From Oscillospiraceae bacterium (lineage in GTDB: Bacteria; Bacillota; Clostridia; Oscillospirales; Ruminococcaceae): DNA of 64,000 nt. The DNA is taken from NCBI GenBank assembly GCA_009776305.1, contig WRLY01000004.1:124001-188000 (forward strand), in the 5' to 3' direction. Shown here piece after piece: positions 1 through 64,000 of the stretch. The position numbers and the translations under genes are program-made. The stretch's first letter is position 1. Each line of letters begins with the position of its first letter. The notes beneath the pieces are model-generated. The model ran no database searches. It was not told the origin of the DNA and saw only the letters and a program-made list of their open reading frames with translations.

Positions 1-1
1 C

Positions 2-1360
2 ACAGCGGTAATAAGCGCGGTTGTATACCCTATAGAAGCAGGTTGGGTCTGGAATGAAAGCGGCTGGTTGGCGCAACTCGGTTATACTGACTTCGCTGGT
101 TCTTCGGCGATTCACATGGTCGGCGGTATTACGGCATTCATAGGGGCGGCTATACTCGGACCGAGGATTGGCAAGTACGCCATTGATAAAACAACGGGAA
201 AGAAAGTTTCAAAAGCGATTCCCGGTCACTCAATGACGCTCGGCGCGCTTGGCGTATTTATTCTTTGGTTTGGTTGGTACGGCTTCAACGGCGCAGCGGC
301 TGAAAATGTTTCTCAGCTCGGCTCCATATTTCTGACCACAACGTTAGCGGCGGGAATCGGCGCAACCTCCGCTATGATACTTACATGGCTCAAAAATGGC
401 AAACCTGACGTCTCCATGACCCTCAACGGCTCGCTTGCGGGGCTTGTGGGTATTACGGCGGGCTGTACCAATGTAGATGCGCTCGGTGCTTTGATAATAG
501 GTGCAGTTGCGGGTATGCTCGTTGTACTGGCGGTTGAGGTAATCGACATTAAACTTCACATTGACGACCCTATCGGCGCGGTTGCGGTACACGGTGTCTG
601 CGGCGTATGGGGAACATTAGCGGTCGGTTTATTCGCAAGACCTATCTCGGCGGGAGAAGACGTTATTTCCGATGTTACGGGGCTTTTTTACGGCGGCGGA
701 GCCGACCTCCTTGGGGTTCAGGCTTTGGGTGTTCTCTCAATAGCGTTATGGACAACTGTTACTATGCTTATTACTTTTACGCTCATCAAGAAAACAGTAG
801 GATTGCGCGCTTCTGCCGAGGACGAAATTATGGGTCTTGACTCAACTGAACACGGTCTGACAAGCAGCTATGCTGACTTTTTGCCGGTTGCTAACGCTGA
901 TTTGCAGGTATTGGGCGGCGAGTATCCAAAAAAGCCTTTTATGCCTGTTGCTCCTGCTGAGGCTATTACCGTTACCGATGTATCGACCGGCAAAAAGCTT
1001 ACTAAGGTTACGATTCTTACAAAGCAAAGCAAGTTCGCGGTACTGCGGGAAGCGTTTGACCAAATCGGCATTACAGGTATAACTGTTACAAATGTTATGG
1101 GTTACGGCGTACAACGCGGGCATACCCATACATACCGCGGAGTGCCGCTTGATTCGCCGCTTATGCCTAAAATTCAGATTGACGTAATCATCAGCAAGGT
1201 GCCTGTCGAAGTGTTGGTTGAAGCGGTTAAAAAGGCGCTGTATACAGGTAATATAGGCGACGGCAAAATATTCGTTTATGACGTGGAAAATGTTATTAAG
1301 GTTAGAACCGGCGAGGAAGGCTTTAACGCCTTGCAGGACGCCTATGCCGGAGATGAATAA
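2..1360 (+). CDS. amt: Ammonium transporter fused to a C-terminal PII (GlnB/GlnK) domain, 5' truncated by window edge
   Basis: The reading frame is open from the first base, so the N-terminus lies outside the window. The visible part begins in the Amt core (GWVWNESGWL, then LGYTDFAGS and VHGVCGVWGT), a multi-pass membrane channel for ammonium, and reaches the Amt cytoplasmic tail (EEIMGLDSTEHG pattern). After a linker, the last ~125 residues form a complete PII-like domain: KLTKVTILTKQSK at its start, a T-loop stretch with RGHTHTYRG, and the nucleotide-binding GNIGDGKIFV. PII proteins normally plug Amt channels according to nitrogen status; here sensor and channel are one polypeptide. It lies 24 bases upstream of glnN on the same strand, so the two are probably co-transcribed. 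Identification is secure; how gating works in the fusion is inference. Confidence 0.95.
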   Translation, partial: TAVISAVVYPIEAGWVWNESGWLAQLGYTDFAGSSAIHMVGGITAFIGAAILGPRIGKYAIDKTTGKKVSKAIPGHSMTLGALGVFILWFGWYGFNGAAAENVSQLGSIFLTTTLAAGIGATSAMILTWLKNGKPDVSMTLNGSLAGLVGITAGCTNVDALGALIIGAVAGMLVVLAVEVIDIKLHIDDPIGAVAVHGVCGVWGTLAVGLFARPISAGEDVISDVTGLFYGGGADLLGVQALGVLSIALWTTVTMLITFTLIKKTVGLRASAEDEIMGLDSTEHGLTSSYADFLPVANADLQVLGGEYPKKPFMPVAPAEAITVTDVSTGKKLTKVTILTKQSKFAVLREAFDQIGITGITVTNVMGYGVQRGHTHTYRGVPLDSPLMPKIQIDVIISKVPVEVLVEAVKKALYTGNIGDGKIFVYDVENVIKVRTGEEGFNALQDAYAGDE

Positions 1361-1384
1361 TTTATAAATTTTGGAGGAAAAGTA

Positions 1385-3475
1385 ATGAAAAACATATCTG
1401 ATTTATTCGGAAGTATGGTATTCAGCGATGCGGTTATGCAGGCGCGGCTACCCAAAGACGCTTATAAGGCGCTTAAAAAAACCATGTCGCAGGGTACGCA
1501 CTTGGAGCTTGACGTTGCCAACGTAGTGGCAAACGCTATGAAAAACTGGGCTGTGGAAAAGGGCGCGACCCACTTTACACACTGGTTTCAACCTATGACG
1601 GGGATTACGGCTGAGAAACATGACGCATTTATTTCCCCTGCCAAAGATGGAAATATTATTATGGAGTTTTCAGGGAAAGAGCTTGTTCGGGGTGAGCCTG
1701 ACGCGTCAAGTTTCCCGTCAGGCGGCTTACGCGCCACCTTTGAGGCAAGGGGCTATACTGTCTGGGATACTACCTCTTATGCCTTTATTAAGGACGGTAC
1801 GCTTTGTATTCCCACTGCTTTTTGTTCATACAGCGGAGAGGCTCTTGACAAAAAAACGCCGCTACTGCGTTCTATGGAGGCGATTGACAAGCAGGCGCAG
1901 CGTATATTGAAACTTTTCGGAAACCAAACGGTCAAGCGGGTGATTACAACCGTCGGTCCTGAGCAGGAATATTTTCTTATAGATAAAGAAATGTACTTAA
2001 AGCGTCCCGACTTGGTTTATACCGGCAGAACGCTGTTCGGTTCACGCCCGCCGAAAGGTCAGGAGATGGAAGACCACTATTTCGGGACTTTAAAACCTCG
2101 GGTTTCGGCGTTTATGCGGGAGCTGGAGGAGGAGCTTTGGCGGCTCGGCGTTTATGCCAAAACCAAGCATAATGAAGTCGCCCCGGGACAGCATGAACTT
2201 GCACCGATTTTCACAACCACCAATATTGCCACCGACCACAATCAGCTTACCATGGAACTGATGAAAAGCATTGCAAACAAGCACGGACTTGCCTGTTTGC
2301 TTCACGAAAAGCCTTTTGCGGGGGTCAACGGCAACGGTAAGCATAACAACTGGTCGATTTCAACCGATACAGGAGTAAACCTGCTTGAACCGGGCGAAAC
2401 CCCTTGCGAAAACGCGCAGTTTTTACTCTTCTTGGTTGCAGTAATTAAAGCGGCGGACGTTTATCAGGATTTGATTCGGCTTTCGGCGGCAAGCGCAGGC
2501 AACGACCACAGGCTCGGCGCGAACGAAGCCCCGCCCGCAATTATTTCCATGTTCCTCGGCGACGAGCTGACGGGAATCCTTGAGGCGCTTGAAAACGGAA
2601 AGGCTTATCATAACAAAGAAAAGCATGAAATGGAAATAGGCGTTACCGTACTGCCGCATTTCCCAAAAGACATGACTGACCGTAACAGAACCTCGCCGTT
2701 CGCCTTTACGGGAAACAAGTTTGAGTTTCGTATGCTGGGCTCTACATTTTCTATTGCAGGACCAAACGTGGTACTTAATACGGCGGTGGCGGAAATCCTC
2801 TGTCAATTTGCCGATGAGTTAGAAAAATCCGATAACTTTACGGGCGATTTGGCGGCGCTTGTCCGAAAGACTTTCAGCGAGCATAAGCGAATCGTCTTCA
2901 ACGGCAACAACTATTCCGACGAGTGGGTAACAGAGGCTGAAAATCGCGGCTTGTCAAACTTGAAAACCACAGTAGACGCGTTGCCTGAATTTATTTCAAA
3001 GAAAAGCGCGGCGTTATTTACAAAACACCACGTATTTTCGGAGGCTGAAATTCACTCGCGCTATGAAATTTTAATGGAAAGTTATTGCAAAACACTGCAC
3101 ATAGAGGCGCTGACTATGGTGGATATGGTCAAAAGGGAAATTATCCCCTCATTAATTACCTATCAGAGCGAACTTTTGAAGTTGCCTGAACAAAAAAAGT
3201 CATGTGGCGGCTTAGATTCTACGTTGGAGGAATATTTACTGGGACGAATCGCCAAGCTGTCCGCCTGTCTGCTCAAAAAGCTTAAAATTCTCGACAGCGT
3301 GATTTTAGAATCCAAGGAAAAGAATGAAATTTTATCTCTCGCCGTCTTTTATCGCGACAAGGTATTTCCCGCCATGTCGGAACTGCGTCTGATTGTGGAC
3401 GAACTGGAAACTGTTGTAGCTAAAAAATACTGGGCTTTACCGTCTTACGCCGAAATGCTTTACAGCGTAATTTAA
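1385..3475 (+). CDS. glnN: Glutamine synthetase type III
   Basis: The product has 696 residues, the usual size for the GSIII family and much longer than GSI. It makes glutamine from glutamate, ammonia and ATP in the cytoplasm. Family motifs are visible in order: [12 protein letters not shown] near 200, [14 protein letters not shown] near 262, [10 protein letters not shown] near 318 and [12 protein letters not shown] near 372, with a helical C-terminal extension typical of GSIII. A strong ribosome site (TTGGAGG) sits just upstream of the ATG. It follows the Amt-PII fusion directly, making an ammonium uptake and assimilation unit. A 10-bp perfect hairpin follows the stop codon. Confidence 0.97.
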
Positions 3476-3480
3476 CAGGG

Positions 3481-3505
3481 AGGGGCGGCAGAAATTGCCG
3501 CCCCT
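3481..3505 (+). terminator. Hairpin after glnN
   Basis: Perfect 10-bp inverted repeat (AGGGGCGGCA / TGCCGCCCCT) with a 5-base loop, six bases after the glnN stop. The following tract is AAAATTT rather than a clean T run, so termination may be weak. Confidence 0.6.
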
Positions 3506-3510
3506 AAAAT

Positions 3511-3540
3511 TTGACAAAATATTCCCGTTTATGCTATAAT
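3511..3540 (+). promoter_or_regulatory. Promoter of small hydrophobic peptide locus 1
   Basis: Consensus TTGACA at 3511-3516 and TATAAT at 3535-3540 with an 18-base spacer. Transcription would start near 3547 and run through a structured leader of about 140 bases before the peptide start codon at 3688. Confidence 0.75.
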
Positions 3541-3687
3541 ATAATCGCAGACGCGGGACGCGTTTAACTTATTCACTTATAGACGTAAAAATAGGCGGCG
3601 ACCTCTAAACCTTTTACACCGACACGAAGTCAGGGAAAGGAGGTTGTGGACTCTTGTCGGAATCTCGGGACAGGAGGACTTTGCTGA

Positions 3688-3756
3688 ATGGAAGTTGCTT
3701 TAATAATTGCGCTTGTTTTCATATACGCGATTATAACAGAACTGAAAAAGAAGTAA
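3688..3756 (+). CDS. 22-residue hydrophobic peptide, candidate type I toxin (locus 1)
   Basis: A 22-codon reading frame starting ME, followed by about 15 hydrophobic residues (VALIIALVFIYAII) able to span a membrane, then TELKKK. A clear GGAGG lies 10 bases before the ATG. It has its own consensus promoter, a long folded leader, and a stop codon that forms the left edge of an intrinsic terminator hairpin. An opposing consensus promoter at 3846-3874 would make an antisense RNA overlapping the 3' end. The leader holds a second strong ribosome site (AAAGGAGG at 3636-3643) before an overlapping TTG-started frame of 47 codons, recalling the mok/hok arrangement. A second 22-residue peptide of the same pattern lies at 6103-6171. 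Membrane insertion is evident; toxicity is inferred from architecture. Confidence 0.6.
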   Translation: MEVALIIALVFIYAIITELKKK

Positions 3757-3839
3757 CCCGCCTTGCAGCCACAAAGCGGGTTATAACTGTTTTTTAAAAC
3801 ACTATTAACCGAGGTCGCCGTCTGTTTTGTCCCTCGTCT
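3750..3839 (-). ncRNA. Candidate antisense RNA of locus 1
   Basis: From the minus-strand promoter at 3846-3874 transcription would start near 3839 and end at the shared hairpin near 3750, giving a short RNA of roughly 90 bases complementary to the 3' end of the peptide mRNA. Its 5' half repeats, in the same sense, elements of the peptide mRNA leader: GCAGACGnGGGAC and then CGGCGACCTC. The segment CGACCTC can also pair with GAGGTTG at 3640-3646, which overlaps the upstream ribosome site of the peptide mRNA. Confidence 0.5.
3754..3795. terminator. Shared terminator of locus 1, overlapping the peptide stop codon
   Basis: Inverted repeat TAACCCGC / GCGGGTTA (3754-3761 and 3776-3783) followed on the plus strand by TTTTTT at 3790-3795. 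On the minus strand the hairpin is followed by CTTCTTTTT, so it can stop both converging transcripts. Confidence 0.7.
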
Positions 3840-3845
3840 GCATTT

Positions 3846-3874
3846 ATTATAACATAAAAACATTAACAAGTCAA
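3846..3874 (-). promoter_or_regulatory. Antisense promoter of locus 1
   Basis: On the minus strand TTGACT (3869-3874), a 17-base spacer and TATAAT (3846-3851). No open reading frame of any length follows before the shared terminator. Confidence 0.7.
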
Positions 3875-3930
3875 TATTTATTTAAAAAATATCGTTCTTA
3901 AATAAAAGGACAATAACGCTAAAGCAACAG

Positions 3931-3959
3931 AAAACCCCCGCCTTTTGAGCGGGGGTTTT
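3931..3959 (-). terminator. Terminator downstream of flagellin
   Basis: Perfect 11-bp arms AAAACCCCCGC / GCGGGGGTTTT with a 7-base loop. On the minus strand, which carries the flagellin gene, the hairpin ends in TTTT. Confidence 0.8.
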
Positions 3960-4009
3960 GAAACGGCTGACGGCTTTTGCGCCGTCGCGCCGCCGCCGGA
4001 GAAATACTT

Positions 4010-5692
4010 TTATCCGAGTAATTGAAGAATAGCTTGTGGTGCTTGGTTTGCTTGCGCTAACATTGCCTGAGCAGCTTGCTGCAGGATGCTGAACTTGGTG
4101 TAGTTTATCATCTCTGTAGCCATGTCGGTGTCGCGAATCTGCGATTCCGCCGCCGTTAGGTTTTCCTGGGTTACTGTCAGGTTGTTTACTGTGGATTCGA
4201 GACGGTTTTGCAGTGCACCGAGCTTTGCTCTTTGTGCCGAAACCATGCTCAAAGCTTTGGTTGTGCTTTCGAGAGCCTTGTTAGCCCCTTCTACGGTAGA
4301 CAGGTCTGCGTTGGCTACGCCGAGCGCGGCTGCGCCCATGTCGTCTACGTTGAGGGTTACTCTCTGGTCAACTACGCCGTTTGCACCGATTTGGAAAGTC
4401 AGACCCTTACCTGCAGAGCCGACAGCGTCCTTACCTACGCCCTGACCGTTATCCATGGCAAGACCTACGCCGGTACTTTGATAATCGGCAAAAGAATCCT
4501 GTTTTTCGGTGGTGGTATTGGCGAAGAAAGTGACAAAGCCTTCCGGACCGTTCGAAGTAGTACTGTTGCTGAGTTGAACCTCATAGTCAAGACCGGCTTG
4601 ACGCATGATGTTTTCAATATCCTGCTGGGTGTATTCCGTACCGGTAGCCAAGTGGAGTACGAAATTACCATCTTTGACGTTGGGGTCGTTTTCGGTTTTA
4701 AGCACCTCTACCCATTCTTTACCCGGCGATACCGTGGTTGCGATTGCGAACTCACGGGCGTCAACGCCGTAGTTGTTGGAAACGAATCTTATGGTGTCGG
4801 CGTGACCCTCGGTGGTAGCTCCCACAAGGAAGTTGGAAAGGTTGCCTTGGTCGGCGGAGGTGTTGGCTGAAGATGCGGCTCTTACGCCCTGCGCGGTTGG
4901 TTCAATAGTCGCTGCCTGACCTACGAAAACGCCGCTTCCGAGTTGAACCGTAACCTGCGGGAGCGAACCTGCCTGATTACCCTCGCCTTCCCACTTAGCC
5001 CCTCTGATGAGGTCGTCGATTTGCGCCTGGGTGTAGGTAACGCCCTGTGACAGGTTTAAGGTAATATGGTTACCTGCCGCGTTCCAGGAAGCGTTTTCAC
5101 CGCCTGCGCCCGACGCGCTTGTGGTGAACTGTACCGTAACGGCGTTGATGCTCGAGGTGACGACTGTACCTGCGAGTGCACTCACACCACCGGCTTCGGT
5201 ACCGGATGCGTCAATACGTACACCGAAACGGGGACCGAATTCACCGCGTGCGCTGGATGAGCCGCCGAGAGAACCGTCGAGCAACTTGAGTGTGTTAAAC
5301 TCGGTAGAGGTGGAAATCCTGTCGATTTCACTCTTGAGTGCGTCAACTTCGTACTGAATCATCTCACGGTCTTCGTCGGTGTATGTGCCGTTTGGTGATT
5401 GTACCGAGAGCTCTCTCATTTTCTGGAGAATTGCCGTGGTTTCGTTTAGACCGCCTTCTGCAGTCTGGATAAGGCTGATACCGTCGTTGGCGTTTTTAAT
5501 CGCCTGACCCAAGCCTCTGATTTGGCTTCTCATTTTTTCAGAGATTGCCAGTCCTGCCGCGTTGTCGCCGGCTCTGTTAATCGCGAAACCGGAAGATAAC
5601 TTTTCGGTTGCTTTCTTAACACCGACAACGTTGGCATTGAGCTTGTTGTTCGCGTTAATCGCGTTCAGGTTGTTTTGAACAACTAATCCCAT
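4010..5692 (-). CDS. hag: Flagellin
   Basis: The 560-residue product has the conserved flagellin N-terminal D0/D1 region (residues 1-150, with LSSGFAINRAGDNAAGLAIS and NDGISLIQTAEGGLNE) and C-terminal D1/D0 region (about 470-560, with GALQNRLESTVNNL and ending in ANQAPQAILQLLG). The middle, about 150-470, is a variable surface-exposed domain. It polymerises into the flagellar filament after export through the flagellar type III apparatus. A sigma-28-type promoter and a hairpin with GGA in its loop lie upstream; the ribosome site AAGGAGG is strong. It is monocistronic. No other flagellar genes lie in the window. Confidence 0.97.
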   Translation of the reverse strand: MGLVVQNNLNAINANNKLNANVVGVKKATEKLSSGFAINRAGDNAAGLAISEKMRSQIRGLGQAIKNANDGISLIQTAEGGLNETTAILQKMRELSVQSPNGTYTDEDREMIQYEVDALKSEIDRISTSTEFNTLKLLDGSLGGSSSARGEFGPRFGVRIDASGTEAGGVSALAGTVVTSSINAVTVQFTTSASGAGGENASWNAAGNHITLNLSQGVTYTQAQIDDLIRGAKWEGEGNQAGSLPQVTVQLGSGVFVGQAATIEPTAQGVRAASSANTSADQGNLSNFLVGATTEGHADTIRFVSNNYGVDAREFAIATTVSPGKEWVEVLKTENDPNVKDGNFVLHLATGTEYTQQDIENIMRQAGLDYEVQLSNSTTSNGPEGFVTFFANTTTEKQDSFADYQSTGVGLAMDNGQGVGKDAVGSAGKGLTFQIGANGVVDQRVTLNVDDMGAAALGVANADLSTVEGANKALESTTKALSMVSAQRAKLGALQNRLESTVNNLTVTQENLTAAESQIRDTDMATEMINYTKFSILQQAAQAMLAQANQAPQAILQLLG

Positions 5693-5715
5693 TTTGATTT
5701 CCTCCTTGAAATCCG

Positions 5716-5737
5716 CACCGGAATTCCTTTTCCGGTG
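5716..5737 (-). promoter_or_regulatory. Flagellin leader hairpin, candidate CsrA site
   Basis: In the flagellin mRNA, CACCGGAA and TTCCGGTG form a perfect 8-bp stem with loop AAGGAA just upstream of the ribosome site CAAGGAGGAA. A GGA in a hairpin loop plus a second GGA in the Shine-Dalgarno is the layout of the Bacillus hag leader bound by CsrA. CsrA and FliW genes are not in the window, so the regulator is inferred. Confidence 0.6.
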
Positions 5738-5870
5738 AACTTTTTTACTCGGGAAGTATTTCCCTGTTTTTATGTTAAACCGCTTTTGCTTGGTGCGTCG
5801 GACATTCCGAATACTTTAATAATGGTGAAAATGTTCCGTGCAACTTACTCCTGCGGCGTTTACATACATA

Positions 5871-5898
5871 ATATCGGCATGAGTTCGGGAAAACTTTA
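5871..5898 (-). promoter_or_regulatory. Sigma-28 (SigD/FliA) promoter of flagellin
   Basis: On the minus strand TAAAGTTT is followed after 12 bases by GCCGATAT, closely matching the flagellar sigma factor consensus. It implies a leader of about 170 bases before the flagellin start. Confidence 0.85.
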
Positions 5899-5989
5899 GC
5901 ATTTTTTAGGGATAAATATTAAAATTTTGTTAATTTTCTGTGAGGTTTATATAAATAAGTGTTTTATAGGCTAAATTTTAAGATAAGAC

Positions 5990-6018
5990 TTGACAAATTC
6001 GGGGGTTTGTTATATAAT
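5990..6018 (+). promoter_or_regulatory. Antisense promoter of locus 2
   Basis: TTGACA at 5990-5995, a 17-base spacer and TATAAT at 6013-6018. Only a short RNA ending in the hairpin at 6072-6110 can follow; no reading frame is present. Confidence 0.75.
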
Positions 6019-6024
6019 AGAAAG

Positions 6025-6116
6025 CGATAAAGGCGATACCTACAGACGGTTAGCTTTGATTTAAGTTATTGAAAAATAACCGCACACTTGCTACAGGGGC
6101 GGTTATTTTTTCATTT
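6025..6116 (+). ncRNA. Candidate antisense RNA of locus 2
   Basis: Predicted from the consensus promoter at 5990-6018 to the terminator at 6072-6110, about 90 bases. Its 3' half is complementary to the end of the small peptide mRNA from the other strand. Its 5' half contains AAAGGCGAT and ACGGTTAGC, which recur in the same sense in the leader of that mRNA (AAAGGCAAT, GCGGTTAGC), as at locus 1. Confidence 0.5.
6072..6110. terminator. Shared bidirectional terminator of locus 2
   Basis: Perfect 12-bp arms AAAAATAACCGC / GCGGTTATTTTT with a 15-base loop, A-rich on one side and T-rich on the other, so it works in both directions. The peptide stop codon (6103-6105) lies inside the right arm. Confidence 0.8.
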
Positions 6117-6171
6117 TGTCGATTATCACGGCTACTGCGACCAGTATCAAAAATATGAATATCAACTCCAC
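6103..6171 (-). CDS. 22-residue hydrophobic peptide, candidate type I toxin (locus 2)
   Basis: A GTG-started frame of 22 codons preceded by GGAGG at 7 bases spacing. The product starts ME, has a hydrophobic stretch (LIFIFLILVAVAVII) and ends DKMKK. It matches the locus 1 peptide in length, in the Glu at position 2, an acidic residue at 18 and Lys at 21-22. The ribosome site can be hidden in a local hairpin (ACCTC against GAGGT). It has its own promoter at 6238-6266 and a stop codon within a bidirectional terminator, and faces a convergent antisense promoter. Function as a membrane-acting toxin is inferred from this architecture; a leader-controlled small membrane peptide with another role is possible. 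Confidence 0.6.
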   Translation of the reverse strand: MELIFIFLILVAVAVIIDKMKK

Positions 6172-6237
6172 GGCGTCACCTCCTCTCAGAGGTTTACGCT
6201 AACCGCCTGTCTTTTCGGCATTGCCTTTGTAATACTT

Positions 6238-6266
6238 ATTTTAGCATAAATGTAAGCTTTTGTCAA
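6238..6266 (-). promoter_or_regulatory. Promoter of small hydrophobic peptide locus 2
   Basis: On the minus strand TTGACA (6261-6266), a 17-base spacer and TAAAAT (6238-6243). Start near 6231 gives a leader of about 60 bases. The -35 abuts the hairpin that ends the neighbouring operon. Confidence 0.7.
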
Positions 6267-6302
6267 TTAGGGGGACGCTCAAAAAGTAGCGTCCCCCTAA
6301 TT
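6265..6302. terminator. Terminator hairpin at the end of the P-ATPase/DUF368/AI-2E operon
   Basis: A 15-bp inverted repeat (AATTAGGGGGACGCT / AGCGTCCCCCTAATT) overlaps the stop codon at 6302. The T-rich flank is on the plus strand, so strength toward the minus strand is uncertain. Confidence 0.65.
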
Positions 6303-7648
6303 TATTTTTTCTTAAAAAATCCGCTTTTCTTACTCTTTTTCTCTTTCTTTACTTTCTCCTCACTGAAGAAAATAATCTCGCCCGATTGGTCTTCTATATG
6401 CGAAACGTTACGGTAAAAATTGCTGTCGGCGGGCAACTCTTTTTTATCAAGCTTGGCGGCAAGCCGCCCTTTGGTCAGAGCGTAAATGAACGAGAACAGC
6501 GGCACGCCTATTACAAGCCCCACAAACCCGAAAAGCCTGTTGCCCACTATAATTGCGAAAAGCACCCAAAAGCTCGACAGCCCTGTGGTGTCGCCGAGGA
6601 TTTTCGGACCTAATACATTCCCGTCAAACTGTTGCAGGGCAATTACTATTATTATGAAAATCAAGCACTGCATTGGGTCAACCACAAGGATTAAAAGCGC
6701 ACAGGGAATCGCGCCTATGATTGGTCCGAAAAAAGGAATGAAATTGGTTATGCCGATTATTACGCTGATTAGAGCCACATAGGGCAGTCTGAAAATCGTC
6801 ATGATTACAAAGCAGAGCGCGCCTATAATTACAGAATCTATGATTTTCCCCGTGATAAAGCCGCCGAATTTCTTGTGAATTTCCCTCATATTTCTTATAA
6901 TAACATTAGCCTTTTCAAGCGAGAGCAGGCTGTAAAGCGCTTTTTTACCCTGCGCCGCGAATAATTCTTTCCCGTGGAGCAAATAAATGCAGAACACCAA
7001 GCCTATCAGAATATTTAAAAGTGCGCTGAGTGTAGCCCAAATCCCGCCTGTTACGCTTAACACAATTTCGTTGATTTGCGGCAGAATGTTTTCTTCAAAC
7101 CATCTTGAGGTGATTGCGGGTGCGTTTTGCAAAAAGTCGTAGACCCCGCTTTGCAGTTCGGGATAACTGTCGAGAAAGCCTAAATCCCACCCTTGAATAT
7201 TACGAACATAAGCGTTGGTGTTATCAATGACGGTTACGACAGAAGACAGGGTTTGCGGCAGAATCGCGCTTACAAGCCCTACGAGAAACGCCAGCGCCGC
7301 AAGGATTGTCGTAACCAAGCCGAGCGCACGAGCGCTTTTTTTTATGAATAATTCAGTATTTTTGGCTTCTTCGGGGGTTCTGGTTTTGCCGCGGGCGAGC
7401 CGCTTTTTTTCAAGTCTTGTGAAAAGGGTTCTGAAGCATCTTTTCTCAAAGAAGTTCATCACAGGCGCAAGCAGATAGGCGAATATAAAGCCGTAAATCA
7501 CAGGGGTGAATAACCCGATTACATTCCCGACAGCCTCTAAAACGCCGCTCATGTTGGTGAGGAGGGTATAAAATAACATTCCCCCCACAATAACGCAAAT
7601 CGCCGCCACGCTCCAATAAAGATATTTTTTGTCCCAACGATAATTCAT
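6302..7648 (-). CDS. AI-2E family transporter (YtvI/PerM-like membrane protein)
   Basis: The 448-residue protein begins with a membrane segment (LYWSVAAICVIVGGMLF) and has further pairs of hydrophobic segments, with the family region FGGFITGKIIDSVIIGALCF, then FIPFFGPIIGAIPCALL and QQFDGNVLGPKILGDTTGLS near residues 250-370, matching PF01594. The C-terminus is a lysine-rich cytoplasmic tail. Members were named for AI-2 export in one species, but many appear to be antiporters or have unknown substrates, so transport of AI-2 should not be assumed. It is the last gene of a three-gene operon, 19 bases after the DUF368 gene. Confidence 0.88.
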   Translation of the reverse strand: MNYRWDKKYLYWSVAAICVIVGGMLFYTLLTNMSGVLEAVGNVIGLFTPVIYGFIFAYLLAPVMNFFEKRCFRTLFTRLEKKRLARGKTRTPEEAKNTELFIKKSARALGLVTTILAALAFLVGLVSAILPQTLSSVVTVIDNTNAYVRNIQGWDLGFLDSYPELQSGVYDFLQNAPAITSRWFEENILPQINEIVLSVTGGIWATLSALLNILIGLVFCIYLLHGKELFAAQGKKALYSLLSLEKANVIIRNMREIHKKFGGFITGKIIDSVIIGALCFVIMTIFRLPYVALISVIIGITNFIPFFGPIIGAIPCALLILVVDPMQCLIFIIIVIALQQFDGNVLGPKILGDTTGLSSFWVLFAIIVGNRLFGFVGLVIGVPLFSFIYALTKGRLAAKLDKKELPADSNFYRNVSHIEDQSGEIIFFSEEKVKKEKKSKKSGFFKKK

Positions 7649-7667
7649 GTAGCAGTACCTCTAAATC

Positions 7668-8519
7668 TTATTCGTTCGTTGTCTTTTCCCTGCCCGCAAA
7701 GAAAGAAAACACCGCCCCCGCAATAAATGCCGCTGTTCCTATAAGGAGCGTCAAGTCAAACCGGACGCCCGGCGGGAAGATTGCAAACAGCGAGCCTATG
7801 ACAAGCCCTGTAATTATGCTGTAGGCTGTAGTGTAAAACCGCCCGAGCAACCACTTTATAAACCTTGCCCCGATTACTACGCCGACTATAATGCCAAGTC
7901 CCGAAGGAACAAGTATGGAAAGGTCAAGTTCGGTTATAGCGTTTATGATTACATAATAAACCCCGAACAGCATAAGCATAAACGACCCCGACATTCCGGG
8001 GATTATCATAACCACCGCCGCTATAAATCCGCAGAAAAAAAGCTTAACGTAAAAGATGAAACCCATTTGAGCCATAAAGCTTACGGTTTCAACCGCGCTT
8101 TTTTCGGCGATTCCCAAAACAGCCACGATTGCCAGCGCAATCACCGCAAAGATAATATGATAGAATTTTACTTTATTATTAACATTGCCGCCGCCCGAAA
8201 ACATTTTCCTGAATAATAGAGGCAGGCTTCCCGCTACCAACCCAAGGAAAAACAAAAATGTAGGTATCGGGAAGTTTTCCAAAAGCCCCGTCACCGCAAA
8301 AGAAAACCCTATAATTCCTCCTGCCGCGCCGATGGCAAAAAGCATTAAAAACGCAAAATGTTTCTTTATGTGCTTTATATCAAGTGCTAACGCCCCGCAA
8401 ACAATATCAAAACAACCGAAAACAACCATCATAGTCCCACCCGAAACACCGGGAATAACATTTGATATTCCGAAAATCATTCCGTAAACAACCGATTTTA
8501 ATTGTTTCAATAATTTCAT
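7668..8519 (-). CDS. DUF368 family membrane protein, PopT-like undecaprenyl-phosphate translocase
   Basis: A 283-residue polytopic protein with the two inverted family motifs: NVIPGVSGGTMM near residues 20-31 and IPGMSGSFMLML near 173-184. DUF368 (PF04018) proteins have been shown to recycle undecaprenyl phosphate across the membrane for cell envelope synthesis; that role is taken from the family. The start codon overlaps the stop of the upstream ATPase gene (ATGA), so the two are translationally coupled. The neighbouring atypical ATPase suggests a joint envelope role, which is inference. Confidence 0.88.
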   Translation of the reverse strand: MKLLKQLKSVVYGMIFGISNVIPGVSGGTMMVVFGCFDIVCGALALDIKHIKKHFAFLMLFAIGAAGGIIGFSFAVTGLLENFPIPTFLFFLGLVAGSLPLLFRKMFSGGGNVNNKVKFYHIIFAVIALAIVAVLGIAEKSAVETVSFMAQMGFIFYVKLFFCGFIAAVVMIIPGMSGSFMLMLFGVYYVIINAITELDLSILVPSGLGIIVGVVIGARFIKWLLGRFYTTAYSIITGLVIGSLFAIFPPGVRFDLTLLIGTAAFIAGAVFSFFAGREKTTNE

Positions 8520-11086
8520 ATCTCGTCCCTGCCGTCCTTATTATAATTGCCGCCGCTGAATTTGGGTATTTCAACCCACGCCTGACTGATTAATCCGAAA
8601 ACGAGCGACGGAATAAACCGCAAAGGGCTAATCCCCGCCAGACCGAACGCCGAATTGATTCCGGGTATGTAGGTAATAATAATTACAAGGAGCAGGGTTA
8701 TTCCGCTCAAAAGCAATGCCGAATTGCTTTTTTCTAAGAGTAGCTTGTGCGCGGGTATGCTTCCCGAAAGGTTTACGCAAACCGCCCCAATCAATCCGCC
8801 CGTCATAGCCGCCAAAAAGCAGGAGCGTAGAACCTCGGGGCTTTCCCCTTTAAAAACAAGCTGAAAAATTAGAACAACTAATGAAACGCATAACCCTTGG
8901 GTTACAGCCCTTATTAAAAATCTTTTATCTAAAGCCCGTCGCCCCACAAACCCCGAAGCCGACATAAAGCTTTTTATATCCGACCTGTTGCCGAAAAACG
9001 CCAGTAATAATATCGGCAAAATTAAAACCGCGGGCAACGACATCAGAATGGGCGACAATGCGGTTTTACTGTCAGAACCGCCCCCAAAAAGGCAAAACAG
9101 TGCAAACGTGAGCATTACTGTAAAGGTGCAGATAATTATTCCTGCCGACTGTTTAATATTATAATGTATTTGACGGGTTTCCTTAATGGCGTCCACTACC
9201 GAATTAAAGTCGTCGTCTGCCAAAACCAATCCGCAGACCTCTTTCGCCGCGCCCGAGGTTTCCTGCGGCAACGCCACGCCTACATTGGCGCTTTCAAGTG
9301 CTTCAACGTCGGTCGCGCCGATTCCCGTCACGGCTACGATTTCGCCTTCGTCTTTTAATAATTCTATAATATGAGATTTTTGGTCGGGGGTTATGCGGGC
9401 AAAAATATTAACGCCTTCTATTTCGGGTTTTTCGTAATTATCGAGAGCGTCGCGCAAATAATCCCCCGTTACCGCCTTTGCGTCGGATAGCCCTATTTTC
9501 TTGCCAATCACAAGTGCCGCGTCTGTGCTGTCGCCGGTGGTCATTATAACCTTTACTCCGGCTTTGTAACAACTTCTGACGGCGGCGGGGGCGCTGTCCC
9601 GTGTACGATTCTCAAACGCCGCAAGTCCCACAAAGGTATAATCGGCGTCATAAATACTTTCGGGTATAATCCCGTTTTCTATTCTTGCATAAGCCACCGC
9701 CACTACCCTGTGTCCCTGCTCGGAATATTTTTGCTGTTTTTGCTGAATCGCGAAAAGATTATCGGGCGGCAGAACACATTTGGTTAAAATACTTTCGGGA
9801 GAACCCTTGACACAAAGCAAAAGAGAGCCGTTTATATTCCACAGATTTCCGCCGATTTTGGTCTCTTCCGAAAAAGGATAGCGGCAAATAAGCTCGTTTT
9901 CATGCAGACTTTTTACGTCCACACCTTTAAACGCCGCACCGAGTATAATCGCCCTGTCCAAAGACGATGAATCCGAGGGGTCGCCTTGTACATTTCTTTC
10001 GCAGGACAAAACCGAAATCTTCGACATGGTGTCCTCGTCGGTGGTATATTCGTCTACGGGAGAGGTGTGATTCTTGGTTATAACTCCTGTTTTGTCAACA
10101 CACACCGCAGTTACTGCCGAAAGGGTTTCAATAGAGTTTAAATCTTTTACCACGCAATTCTTTTTAAGCAACGAGAACGCCCCGAAAAGATAGTGCGCCC
10201 TAACAACGCCCGAACATTCTGCCGGAATAAGGCAAAGCGCCAACGAAAAGGCGGGCAGAAGAGAATTCAACGCTAATTCGGCAAATGTGTTCTTTTCTCT
10301 TGTAAAAAGCGTAATCATGAAAAACATTATAAAAAGCGCGCTTGACGATGCAAAAAATACAGGGCTTATTTTGCCTGCCGCCTTTTCAATTCCGGTGACA
10401 TAGGCTTTTTTTTCATAGACTTCGCCGAGTTCGCGGCATTTTTTTGTATCAAGACCGGTTGCCGTAACCCTTGCCACCGCGCTTCCCGATAAAATCCGCG
10501 TACCTTTATATATACAGGTCTGCTTTATTTCGTTTTTTCCGTCCGCCCCCGCTCTTTTGATGGCAGGGGTTCTGTCGTCGGTGAACATGCTTTCGTCCGC
10601 CGAAAGGTCGCGGGCTTCAAGCAGATGGGCGTCAGCGGGGACGCTTTCGCCTTCCTGCAATATAATTATATCGTCGGGGACTATGTATTCACGGCGTAAG
10701 AGGGTGATCGCGCCGTCACGCAAAACGCGGAATCTGACGCCGGAGATGCGCTTTAATTCATAAAATCCGTCGCGGCATTTTAAACCCTTAAAAACTTCAA
10801 CGCCGGAATAAATAAACGCCAGTATCAGCATGACGAACCCTTGATTTATTTGCTTTGCAAGCAACATTACAAGCGCCGCCGTAACCATGACAAGAAACCT
10901 GAACGAAAATACGGCGCGGAAAACCTTAAAGTCCCCGTCGGTCTCCAAATGCCGCGAATTCCCGTTATAGCCGTACATTACAAGCCTATCGGCTGCCTGG
11001 TCTGAAGACAGTCCGCGGTATTCGTCTATTTTATCTGTAATACAAGTAAAACGTTCCATTATTTCTTTTGCACCTGTTTTTTTCAT
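8516..11086 (-). CDS. P-type ATPase-like protein with altered catalytic and ion-binding motifs
   Basis: The 856-residue protein has the P2-type ATPase layout: N-terminal actuator region, phosphorylation loop, nucleotide-binding region (KGSPES), hinge, and a C-terminal block of membrane segments. The phosphorylated Asp is kept (DKTGVIT near 330, normally DKTGTLT). Other signatures are changed: TGES is TDDR (near 168), the membrane-4 PEGL region is IPAECSG (near 290), the GDGxNDAPAL hinge is GIGATDVEAL (near 589), and the usual membrane-6 NLxxD ion site is not recognisable. A working cation pump therefore looks doubtful; it may be a regulator or carry an unusual substrate. No frameshift is seen. 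It heads the operon with DUF368 and AI-2E family genes. Confidence 0.85.
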   Translation of the reverse strand: MKKTGAKEIMERFTCITDKIDEYRGLSSDQAADRLVMYGYNGNSRHLETDGDFKVFRAVFSFRFLVMVTAALVMLLAKQINQGFVMLILAFIYSGVEVFKGLKCRDGFYELKRISGVRFRVLRDGAITLLRREYIVPDDIIILQEGESVPADAHLLEARDLSADESMFTDDRTPAIKRAGADGKNEIKQTCIYKGTRILSGSAVARVTATGLDTKKCRELGEVYEKKAYVTGIEKAAGKISPVFFASSSALFIMFFMITLFTREKNTFAELALNSLLPAFSLALCLIPAECSGVVRAHYLFGAFSLLKKNCVVKDLNSIETLSAVTAVCVDKTGVITKNHTSPVDEYTTDEDTMSKISVLSCERNVQGDPSDSSSLDRAIILGAAFKGVDVKSLHENELICRYPFSEETKIGGNLWNINGSLLLCVKGSPESILTKCVLPPDNLFAIQQKQQKYSEQGHRVVAVAYARIENGIIPESIYDADYTFVGLAAFENRTRDSAPAAVRSCYKAGVKVIMTTGDSTDAALVIGKKIGLSDAKAVTGDYLRDALDNYEKPEIEGVNIFARITPDQKSHIIELLKDEGEIVAVTGIGATDVEALESANVGVALPQETSGAAKEVCGLVLADDDFNSVVDAIKETRQIHYNIKQSAGIIICTFTVMLTFALFCLFGGGSDSKTALSPILMSLPAVLILPILLLAFFGNRSDIKSFMSASGFVGRRALDKRFLIRAVTQGLCVSLVVLIFQLVFKGESPEVLRSCFLAAMTGGLIGAVCVNLSGSIPAHKLLLEKSNSALLLSGITLLLVIIITYIPGINSAFGLAGISPLRFIPSLVFGLISQAWVEIPKFSGGNYNKDGRDEI

Positions 11087-11190
11087 ATATTTTCCTTTAT
11101 CAGACTATCACATATAGGCGAAAATGTCAAGTGGGCGCAAGGACTGCCGCCCGAAATTTTGCCGTTAATAAAAAATTTTCTTTTTATCTG

Positions 11191-11219
11191 TTGAAATATC
11201 GGACAAAATAATGTATAGT
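11191..11219 (+). promoter_or_regulatory. Promoter of the purF cluster
   Basis: TTGAAA, a 17-base spacer and TATAGT. A 9-bp hairpin follows at 11240-11264 (TTTTATTCG / CGGATAAAA). I see neither the purine riboswitch core nor a T run after the hairpin, so its role is unclear. Confidence 0.6.
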
Positions 11220-11303
11220 AAAATGTAGGGCATAATCCCTTTTATTCGTTTTTAACGGATAAAAGTATAAAGCCGATGTGCGACAGAAAGGTTGCGGTTA
11301 AAA

Positions 11304-12728
11304 TTGTTTGACAAACTACGCGAAGAATGTGGTGTGTTCGGAATCTTCACAAAAACCGTTTCGGACGTTACCATGTATGCCTATACGGCGCTATACGCGC
11401 TGCAGCACAGGGGTCAGGAGAGCTGCGGTATAGCGGTAAACGACAGAGGCGTAATAAATTATAAACGCGGAATGGGGTTAGTGAACGACGTTTTCGACAA
11501 GGAAGCTCTCGAAAGCCTTAACCACGGCAGAATAGCCGTGGGTCATGTGCGACATTCAATATCGGGACTTAACAACCATTACAGCACCCTCCCGCTTGTT
11601 GTTCGCCATATAAAAGGTCCTATGGCGGTTTCTTACAACGGCAGTTTAATCAATTCGCAGGAATTGAGGGAAAGCTACGAACTTAAAGGCGCGATTTTCC
11701 ATTCTCTCAGCGACGCGGAGGTAATCGCCTATGCCGTAACTGAAGCGAGAATACGTTGCGGCTCAATAGAAGCCTCCCTTGAAGAAGCTATGAAAAAAAT
11801 TAAGGGGGCGTATTCCCTTGTTATCATGTCGCCGCAAAAGCTGATTGCCGCCCGCGACCCAAACGGTATACGTCCGCTTTGCCTCGGCGAATTGCCGAAC
11901 GGCGAGGGCTACATCGCCGTAAGTGAAAGTTGTGCTTTGAACGCCGTGGGAGCTACTTTTCTGCGGGACGTACTCCCGGGTGAAATCGTGGTTATTTCAT
12001 CCGATGGAATTCAAAGTATTCAAACCCATTGCGCCAATAAGGGCAGTCTTTGCGTATTCGAGTATATTTACTTTGCCCGCTCCGACAGCCGTATTGAGGG
12101 CGTTTGGGTGCATGAGGCGCGTATGCGCGCAGGGGAATTCTTAGCGCAGGAACACCCCGTTGACGCAGATGTGGTTATAGGCGTACCCGACAGCGCCATA
12201 GACGCGGCGCTCGGCTATTCCAAGCAGTCGGGAATCCCCTACGGGCTCGGGCTTGTAAAGAACCGTTATGTAGGACGCACTTTTATTCAACCTACTCAGG
12301 AAATGCGGGAAACCAGCATAAAAATAAAACTCAGCGCGGTAGAATCTGTCGTAAGCGGAAAGCGAGTGGTCGTCATCGACGACAGCATAGTCAGAGGAAC
12401 AACCACCCGCATAATTATAAAAATGCTCCGTGAATCGGGCGCAAAGGAAGTTCATGTAAGGCTTTCTTCCCCGCCGTTTTGCAACCCCTGCTTTTTCGGA
12501 ACGGACATAGACAGCCGCGCCTCCCTTATTGCAAACAGCAAAACCCTTGACGAGATAAGGGATAACATCGGCGCAGACTCTTTGGGGTATTTAAGCATAG
12601 AAAATGTTGAAAAGGTCGCCTCGGGCGCTAACTGCGGTTTCTGCTCAGGCTGTTTTTCCGGCAGGTACCCGATTGATATTCCGGAAGAAATTCCGAAAGA
12701 TAAATTTGATTCGCGTTTATCACAATAA
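11304..12728 (+). CDS. purF: Amidophosphoribosyltransferase
   Basis: First committed step of purine synthesis, making phosphoribosylamine from PRPP and glutamine. I chose the TTG at 11304 because the AAAGG site upstream fits it better than the in-frame TTG at 11292. The start puts EEC at residues 7-9, so Cys9 would become the N-terminal nucleophile of the glutaminase domain (CGVFGIF) after propeptide removal. The PRPP-binding loop VVVIDDSIVRGTT lies near 355. Cysteines near 250, 392 and in GANCGFCSGCF near 444 fit the [4Fe-4S] cluster of Bacillus-type enzymes. It is the first gene of the purine cluster. Confidence 0.96.
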   Translation: MFDKLREECGVFGIFTKTVSDVTMYAYTALYALQHRGQESCGIAVNDRGVINYKRGMGLVNDVFDKEALESLNHGRIAVGHVRHSISGLNNHYSTLPLVVRHIKGPMAVSYNGSLINSQELRESYELKGAIFHSLSDAEVIAYAVTEARIRCGSIEASLEEAMKKIKGAYSLVIMSPQKLIAARDPNGIRPLCLGELPNGEGYIAVSESCALNAVGATFLRDVLPGEIVVISSDGIQSIQTHCANKGSLCVFEYIYFARSDSRIEGVWVHEARMRAGEFLAQEHPVDADVVIGVPDSAIDAALGYSKQSGIPYGLGLVKNRYVGRTFIQPTQEMRETSIKIKLSAVESVVSGKRVVVIDDSIVRGTTTRIIIKMLRESGAKEVHVRLSSPPFCNPCFFGTDIDSRASLIANSKTLDEIRDNIGADSLGYLSIENVEKVASGANCGFCSGCFSGRYPIDIPEEIPKDKFDSRLSQ

Positions 12729-12746
12729 AAAAAGAGGAAATAACTC

Positions 12747-13787
12747 ATGAAAAACAGTCATTCCGAAAGTTATAAATCAGCGGGCGTAGACGTTACTGCC
12801 GGCTACGAAAGCGTTAAGCTTATGAAATCTGCGGTGGAGCGGACATATACCAAAGGGGTGTTAGGCGATTTTGGAAGCTTCGGTGGTATGTTTATGCCTG
12901 ACCTCGGCGGCATAAAAGAGCCTGTCTTTGTTTCGGGCACAGACGGCGTCGGAACTAAGATTAAGCTTGCCATGCTCCTTGACAGGCACGACACCATAGG
13001 TATTGATGCGGTGGCAATGTGCGCCAACGATATAATATGTTGCGGTGCGAAACCTCTTTATTTCCTTGACTATATCGCCTGCGGTAAAAATATTCCGGGG
13101 AAAACTGCGTCGATTGTAAGCGGTGTGGCGGAAGGTTGCGTCAGAGCCGGTTGCGCCCTGATTGGCGGTGAAACGGCAGAACATCCGGGAATTATGAAAG
13201 CGGACGAATACGACTTAGCGGGCTTTTGCACCGGAGTGATTGATAAAAGTAAAATCATCGACATAAGCGGCGTAAAAGAGGGCGACGTAATAATTGGTCT
13301 TGCTTCGAGCGGGGTTCATTCCAACGGGTTTTCGCTTGTACGTAAGGTTTTCGGAATTAAAAACAGCAGAGAAGTGCTTGACGAATTTATACCTGATGAA
13401 GACAAAACTTTGGGGGAAATTCTTTTAACCCCTACCGAAATTTATGTAAAGCCTGTGTTAAAGCTTATCTCCTCCGTAAAGGTCAAAGGGATTTCCCATA
13501 TTACGGGCGGCGGCTTTTTCGAGAACATTCCGCGCTGTCTTCCTTACGGATTAGGCGCGAAAATTAATAAGAGCATGTTTGAAATTCCTTTTATTTTCCG
13601 CTATATTCAGGAAAAAGGGGGAATACCTGAGCGCGATATGTTCAATACTTTTAACATGGGAATCGGCATGACCTGTATAGTCAGCGCCAAAAAAGCCGAT
13701 ACTGCAGTAAAAACGCTGGAAAAGGCGGGGATTAGCGCCTTTTGCATAGGCGAGGTCGTAAGCGGCGAGGGAGTTGTTTTAATATAA
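12747..13787 (+). CDS. purM: Phosphoribosylformylglycinamidine cyclo-ligase (AIR synthetase)
   Basis: A 346-residue enzyme closing the imidazole ring of AIR with ATP. Seen motifs are GVDVTAGYESVKLMK at the N-terminus, GTDGVGTKIKLA near 65, GGETAEHPG near 140, GLASSGVHSNGFSLVRKV near 185, and ITGGGFFENIPRCLP near 255, all standard for PurM and in the right order. It lies 18 bases after purF with an AGAGGAAA ribosome site. Confidence 0.96.
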   Translation: MKNSHSESYKSAGVDVTAGYESVKLMKSAVERTYTKGVLGDFGSFGGMFMPDLGGIKEPVFVSGTDGVGTKIKLAMLLDRHDTIGIDAVAMCANDIICCGAKPLYFLDYIACGKNIPGKTASIVSGVAEGCVRAGCALIGGETAEHPGIMKADEYDLAGFCTGVIDKSKIIDISGVKEGDVIIGLASSGVHSNGFSLVRKVFGIKNSREVLDEFIPDEDKTLGEILLTPTEIYVKPVLKLISSVKVKGISHITGGGFFENIPRCLPYGLGAKINKSMFEIPFIFRYIQEKGGIPERDMFNTFNMGIGMTCIVSAKKADTAVKTLEKAGISAFCIGEVVSGEGVVLI

Positions 13788-13789
13788 CT

Positions 13790-14272
13790 ATGAAAAAATC
13801 TTCAAAAAAGAAAATATTGTTATCAGTCATCATTATTATCAGTCTGTTTATTCTTTTAAACGTGAGCTGGTTTATCTGGCGAGGCGTTAAATACGGCGGT
13901 TATGTGGTCAACATGGGGAAAACCGACAGCTCGAGTTTTATGAATCCCCGCTATTATTCGGAAGACGCGGACAGATACGGTTACTATGTCAGGTATCCGG
14001 GCTATCTGTCGTTCAAGGGCAGTTTAACTGTTATGGAGCCCAGCCGTGACGGCAGTTCTTTTGAGAACACCTTTATAATAAGGACATTTTTCGGAGACGG
14101 ATATGAATTTGTCTTGATTTTATATGAAGACGGCGAAGCGTATGAGCTTACGCTAAGGTCAGCGTCGCCTGACGATGAAATGACAGAGTTGCTTGACAAA
14201 AATCGGGGCGTGATTAGCGAGCTAGAGGAGAGAGCGTTTAGAAAATGGGACATTCGGACAACAAAAACATAG
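13790..14272 (+). CDS. Small membrane-anchored protein of unknown function
   Basis: A 160-residue product starting MKKSSKKK and followed by one strong hydrophobic segment (ILLSVIIIISLFILLNVSWF), suggesting an N-terminal membrane anchor with a small extracytoplasmic domain. I chose the ATG at 13790, two bases after the purM stop, over a longer frame beginning inside purM, because it gives the classic basic-hydrophobic start. No family is recognised. The domain is rich in Tyr, Asp and Ser and appears to form alternating strands. It overlaps purN by 28 bases, so it is expressed with the purine genes without an obvious metabolic reason. Confidence 0.7.
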   Translation: MKKSSKKKILLSVIIIISLFILLNVSWFIWRGVKYGGYVVNMGKTDSSSFMNPRYYSEDADRYGYYVRYPGYLSFKGSLTVMEPSRDGSSFENTFIIRTFFGDGYEFVLILYEDGEAYELTLRSASPDDEMTELLDKNRGVISELEERAFRKWDIRTTKT

Positions 14273-14916
14273 CCGTTTTGGTTTCAGGCGGCGGCACTAA
14301 TTTGCAGGCTTTGATTGACGCTGAAAAATCCGGTGAAATTCCGAACGGACGGATAAGTCTTGTCATTTCTTCAAACCCCGACGCCTACGCTCTTACCCGC
14401 GCCTTTAACAACAACATTAAAACCGCAGTGGCGCAGTGGGCGGCTTTCAAACCCGACAGAAAATCTTTCAGCGGGGAAATTTTGCGGTTACTCCTTGAAA
14501 ATCACATTGACCTGGTTATTTATGCCGGGTTTATGATTATTCTTGACGAATCGGTGGTAAAAGCTTTCCCAAACGCCATGATTAACGTACACCCCGCGCT
14601 GATTCCCGCATTTTGCGGGGAGGGCTTTTACGGACTGCGGGTACATAGGGCGGTGCTTGAAAGCGGGGTTAAATTGACCGGTGCAACGGTGCATTTTGTC
14701 AATGAAATTTGCGACGGCGGTCCGATTATACTGCAAAAAAGCGTGGAAGTGTTAAACGACGATACTCCCCAAACCCTGCAAAAACGCGTGTCGGAGCAAG
14801 CCGAACAGGTTCTTTTACCTAAAGCGGCGGCGCTGTTCTGTGAGGGGAGAATTGAGGTTGTCGGAACAAAAACCATCATTAAGGAATACGATTATGACAG
14901 AATCAAAACCCGGTAA
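14245..14916 (+). CDS. purN: Phosphoribosylglycinamide formyltransferase
   Basis: GAR transformylase, using 10-formyl-tetrahydrofolate. The 223-residue product has the N-terminal nucleotide fold with SGGGTNLQAL near 14, the catalytic NVHPALIPAF near 112 (Asn and His), and GATVHFVNEICDGGPII near 150 with the essential Asp. Length is near the family norm. Its start overlaps the preceding membrane protein gene and its end overlaps the next gene by 23 bases. Confidence 0.95.
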   Translation: MGHSDNKNIAVLVSGGGTNLQALIDAEKSGEIPNGRISLVISSNPDAYALTRAFNNNIKTAVAQWAAFKPDRKSFSGEILRLLLENHIDLVIYAGFMIILDESVVKAFPNAMINVHPALIPAFCGEGFYGLRVHRAVLESGVKLTGATVHFVNEICDGGPIILQKSVEVLNDDTPQTLQKRVSEQAEQVLLPKAAALFCEGRIEVVGTKTIIKEYDYDRIKTR

Positions 14917-16309
14917 ATTAATTACTCCGCGATTAATCGTACTGCTTATTATATTAGCTGTAGGGATTGCTATGGCGGCGTATATGTGGCTGGTTTATCG
15001 ACCCTCTGTGATGTTCGATGACGATTGGGATTATAATGAACCTCTTGAGCTTGTCGGAGACGGCAGTCCCCAAACCCCGTTTTTAATTTACACCGTACAG
15101 GATTTGGCGGAATTAGCCGAAAAGGTCAACGGCGGCTCAAGCTATCGCGAGAAATATTTTGTGCTTATGAACAATATCGACATGACCCGGTACCTTTCAG
15201 AGGGCGGCGAGGGATATAACGACGGAGCGGGTTGGGTGATGGTTGGCAGTTACGCCGGTGCGTCTTTCGGTGGTATATTTGACGGTAGCGGGTATACTAT
15301 AAGCGGGCTATGGCTCAACCGACCGGACGAAATCGCTGTGGGACTATTCGGACAGGCTGTAGGCGCGGAGATTTACAGGCTAAACGTTGAGGCTTTAAGC
15401 ATCGAAACAGGAGTTAACGCAGGAGTAATCGTCGGAGATATGCGTAACGGCAAAATGATAAGCTGTTCCGCTAAGGTTGGGTTTTTCTCGTCGGTAAACC
15501 CTGAATACGCAAACGCTTTGGGCGGGCTTGTCGGCGACCTGCGGAATACCGAAGTCGAAAATTGCAGTGCGGAGATAACGGTTGTTATTAACGCGAATGA
15601 TAACGCCGAATATGCCGCGACTAATTTCGGCGGGTTAATCGGCATCGCAATCGGAGGTAGCACCATAAAAAACAGCCATGCCGTTGTAGACGCTGTTATA
15701 CAAGGCGACAGCTTGATTGTCGCAGGCGGATTAGTCGGGTATTGTTATGACGGCAGCGTAATTACAGACAGCTATTCGGAGGGCAGTATTACGGCAATGG
15801 GTGAACGCTCTCATATAGGCGGGCTTGCCGGTTTCCTCAGTGATGCCGGCTCTGTTATAAGAAACAGTGATTCAACCTGCAACGTAAACGGAAATCGTAT
15901 GGTAGGCGGTTTAGTAAGTGCGCAAATACGCGAAACAAGCATTATTAACAGCCGTGCCGAGGGAGATGTTACAGTATATTCCGACAGCAATACAGAAACA
16001 TATACTATAGCCGGCGGATTAGTCGGAATGTTTAACAACAGTTTTATCACAGATTCTTATGCAAACGGAAACGTTACAGCCGGAGGGGATATGTTAGCCG
16101 CCGGCGGATTGGTCGGACTGCAAAAAGACGGCAAGGTTTCAAAATGCCGCGCCTCCGGCGATGTTTCGGTGACGGCGATAAGCGAAGCTGAGGCAAGCGG
16201 GTTAATCGGAATAGAGGACGGCGGCATAATCGAAGAAAGCTACTCCGAGGGTATTGTTACCGTGAACGGACAGGAAATCGAATGTACTTACCGTAAATTA
16301 ACAGAATAA
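14894..16309 (+). CDS. GLUG-repeat surface protein with N-terminal membrane anchor
   Basis: I chose the ATG at 14894 (MTESKPGKL), which overlaps the end of purN by 23 bases. One hydrophobic segment (RLIVLLIILAVGIAMAAYMW) at residues 11-30 anchors the protein, and the rest should be outside. From about residue 115 it consists of GLUG-type repeats, each with GGLVGxx and a following short strand, as in FGGIFDGSGYTISGL, then GGLVGDL, GGLIGIA, GGLVGYC, GGLAGFL and GGLVGLQ. Such repeats form beta-solenoid surface proteins, often adhesins or peptidase-linked. Its location inside a purine cluster is unexpected. Confidence 0.8.
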   Translation: MTESKPGKLITPRLIVLLIILAVGIAMAAYMWLVYRPSVMFDDDWDYNEPLELVGDGSPQTPFLIYTVQDLAELAEKVNGGSSYREKYFVLMNNIDMTRYLSEGGEGYNDGAGWVMVGSYAGASFGGIFDGSGYTISGLWLNRPDEIAVGLFGQAVGAEIYRLNVEALSIETGVNAGVIVGDMRNGKMISCSAKVGFFSSVNPEYANALGGLVGDLRNTEVENCSAEITVVINANDNAEYAATNFGGLIGIAIGGSTIKNSHAVVDAVIQGDSLIVAGGLVGYCYDGSVITDSYSEGSITAMGERSHIGGLAGFLSDAGSVIRNSDSTCNVNGNRMVGGLVSAQIRETSIINSRAEGDVTVYSDSNTETYTIAGGLVGMFNNSFITDSYANGNVTAGGDMLAAGGLVGLQKDGKVSKCRASGDVSVTAISEAEASGLIGIEDGGIIEESYSEGIVTVNGQEIECTYRKLTE

Positions 16310-16329
16310 TTTTTAAAAGGAGCAAAACC

Positions 16330-17046
16330 ATGCAAAAACAAAATATCGCCGAAATCTTAAAATCCAACCCTTATCCCGGTAGAGGAATCATCATAGGCAA
16401 AAGTGCCGATAAAAAACATGCCGTTTTAGCCTATTTCATCATGGGCAGGAGCGAAAATTCCCGCAATCGCGTCTTTGCCGAAAGTAGTGAGGGCATAAAA
16501 ACCAAAGCGTTTGACGAATCAAAAATGACCGACCCGAGCCTTGTAATTTACAATGCCGTTCGGGTTATGGGCAGTAAAATAATAGTAACTAACGGCGACC
16601 AGACCGATACCATTGCCGAGCTTATGGATTGTCAGCTTACGTTTGAGCAGGCGCTCAGAACCCGCGAATATGAACCCGACACGCCGAATTTCACTCCACG
16701 CATTTCGGGGATTTTGCATTTTGCAGAGAATAATTTTAACTATGCTATGTCCATCTTAAAAACAGATGACGGCGACCGCACTTCCTGTCTGCGATTCAAC
16801 TTTGCTTACAACAATCCGGTAGCGGGGCAGGGGCGGTTTATTCACACCTATAAATCTGACGGCAACCCTCTTCCGAGTTTTGAGGGTGAGCCTGCCCTGA
16901 TTGAAATAAACGGCAACATCGACCAATTTACCAATTTGATTTGGAATTCGCTCAACGAGGAAAATAAGGTTTCGCTGTGGACGAGGTTTGTTGATGTTAA
17001 AACAGGGAAATATGAAAGCAGAATCGTGAATAAAAACAAAACGTAA
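16330..17046 (+). CDS. purO: IMP cyclohydrolase, PurO-type
   Basis: A 238-residue protein resembling the PurO family (PF07826), which closes FAICAR to IMP in archaea and some bacteria in place of the N-terminal half of PurH. Visible family-like stretches are NPYPGRGIIIGKS near 14, YFIMGRSENSRNRVF near 38 and NYAMSILKTDDGDRTSCLRF near 135. The next gene encodes only the transformylase half of PurH, so the pair would complete the last two steps of IMP synthesis. Assignment rests on recall of the family plus this neighbour. Confidence 0.85.
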   Translation: MQKQNIAEILKSNPYPGRGIIIGKSADKKHAVLAYFIMGRSENSRNRVFAESSEGIKTKAFDESKMTDPSLVIYNAVRVMGSKIIVTNGDQTDTIAELMDCQLTFEQALRTREYEPDTPNFTPRISGILHFAENNFNYAMSILKTDDGDRTSCLRFNFAYNNPVAGQGRFIHTYKSDGNPLPSFEGEPALIEINGNIDQFTNLIWNSLNEENKVSLWTRFVDVKTGKYESRIVNKNKT

Positions 17047-17058
17047 AGGAGCAAAACC

Positions 17059-18243
17059 ATGCAAGAATTACAACTAAAATACGGTTGCAACCCCAACCAA
17101 AAGCCCTCCCGCATTTTTATTGAGAACCATGAGTTACCAATAGAAATACTGAACGGCAAACCCGGCTATATCAATTTTATGGACGCGCTGAACGGCTGGC
17201 AGCTGGTAAAGGAACTGAAAGAAGCTACCGGAATCCCCGCCGCGACCTCGTTCAAGCATGTTTCCCCCGCAGGCGCAGGCATAGGACTGCCGCTTTCTGA
17301 AACGCTCAAAAAGATTTACCACGTTGAACATTTAGGCGCGGATTTGAATCATTCTCCCGTTGCTTCAGCTTACGCCAGAGCAAGGGGCGCGGACAGAATG
17401 TCAAGCTACGGCGATTTTTGCGCTTTATCAGACACCTGTGACGTTACAACGGCAAAGATGCTTTCAACTCTTGTAAGCGACGGGATTATCGCTCCCGATT
17501 ATGAACCCGAAGCGCTCGAAATTCTAAAAGCTAAACGGGGCGGCGGCTATAATGTAATCAAAATCACCTCGAACTATACGCCTAACCAAATTGAACGGCG
17601 AGATATATTCGGCATAACCTTTGAGCAGGGGCGCAATGAGTTGAAAATTGACAATTCTTTCCTGCAAAATATAGTTACTGAAAACAAAGACATTCCCGAC
17701 AGTGCCAAAACCGATTTGTTAATTGCGCTGATTACGCTGAAATATACCCAGAGCAATTCGGTGGCGTATGCCTATAACGGTCAGGCAATCGGCATAGGCG
17801 CAGGTCAGCAGTCGCGGATTCACTGCACGCGGCTTGCGGGAAATAAGGCGGATAACTGGTATTTAAGACAATCAGATAAGGTTTTAAATTTGCCGTTCAA
17901 GGATAATTTAAAACCCGCCGACAAGGACAACGCCATTGATATTTATATAAGCGAAGAATACGAGGATATACTTCGCGACGGCGCGTGGCAGAGGGTTTTC
18001 AGTTCAAAGCCCAAAGTGTTTTCACGGGAAGAAAAGCGTGAATGGCTTAATACAATGGACGGGATTTCAATCGGCTCGGACGCGTTTTTCCCGTTTGGCG
18101 ACAATATTGAAAGAGCGCAAAAAAGCGGCGTTAAATACATAGCCCAGCCCGGCGGCTCGGTACGCGACGACAACGTGATTGAAACCTGTAACAAATACGG
18201 TATGACTATGACATTTACGGGTATTAGGCTTTTTCATCATTGA
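17059..18243 (+). CDS. purH: AICAR formyltransferase, stand-alone (PurH transformylase half)
   Basis: The 394-residue protein matches the C-terminal AICAR transformylase domain of PurH and lacks the cyclohydrolase domain. Key segments are LKYGCNPNQKPS at the start, AATSFKHVSPAGAG near 70 with the catalytic Lys-His, GAGQQSRIHCTRLAG near 255, and DAFFPFGDNIERA and YIAQPGGSVRDDNVI near the end. It lies 12 bases after the PurO-type gene. Both genes share the same 18-base ribosome-site context, AAAGGAGCAAAACCATGC. Confidence 0.95.
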   Translation: MQELQLKYGCNPNQKPSRIFIENHELPIEILNGKPGYINFMDALNGWQLVKELKEATGIPAATSFKHVSPAGAGIGLPLSETLKKIYHVEHLGADLNHSPVASAYARARGADRMSSYGDFCALSDTCDVTTAKMLSTLVSDGIIAPDYEPEALEILKAKRGGGYNVIKITSNYTPNQIERRDIFGITFEQGRNELKIDNSFLQNIVTENKDIPDSAKTDLLIALITLKYTQSNSVAYAYNGQAIGIGAGQQSRIHCTRLAGNKADNWYLRQSDKVLNLPFKDNLKPADKDNAIDIYISEEYEDILRDGAWQRVFSSKPKVFSREEKREWLNTMDGISIGSDAFFPFGDNIERAQKSGVKYIAQPGGSVRDDNVIETCNKYGMTMTFTGIRLFHH

Positions 18244-18290
18244 ATTTAAAGAAAATATTATAAAAAAAACAAATTAAAGAAGGAGAACCC

Positions 18291-19181
18291 ATGAAAACAA
18301 AAAAAATAATCTCAACCCTTATTCTCGTTGCGCTGACTTTAACCATTCCGGTAGCCTGTTCCGAAAAATCTGATGTCGGGGACAATGACAACAACAATTC
18401 CGGAAACAATACGGGGGATAATTCCGCAAATCCCGAAAGCCATGAAAGCACCCCCGCAAATGATTCAGGCAACATTCCCGAAAGCGACCCCGGCGACGCA
18501 AACTACGCTATTATAAGCGTTAAGGACTTCGGAGAAATAACGGTAAAACTTTACCCCGAATACGCGCCGAATACGGTTGAGCGTTTTGTTGAAAACGTTC
18601 GCAGCGGGTTTTACACCGGCAGGAACTTTCACCGCGTAATGTCTGATTTTATGATTCAGGGGGGTTCTTTTGACGGCAGAGGCGCTCCCGACCCTACTGT
18701 CCAAGGTGTTAAAACTGAGGTTCATCCCGATGCAAGGCATTATTACGGGGCTTTTTGCTTGGCGGCGAACCAATTAGGCGAGGGCGGAGATTCGTTTTAT
18801 ATTGTCAATAATAAGAACACTCAAATAATAGAGCAAAGATTGACGGGTTTTAGTGACCAGCTTGATGCAATTATGGCTAACGAGGAAGCGTACAGGGAGC
18901 TGTACGGCGACGGACAGATTGACGCTTTCATTGCAGAACTTGAGGAAAGAATAAATCGGATTAACGAAATGCCTGAAACGGTGAGGACAAGATATGCCGA
19001 GGTCGGCGGTACGCCGGAGTTGGACGATGGGTATACGGTTTTCGGGTACACGGTTGACGGCTTTGACGTTATAGACGCCATTTCAGCCGTTGAGGCTGTT
19101 GACAACGGCTGGGGGGAAATCAGCAAGCCTACACAGGAAATTATTATCGAATGGGTTATTGTAAAAACAGAGCTTGATTAA
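18291..19181 (+). CDS. Cyclophilin-type peptidyl-prolyl isomerase lipoprotein
   Basis: The 296-residue product starts with a lipoprotein signal (hydrophobic LILVALTLTI then lipobox IPVAC, Cys at 23) and a Asn/Gly/Asp-rich linker to about 70, so it is anchored outside the membrane. The cyclophilin domain follows: ITVKLYPEYAPNTVERF, GRNFHRVMSDFMIQGG with the catalytic Arg region, and GAFCLAAN. A helical insertion of about 60 residues (180-235) separates the last strands, DGYTVFGYTVDGFDVIDAI. It probably helps fold secreted proteins. Strong AAGGAG ribosome site. Confidence 0.92.
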   Translation: MKTKKIISTLILVALTLTIPVACSEKSDVGDNDNNNSGNNTGDNSANPESHESTPANDSGNIPESDPGDANYAIISVKDFGEITVKLYPEYAPNTVERFVENVRSGFYTGRNFHRVMSDFMIQGGSFDGRGAPDPTVQGVKTEVHPDARHYYGAFCLAANQLGEGGDSFYIVNNKNTQIIEQRLTGFSDQLDAIMANEEAYRELYGDGQIDAFIAELEERINRINEMPETVRTRYAEVGGTPELDDGYTVFGYTVDGFDVIDAISAVEAVDNGWGEISKPTQEIIIEWVIVKTELD

Positions 19182-19182
19182 G

Positions 19183-19221
19183 AAAAGGCGGTTTCACTCA
19201 TTTAGAGGAAACCGCTTTTTT
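19183..19221. terminator. Bidirectional terminator between the cyclophilin and fetB
   Basis: AAAAGGCGGTTTC pairs with GAAACCGCTTTTTT over a 12-base loop, between two convergent genes. Confidence 0.85.
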
Positions 19222-19993
19222 ATATAACAATTTGCTTTCTTTTATTAAAAAGCGTCTTATAACCGAAATAAAGCGAGCAGAAAACCGACAGGCAGGTTAC
19301 GGCACAAATCGCTATGATTATAGCAATTTGATAAAGAATAGCGGTCATGGGCATTGTTCCCGAAAGGATTTGTCCCGTCATCATACCCGGTAATGAGATA
19401 ATCCCCATACCAATCATGGAGTTTAGAGTAGGCAAAAGTGCGGTTTCCACCGCCTGATTAACGAACGGGAGCAGGATTTTCTGCGGCGTTACGCCAATGT
19501 TCAAAAGCGAATTTATGCGTCTTTTCTGTGTTTCAATATTTTCGGTAAAAACCCGCAAGCCGAGACTTACCCCCGTCATGGCGTTGCCTATAATCATTCC
19601 GCTGATTGGAATGGTATAGCGGGGATTAAACAAATTCACTCCCACAACAACAATAATGAAAAAGCCCACGATACAAAGCCCTGTGAGCGCTAAAGCAACC
19701 CCCGTTATTATTTTAAACCTACTGTTAATATTTTTGTTTCTTGACAATACCGTGTAAACGGCAAATCCGGTCATAAGCAACAAGTAAAGCATTGTAAATA
19801 TCGGATTGGGATTTTCAAATATATATGTCAGCACAAAACCTGCAAGCGTCAACTGTACCGTCATGCGAACACTTGCGATAACCAACAGTTTGGTTTGGTT
19901 AATGCGGCACTTTTTCATTATTAAAAGCACAACGACCAACAGCAGGTAGATTAAAGCAAACTGCCAAATATTCAGCGATATAATTTCATTCAC
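19220..19993 (-). CDS. fetB: ABC transporter permease, FetB/YbbM family (UPF0014)
   Basis: About 257 residues with six to seven membrane segments. Family features include RMTVQLTLAGFVLTYIF near 40, the middle loop GMIIGNAMTGVSLGL, RRINSLLNIGVTPQKILLPF, and LPGMMTGQILSGTMP near 190. FetAB is linked to iron export and oxidative stress resistance in Escherichia coli; that role is by family. I chose the GTG at 19993, preceded by GGGAGG, which overlaps the fetA stop by 8 bases; longer in-frame starts would lie deep inside fetA. Confidence 0.88.
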   Translation of the reverse strand: MNEIISLNIWQFALIYLLLVVVLLIMKKCRINQTKLLVIASVRMTVQLTLAGFVLTYIFENPNPIFTMLYLLLMTGFAVYTVLSRNKNINSRFKIITGVALALTGLCIVGFFIIVVVGVNLFNPRYTIPISGMIIGNAMTGVSLGLRVFTENIETQKRRINSLLNIGVTPQKILLPFVNQAVETALLPTLNSMIGMGIISLPGMMTGQILSGTMPMTAILYQIAIIIAICAVTCLSVFCSLYFGYKTLFNKRKQIVI

Positions 19994-20618
19994 GGCGGCA
20001 ACCTCCCGAAAGCTGAATTGTATAATCCGCAAAGGCTTCCGTAAGCGCCTTATTGTGGGAGACCACGATAAGCGTAATTTTTTCCTCACGGCAAAAAGCT
20101 TTGATATTTGTCATCATAATATTAGCGGTTGTTTCGTCAAGCGCGCTTGTAGGCTCGTCAAGTAAAAGAACCTTAGGGCGTAATGAAAGACAAATTGATA
20201 TGAAAACTCTTTGACTTTCGCCGCCGGACATAACAGAGCAAGGTGCGTCTAAAGAGAATTCGGCGGCGCATATTTTCAGATATGTATTTATTTCCTCACT
20301 GCTGATGGGGGGCAGTTCGCGGTACTTATAATATTCCGCAAAATTTTCTCCTATATTACCCCCGAATAAATATGCCGATTGCCCGCACAGCAAAACATCG
20401 CGGCGAAGCGCCGTCGGCTCATAATCCTCAATGCTTTTGCCGCTATACAGGATTTCACCGCACTCTGCCGAAACTACGCCGTTCAGTAGTTTCAGCAGAG
20501 TGCTTTTTCCGCAGCCGCTTTCACCGCATATAAAAGTAACACCGTCCGCGGGTATTTTAAGAGCGGGATAACGGATTATATCTTTGAAATTAACGTCTTT
20601 CAGGGAAAACAATGTCAT
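19986..20618 (-). CDS. fetA: ABC transporter ATP-binding protein, FetA-like
   Basis: A 210-residue ATPase with Walker A GESGCGKST near 31-39, a Q-loop region, signature MSGGESQRVFI near 130, Walker B VLLLDEPTSALDE near 152 and switch His in VVSHNKA near 185. It is translationally coupled to the FetB-like permease, so the two form a full transporter. A consensus-like promoter lies upstream at 20683-20711. Confidence 0.9.
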   Translation of the reverse strand: MTLFSLKDVNFKDIIRYPALKIPADGVTFICGESGCGKSTLLKLLNGVVSAECGEILYSGKSIEDYEPTALRRDVLLCGQSAYLFGGNIGENFAEYYKYRELPPISSEEINTYLKICAAEFSLDAPCSVMSGGESQRVFISICLSLRPKVLLLDEPTSALDETTANIMMTNIKAFCREEKITLIVVSHNKALTEAFADYTIQLSGGCRRE

Positions 20619-20682
20619 GGTATATTCTCCATTTTTAAAAAAAGGCAGAGTGAATACAGGTTCTGAATCCGGCTTTTTTAAT

Positions 20683-20711
20683 ATTATGATTTACATTATT
20701 CGTATTGTCAA
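20683..20711 (-). promoter_or_regulatory. Promoter of fetAB
   Basis: On the minus strand TTGACA (20706-20711), a 17-base spacer and CATAAT (20683-20688), just outside the left end of the mobile element. Confidence 0.55.
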
Positions 20712-20769
20712 GTGTTGAAAAATTAGCGACCTTCATTTCACATGAACAATTCCCCGCATTTTGACATAT

Positions 20770-20787
20770 TATGTAGAGGAATGTCAA
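20770..20787. repeat. Left attachment site core (attL)
   Basis: Copy 1 of the 18-bp direct repeat. On this side it is part of a dyad, TTGACAT (20761-20767), 13 bases, ATGTCAA (20781-20787), the usual shape of a tyrosine recombinase core site. Confidence 0.7.
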
Positions 20788-20848
20788 GTTTAAAATCAAA
20801 CCCGCTTAAAATCTGCCGGTTACAGGATTTTTTCGTTTGGTTTTAAAC

Positions 20849-20871
20849 TTTTGGTCAACAAATGGTCAACT
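20849..20871. repeat. Left arm-type repeat, overlapping the integrase stop codon
   Basis: A 23-bp sequence with two GGTCAAC motifs 4 bases apart, identical to 29467-29489 and in the same orientation. It probably binds the integrase N-terminal domain, or could itself be the crossover repeat. Confidence 0.65.
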
Positions 20872-22077
20872 TTTTGTGTGCGGCAAGTTCGGCGCGTCCG
20901 GCAATGCGGGTATCGCTCTCATCACAGCTTCGCAACAATGCTTGTCATTGTTTTTCAGCGTATGCGAGTAAATCGAAAGGGTTATGTCAGGGCGGCAATG
21001 TCCCGCACGCTTTGCGGCATCGGGTATGCTTATTCCGGCTTGAAGCAACAGGCTTATCGAGGTGTGCCGGAATTGATGAGGTCGTATGTGCGGAAGTTCT
21101 TTTCTTTTCAAAAAACCTCTTAACCATTCCCGTACCGAGTGGGGCGAAAGGTAATTGCCCAAATTCCGCTTTGCGGAAAACACGGGATTTATACTGTAAT
21201 CCCATTTTGTGCCGTATTCGCGTGCTTTTTTGAGATAATAGACACGATATTCGGCAAGCATTTTCATCACACTGTCGTCAAGGTAAAGCCAACGCTCGCC
21301 TGCGACTGTTTTACAGCCCTCTTCAACGCATTGCCCCGTTTCGTCTTGCACAAAATGCCGGCAAATCCGTATTCTGCCTTGACCGAAATCCACATTATCC
21401 CAAGTCAAAGCGCATAACTCTCCTATTCGGCATCCGGTCGCAAGCAAAAGACTGAAAAAGACCTGATAAACATAATTTCGTTTCTCCGCATATATAGCGG
21501 CAAAGAATGCTTTCAGTTCATCTTCGGTTATTGCGGAAATATTCGTCCGCTCGTTTTTTGGCGGCGTAGCGGAAGAAGCGTAATTTCTCGGAATGATACC
21601 CTCTTTTAGCGCAACCGCCAATACCCCGTGGATAAACCGATGTAACTCGTAGACGGTTTTAACAGATACGCCCGTTTCAAGCATGGCAGAATAAGCTTTA
21701 TTCAGCGTGTTTGGCGTAAGGTTTTTAAGTTGGATATGTCCGATAAACGGAGATGCTCGCCTTTGCTTATATCGTTGTATAAGCGCGGTTGACTTTGCGA
21801 TCCGTTTTGTATGAGCCTTGAGCTTAATAACATAATCGGCGTAGTTATCGAAAGTGACGCTAGAAACGCTTGCGTTTTGTTCTTCAAGTGACTTTTCAAA
21901 TACTGCCCCTTGCTTTTCAGCATTTTTTCGATTCCACGTCTCGCTTTTAGCGGGATCGTATTTAATTGAAAAGGTTTTGAAAACCTGCTTGCCTGTTGCC
22001 GAATCCCGATGATCGAAAACCCGCACGCGATAGGACGTGATTTTGCCGTCTTTGTTGCGGCGTTCTTGAATATTCAT
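20866..22077 (-). CDS. int: Tyrosine recombinase/integrase, Tn916-like size
   Basis: A 403-residue integrase with an N-terminal DNA-binding domain (SYRVRVFDHRDSATGKQVFKTF), a SAM-like core-binding domain (about 75-175), and the catalytic domain: Arg in ATGCRIGELCALTW near 215, His-x-x-Arg in RPHQFRHTSISLLLQAG near 335, and GHCRPDITLSIYSH with the nucleophile Tyr near 372. It cuts and joins attachment sites for integration and excision. It lies next to the left end, its stop codon inside the 23-bp repeat. Its own promoter and a structured leader precede it. Confidence 0.93.
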   Translation of the reverse strand: MNIQERRNKDGKITSYRVRVFDHRDSATGKQVFKTFSIKYDPAKSETWNRKNAEKQGAVFEKSLEEQNASVSSVTFDNYADYVIKLKAHTKRIAKSTALIQRYKQRRASPFIGHIQLKNLTPNTLNKAYSAMLETGVSVKTVYELHRFIHGVLAVALKEGIIPRNYASSATPPKNERTNISAITEDELKAFFAAIYAEKRNYVYQVFFSLLLATGCRIGELCALTWDNVDFGQGRIRICRHFVQDETGQCVEEGCKTVAGERWLYLDDSVMKMLAEYRVYYLKKAREYGTKWDYSINPVFSAKRNLGNYLSPHSVREWLRGFLKRKELPHIRPHQFRHTSISLLLQAGISIPDAAKRAGHCRPDITLSIYSHTLKNNDKHCCEAVMRAIPALPDAPNLPHTKS

Positions 22078-22099
22078 AACGTCACCGCCCTTTCTTTTT

Positions 22100-22334
22100 T
22101 AAGAAATGCGGTAATTTTGTTTGACTGTCTAAGATACATTTAGTCCTCACTTTCCGACAGCCGGATAATATCGCATTTATAACCGCGGCTGATTCGCCTG
22201 CGGCGAATTGCGACGACACAGTCGCCGCCCGCTTTGCGGAGCCGCTTGTTGAAACGGGGCGTGAAGCGGGGGATATGCCCCCGCTTTCGCCGGAAAGTGT
22301 ACCCCCGCCTAAGAGGCGGGGGACATCACGCCCC
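22100..22334 (-). ncRNA. GC-rich multi-hairpin leader or ncRNA candidate before the integrase
   Basis: Downstream of the promoter at 22340-22368 the minus-strand RNA would fold as a three-way junction. A 9-bp closing stem (22256-22264 with 22326-22334, GGGGCGTGA/TCACGCCCC) encloses two hairpins: CCCCCGCCT/AGGCGGGGG (22302-22322, loop 3) and GCGGGGG/CCCCCGC (22266-22284, loop 5). A further 7-bp hairpin with a 3-base loop (ATTCGCC/GGCGAAT) lies near 22193-22209. The stretch is far more GC-rich than its flanks. A reading frame of 95 codons across it has no family match and crosses the hairpins, so I treat it as non-coding. Class unknown. Confidence 0.5.
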
Positions 22335-22339
22335 ATTAT

Positions 22340-22368
22340 AATATACCACAAATTATCCGATTTGTCCA
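22340..22368 (-). promoter_or_regulatory. Promoter of integrase leader
   Basis: On the minus strand TGGACA (22363-22368), 17-base spacer, TATATT (22340-22345), with an alternative TATAAT five bases on. Confidence 0.6.
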
Positions 22369-22377
22369 CTTGCTTTG

Positions 22378-22656
22378 CTAAATATTACTGAAATAATTGA
22401 GTAAAGCCGATTTACTGACAAGGATTTTCCCGCGCTTTCCTTCGCCGGTTCTGATTGAGGGGATTTTACCCTGCGTTACAAGCAAGCGCAGGGTGTGCTC
22501 TGATAATCCGCATATAACTCGCGTACATTCTTTAATCGTCAGCATTTCTATCGGCTTTTCCTGTTCTGCTGTTTCCGCGACCGTGTCAACGGCTAACTTA
22601 GTTTGCAGGATTGACACTATTTCCGCAATAAGACGCTCTTTTTCGTTAAGGTTCAT
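22378..22656 (-). CDS. xis: Excisionase-like helix-turn-helix DNA-binding protein
   Basis: A 92-residue protein with an HTH_17/excisionase-type domain in its second half: MLTIKECTRVICGLSEHTLRLLVTQGKIPSIRTG then KILVSKSALLNYF. Such proteins bend DNA to steer integrases toward excision. The N-terminal 35 residues are helical. Its start overlaps the stop of the upstream recombinase gene (ATGA), so they are co-translated. It lies before the integrase, the common xis-int order. Confidence 0.78.
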   Translation of the reverse strand: MNLNEKERLIAEIVSILQTKLAVDTVAETAEQEKPIEMLTIKECTRVICGLSEHTLRLLVTQGKIPSIRTGEGKRGKILVSKSALLNYFSNI

Positions 22657-23561
22657 TCACCGCCCCCCCTTTCTTTTCCAACCCCCGACAAATAAATCCT
22701 TGTAACATCTGCCCTCTCATGCCCCAGCAACTTAGATACTTCTCGCTTCGCCTGAATATCAGTATAGCCTCTATCCATTAATTCATTATACTTATTTAAA
22801 GCGAAAGTATGACGTAAACCATGAAAAGTTAATCTTTCCTTATCATCACGCGGCGGCAGTTTGTCCCGATGATAACTGATAAAATGCTGTAACTGTTTAA
22901 TGTAAATGTGCGTCGGCATATCGTTAGGTACAAATAACTTCGCGCCTCTTTCGGTAGTGTCAAGTAACGTACGCAATTCAAAAGATATGATCTCGTTAAT
23001 CGTCACTGTACGGATTTTACCATTCTTGCCTTTTATGGCAAGAACTCCGCTTTTGAGTGCATTTTCCGCTGTTGCCGTGTCAATCCGACAACACTCATGA
23101 ATCCGCAATCCGGCATAATATGCCAGATACATTGCACAAACATAATCTTCTCGATTAGCTTTGGTTGCATAATTTAGCATTAAATTAAATTCCACATTGC
23201 TCCAAGTTCTGTCAAACCCGAGAAATTTCCTGCGGCTTAGTTTTAATGATGAATTATCAGGTAATTCATATCGCGGCTTTGAAATTAAGTCGTGGTAAAA
23301 CCGAATCGCCGCTAAATCGGTTTTAATAGTCGAGGGAGATTTGTGACTTTGTTTCAAAAATTCTGCGTAACCCTCAATGTGTTTCGGCGCGATATTTGAC
23401 AGCTTCTGTAGCCGCCATTCACTTGCCAAATATCGGCAGAACCTCTGCATCGCTTGGAAGTATCTTTCTTTTGTTTTTATACTTCCCTGCCTGTTGTGTT
23501 TTCGCAATTTCTCCGCCTGCGAAAGCAGCGTTTGGTAAATGCCAAAATGCGTAAAGTTCAT
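22653..23561 (-). CDS. Second tyrosine recombinase (XerC/D-like size)
   Basis: About 302 residues. I chose the ATG at 23561, which has GGAAGGAG 8 bases upstream, rather than an in-frame ATG 21 bases earlier. The N-terminal SAM-like domain (20-110) is followed by the catalytic core: Arg in YYAGLRIHECCRID, Lys in IKGKNGKIRTV, His-x-x-Arg in HGLRHTFALNKYN, and LLGHERADVTRIYL with Tyr. It is clearly different from the 403-residue integrase. It may invert or resolve DNA, or work jointly with the integrase. A long leader with two terminators precedes it. Confidence 0.9.
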   Translation of the reverse strand: MNFTHFGIYQTLLSQAEKLRKHNRQGSIKTKERYFQAMQRFCRYLASEWRLQKLSNIAPKHIEGYAEFLKQSHKSPSTIKTDLAAIRFYHDLISKPRYELPDNSSLKLSRRKFLGFDRTWSNVEFNLMLNYATKANREDYVCAMYLAYYAGLRIHECCRIDTATAENALKSGVLAIKGKNGKIRTVTINEIISFELRTLLDTTERGAKLFVPNDMPTHIYIKQLQHFISYHRDKLPPRDDKERLTFHGLRHTFALNKYNELMDRGYTDIQAKREVSKLLGHERADVTRIYLSGVGKERGGGE

Positions 23562-24040
23562 GCGAACTCCTTCCTTGGGCATAGGTTACCCATAACCGAA
23601 TTTCAGCGTGTTTCCTGTCGGTTTCTTTTTCAGCAAGGAGAACAGTTTCCGTTTTATCCTTTGTTTATGCCCGTTTATAAACTATTGCTTTATAACTGTC
23701 TCTGTTGTATTTAGTTGTACGCTGATTAGCAAAATCGCCGTATTCGCTTTTAAAAGCGTCGGAATTTCTCCCGCACGGCATACACAATTCCGAAAATCGG
23801 CAGGCTTTTTGCCCTTGTGTATTTGATTGGCATTGAGCAAATGCCGTATAAAAATCTGTCAAGTTGCTCAAGTTCGACAGGATTCCGGTTGTCAAAAAAC
23901 CGATTGGGATTAGTGCAAGCCTACGCTTGAAAATAATATTTTCTTTGCTTGTTATATTTTTTACTGAACCTCATACCACGTTTGACCGCGTAGTGTTGCC
24001 GATTCCGCGAATGGGCGGAAAGAGAGACGTTTTTTGACAT

Positions 24041-24080
24041 AAAAAAGCCGTACCTTCTCCTTTTGGAGCTGATACGGCTT
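24041..24080 (-). terminator. Second intrinsic terminator in recombinase leader
   Basis: AAGCCGTA / TACGGCTT arms around an inner CTCC-TTTT-GGAG hairpin, followed on the minus strand by TTTTTT. Confidence 0.75.
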
Positions 24081-24124
24081 GCCTTTATGACATAATTATA
24101 CCGTTTGGATTTTCTTTGCTTTGG

Positions 24125-24170
24125 AAATAAAAAACGGACATACCTCACACTTAGAGCAAAGTATGACCGT
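24125..24170 (-). terminator. First intrinsic terminator in recombinase leader
   Basis: Minus-strand ACGGTCATAC pairs with GTATGTCCGT (one mismatch) and is followed by TTTTTTATTT. Confidence 0.7.
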
Positions 24171-24344
24171 GAGTTTTATCAACTCCGGCGCGTATATACT
24201 GCGCCGTGAATGAAATATTAATCATTCCGGTCTATTTCCACACCGTTCCTTTGCAAAGCGAATGAAACCTTGCGAAACGTAAATAAAATACACCGTCCTT
24301 TGGGAGAAATTCTCCGAGAACGTAAATAAAAATAATATGTTTAT

Positions 24345-24373
24345 ATTATAACATGGGGAAACAGCTTTGTCAA
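24345..24373 (-). promoter_or_regulatory. Strong promoter of the recombinase leader
   Basis: Perfect TTGACA (24368-24373), 17-base spacer and perfect TATAAT (24345-24350) on the minus strand. Confidence 0.8.
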
Positions 24374-24403
24374 GCGGTTTTTACGTTGTTTACATCATAA
24401 ATT

Positions 24404-27400
24404 TTACTTCCTTTTCCGTGCCAACACCGCCGCGCTTCCCGCGAACATCACCGCCGTTATCGGCATTGCCGCACCGGTTGCGGGATTCGTTGCTCTCGGT
24501 GCGTTATTTGTACCTACGGGAGCAGTTTCCGCCAGAACATACGCCGAAGCGTGTGTTACCGTAATTGTAAGCGAGCCGTCAGGATTTTTTGTCAGATATT
24601 GTGAGCAGTCGGTTACCGTGCCGTCATCGGCGATGTAATACAATCCGACCTTTTCTATATCCAGTCCCGCCGCCACAAGCTCATCTGCCGAAACTTCTGC
24701 CGTGTATTCACCGCTGAACTCGCCATGCGCGTTAAAGGTCAGCAGTATGAAACTTTCGGGAAGCGTAACATTGCCAAGCCCCTGAACGCCCGCAGGAATA
24801 TTCGCGGGATCGGTTATAAACTCATGTCTTACATTTTCGACCGGAATCGTGCCGTTATCATTTGTGCCGTTGTTTCCGCTTTCAGAGGGTGTGGAGCTGT
24901 CGTTCCCGGGTGCGGGGTTTTGACTGTCCGCAGAATTGGAATCGGGCGTTGTATCGGGCTGTGCTGTCGGTGCAGTACCCGAAACGACAACCGAACCGCC
25001 GCCACCGCCTCCGCCGGTGTTGTTGTCGGTGGGTGGTGGGGGAGGAGGTACCACCACAAATTCAGCGGTGATCACAACAGGAGAATCCCCCATAACAAAG
25101 CCGTCATTTACAATCGTAACACCGCCGCTAACCACCGTATAACCCACGAACCTATAGCCGTCTGCGTTGAGCATGGAGAGCTGAACCGTGTCGCCCTCCG
25201 CCGCTGTTGTCATATTTGCAGACGCCGTCCCCATAGTCCGGTCGGAGTTGACCGTCACGGTATTCACGGGTCTTGATGTTATGCGGATTGTGAGGGTGGT
25301 CGTGTTAATCCGGTCACTTCCTGCAGCCGGACTTGCCGTCTCGCCGAGCGGGTTCCACAAGACGCCAAAATCGTACCACATGTCGGAGCCGTCGGACTCG
25401 AGCGTGAGAGTTTCCATAAACGCTTCTGTAAAGGTGATTTGGTTGATTCCGACTGTGTAATCGGTAGATGGGTTGAGGAATGTAGAGCTACCGAGGATTT
25501 CTTTTACGGTGTTGCCGTACATAGGAATATTGAGCGTGAACGCCTCGCCCGAGCCGTACTGATAGACACCGCTCATCGCCGTCGGCATATCGGTGTAAAC
25601 CACGACGCCGTCAGAGTTAATCACCGTTACGTTACCGTCATTGTCGGTGATTCTCGCGTAGACTATACCTTTAGAGTTTCTCGCAATTGTCGGCTTGGCG
25701 TTTGGATTGTACCTGATCCAGTCTTCGCCGTCTCTCGCTACGTCTTCGCTTGCAAACGGCGTAGTCCTGATTTGATACTCAATCATCATCACGCCCGAAC
25801 CGCCTACGTTATCAGCCGCGGTAATCGTTATTGTTTTAGGCTCGTTGAAGAACAGATTGAAGTCGACTGTAGCGTTGTAACTCGTGAAAGACTGACCGCT
25901 AATTGTAATCTCACCTGTCGGCGGGGTCGAATCCGCCGTGCGGAGCACCACACTTGCCGTCGTCCCCTCGGTGTAGTTGGCGTTCGCCGCCGAACGTGCG
26001 TAAATAGTATAATCGGTGTACTCGCTTAGCCCGCTGAACTTCGTAGAGGTTTGCCAAGTCGTACCGTCTATTGAATACTCCACGCTCTGCCCGTTTGTGG
26101 TTTCAACAGCTGTGATTTCAAGTGAATCTTTCCACTTACCGGCAATTTTCGGCGCAGCTACCGCCGCCCCCTGTGCCTTGCTAATCTCAACAGTAAATTC
26201 CTTTTCATCTGTACCTTTAATATTCTCCGCCTTGACGGTAAAGGTAAACGTACCCACCGCAGTCGGCGTTCCCGAAATTACGCCGGTTGATGCGTTTAAC
26301 GCAAGGCCGCCCGGTAATGGCGATGGATAGCCGGGAACAGTCGTCCATTCGATTCCTCCGCCTGTTGCTGTGAGGGTTTGGCTGTATGCCGTGCCATATG
26401 TGCCGCTGAGGAGCGATGTTGTTGTGATTTCAGGCACGGTTATATTTATGACATCATTGCCGCTAATCGTGCCGTTGTTTATAATCGCGCCGCCGTCGTT
26501 GTAAATCGCACCGCCGTTGTTTATCGTACCGTTGTTGACAATCGTTCCATCGTTCGTAATCTTGCCGAGATTATTGATGATACCGTTATTGGTAATTTGC
26601 GTTTTGTTCGCCAGTGTTGTTGTGTCAGGTATCGTCAATGTTTTACCTGCGGGAATCGTCAGGGATAAAGTCGGCGGTATGGTTACAGTTGCGTCTTGCG
26701 GTATGGTAACGCTTTCGCCATAAAATGCCGTGCCGTCTATATAATTCGGGTTTGTTGAGTAAACCAAAATTCCTTTTGTTTTGTTGGTTGCAGTCATATC
26801 CATACGGTATGTATCACCTGTTGCAAACACGATACAGTCACCGTTTATTGCCAATAAACCTTTTTCACCGGTTGCACCACCGCCGATACCTGCACCAAAA
26901 CTCGCTGTTGCGGTAACGATACCACCTTTTATGGTGATAGTTCCGCCGCCACCCATAGGACCACCACCGCCGATACCTGCGGCATCGTTCGCACCGGTTG
27001 CGGTAACGATACCACCTTCTATAATGATAGTGCCGTCTATATTTTGAGCCTGCGTAGCGCCACTACCAATACCGGCACCACCCAAAGAGTTGTTGCTATT
27101 AGCACCCCCTGTTGCGGTAATGTTCCCCCCTTTTATTGTGGTGTTGCCACCCGAAGCACCTGCACCGCCACCGATACCGGCACCACCATTTGTACCCTTT
27201 GCTATAATTTCTCCACTGTTTATGACAATAGTACCGGAAGGTATGTTATCGTTACCACCAATTCCCGCACCTTTGTCCCCGCCTGTAGCCGTCAATTTAC
27301 CCGAACCATTTATAGTAAGTTTCGCATTGATATACACGTTTATTCCGGCAGCGTTACCTCCTCCCGTAAGCGTGTTATTACCTATAAGTGTAAGCGTTAA

Positions 27401-27769
27401 GTCTGTATTCGGATTTATTGCAAGGGCGGATTTATTCTCACCGGGTGCGGTGATGGAAACATTATTTAATGTAATATTTGCTTTTCCACCTGTCTCTACC
27501 ATAATACGTTTTCCCGTTGCCGCCGTACCAGTCACTGCAATATTCGCACCATCATGCACAGTCAAGACCGAATCTGCATATGTGGCCTTATGGTCTACAC
27601 CACTCTTGTCCCACGTTTCAGTTGTGAAATCAAACGTACCCGTAGGTTCGTTTTCGTCTGTATCCGAATCTGCCGCCTGTACCGATAAAGGCACAGCAGG
27701 GATAACCGCGAGTGCAAGCGCAAGGGTAACTACCCATGTAATGGCTTTTGAAAATGTTTTCTTGTTCAT
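24404..27769 (-). CDS. Large secreted surface protein with beta-helix repeats, Ig-like domains and NPxTG sorting signal
   Basis: The 1121-residue protein starts with a signal peptide (AITWVVTLALALAVIPAVPLSVQA). Residues 90-330 are Gly-rich repeats such as GAGIGGG and TIKGGxITATG, typical of a right-handed beta-helix. Then come a putative Ig domain (LPGGLALNASTGVISGTP near 500), further Ig/FN3-like domains and an X2-like region. A low-complexity Pro/Gly/Ser/Asn linker (PPPPPP, GGGGGGG) leads to a C-terminal domain ending HASAYVLAETAPVGT, then NPATG, a hydrophobic segment and RKRK, a sortase signal. The same C-terminal pattern occurs in the protein at 51939-53555. It is probably an adhesin carried as cargo. 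Confidence 0.85.
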   Translation of the reverse strand: MNKKTFSKAITWVVTLALALAVIPAVPLSVQAADSDTDENEPTGTFDFTTETWDKSGVDHKATYADSVLTVHDGANIAVTGTAATGKRIMVETGGKANITLNNVSITAPGENKSALAINPNTDLTLTLIGNNTLTGGGNAAGINVYINAKLTINGSGKLTATGGDKGAGIGGNDNIPSGTIVINSGEIIAKGTNGGAGIGGGAGASGGNTTIKGGNITATGGANSNNSLGGAGIGSGATQAQNIDGTIIIEGGIVTATGANDAAGIGGGGPMGGGGTITIKGGIVTATASFGAGIGGGATGEKGLLAINGDCIVFATGDTYRMDMTATNKTKGILVYSTNPNYIDGTAFYGESVTIPQDATVTIPPTLSLTIPAGKTLTIPDTTTLANKTQITNNGIINNLGKITNDGTIVNNGTINNGGAIYNDGGAIINNGTISGNDVINITVPEITTTSLLSGTYGTAYSQTLTATGGGIEWTTVPGYPSPLPGGLALNASTGVISGTPTAVGTFTFTVKAENIKGTDEKEFTVEISKAQGAAVAAPKIAGKWKDSLEITAVETTNGQSVEYSIDGTTWQTSTKFSGLSEYTDYTIYARSAANANYTEGTTASVVLRTADSTPPTGEITISGQSFTSYNATVDFNLFFNEPKTITITAADNVGGSGVMMIEYQIRTTPFASEDVARDGEDWIRYNPNAKPTIARNSKGIVYARITDNDGNVTVINSDGVVVYTDMPTAMSGVYQYGSGEAFTLNIPMYGNTVKEILGSSTFLNPSTDYTVGINQITFTEAFMETLTLESDGSDMWYDFGVLWNPLGETASPAAGSDRINTTTLTIRITSRPVNTVTVNSDRTMGTASANMTTAAEGDTVQLSMLNADGYRFVGYTVVSGGVTIVNDGFVMGDSPVVITAEFVVVPPPPPPTDNNTGGGGGGGSVVVSGTAPTAQPDTTPDSNSADSQNPAPGNDSSTPSESGNNGTNDNGTIPVENVRHEFITDPANIPAGVQGLGNVTLPESFILLTFNAHGEFSGEYTAEVSADELVAAGLDIEKVGLYYIADDGTVTDCSQYLTKNPDGSLTITVTHASAYVLAETAPVGTNNAPRATNPATGAAMPITAVMFAGSAAVLARKRK

Positions 27770-27823
27770 GTTGTGTCCTCTTTTGTGGTTTGGCTTTGTT
27801 GCTTATACATAGTTATATGGTAT

Positions 27824-27853
27824 ATTATAGCATGAGTTGGGGGGATTTGTCAA
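27824..27853 (-). promoter_or_regulatory. Promoter of the large surface protein
   Basis: Minus-strand TTGACA (27848-27853), 18-base spacer, TATAAT (27824-27829), about 50 bases before the start codon. Confidence 0.7.
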
Positions 27854-27865
27854 GAATTTTTGGGG

Positions 27866-27942
27866 GGTGGGAATGGCATCGACCCTATAACAACTGATAC
27901 GGTAGACGCTGTAGTTAAGGGGATTACCGAATGGACATTCTA
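27866..27942 (+). pseudogene. Possible 3' remnant of a lost gene
   Basis: An open stretch on the plus strand, without a start codon or ribosome site, would encode NGIDPITTDTVDAVVKGITE followed by WTF and a stop. It is followed by an intrinsic-type hairpin (27963-27992, AGCAGGCTCTT/AAGAGCCTGTT). A protein-like end plus terminator hints at a gene truncated by rearrangement inside the element. No family is recognised and the frame may be chance. Confidence 0.25.
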
Positions 27943-28023
27943 AGTCGAAACACAACAAAAGAAAGCAGGCTCTTTTTAGTTTAAGAGCCTGTTATGCTTT
28001 TGCAGGGACGCGCATCTTTTCAC

Positions 28024-28048
28024 TATTTCACTTGACAAAAGTGAAATA
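28024..28048. promoter_or_regulatory. Palindromic operator over the AlbA_2 gene promoter
   Basis: Perfect 10-bp arms TATTTCACTT / AAGTGAAATA around GACAA. The palindrome contains the TTGACA -35 (28032-28037), and GTGAAA recurs just after the -10. A bound protein would block the promoter; the regulator encoded downstream is the obvious candidate. Confidence 0.75.
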
Positions 28049-28060
28049 AGGTGATATAAT
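28032..28060 (+). promoter_or_regulatory. Promoter of the AlbA_2 regulator gene
   Basis: TTGACA, 17-base spacer and TATAAT, all perfect, 28 bases before the start codon. Confidence 0.8.
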
Positions 28061-28088
28061 AGTGAAAAAATGAAATAAAGGGGAAATC

Positions 28089-29369
28089 ATGTACGAAAAT
28101 GCCAACTTAGAGTTTAAACGCGAATACACCCCCGACCTTAAAAAAGAAATCATAGCTTTCGCAAACACAAGCGGCGGCATTATTTATATCGGGCGGGACG
28201 ACGAGGGAAAACCGTATCCGATAAGCGATATTAGCGGCACTATGATGCGGATTACAAACAGCATACGCGACAGTATTTTGCCTGATGCGACCATGTTCGT
28301 AGGTTGCGAGATGAGTGAGGACGGAATTGTTATTACCGTGCGTGAGGGGACGAACAAGCCGTATTATATCGCCGAAAAAGGGCTGAAACCCTCAGGTGTG
28401 TATGTTCGGCAGGGCGCGTCGAGTGTCCCCGCGAGCTTTGAGCAAATCCGCGAGATGATTAAATTGACTGATGACGATAAGTTTGAATCGGCGCGTTCCT
28501 TAAATCAAGAGCTGACTTTTGGTGCGGCTACGGTGGAATTTAACCGATTGGGCGTGGAGTTTGGCGAAAGCCAAATGCGTTCTCTCGGAATTATCGGCAC
28601 GGACGGACTTTATACTAATCTGGGGTTGCTGTTGTCTGACCAATGCGCCCACAGTATTAAGTTTGCTGTTTTCAGCGGCGTCAAAAAAGGCGAGTTTAAA
28701 ACCCGCAAGGAGATAGCCGGCTCTGTTTTGAAGCAATTGCGGCAGGCATTTGATTTTCTAAGCCTGTCGAATAATCTGCCGGCTACTTTTTCGGGTATAG
28801 ACCGTATTGAACAGTACGATTATCCTGAAGAAACCATCCGCGAAGCCATGCTTAACGCCATTGTTCACCGCGATTATGCACTTTCCGGCAGTGTAATTGT
28901 CAACATATACGATGATCGAATGGAATTTGTTTCGCTCGGCGGATTGGTGGCGGGTCTTAGGATTGAGGATTTATATTTAGGGATTTCTCAGCCTCGCAAT
29001 GAGAAACTGGCTAATGTTTTTTATCGTTTGAAACATATCGAAGCTTACGGCACGGGGCTAAAAAGAATCATGCAGTATTATGAAGATTTTGAAGTTAAGC
29101 CGGAAATTACGGCAACGCAAGGGGCGTTTATGTTGACGTTGCCGAATATGAATTATGCTCGCTCTATTGGAGCAAGGCAAGTCAAGCTGAAATTACAGCA
29201 TGAAAAAGTCTTAAACTATCTGCAAGACCATGATTTTATTACAAACGAGGTTGTACAGGAACTTCTTTCGGTGAGGCAGACGAGGGCGTATGCGGTGATT
29301 CGGGAGATGTTGGGCTTAGGATGGATCGTCAAGGGTGATATAATCAATGAGTATGTACTGAAAGAATAG
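28089..29369 (+). CDS. AlbA_2/Schlafen-type DNA-binding putative transcriptional regulator (COG2865-like)
   Basis: The 426-residue protein begins with an AlbA_2 domain (residues 1-110: NLEFKREY, EIIAFANTSGGIIYIGRDD, PSGVYVRQGASSVPAS). The centre holds the HATPase_c_4-like part with REAMLNAIVHRDYA and NIYDDRMEFVSLGG, then AYGTGLKRIMQYYEDF. The C-terminus is a winged-helix-like region (DFITNEVVQELLSVRQTRAYAVIREM). Members are often annotated as ATP-dependent helicase-like or transcription regulators and are common in mobile and defence regions. The palindromic operator over its promoter suggests autoregulation. It is the rightmost gene in the element. Confidence 0.85.
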   Translation: MYENANLEFKREYTPDLKKEIIAFANTSGGIIYIGRDDEGKPYPISDISGTMMRITNSIRDSILPDATMFVGCEMSEDGIVITVREGTNKPYYIAEKGLKPSGVYVRQGASSVPASFEQIREMIKLTDDDKFESARSLNQELTFGAATVEFNRLGVEFGESQMRSLGIIGTDGLYTNLGLLLSDQCAHSIKFAVFSGVKKGEFKTRKEIAGSVLKQLRQAFDFLSLSNNLPATFSGIDRIEQYDYPEETIREAMLNAIVHRDYALSGSVIVNIYDDRMEFVSLGGLVAGLRIEDLYLGISQPRNEKLANVFYRLKHIEAYGTGLKRIMQYYEDFEVKPEITATQGAFMLTLPNMNYARSIGARQVKLKLQHEKVLNYLQDHDFITNEVVQELLSVRQTRAYAVIREMLGLGWIVKGDIINEYVLKE

Positions 29370-29411
29370 TTATTTAATAGACAAAAATAATACGTATGTT
29401 TTTTCAAAACC

Positions 29412-29439
29412 AAAAATCCCCCTCACGAGGGGGATTTTT
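29412..29439 (+). terminator. Terminator of the AlbA_2 gene
   Basis: AAAATCCCCCTC / GAGGGGGATTTT with a 2-base loop, followed by TT; strong intrinsic terminator. Confidence 0.85.
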
Positions 29440-29466
29440 TGCGATATGTCCGGCTTGTCCTATGAA

Positions 29467-29489
29467 TTTTGGTCAACAAATGGTCAACT
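29467..29489. repeat. Right arm-type repeat
   Basis: Identical over 23 bp to 20849-20871, with paired GGTCAAC motifs in the same orientation, 115 bases inside the right core. Confidence 0.65.
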
Positions 29490-29604
29490 AAGTTGCTTGA
29501 AATTGCATGAAATCAGGGTAGAGTTTAAAAGTCAGGCTTTCTGAAAGCCTGTAATAAAAGGGGTTTGAGAAAGTTACGGTAAGATAGAAAAATTATCTGC
29601 CCAC

Positions 29605-29622
29605 TATGTAGAGGAATGTCAA
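29605..29622. repeat. Right attachment site core (attR)
   Basis: Copy 2 of TATGTAGAGGAATGTCAA. Joining the host flanks on either side restores a TTGACAT/ATGTCAA dyad upstream of the Cys-rich gene. Confidence 0.7.
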
Positions 29623-29659
29623 AAAACAAAAAACTTTTATTAAAGAAAGGAATTACATC

Positions 29660-29860
29660 ATGTGCGGATTTTTTAATTGTCTTTGCGGCGTAGGCGGTCG
29701 CAGACGCAGACGTAGGTGTTGCTTCCCTTGCTGTTGCTGCATTTGCTGCTGCCCCCGTCGCAGATGCAGACGTGAAGAAATGGAAGAAACAGAAGAAATA
29801 GGCGAAACTGCAGGTGCATTCGGATTTTCCGACCGTTGCGGCTGTGGTTGCGGTTTCTAA
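29660..29860 (+). CDS. Extremely Cys/Arg-rich 66-residue protein, unknown function
   Basis: The product has 16 Cys in 66 residues, in clusters: MCGFFNCLCG at the start, a run of six Arg, CCFPCCCCICCC, an acidic middle (EEMEETEEIGE) and CGCGCGF at the end. A strong AAAGAAAGGA ribosome site lies upstream and the frame ends with a normal stop. No family is recognised. Possibilities are metal binding, a heavily cross-linked spore or envelope protein, or a peptide precursor; the sequence does not decide. The DNA is partly repetitive (CGCAGACG-like units). The mobile element has inserted about 40 bases upstream, separating the gene from its former upstream region. Confidence 0.65.
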   Translation: MCGFFNCLCGVGGRRRRRRCCFPCCCCICCCPRRRCRREEMEETEEIGETAGAFGFSDRCGCGCGF

Positions 29861-30008
29861 TCTGAGGCTAAACGTTTAAAAAACGCTTGGCGGAAAAGCA
29901 AAAAGAGCGGGCGAACCAAACGGGTCGCCCGTCTCTGCATAATTTCCTGTGACACCATTAACAAGCGCCGCTCATAAAATATTTAGCAGAAAGGTCGGTT
30001 TTTAAAAA

Positions 30009-30638
30009 ATGATACATGATTTTGTGCAGGCGGCGATTTTGGTTTTGGCTGTTTCCGCTGATGCGTTGGTTTCTGCTTTTGCTTACGGAATGAAAAAAAT
30101 AAAAATACCTTTTAAATCTGTAATGGTAATTACCGTTATTTGCAGTGCCGTTTTAGCCGTTTCGCTTTTCGCGGGTGAATTCATTCGTTCTTTTTTGCCC
30201 GAAGGGACGGCAAAGTCGCTTTGTTTTTTGATTTTATTTTCCCTCGGGCTTGTAAAGTTACTTGATAACGCGCTGAAAGCCCTTATAAGAAAGCATAATC
30301 CCCGTGCGCTGAAATTCAAAATTCTAAGCCTGAATTTTATTCTGAACGTTTACGCCAACCCGGAAGACGCGGACGGTGACCGTTCAAAAATCCTCTCCCC
30401 CGCTGAGGCGGCGGCGCTTGCAATTGCGCTTTCCCTTGACGGCTTGGCGGCGGGTGTGGGGAGTGCTCTCGGCGGCGCCAATAAGCCGCTCATCATTGCG
30501 CTGTCGTTTATAATAAGCGTTCCGGCAATCACCCTCGGCTGTTTTCTCGGCAATAAGGCGGCAGGCAGGTCAAACTCGGGCTTTTCGTGGCTCGGTGGGG
30601 CGGGGCTTATGGCATTGGCGGTTTATAAGCTTTTTTGA
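30009..30638 (+). CDS. ytaF: Sporulation membrane protein YtaF (MntP-like family)
   Basis: A 209-residue polytopic protein with two half-repeats of the MntP/YtaF type: VSADALVSAFAYGMKKIKIPF in the first half and LSLDGLAAGVGSALGG in the second, with conserved Asp in both. YtaF is a sporulation-associated member; MntP homologues export manganese. Substrate here is inferred. The charged loop PEDADGDRSKILSPAEA separates the halves. A hairpin follows the stop (GCGGGACT/AGCCCCGC). Confidence 0.85.
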   Translation: MIHDFVQAAILVLAVSADALVSAFAYGMKKIKIPFKSVMVITVICSAVLAVSLFAGEFIRSFLPEGTAKSLCFLILFSLGLVKLLDNALKALIRKHNPRALKFKILSLNFILNVYANPEDADGDRSKILSPAEAAALAIALSLDGLAAGVGSALGGANKPLIIALSFIISVPAITLGCFLGNKAAGRSNSGFSWLGGAGLMALAVYKLF

Positions 30639-30702
30639 AAAAAGAGCGGGACTATTTAAAAGCCCCGCCCTGTTTTATGAAAAATGAGCTAATTTAAGTT
30701 GG

Positions 30703-31116
30703 CTACATTTTCAAAATTTTTCTCAACGTTTCAAACGCCTGCTCAGGCTGGTTAATATTTTCAACAGCGCGTTCCATTGGGCAGATGTCGTCGCCGTCGC
30801 GGTTTTGGATTTTTTCCACCAACTTTTCGTAAATGCACCGTATTTCAAAACGCGAAAAAACATTTACCGCACTTTGGCTCATAACATCGGCGTAAACTTC
30901 CTTTACGCCCGCAAAAGCGAAAAGCAGAGCCGCCGCCTTGCCCACAATGGTATCAGCGGCAGAAAAACCTTTCAAATCAAGCCCGGCGGTTAAAAACTCT
31001 AACATAGGGGTAATTCCCCTGCCATTGCTTGTATGGATAATTTCGTTGCTGTACAGGACACAGTTGCCGTAATTGCCGCTTTTAAGCAACGCTTTTGCTT
31101 TTTCTAAATCAGTCAA
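30703..31116 (-). CDS. DUF1893 family protein
   Basis: A 137-residue cytoplasmic protein resembling DUF1893 (PF08973): LEKAKALLKSGNYGNCVLYS, then GITPMLEFL, AADTIVGKAAALLFAFAGV and VYADVMSQSAVNVF, ending with a Cys-Pro motif (DICPMERAV). The fold is cytidine-deaminase-like in known structures, but function is unknown. It lies 32 bases after the ECF S gene and may be co-transcribed with it. Confidence 0.78.
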   Translation of the reverse strand: MTDLEKAKALLKSGNYGNCVLYSNEIIHTSNGRGITPMLEFLTAGLDLKGFSAADTIVGKAAALLFAFAGVKEVYADVMSQSAVNVFSRFEIRCIYEKLVEKIQNRDGDDICPMERAVENINQPEQAFETLRKILKM

Positions 31117-31148
31117 AATAAAATCCTTTCGGAAATCGTCACTTGCGA

Positions 31149-31715
31149 TTAGTGATTATTTTTTAAATATTTATTGTCTTTAACGCGGTAAAGAATCAGC
31201 GGAATCAACGCCCACTGAAACAGTATCCCGGGTACGCCGGCAATTATAAAGCCCCATAAGGAATCAACAGAACCCAATTGATTGCCGAGCAGGTAAACTG
31301 CGATAAAAACCGCGCTGATTCTCACAAGGCGACCGACAATTTGCACTAATAAGAGTTTAAAAATAACAGGCGAGTTGGTTTTGCCGAGCAGACCCGCGAC
31401 CAAGCCGTAAGCGGCAAGCTCTAAGATTATAAAGGGCAACATTGCGGCGACGGGCATTCCCGAGATTCCAAAACTGACTAAAGGGCTTAAAAATCCCGCT
31501 AAAAGCCCCGCGACAGGACCGGCTAAGAGTCCCGCTAAAATTACCGGAATTTGCATAGGCAGAAAAGCCGCGCCTGTTGCTCCTCCTCCTATTCCCGAAA
31601 CAGCGCCCGCTATGTGGAAAAGCTGAGGCAAAGCCACCGCGCTTACTATAGCGGCAAGGGTGATTAAAGTTTTTGTTTTTATTGTTGTTTTGTTTAAAGC
31701 AATTGTGTTTTTCAT
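31149..31715 (-). CDS. ECF transporter S component (substrate-binding membrane protein)
   Basis: A 188-residue protein with about five or six membrane segments and the S-component pattern FLPMQIPVILAGLLAGPVAG followed by LSPLVSFGISGMP and PFIILELAAYGLVAG. Such proteins bind a vitamin or cofactor precursor and join shared EcfA/EcfT energy units encoded elsewhere. Substrate cannot be told from the sequence, and no vitamin riboswitch fits in the roughly 30-base leader. Confidence 0.82.
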   Translation of the reverse strand: MKNTIALNKTTIKTKTLITLAAIVSAVALPQLFHIAGAVSGIGGGATGAAFLPMQIPVILAGLLAGPVAGLLAGFLSPLVSFGISGMPVAAMLPFIILELAAYGLVAGLLGKTNSPVIFKLLLVQIVGRLVRISAVFIAVYLLGNQLGSVDSLWGFIIAGVPGILFQWALIPLILYRVKDNKYLKNNH

Positions 31716-31750
31716 GATTTGCTCCTTTCAAGGGAAATATTTACCTTTTA

Positions 31751-31779
31751 AGTATAACCTGATTTTACCCAAAAGTCAA
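31751..31779 (-). promoter_or_regulatory. Promoter of the ECF S component gene
   Basis: Minus-strand TTGACT, 17-base spacer, TATACT. Confidence 0.6.
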
Positions 31780-31790
31780 TTAAAAAATAA

Positions 31791-31819
31791 TTGCAATTAT
31801 TTGTCTATTATGTTAAAAT
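31791..31819 (+). promoter_or_regulatory. Promoter of the GNAT gene at 31826
   Basis: TTGCAA, 17-base spacer, TAAAAT ending at 31819. The expected start point falls on the ATG at 31826, so the mRNA may be leaderless. Confidence 0.5.
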
Positions 31820-31825
31820 TAAATC

Positions 31826-32302
31826 ATGCTTATTAAAAAAGACGACCTTACAATACGCACGGCAACCCCCGCCGACGCGCCGTTACTCGGCAGATGGTGG
31901 CGGGACGGTGAAATAATGGCGTATTCGGGCGAGCCCTTTGGGCTTGATATAACTGATGAAAAGGTAGAAAAGCAGATTCTTTCCTGCTCGGAAGACGCCT
32001 ATTGCCTGTTGGTTATTGAAAAGGACAATCAGCCAATAGGCGAGATTAGTTATCACAATATGGGTAATAAGACGGTTCAATTCGGCATTAAAATCTGCGT
32101 TTCTTCCATGCGTAATAAGGGGCTTGGTACAAAATTCCTGCGTATATTAATTGAGTGCTTATTCAACCGAAAAGGCTTTGAAAAAATAATTGTTGATGTA
32201 ACACCTGATAACATACGAGCCCGTCACGTTTATGAAAAATTAGGCTTTCGTGAAAAAAACGCAATCTACTACCAATTAACCAAAGCGGATTTTTTATTAT
32301 AA
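31826..32302 (+). CDS. GNAT family N-acetyltransferase
   Basis: A 158-residue protein with the GNAT fold: LTIRTATPADAPLLGRWW at the start, a central strand ending IGEISYHNM, the acetyl-CoA loop region VSSMRNKGLGTKFLRILIE near 100 and the final VTPDNIRARHVYEKLGF. It resembles RimJ/RimL or aminoglycoside 6'-type acetyltransferases. The acceptor is unknown. It stands 20 bases before feoA and may lead that operon. No ribosome site is seen before the ATG. Confidence 0.85.
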   Translation: MLIKKDDLTIRTATPADAPLLGRWWRDGEIMAYSGEPFGLDITDEKVEKQILSCSEDAYCLLVIEKDNQPIGEISYHNMGNKTVQFGIKICVSSMRNKGLGTKFLRILIECLFNRKGFEKIIVDVTPDNIRARHVYEKLGFREKNAIYYQLTKADFLL

Positions 32303-32322
32303 ATTATGAAGAGAGAGTGCGT

Positions 32323-32625
32323 ATGACATTAAAAGACTTAAAAGTAGGACAAAGCGGCAGGGTCAAATCAGTCGGCGGCGAAAAGGCTTTGCGGCGAAGG
32401 CTTCTTGATATGGGGATTACTCCGCGGACGTTCATAACCGTAAAAAAAGCCGCCCCTATGGGCGACCCGATTGAACTTTTACTTAGAGGATATGTTTTGT
32501 CCCTGCGGCTTGATGACGCCCAAAGCATTGAAATTGCAACAGAATCGGAAATTAAAAAACCGAAAGATTCGGAGGATTTGAAAAGCTATGACCTTTGCGC
32601 TTGCGGGAAATCAAAATTGCGGTAA
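32323..32625 (+). CDS. feoA: Ferrous iron transport protein A
   Basis: A 100-residue SH3-like FeoA: MTLKDLKVGQSGRV, ALRRRLLDMGITPRTFITV, APMGDPIELLLRGYVLSLR. It assists the FeoB transporter. The C-terminal extension of about 30 residues (from KKPKDSEDL) is longer than usual and overlaps the feoB start by 38 bases; the extra Cys residues in it (LCACGK) are encoded by the overlap. Confidence 0.92.
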   Translation: MTLKDLKVGQSGRVKSVGGEKALRRRLLDMGITPRTFITVKKAAPMGDPIELLLRGYVLSLRLDDAQSIEIATESEIKKPKDSEDLKSYDLCACGKSKLR

Positions 32626-34603
32626 AACCACCCTGTTTAATCAGCTCACCGGCTCAAACCGCCATGTCGGGAATTTTCCCGGAGTGACCGTGGACTGTAA
32701 AGAGGGGGGAATCATCGGTTATAAATCCGTCAAAGCCGTGGATTTGCCGGGAATTTACTCCCTTTCGCCTTACACCAATGAGGAAATATTAACGCGGGAC
32801 TTTCTGCTCACGCAAAAGCCCGATGTTATAATCAACATAATCGACGCGACTAATATGGAACGGAATTTATACCTGACTTTGCAACTTGCGGAGCTTCAGA
32901 TTCCAATGCTGGTCGCGCTTAATATGATGGACGAGGTTCGTGCCAACAACGGGAGTATTGATATAAAGAGATTGGAGCAGGCTCTCGGAATCCCCGTAGT
33001 ACCTATTTCAGCTACGAAAAAGCAGGGTATCACCGAGCTTATTGAAAGAGCCCTACATATAGCCGAAAGGAAAATTAAACCTAAGCGGGTGGATTTTTGC
33101 TCAGGCGCGGAACACAGGACAATTCACGCCATTGCCCACTTAATAGAAGACCACGCACAAAGAATAGATTTGCCCGCACGTTTCGCCGCGACAAAATTAG
33201 TTGAGGGCGATGTTCCGGTTCTTGAAAAACTGGGTTTAACCGAAAACGAAAAAGACATTGTAGAGCATGCCGTAACCGAAATGGAAATTGAACTCGACAC
33301 CGACAGAGAGGCGGCGCTGGCAGACATGCGTTACAGGTTTATAGAAGACGTCTGCCGCAAGTGTGTGGTGAAAATCGGGGAAAGCCGTGAATACAGGCGA
33401 AGCGTTAGGCTTGACAGTATTCTGACCCATAAAATGTTGGCGATTCCGACATTTTTGTTTATAATGCTGACTGTTTTTTGGCTGACCTTCGGGGTTTTCG
33501 GAAACAGGCTGAGTGAATTGCTTGAAGACGGAATAACTGCTTTAGGGGTGATAGTCAGCGGCGCGCTTACAAATTTCGGAATGAATCCCGTGATACATTC
33601 ATTAATAATAGACGGCGTATTCAAGGGTGTAGGCGCGGTTTTAAGTTTTGTGCCGATTATAGTGACGCTTTTCTTTTTTCTTTCAATACTTGAGGACAGC
33701 GGTTATATGGCGCGGGTGGCGTTTGTTATGGATAAGCCCCTGCGTAAAATCGGCTTGTCCGGCAGAAGTTTCGCGCCTTTACTTATGGGGTTCGGTTGCA
33801 GCGTTCCGGCTATTATGGCGACAAGAACGCTTGGCGGTGAGCGGGACAGGAAAATGACCATTCTCATGATTCCTTTTATGAGCTGCGGTGCGAAACTGCC
33901 GATTTACGCATTATTTACGGCGGCTTTTTTCCCAAAATATCAGGCGCTTGTCATGCTCGGTCTTTATGTGACGGGAATCGTATTCGGGATTTTGTCGGCG
34001 TTTATCATGAAGAAAACTATTTTTAAAGGTTCTCCCGCACCTTTTGTTATGGAACTGCCTAATTACCGCTTTCCGTCGGGTAAAACCGTATTGCTTCTTA
34101 TGTGGGACAAGGCGTGGGATTTTATAAGAAAGGCGTTTACGGTTATATTTTTGGCAACGGTTGTCATATGGTTTTTGCAGTCGTTTGACATTCGTATGAA
34201 CTTGGTTGCAAACAGCGCCGACAGCATGTTAGCATCAATCGGAAAGTTCATAAGCGTAATATTTGAGCCGCTCGGTTTCGCCGACTGGCGGGTTTCGACC
34301 TCTTTGGTTACGGGATTTGTCGCCAAGGAGGCGGTCATAAGTACCCTTGCGGTACTGACTGATTCGGGAACGGCTGAAGTTGCCGAAAACTATCTGCACA
34401 CCCTTTTCACTACCCTTTCGGCAACCAGCTTTTTGGTGTTCACATTGCTTTATACCCCTTGTGTAGCGGCGGTAGCGGCGGCAAAGAGAGAGCTCGGAAG
34501 CCTGAAAGGCATGTTTTTTGTAACGCTTTATCAAACAGGTTTTGCTTGGGCGGCGGCATTTCTGTTTTATCGGGTGGGGAGATTAATATTAGACCTCCAC
34601 TAA
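32588..34603 (+). CDS. feoB: Ferrous iron transporter B
   Basis: A 671-residue Fe(II) uptake protein. The N-terminal GTPase domain shows GNQNCGKTTLFN (G1, 7-18), NFPGVTVD, DLPGIYSL (G3) and NMMD (G4). After the helical domain the membrane part has two Gate regions: VSFVPIIVTLFFFLSILED then LMGFGCSVPAIMATR, and MSCGAKLPIYALF. The Cys residues in GFGCSVPA and SCGAKLP are the conserved pore ones. GGAGG precedes the ATG. FeoC is not visible. Confidence 0.96.
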   Translation: MTFALAGNQNCGKTTLFNQLTGSNRHVGNFPGVTVDCKEGGIIGYKSVKAVDLPGIYSLSPYTNEEILTRDFLLTQKPDVIINIIDATNMERNLYLTLQLAELQIPMLVALNMMDEVRANNGSIDIKRLEQALGIPVVPISATKKQGITELIERALHIAERKIKPKRVDFCSGAEHRTIHAIAHLIEDHAQRIDLPARFAATKLVEGDVPVLEKLGLTENEKDIVEHAVTEMEIELDTDREAALADMRYRFIEDVCRKCVVKIGESREYRRSVRLDSILTHKMLAIPTFLFIMLTVFWLTFGVFGNRLSELLEDGITALGVIVSGALTNFGMNPVIHSLIIDGVFKGVGAVLSFVPIIVTLFFFLSILEDSGYMARVAFVMDKPLRKIGLSGRSFAPLLMGFGCSVPAIMATRTLGGERDRKMTILMIPFMSCGAKLPIYALFTAAFFPKYQALVMLGLYVTGIVFGILSAFIMKKTIFKGSPAPFVMELPNYRFPSGKTVLLLMWDKAWDFIRKAFTVIFLATVVIWFLQSFDIRMNLVANSADSMLASIGKFISVIFEPLGFADWRVSTSLVTGFVAKEAVISTLAVLTDSGTAEVAENYLHTLFTTLSATSFLVFTLLYTPCVAAVAAAKRELGSLKGMFFVTLYQTGFAWAAAFLFYRVGRLILDLH

Positions 34604-34610
34604 AATTAAA

Positions 34611-35912
34611 TCACAGCATATTAACGGCTAATTTTTTAAGAATAGCGTCGGTTGACTTTTGGGCTTCAAAAACCGTCTTTTCAATATCAATCGTCATGTA
34701 TTCGCCGTCTTTATAAAGGATTTCGCCGTCCGCCACAGTAAGGACAATATCACCTGCGCAGGCGGAATAAACAATGTTATTAACTAAATCGTGGGCGGGG
34801 TTCATGTTTGGCTTGGTGATGTCAATGACGATTAAATCAGCCGCACAGCCTGTTTTCAGCAGTCCGCAATCCCGACGCCCCTGTGCAATCGCCCCGGCTC
34901 TTGTGGCGGAATAAAGCGTATCTCGCGGGGAGGACGCGGCGGGCTCTGAAAATATTCCTTTATGCAAAAGTGAGAAGAATTTCATTTCTTCGATAAAGTT
35001 AAGGCTGTTGTTGCTTGCAACGCCGTCAGTGCCGAGAGCGACATTTACGCCTGCGGCTTTAAGCTTAGGGACGTTGCAGATACCACTGGCTAATTTCAGG
35101 TTGCTGACAGGACAAGAGGCGACCGTAACGCCTTTTTGCTTTAAAATTTCTATATCCCCGTCTTCAAGATGGACGCAGTGAGCGGCGGTAGTCGGCGAAT
35201 CAAACAAGCCCAAATCGCTGAGATATGCCAACGGGGTTTTACCGTGGCGTTTTTTGCACTCCTCATGCTCAAATTTGGTTTCGCTGACGTGGACATGCAT
35301 ATTAGTGCCTATTTCTTTAGTGTATTCCGCAAGTTGCCGGACGATTTTCGGGGTGGAAGTATACTCGGCGTGGAGGGACATGTCTATTTTTACCCGTCCG
35401 TCCGAAGAATTATGAAAATTCTTGAATAAATCAGCCGCTTGGGTGAATCTTTCCATATCGTGCAGATTCTCGTCTGTGAAACAGAGAATGGCTCTTGAAA
35501 TATTCCCTTTTACCCCCGCCTCGGCGTAGGCTTTGACCATATCAGGGCAAAAGTCATACATATCGGTGGTTGAAACTATACCAAAACGAATAGATTCGGC
35601 TAAACCTAACATCGTTCCCCAATAAATGTCCTGACCGTTCATTTTAGCCTCAAACGGGAAAATACGGGTTTCAAGCCAGTCCTGCAAATTCATGTTCTCG
35701 CCGTAACCACGCAAAAGCGTCATGGGGGTGTGGGCGTGGGTGTTGTAGAATCCGCTCATTAAAAGTCTGCCTTTGCCGTCGTAGCTTTCCCCGAAATCCT
35801 CATAGGGTTTGCTGTCGCCGATAAAGGCGATTTTTTTGCCTTTTACGCCTACATACATATTTTCCTGAACATTTTGGTTTTCGTCGATGATGGTGATGTT
35901 GTTGAACAGCAT
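34611..35912 (-). CDS. Amidohydrolase, S-adenosylhomocysteine/methylthioadenosine deaminase type
   Basis: A 433-residue metal-dependent TIM-barrel hydrolase: metal site HAHTPMTLLRG near 60, SLHAEYTS and HVHVSET near 185-210, AAHCVHLEDGDIEIL near 240, and GTDGVASNNSLNFIEEM near 290 with the catalytic Asp. This pattern fits the TRZ/ATZ, MtaD/SAH-deaminase group, which deaminates adenosyl compounds; the exact substrate is uncertain. It is last in a minus-strand operon with GNAT, murD and murL. Confidence 0.88.
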   Translation of the reverse strand: MLFNNITIIDENQNVQENMYVGVKGKKIAFIGDSKPYEDFGESYDGKGRLLMSGFYNTHAHTPMTLLRGYGENMNLQDWLETRIFPFEAKMNGQDIYWGTMLGLAESIRFGIVSTTDMYDFCPDMVKAYAEAGVKGNISRAILCFTDENLHDMERFTQAADLFKNFHNSSDGRVKIDMSLHAEYTSTPKIVRQLAEYTKEIGTNMHVHVSETKFEHEECKKRHGKTPLAYLSDLGLFDSPTTAAHCVHLEDGDIEILKQKGVTVASCPVSNLKLASGICNVPKLKAAGVNVALGTDGVASNNSLNFIEEMKFFSLLHKGIFSEPAASSPRDTLYSATRAGAIAQGRRDCGLLKTGCAADLIVIDITKPNMNPAHDLVNNIVYSACAGDIVLTVADGEILYKDGEYMTIDIEKTVFEAQKSTDAILKKLAVNML

Positions 35913-35924
35913 TTTGTTTCTCCT

Positions 35925-36443
35925 TTATTTTTGATGATTTATGTTAAACGTATACCTTACTTCTATAAGCTCATTTGATAAAACATTTTCTTTCTCTTTG
36001 CCGTCGAGTTTAAATCCGAATTTTTCATAAAACAGTCTTGCGCGCCGATTCTCCTTTAAAGTCCACAGCAGAACGTTTTTATAACCTAAATCAGAGATTT
36101 TTTGCAAAGCAAACAGTATCATTTCCCTGCCTACTCCTTTACCCCAATAATCAGGTATGGCGTAGAACGCCGCGACCTCGGCAAAATCGGGTAAATCCTC
36201 ATCTCTTGATTTGCAAAACGTAAAATGACCGCAAGGAATTTGAGCGTCAAAGGCGATATGAAAGTCCAATTCCCGGTTTTTTATAATTTTTGTGAATCTT
36301 TCAGTACTGTATTCAATGTCTGAGTGTTTTTCTAAAAGATTAGCAGGGATTAACTCTTTATACGCCGCCGCCCATGATTTTGATTTAATCTCGGCGAGCA
36401 AGCGGGCATCGTCAATTTCCGCTTTTCGTATCGTGTATTTCAT
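35925..36443 (-). CDS. GNAT family N-acetyltransferase
   Basis: A 172-residue acetyltransferase: YTIRKAEIDDARLLAEIKSKSWAAAY at the N-terminus, FYAIPDYWGKGVGREMILFAL around the acetyl-CoA site near 90-110, and LWTLKENRRARLFYEKFGFKLDG near 130. It overlaps the end of murD by 32 bases, so it is probably translated from the same mRNA. Acceptor unknown. Confidence 0.88.
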   Translation of the reverse strand: MKYTIRKAEIDDARLLAEIKSKSWAAAYKELIPANLLEKHSDIEYSTERFTKIIKNRELDFHIAFDAQIPCGHFTFCKSRDEDLPDFAEVAAFYAIPDYWGKGVGREMILFALQKISDLGYKNVLLWTLKENRRARLFYEKFGFKLDGKEKENVLSNELIEVRYTFNINHQK

Positions 36444-37782
36444 AGCTTTTCACCAATTCCTTAAAATGCTTGCCCCGCTCCTCAAAATTTTTATAGAAAC
36501 CGTAGCTTGCCGCGGCGGGGGAAAGAATACAGCGGGTTTTTGTTACCTTTGCGGCATGATTTACAGCGTCCTGCATATCCTTTGCACGATATATGCGTAG
36601 AGGCAAACCTTGTGTTTGCCCGCCGATGGTTTGGGTTTCACGGGCAGACACAAGGTCTGCCCCTACATTTTCGGAAAATTTATCGGCAATCCTGTACCCG
36701 CTGTCGGGCAGAACAATTAGATTAAACTTAAAATCGGAGTAGGGAATATTGCCGCCGGCGACTCGCCGAAGAAAATCAATAAGTTCCGAATAATCTATTC
36801 CCCTGTCCATGCCGCCGATAATCAGCGTGTCGGTATCGGGAAAAGCTAAAACCGCCGAAATCGCCGCCCTTGGGATAGTGCTTATGCTGTCGTTAATGTA
36901 TTCGGCATTATTTATAGCTCCCGCGAATTCAAGGCGGTGGGGCAAGCCGTTAAAGCTTTCAACAGCTCTGGCTGCTTCCTTTTCATCACAGCCGAGCCGC
37001 ACGCAAACAGCAACCGCGACGGCGATGTTATACTGATTATGTTTTCCGGAAAGCCGTGTTTTTACGTTATTGTTTTCTGTAAGGGCGTATGACATTTCAA
37101 TTTTTTCGCCTTTTGAGGCAAGCAATTTCGGCGATTTTAACTCGTCAAGGTAAAACAGTAAATCTCCGCTCTTTTGGTAAAGATAAATATTCTCCTTTGC
37201 CGCTTTGTAATCGGCAAAGCTGTTGTAATGGTCTAAATGCTCCTCATAAATATTTAATAAAACAGCAATGTCGGGAGAAGAGCTTACATATTCTAATTGG
37301 TGACAAGACATTTCGGTCGTAAGGATAGTTTCTTTCTTAAACTGTTTTTCAAGAGGCGGGATTCCGATATTCCCGATTAACGCCGATTTTTTTCCACAGG
37401 TGTTCAAAATATGGTCAATCAGGGAAGAAACCGTAGACTTGCCCTTTGTGCCTGTTATGCCGATAATTTTATTTTTTCTGAACCGCATTAACAAATCGGT
37501 TTGGGAGGTTATTTTCGCCTTTATATGGACGGGAATTTTCCCTAAAAGCGCGATTCCGGGCGATTTCATTATAATGTCAACAGAATTATCATAAATACTG
37601 TCAAGATAATTCTCTCCCGAATAAGGCTTATACGGCAAATCCTTAATGGTTTCGGGGTTTTTATCGGCTATAATGATTTCACAGGGTAGGTCTTTAAGCA
37701 GGTTTAGCGTAGATTTGCCTTCTAAACCAAAACCTAAAATCAATATTTTTTTATTATGAAAAAATTTTAACAAACCAGTCAT
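36412..37782 (-). CDS. murD: UDP-N-acetylmuramoyl-L-alanine--glutamate ligase (MurD, probably L-Glu-specific MurD2)
   Basis: The 456-residue Mur ligase has ILGFGLEGKSTLNLL at the N-terminus, the ATP loop GITGTKGKSTVSS near 108-120, LLNIYEEHLDHYNS near 190, NDSISTIPRAAISAVLAF and SPAAASYGFYKNFEERG near 430. It adds glutamate to UDP-MurNAc-L-Ala in the cytoplasm. Because a MurL epimerase gene overlaps it upstream, it probably uses L-Glu, as MurD2 in Xanthomonas does; that is inference. Between VLPDSGYRIADKF and AKDMQDAV it carries a 20-odd-residue insert encoded by a palindromic repeat (36597-36666) that keeps the frame. Confidence 0.93.
   Translation of the reverse strand: MTGLLKFFHNKKILILGFGLEGKSTLNLLKDLPCEIIIADKNPETIKDLPYKPYSGENYLDSIYDNSVDIIMKSPGIALLGKIPVHIKAKITSQTDLLMRFRKNKIIGITGTKGKSTVSSLIDHILNTCGKKSALIGNIGIPPLEKQFKKETILTTEMSCHQLEYVSSSPDIAVLLNIYEEHLDHYNSFADYKAAKENIYLYQKSGDLLFYLDELKSPKLLASKGEKIEMSYALTENNNVKTRLSGKHNQYNIAVAVAVCVRLGCDEKEAARAVESFNGLPHRLEFAGAINNAEYINDSISTIPRAAISAVLAFPDTDTLIIGGMDRGIDYSELIDFLRRVAGGNIPYSDFKFNLIVLPDSGYRIADKFSENVGADLVSARETQTIGGQTQGLPLRIYRAKDMQDAVNHAAKVTKTRCILSPAAASYGFYKNFEERGKHFKELVKSYEIHDTKSGN
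36597..36666. repeat. Palindromic repeat element inserted in frame within murD
   Basis: Two 26-bp inverted arms (36597-36622 and 36641-36666) agree except at three positions and enclose an 18-bp spacer. Each end is GTAG(A/G)GGCA. Read with murD it gives GADLVSARETQT then GGQTQGLPLR, a peptide I recall as recurring in unrelated proteins of several bacteria. It behaves like a REP- or RPE-type miniature element. Confidence 0.75.
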
Positions 37783-39092
37783 TTTAATAACCTCAAAAAT
37801 TCTTCGGGAACAAAATTATTTTCGTCAAAAGAATTAAGAATGTCAACATCGGGAAGCTTTATTTTATCTGCGTAACCGCGTAATAATTCAGGCGGGGCAC
37901 TGCGTCGGCAGAGCGCCTTGTAAAGTGCAAAGTTTACCTCGTCACGCGTTCCCACACACTCGAAAGGTTTGTCGTAATCAGGATTTGCGAGTGCGGCGAG
38001 CAGGAGCGCTAATTCCTTATTTTCAAGCAGATTTTCACCGAAAATACTTATTAAAACATTATCGTCCAAAAACGCCGCCAGCATGATATAAATGTAGAGG
38101 CATTTGGCGCACTTACAACACCAGGTATTTGTCTTCGTACCGACATTGCAGGACTGAAAAATAGGAAAGTAATTCCTATGGCGAATGAATAATTCAGTGA
38201 TTTTAAGCTCGCTGTAAGCTCTCAACAGGCTGAAATATTGCGGCAAATTTTCGCCCATGCCGTAAACATATTCGCGGAAATCACGCTCGAATTCGACGCT
38301 TTTGCTGTACTGATGATTAACGCCGTCGGCGGTATTGCCCTCATTGGCGCTGCTCTCGTTTGAAAGAACGATATACTTTTTCCCCGCCATATAGCCGAAA
38401 AGCAGGGACGAAAACGCTATAATTGAAGAAAAAGGCGTGTGACCGTTCAGATAGCCTTGCTTATTGAGTTCAAGCAGGGTGGGGTCTATTGTGCGGGAAA
38501 CCTTTATTATTCGTGAATTCGGGTAGCCCGCCATTTTAGCTGAATCAATCGCCCGCTTTATGTCACCTACTACAAAACAACTGTTGAATTGGCGTTGCTC
38601 CCTAATTAATTCCAGCGTGACAATGCTGTCTTTGCCGCCGCCAACGGGAATTAAACAGCCTAATAATTCACGACTTTGCAATGGGGGCAATTTTGCGCCG
38701 TTTGCGTATATTTGCATAAAGTTATCGCCAGCTTTTATGCCGTTGATATAGAAAAATTCCCCCAAGCCATTCCTGTAAAGCTTTTTCCACCAATTTATCT
38801 GCCACTCGTCCAAATTACCGCACCTTATTTCGACCATTTCGGGGCAGGCGCACTTCCAGTAGCTAATCAGTTCAGCCATGCCGAGATTAAAAGCCAATAA
38901 ATCTATATTGCCTTGTAACGGCAAATTGCCGTCAAACCGCCATTCGGGCTTAAATTGGAAACTATTGTCGGGGGAGCTACCCTCTATTGAAAAATGAAAG
39001 GTTATTTTCCCCTCGGTAATTGAAAAATCATGATATATAAGTTTTTTGTGCTTTTTGCGTAATTCATGAAATTTAGCCGAATTGTTCTTCAT
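37779..39092 (-). CDS. murL: UDP-MurNAc-L-alanyl-L-glutamate epimerase (MurL)
   Basis: A 437-residue protein resembling MurL, which epimerises the terminal L-Glu of UDP-MurNAc-L-Ala-L-Glu to D-Glu. Visible features are a PP-loop-like LIPVGGGKDSIVTLELI near 150, HTPFSSIIAFSSLLFGYMAG near 225, SNESSANEGNT near 250 and a Cys cluster CCKCAKCLYIYI near 325. Its stop overlaps the murD start (ATGA), matching the murD2-murL pairing known from Xanthomonas. The route replaces glutamate racemase. AAGGAG ribosome site present. Activity is by family and context. Confidence 0.85.
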   Translation of the reverse strand: MKNNSAKFHELRKKHKKLIYHDFSITEGKITFHFSIEGSSPDNSFQFKPEWRFDGNLPLQGNIDLLAFNLGMAELISYWKCACPEMVEIRCGNLDEWQINWWKKLYRNGLGEFFYINGIKAGDNFMQIYANGAKLPPLQSRELLGCLIPVGGGKDSIVTLELIREQRQFNSCFVVGDIKRAIDSAKMAGYPNSRIIKVSRTIDPTLLELNKQGYLNGHTPFSSIIAFSSLLFGYMAGKKYIVLSNESSANEGNTADGVNHQYSKSVEFERDFREYVYGMGENLPQYFSLLRAYSELKITELFIRHRNYFPIFQSCNVGTKTNTWCCKCAKCLYIYIMLAAFLDDNVLISIFGENLLENKELALLLAALANPDYDKPFECVGTRDEVNFALYKALCRRSAPPELLRGYADKIKLPDVDILNSFDENNFVPEEFLRLLK

Positions 39093-39178
39093 AAAACTCC
39101 TTTTTTATCAGAAAGACTTTTATTTGGTCGAAATATGTGTTAAAATAGAATAAATTAAAAATTTCACGGAGAAGAGAC

Positions 39179-41656
39179 ATGGACGCAAAAACATTTTTAA
39201 TCGAAGTAAGAAAGCTTAATTTTTCGGGCAGGGAATTTCTTGAAATTATCGGAAATTCCAAAATAAGCAACAGCGTTTATAATGAAATAAAAGGAAGTTC
39301 CGGGCTGACCTTTGAGCGACTTGTGGAGTTGTTAGAGGGTTCGCCGCTTGAGAGCGATGATTACACACGGCTTTTGAGCGATGCGAGTGCACTTGTTAAG
39401 CACAGGGAAAAAGACCGCCGCCAAAGCGAGGAAAAGTTAGAGCGGGCGTTAAAAGAATCACAGAAACGGTTAGAGGAACAGGAACGCGCCCGAAACGCCG
39501 AACGCGCGGCAGAGCTTTTAGCCGAAGCCAAAAGAAAAGCCAGAGAGCAATATATAGCCGAAACGCAGGGGGGGCAGACGGCGCGGGAGATTTCTGTTGC
39601 GAAGGAGATTCCCGCGGTTCAGGAAATTACCGCCGCGCGGGAGATTCCGCAAGCACGGGATAACGGCGCATATAAGGTAAATGTTGATTTTTCAGAAGAT
39701 GAAGACGGCGCGGAATCCGAAACTTCAGACGTTACGGCTGTTTCAGATGATTTTAACCATTCGGCTGATTCAGATAACTCCGATGATTATTATAATCCCG
39801 ATGAATACACCGAATACGAAGATTATGAACAGGACGACGGGGAAACTTATGAGGGAGCGGTGCAGATTAACCACTCCGACAATAAGCCCAAGCTGATTTT
39901 ATGCTTTTGCATGGCAATTGCGTTAATCTGCACAAGCTTTGTCCTGCGTTACTTCTATACGGGCTCGTTCTTTATCGAAAGCGAGGAAAATGTAAATTTT
40001 GAAGTTCCCGAAACATATTACGACCTGTCGCAAAGGTTGATTAAAGCAGGGGATTACGTTTCGCTTACGCCGCAAGAATTATCACCCGAAAAAAATTATA
40101 GGCTGGCTGATGAGGAAAACCAAGGTTTTTCAAAAAAACTGCTTTTTAACGACAGATATATCTTTAACATTATAGAAAATAAGCTTTATGTTATTGAAAT
40201 AAACAACGGCGCTATGACCAAAATCGCCTCAATTGAGCTTGGCGGCAGAACAACGCGGGAAATTTTTCTCTACGGGAACAAGCTTTACGCAATATTTGAG
40301 GGGGAATACAGGGGCGAATATTCTCATGATATAAACGACGGAAATGAAACCCTTGATTATGAAACCGCCGCTCCCGAAACCCTAAGCGGAAGCTTTGCCC
40401 AGAAAACGGTTACGGTACGGGTTTATGACGCGCTGGATTTTTCGGACACGCCTGAGCTTGAATTTACGGTTGACGGCGAACTTTTCGAATACAGCGAGTA
40501 TAATTCGACGTTTTTATACAAAAATAAGCCTGTAATCGTCACAAATTACACCCCTCACGAGCCGGAAGCTCACAGCGACTTAGCGGCGTTTGTGCCGTCA
40601 TATACGGTAAATACGGGAGTTCCCGAAAAAAGTTTCGTAGCTATAGACAATATTTACGCGCCGCCCGCCCGCCTTATGAACACCGAAATGACCGTAATCA
40701 GCATTATAGACGGAAATAAAGCAGAGGTTTTCGCTGTTGTTGGGGGCAGGGGTAGCGTTTACGCAGGAGAAACCGCGCTTTTTGTAACCCAAACAGCCAA
40801 TGCGGGAGATTCCCGTAGCATGGGAAACCTACGCAATTCCGGCTTTAATTCAAGGCTAATTAAGCTTGACGAGACAGGGAGTGGCGAATCGGTTTATTAC
40901 GATTTTAAAGGCGTTATTCCCGGCGGCGCGGTAGATGAGCGAGCGGGAATAGTGCGCGTAGGCGTAAACGAGGGGGGCGGGAGCGCCCTTTATGTCCTTA
41001 ACAGTCAGCTTGAACTTATTTCACGGGTTATAAATATAGGAACAGGCGCAAGCAACCAGCAAATTCTCTTTGACAGCGAGCGGGCTTATTTCATATCCGA
41101 TAAGCTTTACGCTTTTAACACCGCGATACCTGACGACATAATACCCGCTGTTGAACCGTTTCCCAATATTTATTCCGATGATTTTTACAAAATTTCAAAC
41201 AGGGAGCGGCTTGAAATAGCAATTGAGCTTGACGACGAGGGTCGGCGGGCGGGAATACGGCTGAACGTTCATAAAAGTGAGCTTAGTGAAACGCCGACTG
41301 CAATTGCCGCAACCTATCTTATTACTGCTGAAAGCGGCGTGGCAGGCAACTGGAATCCTTTCCTTTTCACCGACGCCGAAACCGACAGAGACGCTGTTTT
41401 GATTTCCCGCGAGGATGGCATAATAATAATACCGGTAACATATTCAAACAGCATATCCAATATAGAAAAGATTATAGTCTTTGATTATAACGAGTTTGCG
41501 GGTTTGGTAAAAAGGGGCGAAATTGTTTATTACGACATAAACAAGGAAAGCCGCCGTGCCGTGCTTATTGACGGGTATATATATTCCTTTTGGGATACTC
41601 TGGCGGTGAGCATAGATGAAACGGCTCTGACGGTCGTTCAAAAATTAGAGCTGTAA
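39179..41656 (+). CDS. Membrane-anchored protein with C-terminal beta-propeller domain
   Basis: An 825-residue protein. The N-terminal 75 residues form a small helical domain (FLIEVRKLNFSGREFLEIIG), followed by a charged coiled coil (75-125), a degenerate EI-x-x-A repeat stretch (AREISVAKEIPAVQEI) and an acidic linker. One membrane segment (LILCFCMAIALICTSFVLRY, near 238-257) places the rest outside. The large C-terminal part resembles secreted beta-propeller proteins (PF09826) with repeated strand blocks such as LYVIEINNGAMTKIASIEL. Role unknown; it may link cytoplasmic and extracellular events. It is divergent from murL. Confidence 0.72.
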   Translation: MDAKTFLIEVRKLNFSGREFLEIIGNSKISNSVYNEIKGSSGLTFERLVELLEGSPLESDDYTRLLSDASALVKHREKDRRQSEEKLERALKESQKRLEEQERARNAERAAELLAEAKRKAREQYIAETQGGQTAREISVAKEIPAVQEITAAREIPQARDNGAYKVNVDFSEDEDGAESETSDVTAVSDDFNHSADSDNSDDYYNPDEYTEYEDYEQDDGETYEGAVQINHSDNKPKLILCFCMAIALICTSFVLRYFYTGSFFIESEENVNFEVPETYYDLSQRLIKAGDYVSLTPQELSPEKNYRLADEENQGFSKKLLFNDRYIFNIIENKLYVIEINNGAMTKIASIELGGRTTREIFLYGNKLYAIFEGEYRGEYSHDINDGNETLDYETAAPETLSGSFAQKTVTVRVYDALDFSDTPELEFTVDGELFEYSEYNSTFLYKNKPVIVTNYTPHEPEAHSDLAAFVPSYTVNTGVPEKSFVAIDNIYAPPARLMNTEMTVISIIDGNKAEVFAVVGGRGSVYAGETALFVTQTANAGDSRSMGNLRNSGFNSRLIKLDETGSGESVYYDFKGVIPGGAVDERAGIVRVGVNEGGGSALYVLNSQLELISRVINIGTGASNQQILFDSERAYFISDKLYAFNTAIPDDIIPAVEPFPNIYSDDFYKISNRERLEIAIELDDEGRRAGIRLNVHKSELSETPTAIAATYLITAESGVAGNWNPFLFTDAETDRDAVLISREDGIIIIPVTYSNSISNIEKIIVFDYNEFAGLVKRGEIVYYDINKESRRAVLIDGYIYSFWDTLAVSIDETALTVVQKLEL

Positions 41657-41673
41657 CTCTAATGAACCTGTAT

Positions 41674-42489
41674 TCAATAAAAAACCTTAGTAACCCCTAT
41701 ATCATAGATAGCGTAAGGCGAATCTGACGGTATATGTCCCTCGATTTCACCCTCAAGGATTTGCCTCGCGCCTTTGGCTAACTGCTCAATCATGTTTACG
41801 GGGAATGTCAGCGCCTGATGTGAGCAGTATATGGTTTTTAACTCGTTTTTCATACAGAGCAGTTTTTCAAGGCTATAAACATAAGCCTCCATATTGCGTC
41901 CTCTGTGTATACGGTCATTGAACATATATACACAATCGCTCAATACCGTGTCCCCGGCGAAAAGGATTCCGTTATTACGTTCAAGAAAAGCTACGCTTCC
42001 GGGGGTATGTCCGGGGAGGAGAATCACTTCCAGCATACCGCCGCCTATGTTTATGAAGTCGCTTTCCCACATGGGAACTAAGGTCAGTGGTTTGTCTTTG
42101 GGTTTCTCCACGCTATATTCAAAAGCGTCTTCATTTTCCGCAGGAGCGTTTTCATCGACGGGGGGGCTTTCAGTTAAAATTGAATCGCTTGCGTTAAGAT
42201 TACGCTCTATATCGCGGTAACGCGAGAATTCGGAAGTGTGAAGGTAAGCCCGTTCAAACTGCAGGTTCGCGCCTATGTGGTCGGGGTCTGAATGGGTGTT
42301 GGCAACGATTACGGGCAATTTTGTAATTTTTTCAACCTCTGCTCTGAGGTTGCCCGTGCCGAAACCCGTGTCAATCAGTAATGCCGCCTCCCTGCCGATA
42401 AGCAGAAAACAACGGACAGAATTTTCCTGTATTGCGAAAAGGTCTTCGGCTATTTGCATAACATTATATGGTTTTTTTTGGCTAATCAT
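41674..42489 (-). CDS. MBL-fold metallohydrolase
   Basis: A 271-residue metallo-beta-lactamase-fold protein with the metal motif THSDPDHIGAN near 62-72, GHTPGSVAFLERNNGILFAGDTV near 155-178 and a final metal-ligand His in YCSHQALTFP. This looks like a glyoxalase II/hydrolase-type member with two metal ions. Substrate unknown. It is convergent with the beta-propeller gene. Confidence 0.88.
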   Translation of the reverse strand: MISQKKPYNVMQIAEDLFAIQENSVRCFLLIGREAALLIDTGFGTGNLRAEVEKITKLPVIVANTHSDPDHIGANLQFERAYLHTSEFSRYRDIERNLNASDSILTESPPVDENAPAENEDAFEYSVEKPKDKPLTLVPMWESDFINIGGGMLEVILLPGHTPGSVAFLERNNGILFAGDTVLSDCVYMFNDRIHRGRNMEAYVYSLEKLLCMKNELKTIYCSHQALTFPVNMIEQLAKGARQILEGEIEGHIPSDSPYAIYDIGVTKVFY

Positions 42490-42574
42490 ATTTTTTCCCT
42501 CCGAAACAGCTTGTCAGCATTTTCATATATTTTACCATATTTTTAAATATATTTCAATACAATAAATAAAACTG

Positions 42575-42603
42575 TTGAAATTCTTTCCGTTATATAGTAT
42601 AAT
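42575..42603 (+). promoter_or_regulatory. Promoter of hprK cluster
   Basis: TTGAAA, 17-base spacer, TATAAT, about 60 bases before the hprK start. Confidence 0.7.
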
Positions 42604-42663
42604 ATTGTAGAGAACACCGTCAGGAGCGTTCCTATTGTAAATAAAAAACAGAGAGGGAATAAA

Positions 42664-43623
42664 ATGCCACAAGAATTTTTTGTAGGGCTTGACGTACTCA
42701 TTAATGAGTTCGAGCTCGAGGTTATGTACTCCGCGTGCGACCCGTCCGACATTCATGTGTTCAACAACGACATAAACCGCCCCGGATTGCAGCTGGCGGG
42801 ATTCTATGAATACTACGACAACAGCCGCATACAAATAGTGGGCAAGGCGGAGTTTGCCTATTTGGCGCGTTATACTGAGGAGGAAAGGCTTCGTGTCTTT
42901 GACGAGCTTTTTGTGACCAAGCCCCCTGCATTCATCATAACGCGGGAGATTGACCCTTACCCGGAGATTTTATCCGTCGCGGCGAATTATGAAGTCACAG
43001 TACTGCGAAGCAAGGAAAGCACATCGGCTTTTATGGCAAAGCTTATAGCCTATCTTAATATAAAGCTTGCGCCCCGCATTACCCGTCACGGCGTACTGAT
43101 TGAGGTTTACGGCGAGGGCTTGCTTATTTTGGGCGAAAGCGGCGTGGGTAAAAGCGAAACGGCGATTGAGCTTGTAAAGCGCGGTCACAGATTAGTTGCC
43201 GACGACGCGGTGGAAATCCGCCGCACCTCCAACATAACCCTTGTCGGGAGTTCTCCAGATAACATTCGCCACTTCCTTGAACTGCGGGGAATAGGCATTA
43301 TCAACGCCCGTCAGCTTTTCGGTATGGGGGCGGTTAAGATTTCGGAGAAAATCGACCTTGTTGTGGAGATGGAGCTTTGGAATCCCGAAAAGGTCTATGA
43401 CCGTATGGGTATGGACAATCATTATATGTCTATTTTAGGGGTTAAAGTTCCCCACGTAACCATACCTGTAAAGCCGGGACGAAACTTAGCCGTCATTCTT
43501 GAGGTAGCGGCTATGAACAACCGTCAGAAGAAGATGGGTTATAATGCCGCGAGAGAGCTTTTGGATAACTTAGGACTCAATATTGAGGCGAGTAATACCG
43601 TCACCGACTGGGAGCATACCTAA
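42664..43623 (+). CDS. hprK: HPr kinase/phosphorylase
   Basis: A 319-residue bifunctional enzyme that phosphorylates HPr on Ser46 and reverses it, the key step of carbon catabolite control in Gram-positive bacteria. The C-terminal catalytic domain has Walker A GESGVGKSETAIEL near 158, RGHRLVADDAVEI near 175 with the catalytic Asp, and the family signature ELRGIGIINARQLFG near 205. The N-terminal domain (1-130) is of the HprK type. AGAGGG ribosome site. Confidence 0.96.
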   Translation: MPQEFFVGLDVLINEFELEVMYSACDPSDIHVFNNDINRPGLQLAGFYEYYDNSRIQIVGKAEFAYLARYTEEERLRVFDELFVTKPPAFIITREIDPYPEILSVAANYEVTVLRSKESTSAFMAKLIAYLNIKLAPRITRHGVLIEVYGEGLLILGESGVGKSETAIELVKRGHRLVADDAVEIRRTSNITLVGSSPDNIRHFLELRGIGIINARQLFGMGAVKISEKIDLVVEMELWNPEKVYDRMGMDNHYMSILGVKVPHVTIPVKPGRNLAVILEVAAMNNRQKKMGYNAARELLDNLGLNIEASNTVTDWEHT

Positions 43624-43681
43624 ACCATCAATAATAAATAGTTTTCGTATACATAAAATGTGCGCGGAATAGAATTAAAGT

Positions 43682-44617
43682 ATGATTAAATCTGACAAAC
43701 TTGAAAAAATATGCCTAAAGTATAACGCGGCTTTCTGCAAGGATGAGGTTTTAGCGCCTTACACCACCTTTAAAATCGGCGGGACTTGCGATATTTTTAT
43801 AAAGATTAACAGCCGCGAATGTCTGCGCGACATTGTGCTTTGTTGTAAAAACGGGAATATACCCTGCCGTGTGATAGGCAGGGGAAGTAATATCCTTATT
43901 GGCGACGAAGGTGTAAAAGGCGCGGTTTTATTGCTTGGCGGCGATTTTGCGGCTGTTTCAACAGACAGCAAAGACAATGTAATATTTTGTGACGCGGGGG
44001 CAAGCCTGACAAGCTTGTGTCTTGCCGCTCGGGACAATTCGCTGACGGGTCTGGAATTTGCGTATGGAATTCCGGGTTCTGTCGGCGGTGCTGTTTATAT
44101 GAACGCGGGGGCTTACGACGGGGAAATTTCTCAGGTAATACGTTCCTGCGAGTACCTTGACGCCGACGGCAGTATAAAAAAGCTGAATTGCTTTAATAAT
44201 CCGGAATTCTCACACAGAAAAAGCCCCTTTACCTGCAAGCCGACGGCGGCAATATCCTCGAAAAAAATTATTCTGTCGGCTGAATTTGCGCTTACTTTAG
44301 GCAAACAAGCGCAAATTAATGCAAAAATGGAAGAATTTATGAAAAGGCGTAAAGATAAACAGCCCCTTGAATTCCCCAGTGCGGGCAGTACTTTTAAGCG
44401 ACCCGGAGGGGATTACGCGTCGCGGTTAGTTGATATATGCGGGCTTAAAGGTTTGTCGGTCGGCGGCGCACAGGTCAGCAAAAAGCACGCGGGGTTTATT
44501 ATAAATAAAGGTAACGCTACCTGCAAGGACGTTTTGGAGCTTATAGAAATTGTAAGGGCGCGAGTTCTTAGGGAAACGGGAATAAATTTGGAACGTGAAG
44601 TGGAGATTTTAAAATAA
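43682..44617 (+). CDS. murB: UDP-N-acetylenolpyruvoylglucosamine reductase
   Basis: A 311-residue FAD enzyme of peptidoglycan precursor synthesis. The FAD-binding part has YTTFKIGGTCDIFI near 26 and VIGRGSNILIGDEGVKG near 65; then GLEFAYGIPGSVGGAVYMNAGAYDGEI near 125, and EFPSAGSTFKRP near 230 with the proton-donor Ser. It stands between hprK and rapZ, a common clostridial order. Confidence 0.95.
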   Translation: MIKSDKLEKICLKYNAAFCKDEVLAPYTTFKIGGTCDIFIKINSRECLRDIVLCCKNGNIPCRVIGRGSNILIGDEGVKGAVLLLGGDFAAVSTDSKDNVIFCDAGASLTSLCLAARDNSLTGLEFAYGIPGSVGGAVYMNAGAYDGEISQVIRSCEYLDADGSIKKLNCFNNPEFSHRKSPFTCKPTAAISSKKIILSAEFALTLGKQAQINAKMEEFMKRRKDKQPLEFPSAGSTFKRPGGDYASRLVDICGLKGLSVGGAQVSKKHAGFIINKGNATCKDVLELIEIVRARVLRETGINLEREVEILK

Positions 44618-44659
44618 TAGCTGATTTACCGCAATTCATAACCTGTGGAGGTTTGATAT

Positions 44660-45526
44660 ATGGAAATAATTATAATAACCGGCTTATCCGGTTCGGGGAA
44701 ATCCTGTGTGGCAGATATTTTGGAGGATACGGGCTATTTTTGCGCCGACAATCTTCCGCCTCAGCTTATTACAAAATTTGCGGAAATATGCAGGGAAAGT
44801 CCCGCGATTGAAAAAGTAGCGTTAGTCACCGATATTCGCGGCGGCTCAATGTTTTTGTCTTTACCTGAAAGGCTTGACGACTTGCGGGAAAAAGGTTTCA
44901 ACGTGAAGTTGCTTTACGCCGACGCCGACCCCGAAGCTATAAAAAAGCGGTTCAGTGAAACCCGCCGCCGTCACCCTCTTATAGATATGGCGGGCGGCGA
45001 TTTGGATAAGGCTATTGCCGCCGAAAGGGATATTTTAGCCCCTATGAAACAGGTAGCGGATTTTTATATTGATACCAGCGTGATTGCCGTTTCACGGCTT
45101 AAAGAGCATATTTCAGAGTTGCTGTCGCAGGATTTTTCAGGTACTATGGCAATAACCTGTATGTCGTTCGGATTTAAGCACGGTATTCCGGGGCAGACAG
45201 ACTTAATGTTCGATGTGCGGTTTTTACCCAACCCTTTTTATGAGGAAAATCTGAAACAAAAAACAGGGCTTGAAAAAGAAGTGCGCGATTTTGTCATGGA
45301 CTCGGATGTAACCAAAACCGCGCTTGAAAAAATCGGCGATTTGCTTGACTTTTTAATCCCCGAATATGTTAAGGAGGGTAAAAGCCGCCTGACAATCGCT
45401 TTCGGCTGTACGGGCGGGCGGCACAGGAGCGTTGCTTTGGCTGAGTATTTCCGCGACGAGCTGAAAAGCAAAGGTTATAACGCGGGGGTTCTGCACAGGA
45501 ATATCGGGGAGCAGGGCGGACGTTGA
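44660..45526 (+). CDS. rapZ: RNase adapter/nucleotide-binding protein RapZ (YvcJ)
   Basis: A 288-residue P-loop protein: Walker A GLSGSGKSCVADILED at 8-23, NLPPQLI near 35, ETRRRHPL near 105, and the C-terminal block CMSFGFKHGIPGQTDLMFDVRFLPNP followed by AFGCTGGRHRSVALAE and LHRNI. RapZ/YvcJ proteins bind nucleotides and influence small RNA turnover or competence. It precedes whiA; the yvcK/mgfA gene usually found between them is absent here. Confidence 0.94.
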   Translation: MEIIIITGLSGSGKSCVADILEDTGYFCADNLPPQLITKFAEICRESPAIEKVALVTDIRGGSMFLSLPERLDDLREKGFNVKLLYADADPEAIKKRFSETRRRHPLIDMAGGDLDKAIAAERDILAPMKQVADFYIDTSVIAVSRLKEHISELLSQDFSGTMAITCMSFGFKHGIPGQTDLMFDVRFLPNPFYEENLKQKTGLEKEVRDFVMDSDVTKTALEKIGDLLDFLIPEYVKEGKSRLTIAFGCTGGRHRSVALAEYFRDELKSKGYNAGVLHRNIGEQGGR

Positions 45527-45542
45527 AAAAAGGGGGAAGTAA

Positions 45543-46253
45543 ATGTCTTTTTCAAGTGACGTCAAAAACGAACTTAATAATATACCTGTAACCTCCAAAA
45601 AGGCTCGTCAAGCTTTGCGTCAGGGTATGCTTTACGGTTCAAAAAATGAAAAAGCAGGCAGGCTAATAACCCCAAGCGGCGACAACGAAACAGGTTTATT
45701 TCTACGGGGCGTTTTTTTGTCTTGCGGAACCGTTTCAGACCCTGTAAAGGATTATCATTTGGAATTAAACCTGCCTGATGAAAATAAGCGAGAGGAATTA
45801 TTCACACTAATTACCGAAAACGGAATAGCCATAAGAAAATCGGCAGGGAAAAACCGCCTGTATATCAAGGAGAGCGAGCTTATTTCAGACTTTTTGACCT
45901 ATATCGGCGCGGGCGTAAATTCAATGGAAATCATGAACGCGAAAATTTTAAAAGAATTACGAAACAACATCAACCGTACCGTCAACTGCGAGGCGGCAAA
46001 TATAGGAAAAACCGCGCGGGCGGCGGGCAAGCAGATTGCCGACATTGAGCTGATTTATAAGAAAAAAGGCAAAAATTTTCTGCCGCCCGAGCTTCGTCAG
46101 GTAGCCGACTTGAGGCTGAATCATTTTGAAAAGAGCTTGAAAGAAATCGGCGAGGAGTGCGAGCCTAAACTAAGCCGAAGTGGGGTTTTCCACAGGTTGG
46201 AGAAAATCGGCAATATAGCGGAGAAGTTAAAAAATGAAAATCAAAAAAATTAA
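45543..46253 (+). CDS. whiA: WhiA family DNA-binding regulator (short)
   Basis: At 236 residues it is shorter than the roughly 300 of Bacillus WhiA. It keeps the start MSFSSDVKNELNNI, the LAGLIDADG-like fold (RGVFLSCGTVSDP, LELNLPD) and the C-terminal helix-turn-helix (NRTVNCEAANIGKTARAAGKQ, LPPELRQVADLRL, LSRSGVFHRLEKI). WhiA affects cell division and chromosome segregation in Firmicutes. It overlaps aroB by 20 bases. Confidence 0.9.
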   Translation: MSFSSDVKNELNNIPVTSKKARQALRQGMLYGSKNEKAGRLITPSGDNETGLFLRGVFLSCGTVSDPVKDYHLELNLPDENKREELFTLITENGIAIRKSAGKNRLYIKESELISDFLTYIGAGVNSMEIMNAKILKELRNNINRTVNCEAANIGKTARAAGKQIADIELIYKKKGKNFLPPELRQVADLRLNHFEKSLKEIGEECEPKLSRSGVFHRLEKIGNIAEKLKNENQKN

Positions 46254-47307
46254 AATAAACGCAAAAACCCCTTATGACGTTATTGTAGGTAAAGGCTTGT
46301 TGCCGGAATTAGCGGCGTACCTGCCAAATGAATTACATGTAGGCAAAACAGCCGTAATTATTACAGATAGTAATGTTATGCCTTTATATGAGCCTCTTGC
46401 ACGTAAATCCCTCGAAGACGCGGGTTACAAGGTGATTTCCCATGCCTTTGAAAGCGGCGAGAAGCATAAAACGCCCGAAGAATTAATAAAAATATTAAAC
46501 TTTATGGCAGACAATAAAGTTACCCGCTCAGATTTTATTATTGCGCTCGGCGGCGGGATTACGGGGGATATGGCGGGTTTTGCGGCGGGGGTTTATCTGC
46601 GGGGGATAGATTATGTGCAGATTCCGACCACGTTTTTGGCGGCGGTGGATTCTTCCGTTGGGGGGAAAACAGCGGTAAATTTAAACGCAGGGAAAAATTT
46701 AGCAGGGCTTTTTTATCAGCCGAGCGTTGTCATTTGCGACCCTGATGTTTTTGAAACTTTAGATGATTTAACCTTTGCGGACGGCGTTTCGGAGGCGATC
46801 AAGCACGGGTTTATTTTGGACGGGGAATTTTTTCTTAAGCTTAAAGGGAAAACCCGAGCTCAATATATGGACGATATTGTAGAGATTATCGCGCGGAATG
46901 TTGAAATCAAGGGTGAAATCGTAGGTGCGGACGAGTTTGAGCGGGGTAAAAGACAGCTTTTGAATTTCGGACATACGGCGGGTCACGCTATTGAAAAATG
47001 CACCGACCATGCTTATACCCACGGACAAGCCGTGGCGGCGGGAATGTTTATCATGTCGCGGGCGGGGTATAAAAAGGGGTTTTGCGAGCAAGATTTTTCA
47101 AGTGAAATCAGCGAGGCTTTAGTTGCTTTTCCGTGGCAATTTACTTTTAAATTTTCAGTTGAGGATATGTATCAAGCGGCGTTGTCAGATAAAAAAAGAA
47201 GCGGCGGCAAAATAAATATCATAATTCCCGAAAGTGTAGGAAAATGCGTAATTAAAGAGATAAACGCCGAAGAATTATATGAAATCTTTGAACTTGGAGT
47301 GAAATAA
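46234..47307 (+). CDS. aroB: 3-dehydroquinate synthase
   Basis: A 357-residue NAD- and metal-dependent enzyme, second step of the shikimate pathway. Motifs: ESGEKHKTPE near 76, ALGGGITGDMAGFAAGVYLRG near 105, QIPTTFLAAVDSSVGGKTAVN near 130, and the metal ligands in FADGVSEAIKHG near 185, NFGHTAGHAIEK near 245 and THGQAVAAGM near 262. It leads a shikimate run aroB-aroA-aroC-pheA. Confidence 0.96.
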   Translation: MKIKKIKINAKTPYDVIVGKGLLPELAAYLPNELHVGKTAVIITDSNVMPLYEPLARKSLEDAGYKVISHAFESGEKHKTPEELIKILNFMADNKVTRSDFIIALGGGITGDMAGFAAGVYLRGIDYVQIPTTFLAAVDSSVGGKTAVNLNAGKNLAGLFYQPSVVICDPDVFETLDDLTFADGVSEAIKHGFILDGEFFLKLKGKTRAQYMDDIVEIIARNVEIKGEIVGADEFERGKRQLLNFGHTAGHAIEKCTDHAYTHGQAVAAGMFIMSRAGYKKGFCEQDFSSEISEALVAFPWQFTFKFSVEDMYQAALSDKKRSGGKINIIIPESVGKCVIKEINAEELYEIFELGVK

Positions 47308-48543
47308 ATGGACGTAAAAATAACTCCTCATGTTTTAGGGGGGGGTATCAGGGCAATTACCTCAAAATCGGCGGCTCACCGAGCTTTAATCTGTGCGGCG
47401 ATTTCGCGGTGGCAGGGGCAGGGAGAGACCGAAGTCCGCTTTGACGATACCTCTGAAGATATTGAAGCTACGGCTAAATGTCTTGAAGCAATGAGGGAAA
47501 AGAATTCGCCCGTTGTGAACTGCGGGGAAAGCGGCTCGACTTTCAGGTTTTTGTTGCCGTTAGCGTTGCTCTTATGTGAAAATGCCGAATTTGCGGGAAA
47601 GGGCAGGTTGCCCGAACGCCCGATTTCGGATTTACTGAACGCACTTCGCGCTAACGGCGCGGAATTTTCAGCCGAAAAAATTCCTTTTAGGGTTTCGGGT
47701 AAACTTAAAAGCGGTGAATACAGACTTCCCGGTAACATAAGTTCGCAGTTTGTGAGCGGGTTGTTATTCGCGTTACCGCTTTTGGACGGCGACAGCGTTA
47801 TAACCCTGACCTCCCGACTTGAATCTATAGCTTACGTTGATATGACGGTTAATATGTTGAAAAAATTCGGGGTTGAAATAATTCATGAAGCTGACAATTA
47901 TACGGTTAAAGGAAATCAAAAGTATCGCTCTCCCGAAGTCATAAACGTTGAAAGTGACTGGTCGAACGCCGCATTTTTTCTTGCGGCGGGGGCGCTTGGA
48001 GAAAGCCGAAACGGTGTTACTATGACAGGGCTTGACATGAATTCCGCGCAGGGAGATAAGGAAATAGTAGAATTATTGAAAAAGTTCGGCGCGGGAGTTA
48101 AGGTTTGCGAAAAAAGCGTTAAGGTTTTGCCCGGGGAACTTAAAGGCATAGAAATTGATGTTTCGGAAATACCTGATTTACTTCCTATTTTGGCGGTTAC
48201 GGGGGCGTTTGCAAAAGGCAAAACCCTGCTTTATAACGCCGCAAGATTAAGAATGAAAGAAAGCGACCGCCTGTCGAGCGTTTGCGAAATGCTTGGGAAT
48301 CTCGGAGCAAAAGTTGAGGAAAAGCCCGACAGCCTTGTAATTACGGGAAGTCCCGGTAAGCTTAATGGCGGAACAGTAAACGGCAAAGGCGACCACAGAA
48401 TCGTTATGTCGGCGGCAATTTGCGGGTGCTTTTGTGAAAACGAGGTCATGATTAAAGGCGCGGAAGCCGTAAATAAATCCTATCCGAGATTTTTCGAGGA
48501 TTACGCTAAATTAGGGGGTAAGTATGTCATCGGTTTTCGGTAA
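47308..48543 (+). CDS. aroA: 3-phosphoshikimate 1-carboxyvinyltransferase (EPSP synthase)
   Basis: A 411-residue EPSP synthase joined directly to aroB (start immediately follows its stop). Motifs: SKSAAHRALICAAI near 20 (usually SKS..R), CGESGSTFRFLLPLALL near 72, GRLPERPISDLL near 100, and RLRMKESDRLSSVCEMLGNLG near 312. It transfers enolpyruvate from PEP to shikimate 3-phosphate. Confidence 0.96.
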   Translation: MDVKITPHVLGGGIRAITSKSAAHRALICAAISRWQGQGETEVRFDDTSEDIEATAKCLEAMREKNSPVVNCGESGSTFRFLLPLALLLCENAEFAGKGRLPERPISDLLNALRANGAEFSAEKIPFRVSGKLKSGEYRLPGNISSQFVSGLLFALPLLDGDSVITLTSRLESIAYVDMTVNMLKKFGVEIIHEADNYTVKGNQKYRSPEVINVESDWSNAAFFLAAGALGESRNGVTMTGLDMNSAQGDKEIVELLKKFGAGVKVCEKSVKVLPGELKGIEIDVSEIPDLLPILAVTGAFAKGKTLLYNAARLRMKESDRLSSVCEMLGNLGAKVEEKPDSLVITGSPGKLNGGTVNGKGDHRIVMSAAICGCFCENEVMIKGAEAVNKSYPRFFEDYAKLGGKYVIGFR

Positions 48544-49606
48544 AAATCTAAAAGTTTCAATCTTCGGGGAATCCCACGGGCAGGCAATCGGCGCGGTAAT
48601 CGACGGACTTCCCGCCGGTGAGGAAATTGACAGGGAGGAGCTCTGCGTATTTATGGCAAGGCGTGCGCCCGGAGGCGGGTTTGCCACGCCGCGCAAGGAA
48701 AGCGATTTGCCTGAATTTATATCGGGAATTTATACCAACGAGCCATTGGCGGCGATTAAAACCACTGGCGCGCCTGTCTGCATTATAATTGAAAATAAAA
48801 ATGCGCGGTCTTCCGACTACGCTAAATTAAACCGAATCCCCCGCCCCGGTCACGCTGATTTTACAGCGTGGCTAAAGTATAAAGGTTTCGCCGATATGCG
48901 GGGAGGCGGGCATTTTTCGGGCAGACTAACCGCTCCGCTTTGTGCGGCAGGGGGGATTGCACTCCAAATTCTAAAAAGGCGAGGCGTCAGCATAGGCAGC
49001 CATATAGCCTCAATAGGTGAAGTTAATGACAGTTTTTTCGGCGTAGGTGTTACAAAGGAGCAATTAGCTGAAATTTCGGCAAAAAGTTTCCCTGTTATAG
49101 ACGCCCAAGCGGGCGAAAAAATGAAAGCGCTTATAAAAAGTCTTGACGGTGATTCTGTCGGGGGTGTGATTGAATGTTGCGCTGTCGGCGTTCCCGCAGG
49201 GCTTGGCGGGGGAATTTACGGACTTGAAAGCTCTCTCGCCGCAATACTTTTCGGGATTCCTGCCGTTAAGGGGGTTGAATTCGGCTCGGGATTTGAGGGG
49301 AGTGGAAAATTAGGCAGTCAGAATAATGACAGATTTATTATAAATGGTGGGGAAATAGTTACCAAAACTAACAATCACGGCGGAATCCTCGGGGGGATTA
49401 CCACGGGTATGCCGCTTGTGTTCAGAATCGCACTGAAACCAACGCCGTCAATCGCGCTCGAACAGGACAGCGTTGACATTGATACCCTTAAAAGCGTCAA
49501 GCTTGAAATCGGCGGCAGGCACGACCCCTGTATTGCGGTACGCGCCGCACCTGTGGCGGAGGCGGTAGCGGCGTTGGTGGTGCTTGATGAGATGATGTGC
49601 GGGTAA
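48524..49606 (+). CDS. aroC: Chorismate synthase
   Basis: A 360-residue FMN-dependent enzyme making chorismate from EPSP. Motifs: GESHGQAIGAVIDGLPAG at 15-32, RRAPGGGFATPRKESD near 46, RPGHADFTAWLKY near 105, DMRGGGHFSGRLTAP near 123 and the C-terminal GRHDPCIAVRAAPVAEA. The gene overlaps the end of aroA by 20 bases and has an AGGGGG ribosome site. Confidence 0.96.
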   Translation: MSSVFGKNLKVSIFGESHGQAIGAVIDGLPAGEEIDREELCVFMARRAPGGGFATPRKESDLPEFISGIYTNEPLAAIKTTGAPVCIIIENKNARSSDYAKLNRIPRPGHADFTAWLKYKGFADMRGGGHFSGRLTAPLCAAGGIALQILKRRGVSIGSHIASIGEVNDSFFGVGVTKEQLAEISAKSFPVIDAQAGEKMKALIKSLDGDSVGGVIECCAVGVPAGLGGGIYGLESSLAAILFGIPAVKGVEFGSGFEGSGKLGSQNNDRFIINGGEIVTKTNNHGGILGGITTGMPLVFRIALKPTPSIALEQDSVDIDTLKSVKLEIGGRHDPCIAVRAAPVAEAVAALVVLDEMMCG

Positions 49607-49642
49607 TTTATATTTTACATTTAAAAGAAAGGAACAAAAACA

Positions 49643-50776
49643 ATGAATCTAAACGACATCAGAAAAGAAATCGACTCGACCGATAACCAAATAGCCGAAC
49701 TGATTCACAAGCGCATGGAGATTATCAAAAAAGTCGCGGAATACAAAAAGCAGACGGGCACGGGCGTTGCCGATAAAAAGCGGGAGCGTGAAATTTTAGA
49801 CCGTATCTGTAAAGAAGAAAGCGATGATTATTTGCGGTTGGTTTTTTTAACGATTTTTGACGCCAGCCGTTCCTATCAAAGCTATCTTATGGGAAATAAA
49901 AATGAATTGTCCGAGAGAATAACAAAAGCGCTGGAGGAAACCCCTCAGCTTTTCCCGAGAAAAGCCACGGTCGCCTGTCAGGGCGTGGAGGGCGCGTTCT
50001 CACAGCAGGCGTGTAACAGACTGTTTCCAATCGCTAATATTATGTACTTTTCCGACTTTGATTTGGTTTTTAAGGCGGTTGAAAGCGGAATGTGCGCCTA
50101 TGGGCTTTTGCCGCTTGAAAACAGCTCCTACGGCTCTGTCGGCGAGGTTTACGACCTTATGCGGACAAAGAATTTCAATATTGTAAGAAGTATACGTCTG
50201 CATATTCATCACGCGCTTTTAGCCAAAAAGGGCGTAAAATTAGATGAAGTTACCGAAGTATTATCAATTGACCCCGCTTTGGGGCAATGCGGCGAGTTTT
50301 TAAGAAACCTTAAAAATGTGAAAATTACTACATTCCCGAATACCGCCGCTGCCGCCGAATATGTCTCGAAGTCGCCTGACAGGGGAGTAGCCGCCGTTTG
50401 TTCGCCGAGTTGCGCCGATTATTACGGACTTGACGTTCTGAAAGACGGCATACAGGACAGCGATAATAATTATACCCGCTTTATCTGTATTTCCAAAAAG
50501 CCGGAAATTTATCCCGGCTCAAACCGCATAAGCCTTATGCTTAGTCTGCCGCATGAACCGGGCAGTCTTTACCGTCTTGTGGGCAGATTCGCCTCACTGG
50601 GTTTAAACCTGAATAAGCTCGAAAGCCGTACCATAAGCGGAAAGGATTTTTCATTTATGTTTTATTTCGACTTTGAGGGTTCTGTTGTTGACGAACGGGT
50701 TAAGGCGTTGCTTGCCGACCTTTCGGAGAGCAATCACAGTTTTGTATTTTTGGGGAATTATTTGGAGGTTAATTAG
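49643..50776 (+). CDS. pheA: Bifunctional chorismate mutase/prephenate dehydratase (P-protein)
   Basis: A 377-residue fusion. Residues 1-85 are an AroQ-type chorismate mutase (LNDIRKEIDSTDNQIAELIHKR). From about 110 a prephenate dehydratase domain follows (VACQGVEGAFSQQACNRLF, LPLENSSYGSVGEVYDL), and the end is an ACT domain (HEPGSLYRLVGRFASLGLN, LNKLESR) for feedback inhibition by phenylalanine. It takes chorismate to phenylpyruvate and closes the shikimate run. The threonine next to the dehydratase catalytic Phe (usually TRF) is present in NYTRFICIS. Confidence 0.95.
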   Translation: MNLNDIRKEIDSTDNQIAELIHKRMEIIKKVAEYKKQTGTGVADKKREREILDRICKEESDDYLRLVFLTIFDASRSYQSYLMGNKNELSERITKALEETPQLFPRKATVACQGVEGAFSQQACNRLFPIANIMYFSDFDLVFKAVESGMCAYGLLPLENSSYGSVGEVYDLMRTKNFNIVRSIRLHIHHALLAKKGVKLDEVTEVLSIDPALGQCGEFLRNLKNVKITTFPNTAAAAEYVSKSPDRGVAAVCSPSCADYYGLDVLKDGIQDSDNNYTRFICISKKPEIYPGSNRISLMLSLPHEPGSLYRLVGRFASLGLNLNKLESRTISGKDFSFMFYFDFEGSVVDERVKALLADLSESNHSFVFLGNYLEVN

Positions 50777-50895
50777 GTACTGTTGTATATTAAGGCAGAA
50801 AGTGCAAACCTTAAAAGCCGCCGACTTTTACACGCTCGTCGCAATTCTCGCAATATAATATGCCTGTACGTTTTGATAACTGTCTTGCGGAAAAT

Positions 50896-50943
50896 AAATT
50901 GTCCCTTAGACAAGCCATTTAAAGGTTGCCTAAGGGACAATTT
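50896..50943. terminator. Terminator hairpin between pheA and tRNA-Leu
   Basis: Perfect 13-bp arms AAATTGTCCCTTA / TAAGGGACAATTT with a 22-base loop. It can stop both the pheA mRNA and the converging tRNA transcript. The 118 bases between pheA and the hairpin hold nothing recognisable. Confidence 0.75.
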
Positions 50944-50944
50944 C

Positions 50945-51027
50945 TGCGGATAAGAGGACTTGAACCTCCACCTAATTGCTTAGACATGGACCTGAACCAT
51001 GCGCGTCTGCCATTCCGCCATATCCGC
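50945..51027 (-). tRNA. tRNA-Leu (anticodon CAG)
   Basis: Acceptor arms GCGGATA/TATCCGC, anticodon stem CATGG/CCATG with loop TTCAGGT (anticodon CAG), a long variable arm (CTAA-GCAA-TTAG) typical of class II tRNAs, and T arm GAGG-TTCAAGT-CCTC. No CCA is encoded. Confidence 0.95.
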
Positions 51028-51114
51028 ATATTATTTCCTTAACCGACAAATTAAATTATAGCACACCTTTTTTGAAAAAGCAATATATTTGCCTGAAATA
51101 ATAAATGCCATGTT

Positions 51115-51141
51115 TTAGCACTCTCTGGTTGAGAGTGCTAA
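51115..51141. promoter_or_regulatory. CIRCE operator (HrcA binding site)
   Basis: Perfect TTAGCACTC, 9 bases, GAGTGCTAA, about 100 bases upstream of hsp20. HrcA repressor binding here would give heat-shock control. Confidence 0.93.
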
Positions 51142-51243
51142 AATTCGCCTTTTTGTCACTAAATCATCACACGGTTATCACTTCTCGGGGTTAATATATA
51201 ATCACAGAAAACACCGTTCAACGGAAGAAGGAGGAAATTCATA

Positions 51244-51657
51244 ATGTTTAGAATCACACCGTACAAAAGCTTTGACCTACTCGACGCGTTCAGAGATTTC
51301 GAGAGAGATTTCTTCGGAAGCGAAATGCCTGTAACCACCTGCAAAACCGATATACGCGAGGAAGACGGAAAGTTTATCCTTGACGCGGAAATGCCCGGTT
51401 TCGACAAAGAAGATATAAAAATCGACGTCGAGGGCGAACGCCTCTGCCTCACAGCCGAGCGTAAAAATCAAAGCGAAACAAAAGAAAGTAGCTTTATCCG
51501 CAGGGAGCGCAGTTATGGCGCGTACAAAAGATGCTTTAATATCGAAAATGTTGAAGCAGACAAAATCGAAGCCGCATACAAAAACGGCGTACTGACCGTA
51601 ACAATGCCCAAAAAGGGTGAAGAAACGCCTAAGGCGAGAAGATTAGAGATTAACTGA
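51244..51657 (+). CDS. hsp20: Small heat shock protein, Hsp20/alpha-crystallin family
   Basis: A 137-residue holdase chaperone. The alpha-crystallin domain runs from about 35 to 130 with DIREEDGKFILDAEMPGFDKEDI, SFIRRERSYGAYKRCF and the family end motif AAYKNGVLTVTMPK, followed by a short tail. AAGGAGG lies before the ATG. A CIRCE element upstream places it in the HrcA regulon, unusual but known for clostridial hsp18-type genes. Confidence 0.95.
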   Translation: MFRITPYKSFDLLDAFRDFERDFFGSEMPVTTCKTDIREEDGKFILDAEMPGFDKEDIKIDVEGERLCLTAERKNQSETKESSFIRRERSYGAYKRCFNIENVEADKIEAAYKNGVLTVTMPKKGEETPKARRLEIN

Positions 51658-51666
51658 AAACAAGCA

Positions 51667-51707
51667 AAATGGCGGGGAACGCAACAAACTCCCCGCCATT
51701 TGTTTTT
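51667..51707 (+). terminator. Terminator of hsp20
   Basis: 12-bp arms AAATGGCGGGGA / TCCCCGCCATTT then GTTTTT. Confidence 0.9.
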
Positions 51708-51742
51708 GCAACCGTTGCGTAACCAACCTTTGTGTAAATTAA

Positions 51743-51788
51743 ATAAAATTACCCAATATATATATATATATATATATTGGGTAATTTT
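51743..51788. repeat. 46-bp perfect palindrome with (AT)11 core
   Basis: TAAAATTACCCA and its inverse TGGGTAATTTTA flank eleven AT dinucleotides. It lies between hsp20 and the next promoter; it could extrude a cruciform or act as an AU-rich hairpin, and the repeat number may vary. Confidence 0.85.
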
Positions 51789-51938
51789 ATACAAAAAAGC
51801 GAGTTAAAATTCTACGCGATTTACGATATTCCATAAAAAAATTGACGATTGTCCATTGACTTTTGGAAAAAACATGATAAAATAATATTACACATTTTTT
51901 ATGTGCAATATTATTTTACTTACAAAGGAGAAAAATTC

Positions 51939-53555
51939 ATGAAAAAAGTTTTAAACTTAGTTTTAGCAACAGTAATGATTTTGTCATTGTTTACCTTTAC
52001 GGCAAGCGCGGCAGACGTCACGTTACTGGATACGAAGTCTTTACCCGAAAACACTACTTTAGGAGAAATTAACACCACATTATCTGCAAACGGTATAGAC
52101 CTTAGCCCTATTTCGCCTTATCAAGCTCCGGTGGCGAGCGAAACTAACATAACTACTGAGAATAATGGGCTTTTGCCCGGAGTTGCAATACTTATTAATA
52201 ACAGAGAAGATAACATGTCGGGTATGTTATTCTGGTTTAGGAGTGGTTCTTCCGGTTCTGCTGCCGGCTCGGCTTATAAAATTTCTGTAAGCGGTCGTGC
52301 CGGTGCTGACGCGGGCAGAAAAGTTGGTTTACGCCTTAACCAAACCTCGTGGCTTAAAGAAACGACAACTGACGCAAACGGAAACTTTAATTTTGAATTC
52401 ACAACTCCTGTAGTAACCGACAGCGGCTATTTCTTTAGACTGGTGACAGATGATACAAGTTGGATAAGAGTGACCGCACTGACTATTGCAAAGACCGATG
52501 GCGTTCCAACGACCGTATCAACCCCGACAGCTACGCCGAACGGCGGAATATTTTCCACAAGCCAAAATGTAACCCTTTCAAGCGCGACAGAGAGCGCGAA
52601 TATTTACTATACTTTGGACGGCACAACTCCGACGGCGGAAAGCACGCTTTATGAGGGCGCGTTCACACTGACCGAAACAACCACGGTTAAGGCTATCGCG
52701 GTTAAGGACGGCATGAACAACAGCGCAGTGCTGACCGTGACGTTTACAAAGGACACCGGCGGTGGCGGCGGTGGCGGCGGTGGCGGCGGTGGTGGCGGTG
52801 GCGGCGGTACGCCTAACCCCTCACCCTCTACCCCCAATAATAACGATGCTGTTCCCGACCCTGCTCCCGCTCCCGAACCGAGAACTCCGTCTACAGGCGG
52901 CTCTGCTGATACCACAACCGCTCCCGCTACTACAATCAGTGACAGCGCAATCAACGACATTTTAGCGCAGGATAACCCTGTAATTGATTTAGCTGAACTC
53001 GGCGGCGATACCATACTTTCGGCAGACGCGTTACAGGCAATCGCAGAGGCGGGCAAGCCGGTTGAAGTGCAACTTGAAAACGGCTTTACCCTTAGAATCG
53101 ACCCCGATACCATCACGGCTGACGCAAGAGCTTTCGACCTCGATATAGCAATCGACGCCAATACAACATCGGCTAATGTTTCGGGCGTGGCAATTCCCGC
53201 CAATTCATTAGTCATCACCCCCAATATGACCGGAGCGTTCGGCTTTGAAATTACGGTAGTTGTCACCCCCTCACAACTTCAAGCGGCAGGCATCAACCCC
53301 GAAACCGTGAAACTTTGGTATGTAAACGACGAAGGCGTTGTTTCTGAAGTTATGGGCGGCGTAATCCGCAAGGCTGACGGAACGATTGAAATTTCGTTCG
53401 ACCACGCGTCATTCTACGTACTGTCTGACACTGCACCCGTAGGCACCGCAAAAGAAGACAACCCCGGCACAGGTGCGACAAACGCGCTGGCAGGCGTTGG
53501 CGCTTTGGCGCTCTTTGCGACAGGCGTTGCAGTATTTGTACGCAAACGTAAATAA
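51939..53555 (+). CDS. Secreted surface protein with chitobiase-like domain, polyglycine linker and NPxTG sorting signal
   Basis: I chose the ATG at 51939, with AAAGGAG upstream, giving a clean signal peptide (VLNLVLATVMILSLFTFTAS) and 538 residues. Residues 190-260 look like a chitobiase/beta-hexosaminidase C-terminal domain (NIYYTLDGTTPTAESTLYEG, VKAIAVKDGMNNS). A run of 17 Gly (near 273-290) and a Pro-rich linker follow. The C-terminal domain (LWYVNDEGVVSEVMGG, DHASFYVLSDTAPVGT) matches the end of the element-borne protein at 24404-27769. It ends NPGTG, a hydrophobic segment and VRKRK, a sortase-type anchor. Confidence 0.85.
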   Translation: MKKVLNLVLATVMILSLFTFTASAADVTLLDTKSLPENTTLGEINTTLSANGIDLSPISPYQAPVASETNITTENNGLLPGVAILINNREDNMSGMLFWFRSGSSGSAAGSAYKISVSGRAGADAGRKVGLRLNQTSWLKETTTDANGNFNFEFTTPVVTDSGYFFRLVTDDTSWIRVTALTIAKTDGVPTTVSTPTATPNGGIFSTSQNVTLSSATESANIYYTLDGTTPTAESTLYEGAFTLTETTTVKAIAVKDGMNNSAVLTVTFTKDTGGGGGGGGGGGGGGGGGTPNPSPSTPNNNDAVPDPAPAPEPRTPSTGGSADTTTAPATTISDSAINDILAQDNPVIDLAELGGDTILSADALQAIAEAGKPVEVQLENGFTLRIDPDTITADARAFDLDIAIDANTTSANVSGVAIPANSLVITPNMTGAFGFEITVVVTPSQLQAAGINPETVKLWYVNDEGVVSEVMGGVIRKADGTIEISFDHASFYVLSDTAPVGTAKEDNPGTGATNALAGVGALALFATGVAVFVRKRK

Positions 53556-53590
53556 AATTACAGCTTTTTCTTCAAAATTTTTCCTCATTA

Positions 53591-53640
53591 AACGAAAACA
53601 GGGCGGCGACTATTTTCATAGTCCCGCCCTGTTTTCGTTA
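53591..53640. terminator. Bidirectional terminator between convergent genes
   Basis: Long inverted repeat: arms of 22-23 bases with one bulge (AACGAAAACAGGGCGG side and CCGCCCTGTTTTCGTT side). It reaches the stop codon of the minus-strand oxidoreductase gene. Confidence 0.85.
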
Positions 53641-54672
53641 TATCGCCATGCTGTCGTAAGCCTTAATCACCTTTTCTGTCCACTCGTCAAACTCGGGGTC
53701 GGGAATCTGCATATCTTTGTTTGCCGTGAAATATGCCACTGATTCCCGCGCACCTTGGTCAAAGCGGGTTGTAGCCGTAAAATCGGGAACTAAGCGTTTA
53801 ATTTTGGTGTTGTCAAAAACTACCGAATTGGACTTATCGCCTAAAAGCCCGCCCTCAAGCTCGGGATTGCATTTTACTAAAAAGTCGCTCGAAATATGGC
53901 GGATGACAGGCTCTTTGCCCACACAGTTTCCAAGGCAGTGATAAATCTGATTCCATGTCAGCGATTCATCGCTTGTAATATGTACGGCTTCGCCGATTGC
54001 GTGAATATTCCCCATAAGTCCGCAGAAAGCCTTTGCAAAATCGCGGCTGTGGGTCAGCGTCCATAGCGAGCTACCGTCTCCGTGAACAATTACCGGCTTA
54101 TCCTCCATTATTCTTTTTAAGACCTGCCACGAGCCCTTGTCACCGTGAATCGCCAAAGGTATACTGCGCTCGTCGTAGGTGTGACTGGGGCGCACTATGG
54201 TAATCGGGAAACCGCTTTCACGGTTAGCGTTTATAAAAATTTCCTCACAGGCGATTTTGTCACGCGAGTATGCCCAGTAAGGGTTGACAAGGGGGGTGCT
54301 TTCGGTTATGAGATAGCTTGCGAGGGGTTTTTGGTAGGCTGACGCAGAGCTTATAAAAATATACTGTTTGGTAATTCCCGAAAATAATTCTAAATCTCTG
54401 CGGGCTTGTTCGGGTGTAAAGACAATGAAATTCGCCACTACGTCAAAATTATGAGCCTTTAATTTTTCCGCAACGTCGGCTTTGTCGGAAATGTCAGCCT
54501 GTATGTAATTAATCGGCGAGCCGCCGACGGCTGATATTTCAGCATCTAAGCTTTTAAGCCTTGCGTTACTTTTCCCGCGGTTAAGCAGGTATAATTCTAC
54601 CCCTGATTTTGCCGCTAATTTGGATATTTCGGTACTTATTGTTCCTGTACCGCCGATAAATAATGCTTTCAT
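53638..54672 (-). CDS. NAD-dependent epimerase/dehydratase family protein
   Basis: A 344-residue extended SDR protein. I chose the ATG at 54672, preceded by AAGGAG, because it starts directly at the Rossmann motif MKALFIGGTGTISTEI; an upstream extension of the frame has no ribosome site. Other features are FISSASAYQKP, the catalytic-type YWAYSRDKIACEE (Tyr-x-x-x-Lys) near 145 and IVRPSHTYDERSIP. The group includes sugar-nucleotide epimerases and isoflavone-reductase-like proteins; substrate unknown. Confidence 0.87.
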   Translation of the reverse strand: MKALFIGGTGTISTEISKLAAKSGVELYLLNRGKSNARLKSLDAEISAVGGSPINYIQADISDKADVAEKLKAHNFDVVANFIVFTPEQARRDLELFSGITKQYIFISSASAYQKPLASYLITESTPLVNPYWAYSRDKIACEEIFINANRESGFPITIVRPSHTYDERSIPLAIHGDKGSWQVLKRIMEDKPVIVHGDGSSLWTLTHSRDFAKAFCGLMGNIHAIGEAVHITSDESLTWNQIYHCLGNCVGKEPVIRHISSDFLVKCNPELEGGLLGDKSNSVVFDNTKIKRLVPDFTATTRFDQGARESVAYFTANKDMQIPDPEFDEWTEKVIKAYDSMAI

Positions 54673-54787
54673 GTTTTTGCTCCTTATGTTTGATATAATT
54701 ATTGTAAAACATAAAGAATGAAAAGTCAAGCGCCGAGCTATCGAAGGCATTATTTGTTTTTGCAATATTGTGCAAATTTGTGCAGTT

Positions 54788-55279
54788 TTATTCCTGCTCT
54801 CTCACCCCGTCTATATGTATAAGCCTTGACACGTTATAATAATAAGTATTCAGCGGTCTGTCGATTGAATCGTAGGTATGCGCGGCTATAAGAATATTGT
54901 CGGGAGCAGGGGAAAATCCGGTTTCCAAAACCACAAGGGTATGCCCGAAAACCTCCCCGTCAAAGCTTAACTGAATAAAATCGCCGGGCAATGCGGCATA
55001 AAGCGGCAGAACCCTGCCGTAAGGACCTGCCCCTTGGTTATTCGTGAGAAATCGTGCGAAATATTCAGCGCCCGTCCAGGCGGGGGCGCGGCTGTTCAGT
55101 GAAATGTAGTACCAGCCCGTTTCAGGTGTGAAATTCATCACTCCGCTACCCGCATACAGGCATTGCGAGGCAAAGTTGGTGCAATCCCCGCCTATTTCCT
55201 GAAAATCGTAAAATTCCGGATTTCTCGACAGCGCCCACTTACGGGCGTAGCTTACCGCCGCTTCTCTGTTATAGAGCAT
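54788..55279 (-). CDS. Putative amidase domain protein (Amidase_6-like)
   Basis: About 163 residues from the ATG at 55279 (MLYNREAAVSYARKWAL), which has an AAGGTG site upstream; a longer frame starts 72 bases earlier. It resembles PF12671: the catalytic-Cys segment GGDCTNFASQCLYAG near 30-45, PGDFIQLSFDGEVFGHTLVV near 110 with the His, and AAHTYDSIDRPL near 140. No signal peptide is seen from this start, so location is unclear. Such domains are thought to cleave peptide or amide bonds in the cell wall. Confidence 0.78.
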   Translation of the reverse strand: MLYNREAAVSYARKWALSRNPEFYDFQEIGGDCTNFASQCLYAGSGVMNFTPETGWYYISLNSRAPAWTGAEYFARFLTNNQGAGPYGRVLPLYAALPGDFIQLSFDGEVFGHTLVVLETGFSPAPDNILIAAHTYDSIDRPLNTYYYNVSRLIHIDGVREQE

Positions 55280-55415
55280 AATATTGGTCACCTTTATGTT
55301 TATTTTCTGCCGAATATTACCATTATATGAGTGAGCGGTTTTTATTGACAATAAGCGGAAAAAAGGTTACAATTAATATATTAAGCTATAATTTGGCTTG
55401 TTTGAAGGTACATAA

Positions 55416-56537
55416 ATGAAAAAAGCGTTGATTTATCTTGGCGTCACTGCGGCGCTTAATATCATATTCAGGCTCATAAGCAGGAATTCACTCGCCTTTT
55501 CCGAATGGTACGCGACTGTTGTTTACCCGCTTATATCGGGCATTTTGGCGAGGATTACAGGGGTTTTCCCTTTTGCCTTAGCCGAAATACTGCTTTACAT
55601 AATGATATTATTAATATTAACCGGCTTTGTTTTCTTTACAATCAGGCTTATTAAATCTTCAGGCAGACGGGTAAAGGTTTTGCTTTTTTCGTTAGTTGCA
55701 CTTTCCTGCACAGTTTCGACCTTCATGGCGGTATTTTTATTTAACTGCGGTATTAATTATCACAGGCAGACCTTTTTCTATTACAGCGGACTAACCATTG
55801 ATTTATACGACAACGAGGATTTGCGCGGGGTTATAGACGAGGTAATAGGAGAGCTTTATGAAATTATTCCCCATATAACGACAGGGGAACAGGGTCAGTT
55901 TATCATGACTCCAGATAAGCTGAATCCCACCGTGAGAAGCTCAATGAATAAATTAGGTGAAATTTATCCCGTCCTTGATGCATACTACCCAAACCCTAAG
56001 CCCATGTTACTGTCTATGCAAATTTTAACCCCGACCCTTACCTGCGGTATTTTTTCACCTTTTACAATGGAGGCTATTTATAACGCCGATATGCCTCACT
56101 CGCAAATCCCTTTTACGGTCAGCCATGAATTGTCGCATCTTGCCGGTTTTATGCGGGAAGACGAGGCAAATTTCATAGCGTTCTTAGCCTGTAGGGAAAG
56201 CGGGGACTTTGATTTTATGTATAGCGGATATACAAACGCCTTGGTTTATTTACTCAACGCGTTTTTAGAAGAATCGGAGTGGGAAGAGTATTCTGAAATG
56301 TACATGACCATTCCCGAGCAGGTCAGAACCGAGTACAATTATACCATGAATTACTGGCATCCGCCCCGCGAAACCTCCTTTTCGACCGCCGTAAGCGAAA
56401 TCGTTTCAAGCGCCGCCGGAACGGTCAACGACGCATATTTAAAATCGCAGGGGCAAAGCGATGGCGTCAAGAGCTACGGACGGTTGGTTGATTTGATGAT
56501 TGCTGATTATATTGAAAGAAATAAAACTGACTATTGA
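55416..56537 (+). CDS. DUF3810 family membrane protein with zinc-protease-like HExxH motif
   Basis: A 373-residue protein with three N-terminal membrane segments (roughly 5-25, 45-75, 85-110), then an extracytoplasmic domain holding SHELSHLAGFMREDEANFIAF near 235-255, an HExxH motif (HELSH) with a downstream Glu as in zinc metallopeptidases. This is the DUF3810 (PF12725) pattern. The substrate is not known. It is divergent from the amidase gene. Confidence 0.85.
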   Translation: MKKALIYLGVTAALNIIFRLISRNSLAFSEWYATVVYPLISGILARITGVFPFALAEILLYIMILLILTGFVFFTIRLIKSSGRRVKVLLFSLVALSCTVSTFMAVFLFNCGINYHRQTFFYYSGLTIDLYDNEDLRGVIDEVIGELYEIIPHITTGEQGQFIMTPDKLNPTVRSSMNKLGEIYPVLDAYYPNPKPMLLSMQILTPTLTCGIFSPFTMEAIYNADMPHSQIPFTVSHELSHLAGFMREDEANFIAFLACRESGDFDFMYSGYTNALVYLLNAFLEESEWEEYSEMYMTIPEQVRTEYNYTMNYWHPPRETSFSTAVSEIVSSAAGTVNDAYLKSQGQSDGVKSYGRLVDLMIADYIERNKTDY

Positions 56538-56594
56538 CAAAATTGCCGCAATGTGTTAAAATATATTTTGTAATTACTTTGGGCAATACTTTGA

Positions 56595-56668
56595 GCGCCG
56601 TTAGCTCAGCTGGATAGAGTGTCTGGCTACGAACCAGAAGGTCAGGGGTTCAAATCCCTTACGGCGTG
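56595..56668 (+). tRNA. tRNA-Arg (anticodon ACG)
   Basis: Acceptor arms GCGCCGT/ACGGCGT, D arm GCTC-AGCTGGATA-GAGT, anticodon stem TCTGG/CCAGA with loop CTACGAA, T arm AGGGG-TTCAAAT-CCCTT. No CCA encoded. Confidence 0.95.
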
Positions 56669-56689
56669 CTATTACTTCGTGTGCGAAGT

Positions 56690-56728
56690 AATAAAAAACA
56701 CCTGCGCTAAACGCAGGTGTTTTTTATT
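56690..56728 (+). terminator. Terminator after tRNA-Arg
   Basis: AATAAAAAACACCTGCG and its inverse around a 5-base loop, ending in TTTTTT. Confidence 0.88.
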
Positions 56729-56812
56729 ACTGCCGGCAATTGTTACTTTGAGTATGTTTAATTTTACTTTTTCTTTTTGGGTTAGGCAGAGGGGCAAATG
56801 TGTGAAAAATAT

Positions 56813-57625
56813 TTATAATGCGTGTCCGCCGCTTACTTTTATAACTTGCCCTGTCACCATTGCGGCGTGTTCACTTGCGAGAAACAAAGCGGTTTGGGCT
56901 ATGTCTTGCGGTTGAATAAGCTTACCGAGCGGGATTTGCGGGAGAACGGCATCTGCTAATTCTTGGTCAATCCAACCTGTTTGCGTTGGTCCCGGCGCAA
57001 TACAATTCACGGTGATATTGTATTTTCCCACGCCTATCGCAATGTTTCGCGTAAATGCTTCGGTAGCCGCTTTGCTTGCAGAATAAGTTATCTGTACCCC
57101 CGGGAAAGCCTGCGCCGCATCGGTTGAAAAATTTATAACACGCCCATAATCACCACGCCGCCTTACAAATTCACGAATCATTAAAAGCGTTCCCCTGACG
57201 TTCACAGCAAATGTTTCATCAATTACGCTTTGCGTTAATGTTTCGATTGTATCATAATCACCATCATCTGCGGCGGCGGCATTATTTATGAGAATGTCCA
57301 CCTTACCGAAACGCTCTATAACACGCTCAAAAAGACCATTGACGCTGTCCTCGCTTGAAATATCACTCTCTAAAACAAGATACTCGGCGTTTAATGCGCG
57401 TAATTGTTCCTCAACTTCTGTCATATCGCCGCTGTTTGCCTTAAAATAGCGGTCAACCCCACAGGCTTCGACTTTGCTTTCGTCATAACTGTGAGGAATT
57501 TTTTTATAAACAAGCGCAAGGCGAACACCCTCACGCGCAAAAGCAAGAGCCATTGTCGCACCTATACCTTGCGGATTATTTGTGCCTGTAATTATGGCTG
57601 ATTTGCCTTTTAATCCTAAATCCAT
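56813..57625 (-). CDS. SDR family oxidoreductase (3-oxoacyl-ACP reductase-like)
   Basis: A 270-residue classical short-chain dehydrogenase: GKSAIITGTNNPQGIGATMA at the N-terminus (cofactor loop), ILINNAAAADDG near 110, the catalytic Ser and Tyr-x-x-x-Lys in TYSASKAATEAF near 185, and NCIAPGPTQTGWID near 210, ending MVTGQVIKVSGGHAL. The cofactor loop has an extra Asn-Pro-Gln compared with the usual TGxxxGIG. Substrate unknown; FabG-like by length and end motif. Confidence 0.9.
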   Translation of the reverse strand: MDLGLKGKSAIITGTNNPQGIGATMALAFAREGVRLALVYKKIPHSYDESKVEACGVDRYFKANSGDMTEVEEQLRALNAEYLVLESDISSEDSVNGLFERVIERFGKVDILINNAAAADDGDYDTIETLTQSVIDETFAVNVRGTLLMIREFVRRRGDYGRVINFSTDAAQAFPGVQITYSASKAATEAFTRNIAIGVGKYNITVNCIAPGPTQTGWIDQELADAVLPQIPLGKLIQPQDIAQTALFLASEHAAMVTGQVIKVSGGHAL

Positions 57626-57692
57626 ATTTACACTACCTCTCTTAATATAACACTTTAACTTTATTTCAAAATAGCTCTGGTAAAGCTACCGC

Positions 57693-60600
57693 TTACGCAA
57701 CCGAATTACTATTAATTTTATTAATAACCGAACGAATTCCTTCCCAAATCATTAAATCTGTAAATATTTCAACGATACTTCCGCGCTCTGTAAAAGGCGC
57801 TTCTTGCATAACAGACATATCTTTCATAATGCCATTACGGACGATATACTCAACGATTTGATTGACAAAATAAATCTGACGACTATCAAGTGATGAATTT
57901 TCTAAATATTCAGCGAAAGCGACTTTTGCAGAGTTCATATCTAAACCAACAATTTCACGTACAAACTCGCCGAGCGGCTTTGCGCCTACTTCTGCCTCGT
58001 ATTCGTCTTTTGTGCCAATTTCGCTCCAGAGAATTTGCTCAAGAATTTTAACATCATCACTGGTCAATGGAACATTGGTCTTTAATTTTGCTATGACATC
58101 ATTATCCTGATTTTCACGGATATAGAACTCGACTTTTGCCTTGTAATTTTTTAAGTCATCACTTTCTAAATTCGAATCCTTGAAATCAATCGAAAGAATA
58201 TCATCATCGAAATTTGTAGTATATTTAATACGTCCTTTCGGGATATACTTCATCAAACTGCGAAGGTTTTCTCTTATATTTTCAAGTTCGGGAATCCCCG
58301 CATCTTCAAAATAACTTGTGTGGAGTAGCTTGTTTATTAATTCCGACTGCGCCATAATTTCCGGAATATTGGCTATACCCGAAACAGCGGTAACTTTTTT
58401 CATTAAATCGCTTCTTGCGCGAGCATATTTTTTGCCCTCAATATAAGCCAATTCAATGCCATAAACCAACGAATCAAATCGCACCGCATTGACCTCGTCA
58501 TTGTCCGGTAGAATAAGCGGTGCAAGTTCTTCTCTTATATTTAAAGTATCTTCATAAGTCAAATTCGTATAATTTTCCGGTAATGAGTATAATTCAACAC
58601 ACCTTAAATGCTGACGAACAGCAAAATTTTCACGGTTAAGCTCTTTTACTTTTGCAACCATATCGTTTACTAATTCTTTGCGAAAGGCAATTAAATCTTT
58701 TGTTTGAAATTTTAAATCTTGCAATTTATATGCAAGTTGTGCCTTTAATGTAAATATCGAACATTGTAAAGCCAATATAGTTGGAACTTCCGATGGTTGC
58801 CCCATTCTGAAAAACTCAAAATTGTTGCAAAAATCGAAAATATAAAACTGCTTCTTGTCCTCTCCGTCAAGTAATTCCGGACAAAGACGTGTACCTCGTC
58901 CAATCATCTGCCAAAATTTCGTCTTGCTCATAACTTTTTTAAAGAAAACAAGGTTCAGTATTTCGGGAATGTCAATGCCGGTGTCAAGCATATCGACTGA
59001 AATCGCAATCTGTGGCAGTTTTTTGGGGTCTGAAAATTCGTCGATTGCACTTTGAACATAGTTTATATAATTATCAATGACTTTTGTGTATCCGGGCAAA
59101 TTCGGGTATTCTTTACCGAAGATTTCATGGATTTTCTCTGCATGGTCATGATTCTTTGCAAAGATAATAGTTTTACCGTGCTTCTCTCCGTAGTCAATGC
59201 GAAGACCGTTAGTCATAAGCGTGTTAATGGCTTTTTTTATAGTGTCCTCATTAAAAACCCATTCGTTGAGGGCAGATGAATTAATTCGTTCGGGGAGTTC
59301 GCCGTCCTCATTGGTGAAAGTATCTTCATAAAAAAGCTTATCTTCATCGGATAAGTCTTCATAAATTATACCTTTTTCAATGAATTTTAATTTGACTTCT
59401 GCGGGAACAAAGTTTACCAAATATCCGTCTTTAACAGCTTGGTCGAGGTCATAACCGTAAGTGGGAACACCGTTTTCAAGTTCAAAAATATTGTAAGTGT
59501 TTTTGTCGATTTCATCTTTTGGTGTAGCAGTAAGTCCAACAAGGCGCGCATCAAAATAAGTGAAAATATCTCGGTATTTATTATAAATAGAACGATGTGC
59601 TTCATCACAGATAACAAGGTCGAAATGTCCCGAAGTAAACATCTTTACATCTTCTTTATCTCGCGCCGTGTCAATGCAGTTCATCATAGTTTGATAGGTA
59701 GAAAAAACGCAATGCGCGCTGTAATTGTCTTTCTCCTCGCAGAGATTAGTTACAGATAAGTTCGGAAGTAAATTAACGAAAGAGCGTTTTGCTTGTGTTA
59801 CAAGTGAATTTCGGTCTGCTAAGAACAGCACATTTTTAACCCAACCGTGTTGCAGTAAAATATCAACCAAACCGATTATTGTCCTCGTTTTGCCGGAACC
59901 TGTCGCCATTACTAATAAAGCTTTGCGACGGTTTTTCTCATCGAAAGTATTGCAGACGGCTTTTATTGCGGCTTCTTGATAATAGCGACCTGCAATTCCT
60001 CTATTAATTGTGATATTTTTCGGGCTCTTTCGCATGGTTTGCAGATTAAATAATTTCTCTAAATCGCGTTTGGAATATATAGTCGCAACCTTGCGCTCGG
60101 GTTCATATTTATCGTTAAATATGCGCGTATCAAAGCCATTTGTGAGGAAGATTACAGGACGACGCTTGAATTTCTGCTCAAGTAAATCAGCATACAGTTT
60201 CGCTTGTTGACGACCTTTCGCAACATCGGCACAGGTTCGTTTTGCTTCGATTACAGCAAGCGGCTTTCCGTCATCACCGAGTAGAACATAATCTGCAAAA
60301 CCCGTTTTCGATTGGTTCGGCATACCCGAAAGCTCATATTCATTAAGCCAATCTTTTCCCTCAACCCAACCCGCATCAATCAGCATAGTGTCTATATATA
60401 ATTTCCGCGTTTTGTATTCCGATAAATCAAGCGGTTTCGGGTTATAGCTTTGCTGCTGCTCATTTCTGCGGGAGGTAAGCTCTGCTTTTAATGTTTTGTT
60501 CTCATTAATTAATACTTCAAAATTTATATCGGGAACAATAGGCGGCGGGATTTTATCAACCTCTGTGAGTAATGCAGGCTCAAAAACTCTCTCGGTATAT

Positions 60601-60986
60601 TCATCGGCATAACAGCAAGCAACAAAATCCAAGAAGATAAATAAATTTTCAAGGCAGAGCTCTGCTCGCTCCCTTGTAACCTTACCCGAATCGTGCGCGG
60701 CATCGTTCCCGACCTTGCGAACTAAAGTCATGCGTCGGTGTATGTCAATACCTACAATCTCCCGAAAATCCTCCGAGTTCATTAACAAAACAAGCGTAGT
60801 TTGATAATCGGACATGGTGAGGTCGCCGTCAACGCTGTACATCCATTTGACAGCGCTTTCCATTGCACGGCGACAGTTAATCGCAGATGCAGCAATGTCG
60901 ATATTCAAGATTTTTTCAGCCGCAATCGCCGCATCGGCAAAGGCGGTGAATTTCTGCTCGCTTTTGAGAAAATCAAAGTTGGTCAT
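57693..60986 (-). CDS. hsdR: Type I restriction enzyme R subunit (EcoEI-like HsdR)
   Basis: The 1097-residue motor/nuclease subunit. The N-terminus is a DUF4145-like region (AINCRRAMESAVKWMYSVDG). The nuclease motif is in GKPLAVIEAKRTC near 250, Walker A ATGSGKTRTIIG near 365, DEAH box ICDEAHRSIYNKY near 460, motif III VGLTATPKDEID near 485 and motif VI MIGRGTRLCPELL near 690. It translocates and cuts unmodified DNA with HsdM and HsdS. It is last in the hsdM-hsdS-abiH-hsdR operon, 12 bases after abiH. Confidence 0.95.
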   Translation of the reverse strand: MTNFDFLKSEQKFTAFADAAIAAEKILNIDIAASAINCRRAMESAVKWMYSVDGDLTMSDYQTTLVLLMNSEDFREIVGIDIHRRMTLVRKVGNDAAHDSGKVTRERAELCLENLFIFLDFVACCYADEYTERVFEPALLTEVDKIPPPIVPDINFEVLINENKTLKAELTSRRNEQQQSYNPKPLDLSEYKTRKLYIDTMLIDAGWVEGKDWLNEYELSGMPNQSKTGFADYVLLGDDGKPLAVIEAKRTCADVAKGRQQAKLYADLLEQKFKRRPVIFLTNGFDTRIFNDKYEPERKVATIYSKRDLEKLFNLQTMRKSPKNITINRGIAGRYYQEAAIKAVCNTFDEKNRRKALLVMATGSGKTRTIIGLVDILLQHGWVKNVLFLADRNSLVTQAKRSFVNLLPNLSVTNLCEEKDNYSAHCVFSTYQTMMNCIDTARDKEDVKMFTSGHFDLVICDEAHRSIYNKYRDIFTYFDARLVGLTATPKDEIDKNTYNIFELENGVPTYGYDLDQAVKDGYLVNFVPAEVKLKFIEKGIIYEDLSDEDKLFYEDTFTNEDGELPERINSSALNEWVFNEDTIKKAINTLMTNGLRIDYGEKHGKTIIFAKNHDHAEKIHEIFGKEYPNLPGYTKVIDNYINYVQSAIDEFSDPKKLPQIAISVDMLDTGIDIPEILNLVFFKKVMSKTKFWQMIGRGTRLCPELLDGEDKKQFYIFDFCNNFEFFRMGQPSEVPTILALQCSIFTLKAQLAYKLQDLKFQTKDLIAFRKELVNDMVAKVKELNRENFAVRQHLRCVELYSLPENYTNLTYEDTLNIREELAPLILPDNDEVNAVRFDSLVYGIELAYIEGKKYARARSDLMKKVTAVSGIANIPEIMAQSELINKLLHTSYFEDAGIPELENIRENLRSLMKYIPKGRIKYTTNFDDDILSIDFKDSNLESDDLKNYKAKVEFYIRENQDNDVIAKLKTNVPLTSDDVKILEQILWSEIGTKDEYEAEVGAKPLGEFVREIVGLDMNSAKVAFAEYLENSSLDSRQIYFVNQIVEYIVRNGIMKDMSVMQEAPFTERGSIVEIFTDLMIWEGIRSVINKINSNSVA

Positions 60987-60998
60987 GTTTCTACCTCT

Positions 60999-62063
60999 TT
61001 ATACGGTGATTAATTCCTTTTCGACCTGCGGCTCGGTTTCTTCTGCTTTTGGGGTTAGGTCTATTTTAAAAAGATTAGTGTTTACCGCAATATGGATTCT
61101 TTCCTCAAACAATTCTTGTTTATCTTCAGGAAAGTCTGTTAATCTATAGAATCGTTCCCATACAGCTTCTTCACTTGCAAACACATCTTCAGGGTTCACG
61201 TCGTTCCAATCGTCATCTTTAATGAAAATAATTAATTGATTGACGTCGCTATTTTGAAGCCATGTCGCTATATTTTTCCACCAGGTTGTATCTGTTTCAC
61301 CAAGCGACATACCGAAAACGCAAACAACTCTACTGTTATTAATCATATTCGTTGCATTTGTATCGTTTAATTCTTTTAATCCTTCATTAGTAATAGGTTT
61401 GATAAATCTCTTTTTAAATTTCTTATTTGAACGTATTTTTTCATTTAATATTTGTTCTTCATTATCAACGCCCATTATCATATTTTTATGAACTGTACCA
61501 TGTATATGAATTAAATTTGCAATATTGTTACTGTAAGTATAGTTAAGTCTACGCACGGATATTGGTATATTAGTATCCTTTACTATTTTTATACATTTAT
61601 CAAAAACCTCTGTATAATTAAATGTAATAAAATTATAATGCCAATTCTCGCTTAAATGAGATTTCATTGCGCTATCTATGATTTCTTGACGTGCAATCGG
61701 TAGGTATGATTTAAAATTTAGAAGTGAGTTCTTAAACACAGCTATAATATCGTCTGAAAAAGTATCATAATTAATTCTTTTTTCTTGATTCTTTAAATAA
61801 TCACTAAGTTTTTCTTGAAAATCTTTTTTACAAAATATAAAATCATTTTCGTCACCATCTTTATACTTTAATGTATATTCCCCCATCATTTTTTCGGCAT
61901 CTGCCCACGATTTTAAATCTTTTTTAATATCTTTTTTGAACCGTATTAAACGAGGGTCTTCATCATGAGGAACATCACTATAATACGATAAAAAATGTTC
62001 ATATTTCGTATGTAGTCCTACATTCAAATCAAATCCATTCCCGATTAAAAACGTAATATTCAT
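60999..62063 (-). CDS. abiH: AbiH family phage abortive infection protein
   Basis: A 354-residue protein with the AbiH start FLIGNGFDLNVGLHTKYEHFL (family pattern IGNGFD.....TKY..F), NYNFITFNYTEVFDKC-like segment HYNFITFNYTEVFDK near 140, LIHIHGTVHKNMIMGVDN near 190 and VVCVFGMSLGETDTTWW near 245, matching PF14253. AbiH blocks phage growth in Lactococcus; the mechanism is not settled. It overlaps the hsdS stop (ATGA-type) and precedes hsdR, so it is built into the restriction operon. Its coding sequence is AT-richer than its neighbours. Confidence 0.87.
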   Translation of the reverse strand: MNITFLIGNGFDLNVGLHTKYEHFLSYYSDVPHDEDPRLIRFKKDIKKDLKSWADAEKMMGEYTLKYKDGDENDFIFCKKDFQEKLSDYLKNQEKRINYDTFSDDIIAVFKNSLLNFKSYLPIARQEIIDSAMKSHLSENWHYNFITFNYTEVFDKCIKIVKDTNIPISVRRLNYTYSNNIANLIHIHGTVHKNMIMGVDNEEQILNEKIRSNKKFKKRFIKPITNEGLKELNDTNATNMINNSRVVCVFGMSLGETDTTWWKNIATWLQNSDVNQLIIFIKDDDWNDVNPEDVFASEEAVWERFYRLTDFPEDKQELFEERIHIAVNTNLFKIDLTPKAEETEPQVEKELITV

Positions 62064-63190
62064 TGCTTCTCCTCTCCAAAATACTCCTGTATCAACGCGC
62101 TATACAACACTTCCAACTGCTTCAATCCCTGCCTTGCCTCCTCCCTCGCCCGCTCAACGCCCTGTACAAACTCAGCGAATTGGGTTTGAAGTGGTAGCGG
62201 GGGAAGCGGGAACTTTATAGACTTTATTTCAGGCATAGATGGAAAATTAGAAATACCGCTACCCCTACTAACGCCAAACAGCTTGCCCTGCATATACTTG
62301 TCTTTAAATAAAGTTATAAAGAATATATTATTAACAACCTCATTATTTAATTTTATCTTTAATAATGCTTGATTAATAATTCCCGGCTTTGCGTATGAAG
62401 GTATTTCTGCAATCCTACCAAGTGTTCCTGAACAACTAACAATTAAATCACCGGGCTTCACGCTAAAACCTTTCATTTCTTCATGCTTTTCGTTGGTTAT
62501 ATAATATTTTTCATACTTAAAATCATTATGAATAGCGTGCCTTTGCTCATAGACTAAAAAACCATTTTCTACAAAATCGTCCTTTTTAAGAGAGCCACCA
62601 AAAGGTCCTCTTTTTAAAGAGTTTTTACTATCGCTAATAATGTCTAATAGTGTAGAATACTGAAACTCTGACTGGTTAAGGTCCCCAAACATCTCTGTAA
62701 ACCTCGCCTTTACCAACAAGTCAAGTTGCTCTATTTGTTTTTTTCGTTCAGCGATGAGGTCGCTTACTTTGTCTAAGACAGCGGCGATTTTTCGTTGAGT
62801 GGGAAGTGGGGGTAGGGGGATTTTTATGTGCGAATAAGTTGAAATCCAATATCTTTTATGAAGCGTGGTATCAATATTTATAGTGGACATTTTTAAAAAT
62901 ACATACTTAATGTCCGACTTTTTTTCATCGTTAGTTAATATCTTCATGGCAGAGGATTTTACCTTAAAAGGGAAATCAACATACTTCTTCGCCGTTGTAA
63001 AATCATCAAAAATAATACATGGCAAATTAGTATAGATATTTTCCTTTTCATCAGTATAGCCTAATATAAAAGATTGTCCTGCTGTTAATACGGGCGTTTC
63101 AAATGAATTATCATAAGTCGTATCTTCAACTATATATTTTGTCGGTTGTTCGTAAGCGAGAACTTCACCAAGCGAAACCATATTATTCAT
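62060..63190 (-). CDS. hsdS: Type I restriction-modification specificity subunit
   Basis: A 376-residue HsdS with two target recognition domains, each followed by a conserved helical repeat: IPLPPLPTQRKIAAVLDKVSD near 125 and FPLPPLPLQTQFAEFVQG near 325. The two half-domains determine the split recognition sequence, which cannot be read from the protein. It overlaps the hsdM stop by 8 bases and the abiH start by 4. Confidence 0.94.
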   Translation of the reverse strand: MNNMVSLGEVLAYEQPTKYIVEDTTYDNSFETPVLTAGQSFILGYTDEKENIYTNLPCIIFDDFTTAKKYVDFPFKVKSSAMKILTNDEKKSDIKYVFLKMSTINIDTTLHKRYWISTYSHIKIPLPPLPTQRKIAAVLDKVSDLIAERKKQIEQLDLLVKARFTEMFGDLNQSEFQYSTLLDIISDSKNSLKRGPFGGSLKKDDFVENGFLVYEQRHAIHNDFKYEKYYITNEKHEEMKGFSVKPGDLIVSCSGTLGRIAEIPSYAKPGIINQALLKIKLNNEVVNNIFFITLFKDKYMQGKLFGVSRGSGISNFPSMPEIKSIKFPLPPLPLQTQFAEFVQGVERAREEARQGLKQLEVLYSALIQEYFGEEKQ

Positions 63191-64000
63191 TCAACATCGC
63201 CTCCAGTTCTTTCAGCCCTGTGGAAATGCGTTGTTCGGCGGCGAAGATGTCGGCGAGTATTTCACTCGTGGGAGGGTATTCTACGGTTTTGGTAATGATT
63301 TTTTTATATTTATTAATTGAGAGGTCGTAATTATTTGCGGCGATTTCAGCTTTAGTCACAAGGAAACTCTGCTCGGTGGGTTCGCGCATGGCTTCTGCGG
63401 CAAGGTTTCCGAAGCGTGTTATAATGTCGGGGATGTCATTTTGCTCAATTGCGGTGCGTTTGTCGTCAAGACTGAAACCGTCGGCTTTCATGTCATAAAA
63501 CCAGACGTTTTCCGTGCCGCCGTGTTCGGTTTTTGTGAAGATAATCACAGCGGTAGAAACACCGGCATAAGGTTTAAACACTCCCGACGGCATGGAAATT
63601 ACAGCCTCCATACGGTGATTTTCAATAAGTTCTTTTCTGATAGATTTGTGCGCGGTTGACGACCCGAATAATACCCCGTCAGGTACGATACAGGCGCACC
63701 TGCCGCCAATTTGCAACATACGCAAAAACAGTGCAAGAAAGAGCAGTTCTGTTTTCTTGGTTTTGCAGACTTTTACTAAATCCGCAGAAACCGTATCAGC
63801 ATCTAAACTGCCCTTAAATGGCGGGTTTGCAAGAATTAGCGAGTAGCGATTTTTGTCGGGGTTTTGGTCAGAAAGGCTATCACGATATTCGATAAAAGGG
63901 TTATCAATTCCGTGGGTCATCATGTTCATTGCGCCGATTCGCAGCATAGTCCTGTCCATGTCATAACCAAAAAACATATTGTTCATGTAGTGATTTTTTT
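63183..64000 (-). CDS. hsdM: Type I restriction-modification methyltransferase subunit, truncated by window end
   Basis: The frame stays open to the end of the window, so the N-terminal part is missing. The visible 270 residues are the C-terminal part of the N6-adenine methyltransferase: FFGYDMDRTMLRIGAMNMMTHG, the catalytic YSLILANPPFKGSLD (NPPF), GGRCACIVPDGVLFG and HRMEAVISMPSGVFKPYAGV. It methylates host DNA at the sites set by HsdS. First visible gene of the operon. Confidence 0.95.
   Translation of the reverse strand, partial: KNHYMNNMFFGYDMDRTMLRIGAMNMMTHGIDNPFIEYRDSLSDQNPDKNRYSLILANPPFKGSLDADTVSADLVKVCKTKKTELLFLALFLRMLQIGGRCACIVPDGVLFGSSTAHKSIRKELIENHRMEAVISMPSGVFKPYAGVSTAVIIFTKTEHGGTENVWFYDMKADGFSLDDKRTAIEQNDIPDIITRFGNLAAEAMREPTEQSFLVTKAEIAANNYDLSINKYKKIITKTVEYPPTSEILADIFAAEQRISTGLKELEAMLNE

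Follow-up and report, generated by a model that had tools for sequence, protein, structure and literature searches.

The DNA analysed here, a window of 64,000 nucleotides from an Oscillospiraceae bacterium, holds at positions 5990-6266 a small segment in which two promoters face each other across a frame of only 22 codons. This segment, referred to as locus 2, comes after a gene which we take to encode a permease (6302-7648, minus strand) and lies upstream of a presumed flagellin gene (4010-5692, minus strand), both named by recognition of their sequences. It raises the question of whether such an arrangement constitutes a chromosomal type I toxin-antitoxin module and the second copy of a design also seen at a neighbouring site, locus 1, as was originally predicted. 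The detection of type I systems is difficult because their peptides are tiny and diverge quickly. In all likelihood, locus 2 is a compact type I module of the TxpA/RatA-BsrH/Hol_Tox type, with the peptide as the candidate toxin. The features on which this reading is built are the following.

6238-6266, minus strand: promoter of the peptide mRNA, TTGACA-17-TAAAAT, score 11/12 in the promoter scan, with TG before the -10 element
6194-6231, minus strand: 5' leader of the peptide mRNA, AAAGGCAATGCC..ACAGGCGGTTAGC, with an inferred transcription start; near-identical to the antisense leader
6178-6193, minus strand: hairpin ACCTC-TGAGA-GGAGGT, which folds and holds the Shine-Dalgarno (SD) sequence
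6103-6171, minus strand: 22-codon ORF with GTG start, MELIFIFLILVAVAVIIDKMKK; predicted membrane peptide, candidate toxin
6072-6110, both strands: bidirectional terminator, an inverted repeat with a perfect 12-bp stem and a 15-nt loop
6025-6112, plus strand: antisense RNA of about 88 nt, a 5' hairpin (AAGGC/ACC..GGT/GCTTT) followed by the terminator; the RNA of model R1
5990-6018, plus strand: convergent promoter of the antisense RNA, TTGACA-17-TATAAT, score 12/12
3511-3874, plus strand: locus 1, a divergent cassette, recognised by its promoter pair, its DNA relatives and model R2
3688-3756, plus strand: ORF of locus 1, MEVALIIALVFIYAIITELKKK
3841-3747, minus strand: antisense RNA of locus 1, approximate

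The elements named in the original prediction are present in the sequence. The GTG-started frame of 22 codons (6171-6103) is preceded by GGAGG, its own promoter, of the sigma-70 type, was found at 6238-6266 (11/12), and the convergent antisense promoter at 5990-6018 (12/12). The arms of the perfect 12-bp bidirectional terminator, AAAAATAACCGC (6072-6083) and GCGGTTATTTTT (6099-6110), are accompanied on either side by A/T tracts, and the stop codon of the ORF (6105-6103) lies within this inverted repeat. From the terminator positions, an overlap of about 45 nt (6068-6112) between mRNA and antisense RNA is predicted, barely exceeding the terminator itself. A scan of 7 kb returned 21 promoter-like sites against 9.2 expected, and 21 terminator-like sites against 9-10 expected; the four top promoter-like sites are the two promoter pairs of loci 1 and 2. 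A counterpart of the peptide promoter of locus 2 is present at the same position in relatives. Upstream of the flagellin gene there is presumably a sigma-28-like promoter (5876-5905, minus strand; TAAA - N15 - GCCGATAT), read by eye, and since it is located between this gene and the cassette, the flagellin is probably independent of the cassette promoters. By eye, no prophage genes were recognised among the ORFs of window positions 1-14000. A phage origin of the window copy was dropped, as a search of 50,697 phage records gave no match to it.

That the cassette represents a real gene family was borne out by the test named beforehand, as further copies were found in its own genome and in relatives. 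A DNA search of 41 genomes recovered most of the locus-2 element again in its own genome (E 8e-10 and 5e-9) and relatives of it in congeners (E 4e-56, 2e-52, 8e-36 and 2e-32). The 16 places that were read, the window included, have a common layout, which is partial or cut at some of them: a promoter, the leader, the SD hairpin, a short hydrophobic ORF, a terminator holding the stop codon, the inverted leader and the convergent promoter. The relatives of locus 2 served as seeds for R1, a covariance model of the antisense RNA with 88 positions and 19 pairs; its seed alignment was reduced from 18 sequences (A1) to 16 (A2), locus 1 being omitted from A2 after it had misaligned in A1. Locus 2 itself scores 85.7 bits against R1, a match by construction because the locus is part of the seed; it is the members outside the seed that confirm the family. 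The E-values of R1 and of the second model R2 described below are rough owing to a short calibration, and many of the searched assemblies are drafts or MAGs.

R1 gave 22 matches at E<=1 in the own genome (1.54 Mb, 71% complete); seven of them are below 1e-5, and six of these seven strong matches have an antisense promoter together with a hydrophobic ORF. The seventh (L051, G000:C1:398654-398737) has a promoter score of 6-8 of 12, lacks a hydrophobic ORF and is probably a decayed copy; this site is matched by R1 as well as R2 and adjoins a complete cassette. Within the genus, 41 of 60 genomes have matches at E<=0.01, with up to 18 matches per genome. At E<=1e-4, matches occur in 42/147 genomes of the order and in 30/398 of the phylum, the two samples overlapping; each of these counts includes the own genome. 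A pattern scan of named genomes yielded at least 115 stretches. Among the 80 matches listed are Lachnospiraceae, Oscillospiraceae, Butyrivibrio, Oribacterium, Roseburia inulinivorans, Sporomusa and Desulfosporosinus, many MAGs designated 'Clostridia' or 'Clostridiales', MAGs named for goat, buffalo and roe-deer gut samples, and a few entries with distant names (Synergistaceae, Sphingobacterium). A pattern scan of viral contigs found nine stretches with the antisense-RNA pattern (L317-L325), two of which, L317 and L324, carry two successive R1 matches each; phage-borne relatives of the cassette may thus exist. One genome harbours five tandem cassettes at a spacing of about 340 bp (L107, G014:C1:290880-292900), encoding four near-identical peptides of 32 residues and a related one of 37. 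The terminator loops of this array differ, as if loops diversify and thereby keep the pairs apart. A flanking gene in common with the window copy was found at only one of 17 loci tested, where a related cassette (L033, G023:C15:34000-36700), whose peptide has 25 residues, adjoins a flagellin gene with 84% DNA identity across 460 bases of the flank. As far as titles and abstracts could be searched, with thin coverage of subscription papers, we found no description of the R1 RNA family or of the common leader discussed below.

The family members allow independent checks of the proposed anatomy. The 253 rows of two alignments, after removal of 11 duplicates and 16 shadows on the opposite strand, gave a set of 226 R1 matches. 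The antisense promoter lies outside model R1; it was sought in the 46 bases upstream and the first four of each match, two of the 226 being omitted for too little upstream DNA. At a score of at least 11/12 it is present in 150 of 224 family members and in none of 224 shuffled sequences. By set, the counts are 106/120 in the genus and 44/106 in the wider set; beyond the genus, the antisense RNA may have another 5' end or another type of promoter. On the opposite strand, an SD-preceded ORF of 15-66 codons ends near the 3' end of the antisense RNA in 173/226 cases, and in 163/226 this ORF, picked by score among the candidates, is hydrophobic; the stop codon occupies the same offset in 139 of these 163 cassettes. 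The remaining 63 matches are devoid of a convincing hydrophobic ORF under the criteria used, and some of them are solitary, decayed or mis-called. The RNA stems covary: in alignment A3, changes on both sides were observed in 15 of the 19 pairs, the terminator stem included. Of the alignment cells, 87.7% are able to pair, as compared to 79.0% after shuffling and 32-51% after sliding, and none of 500 shuffles matched the observed value on any of five measures. A3 comprises 138 rows (130 distinct) before cleaning, is fitted to the model and includes the seed loci and a few shadow matches.

The peptides that face this one type of RNA fall into a number of classes, among them the ME..KK peptides of 21-23 residues and others beginning with MTWLEFL.., MYITLSDL.., MEILD.., MSWNEFF.., MTFTYEAF.. 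or MLTISDLIAVLAL... The 22-residue peptide is under purifying selection, a conclusion supported by ten peptides of the ME class: pN/pS amounts to 0.33 among the 18 closer pairs and to 0.39 when all pairs, which are near saturation, are taken; for codons 3-17, a part of the frame that the antisense RNA does not cover, it is 0.42. Lysine is the final residue in 147/163 cassettes. The Lys-Lys end can be traced to the overlap, because AAA AAA TAA is at the same time the template of the U-tract of the antisense terminator. In 15/163 cassettes the frame runs past this template (stop offset 20-29). There, all 15 keep A-rich DNA with ACCG(C/T)C behind it, 12 of them having a run of at least four A, but this DNA is translated otherwise, e.g. 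as ..EEINNRPRLR.

This bears on the resemblance between the two peptides of the window. The original prediction stressed that they share their exact length, Glu2, an acidic residue 18 and Lys21-22, and this agreement exists; as evidence for kinship it is weak, because the overlapping terminator dictates the KK end, so that neither this end nor the equal length is an independent indication. Since the U-tract template dictates the KK-stop codons, we dropped the peptide likeness as a proof that the loci are homologous. The relation of the two loci is better judged by their RNAs. Model R1 scores locus 1 at 12.8 bits (E 1.2), and DNA relatives of locus 1 were found in three congeners (E 5e-10 to 2e-6), two of which, read by eye, encode ME peptides of 21 and 23 residues in a matching layout. 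A second model, R2, seeded exclusively with five locus-1-type RNAs, matches 23/60 genomes of the genus; neither the R1 nor the R2 seed held a member of the other class. Among the non-seed R2 matches listed at E<=8e-4, at least 22 of 27 fall on R1 matches of the same strand in a manual comparison. R2 thus re-finds locus-2-type loci from a disjoint seed, which argues that loci 1 and 2 belong to one RNA superfamily and sustains the description of locus 2 as a second copy of the same design. Locus 1 is a divergent class within this RNA family. Locus 1 has a longer 5'UTR, terminator arms TAACCCGC and a leader, GCAGACG[C/A]GGGAC, that occurs in both of its RNAs.

A further property of the cassettes is that both RNAs start with an identical, not complementary, cassette-specific sequence. 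The test comprised 93 of the 226 family members, those with a hydrophobic ORF and both promoters at >=10/12; 69 of them belong to the genus and 24 to the wider set. The mRNA leader aligns with the antisense leader of its own cassette at a mean score of 27.5, compared to 17.4 for those of other cassettes, a difference attained in 0/5000 permutations; the same result (0/5000) was obtained with one cassette per peptide prefix (n=67). Controls with the reverse complement and with shuffled sequences scored 13.1 and 12.8, respectively, for which reason a direct-repeat complementarity as in par was rejected. At locus 2 the leader alignment has a score of 28, reached by 1/5000 shuffles, and at locus 1 the likeness is reached by 11/5000. 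The differences between leaders consist of inserts and alternative arms and are not those of clean repeats; in the antisense RNA the leader folds as a hairpin. With regard to pairing, for which the test sets comprised 67 and 65 cassettes, one per five-letter peptide prefix, duplex energies indicate that the antisense leader prefers the 5'UTR (2/2000) and the 3' end (1/2000) of its own mRNA to those of other cassettes. This preference is small, about 1 kcal/mol, and none was seen for the own ORF (1579/2000) or the own terminator (1925/2000). A hok-like lock between 5' and 3' end was also considered, as leader GGCGGTTA and terminator arm TAACCGCC match, and was rejected since the sense leader shows no pairing preference for its own 3' end (1352/5000).

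From the computed anatomy, family, covariation, promoters, leader identity and coding selection, we infer how the cassette may be transcribed, act and be silenced. One strong promoter would give rise to a short mRNA encoding a membrane-spanning peptide of 22 residues, the putative toxin, and because its SD sequence is held in a hairpin this mRNA would initially be poorly translated. In the 93 cassettes mentioned above, the predicted pairing probability of the SD sequence averages 0.83 and exceeds 0.7 in 86/93, compared to a mean of 0.68 and 45/93 when the upstream UTR is shuffled. The second strong promoter would direct the synthesis of a convergent, structured RNA of about 88 nt, the presumptive antitoxin, and the common bidirectional terminator would provide complementary 3' ends of about 45 nt. 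Pairing would probably begin at the terminator loops, of which the antisense one bears a U-turn (YUNR) motif. Among the 182 loops that could be parsed from the 226 family members, this motif occurs in 175 on the antisense side, where 123 are expected from shuffles, and in 122 on the mRNA side, a weaker enrichment over the 96 expected. From there, pairing might spread to the 5' leader and lead to decay by RNase III and/or to a tighter closure of the ribosome site. The leader is an imperfect palindrome, and identity would therefore bring some complementarity, possibly allowing a second contact as well as an identity tag among paralogous cassettes. Tentatively, and with more doubt than the rest of this scheme, it might be speculated that an antitoxin identifies the toxin mRNA of its own cassette in part through sequence identity, as opposed to plain complementarity, the leader acting as a name tag through arm exchange between similar hairpins or by imitating the mRNA leader. 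If so, it would prevent cross-reaction among paralogous cassettes, including those in tandem arrays, and the antitoxin gene would go back to an inverted duplication of the promoter and leader of the toxin gene.

The window locus lies outside the RatA and Hol_Tox families as currently modelled. Its peptide matches no family in Pfam or NCBIfam, the peptides of loci 1 and 2 gave no match, Hol_Tox included, and in Rfam locus 2 reaches no gathering score, with RatA absent among the matches up to E 10; membership in any Pfam, NCBIfam or Rfam family was rejected accordingly, nothing scoring above the cut-off. A connection to both families is provided by relatives. Seven R1-linked peptides (L265, L208, L203, L239, L235, L227 and L259) pass the Pfam threshold for Hol_Tox. 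In three sets of peptides linked to R1 or R2, passing members number 0/10 (congeners, two of them sub-threshold), 3/10 and 4/10, the last set having mostly been picked for Hol_Tox-like starts. The antisense promoter of the cassettes that pass scores 12/12 in L203, L235, L227 and L259, and 5, 6 and 8 of 12 in L208, L265 and L239, respectively. Within the genus, the cut-off of Hol_Tox, the one Pfam model of relevance here, is passed in 1/40 genomes, compared to 41/60 with an R1 RNA.

The window element also matches the 3' end of a 'putative holin-like toxin' gene on two Enterococcus plasmids and the same, unannotated stretch on a third. The match covers query positions 148-222, which correspond to the end of the ORF and the terminator and not to the leader. 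R1 matches the Enterococcus locus in all three plasmids at 35.1-38.9 bits, with E 9e-6 at 35.1 bits. One of these loci, L326, is recognised by Rfam as RatA (63.6 bits; cut-off 49) and also as rli28; its RatA match begins about 39 nt upstream of the R1 match, which points to a longer antisense RNA at the Enterococcus locus. In the annotation of all three (L326-L328) the RatA-type antisense RNA is missing, and GACGGTGGC was read by eye in both leaders. In phage SPBc2, R1 scores at most 6.8 bits over bsrG/SR4, a locus that is unannotated and was placed by eye (L349, about 12620-12860), and its best score in the 1.6-kb stretch, 15 bits, lies away from bsrG.

The reading of locus 2 as a type I module, which draws on conserved convergent promoters, a covarying antisense RNA, purifying selection on the peptide and the bridge to RatA and Hol_Tox, largely holds when other explanations are weighed. 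It is unlikely that the peptide instead acts as a small regulator that tunes a membrane protein or the proton motive force, with the antisense RNA setting its dose. Such a function would be in keeping with a chromosomal cassette that reaches up to 18 R1 matches per genome and resides in a region without recognised prophage genes, with the copy beside a flagellin gene in another genome of the genus (one of 17 loci), and with the variety of peptide classes opposite a single RNA design; antisense control combined with SD occlusion, tandem arrays and the links to Hol_Tox and RatA are, however, typical of type I toxins. Very improbable is a MITE-like mobile element, the leaders and promoters at its ends being terminal inverted repeats kept alike by gene conversion and the ORF a passenger: inverted copies of promoter and leader at both ends, the dispersed multi-copy family and the near-complete lack of common flanking genes would fit, but the ORF is under purifying selection, the RNA stems covary, and inserts and alternative arms set the leaders apart from clean repeats. 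Chance, that is, a random frame amid promoter-like sites in AT-rich intergenic DNA, would draw on the abundance of promoter- and terminator-like sites in the 7 kb scanned and can practically be dismissed, refuted as it is by the independent promoters and the covariation in relatives, and opposed by the very existence of these relatives, the leader identity and the second model R2.

In these cassettes the antisense RNA is more conserved than the peptide, one covariance model recovering cassettes with many unlike peptides, and the R1 approach thus offers a way to catalogue type I-like genes. Multi-copy chromosomal cassettes of this type are common in some Clostridia. A recurrent Lys-Lys end of a peptide can be the by-product of an overlapping terminator. 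The cassettes also raise the question of why a toxin mRNA and its antitoxin should begin with one cassette-specific sequence. New points in our analysis are this cassette-specific leader in both RNAs, an overlap that barely extends beyond the terminator and a KK end that follows from the overlap.

In comparison with known systems, locus 2 resembles TxpA/RatA and the BsrH-like/RatA-rli28 pairs (RF01776, RF01492) in that convergent RNAs meet at the 3' end of the toxin gene and the hydrophobic peptide ends in Lys. It differs in its antisense RNA of about 88 nt, the overlap of about 45 nt, the peptide of 22 residues and the one leader in both RNAs. For type I systems of B. subtilis, PMC6562991 gives a 3' overlap of 100-140 bp; the predicted overlap of locus 2 is far from this value of the TxpA/RatA and BsrG/SR4 type. 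For Listeria plasmids, PMC9484302 reports that rli28 and ratA rank with the genes of highest expression. In bsrG/SR4, as set out in PMC6562991, the SD sequence resides in a short stem that is lengthened by the antitoxin, and the interaction starts from a loop-loop contact with a YUNR motif. The stem-held SD and the YUNR loop are features shared by our cassettes, in contrast to the long overlap and the four-stem antitoxin described there. Similarly, par/Fst of pAD1 is depicted in PMC7472228 as having convergent promoters, a common bidirectional terminator as contact site with a U-turn, an SD sequence in a 5' stem-loop and a second contact near the start codon. Locus 2 likewise has a terminator common to convergent RNAs, an SD stem and a U-turn loop. 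In par, going by that paper, complementarity is provided by the direct repeats DRa and DRb, whereas here the leaders are inverted copies and therefore identical in the RNAs, and the PXXXG motif given there for Fst is missing from MELIFIFLILVAVAVIIDKMKK, which has neither Pro nor Gly. With Hol_Tox (PF16935) the likeness is that seven peptides opposite R1-type RNAs pass the Pfam cut-off, and the difference that the window peptide and ten congener peptides fail it. The CD2517.1/RCd8-type systems of Clostridioides difficile, compared by their description in PMC6563280, are convergent overlapping pairs with a small membrane peptide and a Lys-rich end, and differ by peptides of 34-59 aa and a long complementary region. 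Locus 2 thus combines a small hydrophobic peptide with a charged C-terminus and a predicted overlapping antisense RNA gene, as is characteristic of type I toxin-antitoxin systems, and by its anatomy would represent a new compact class of the TxpA/RatA-Hol_Tox sort.
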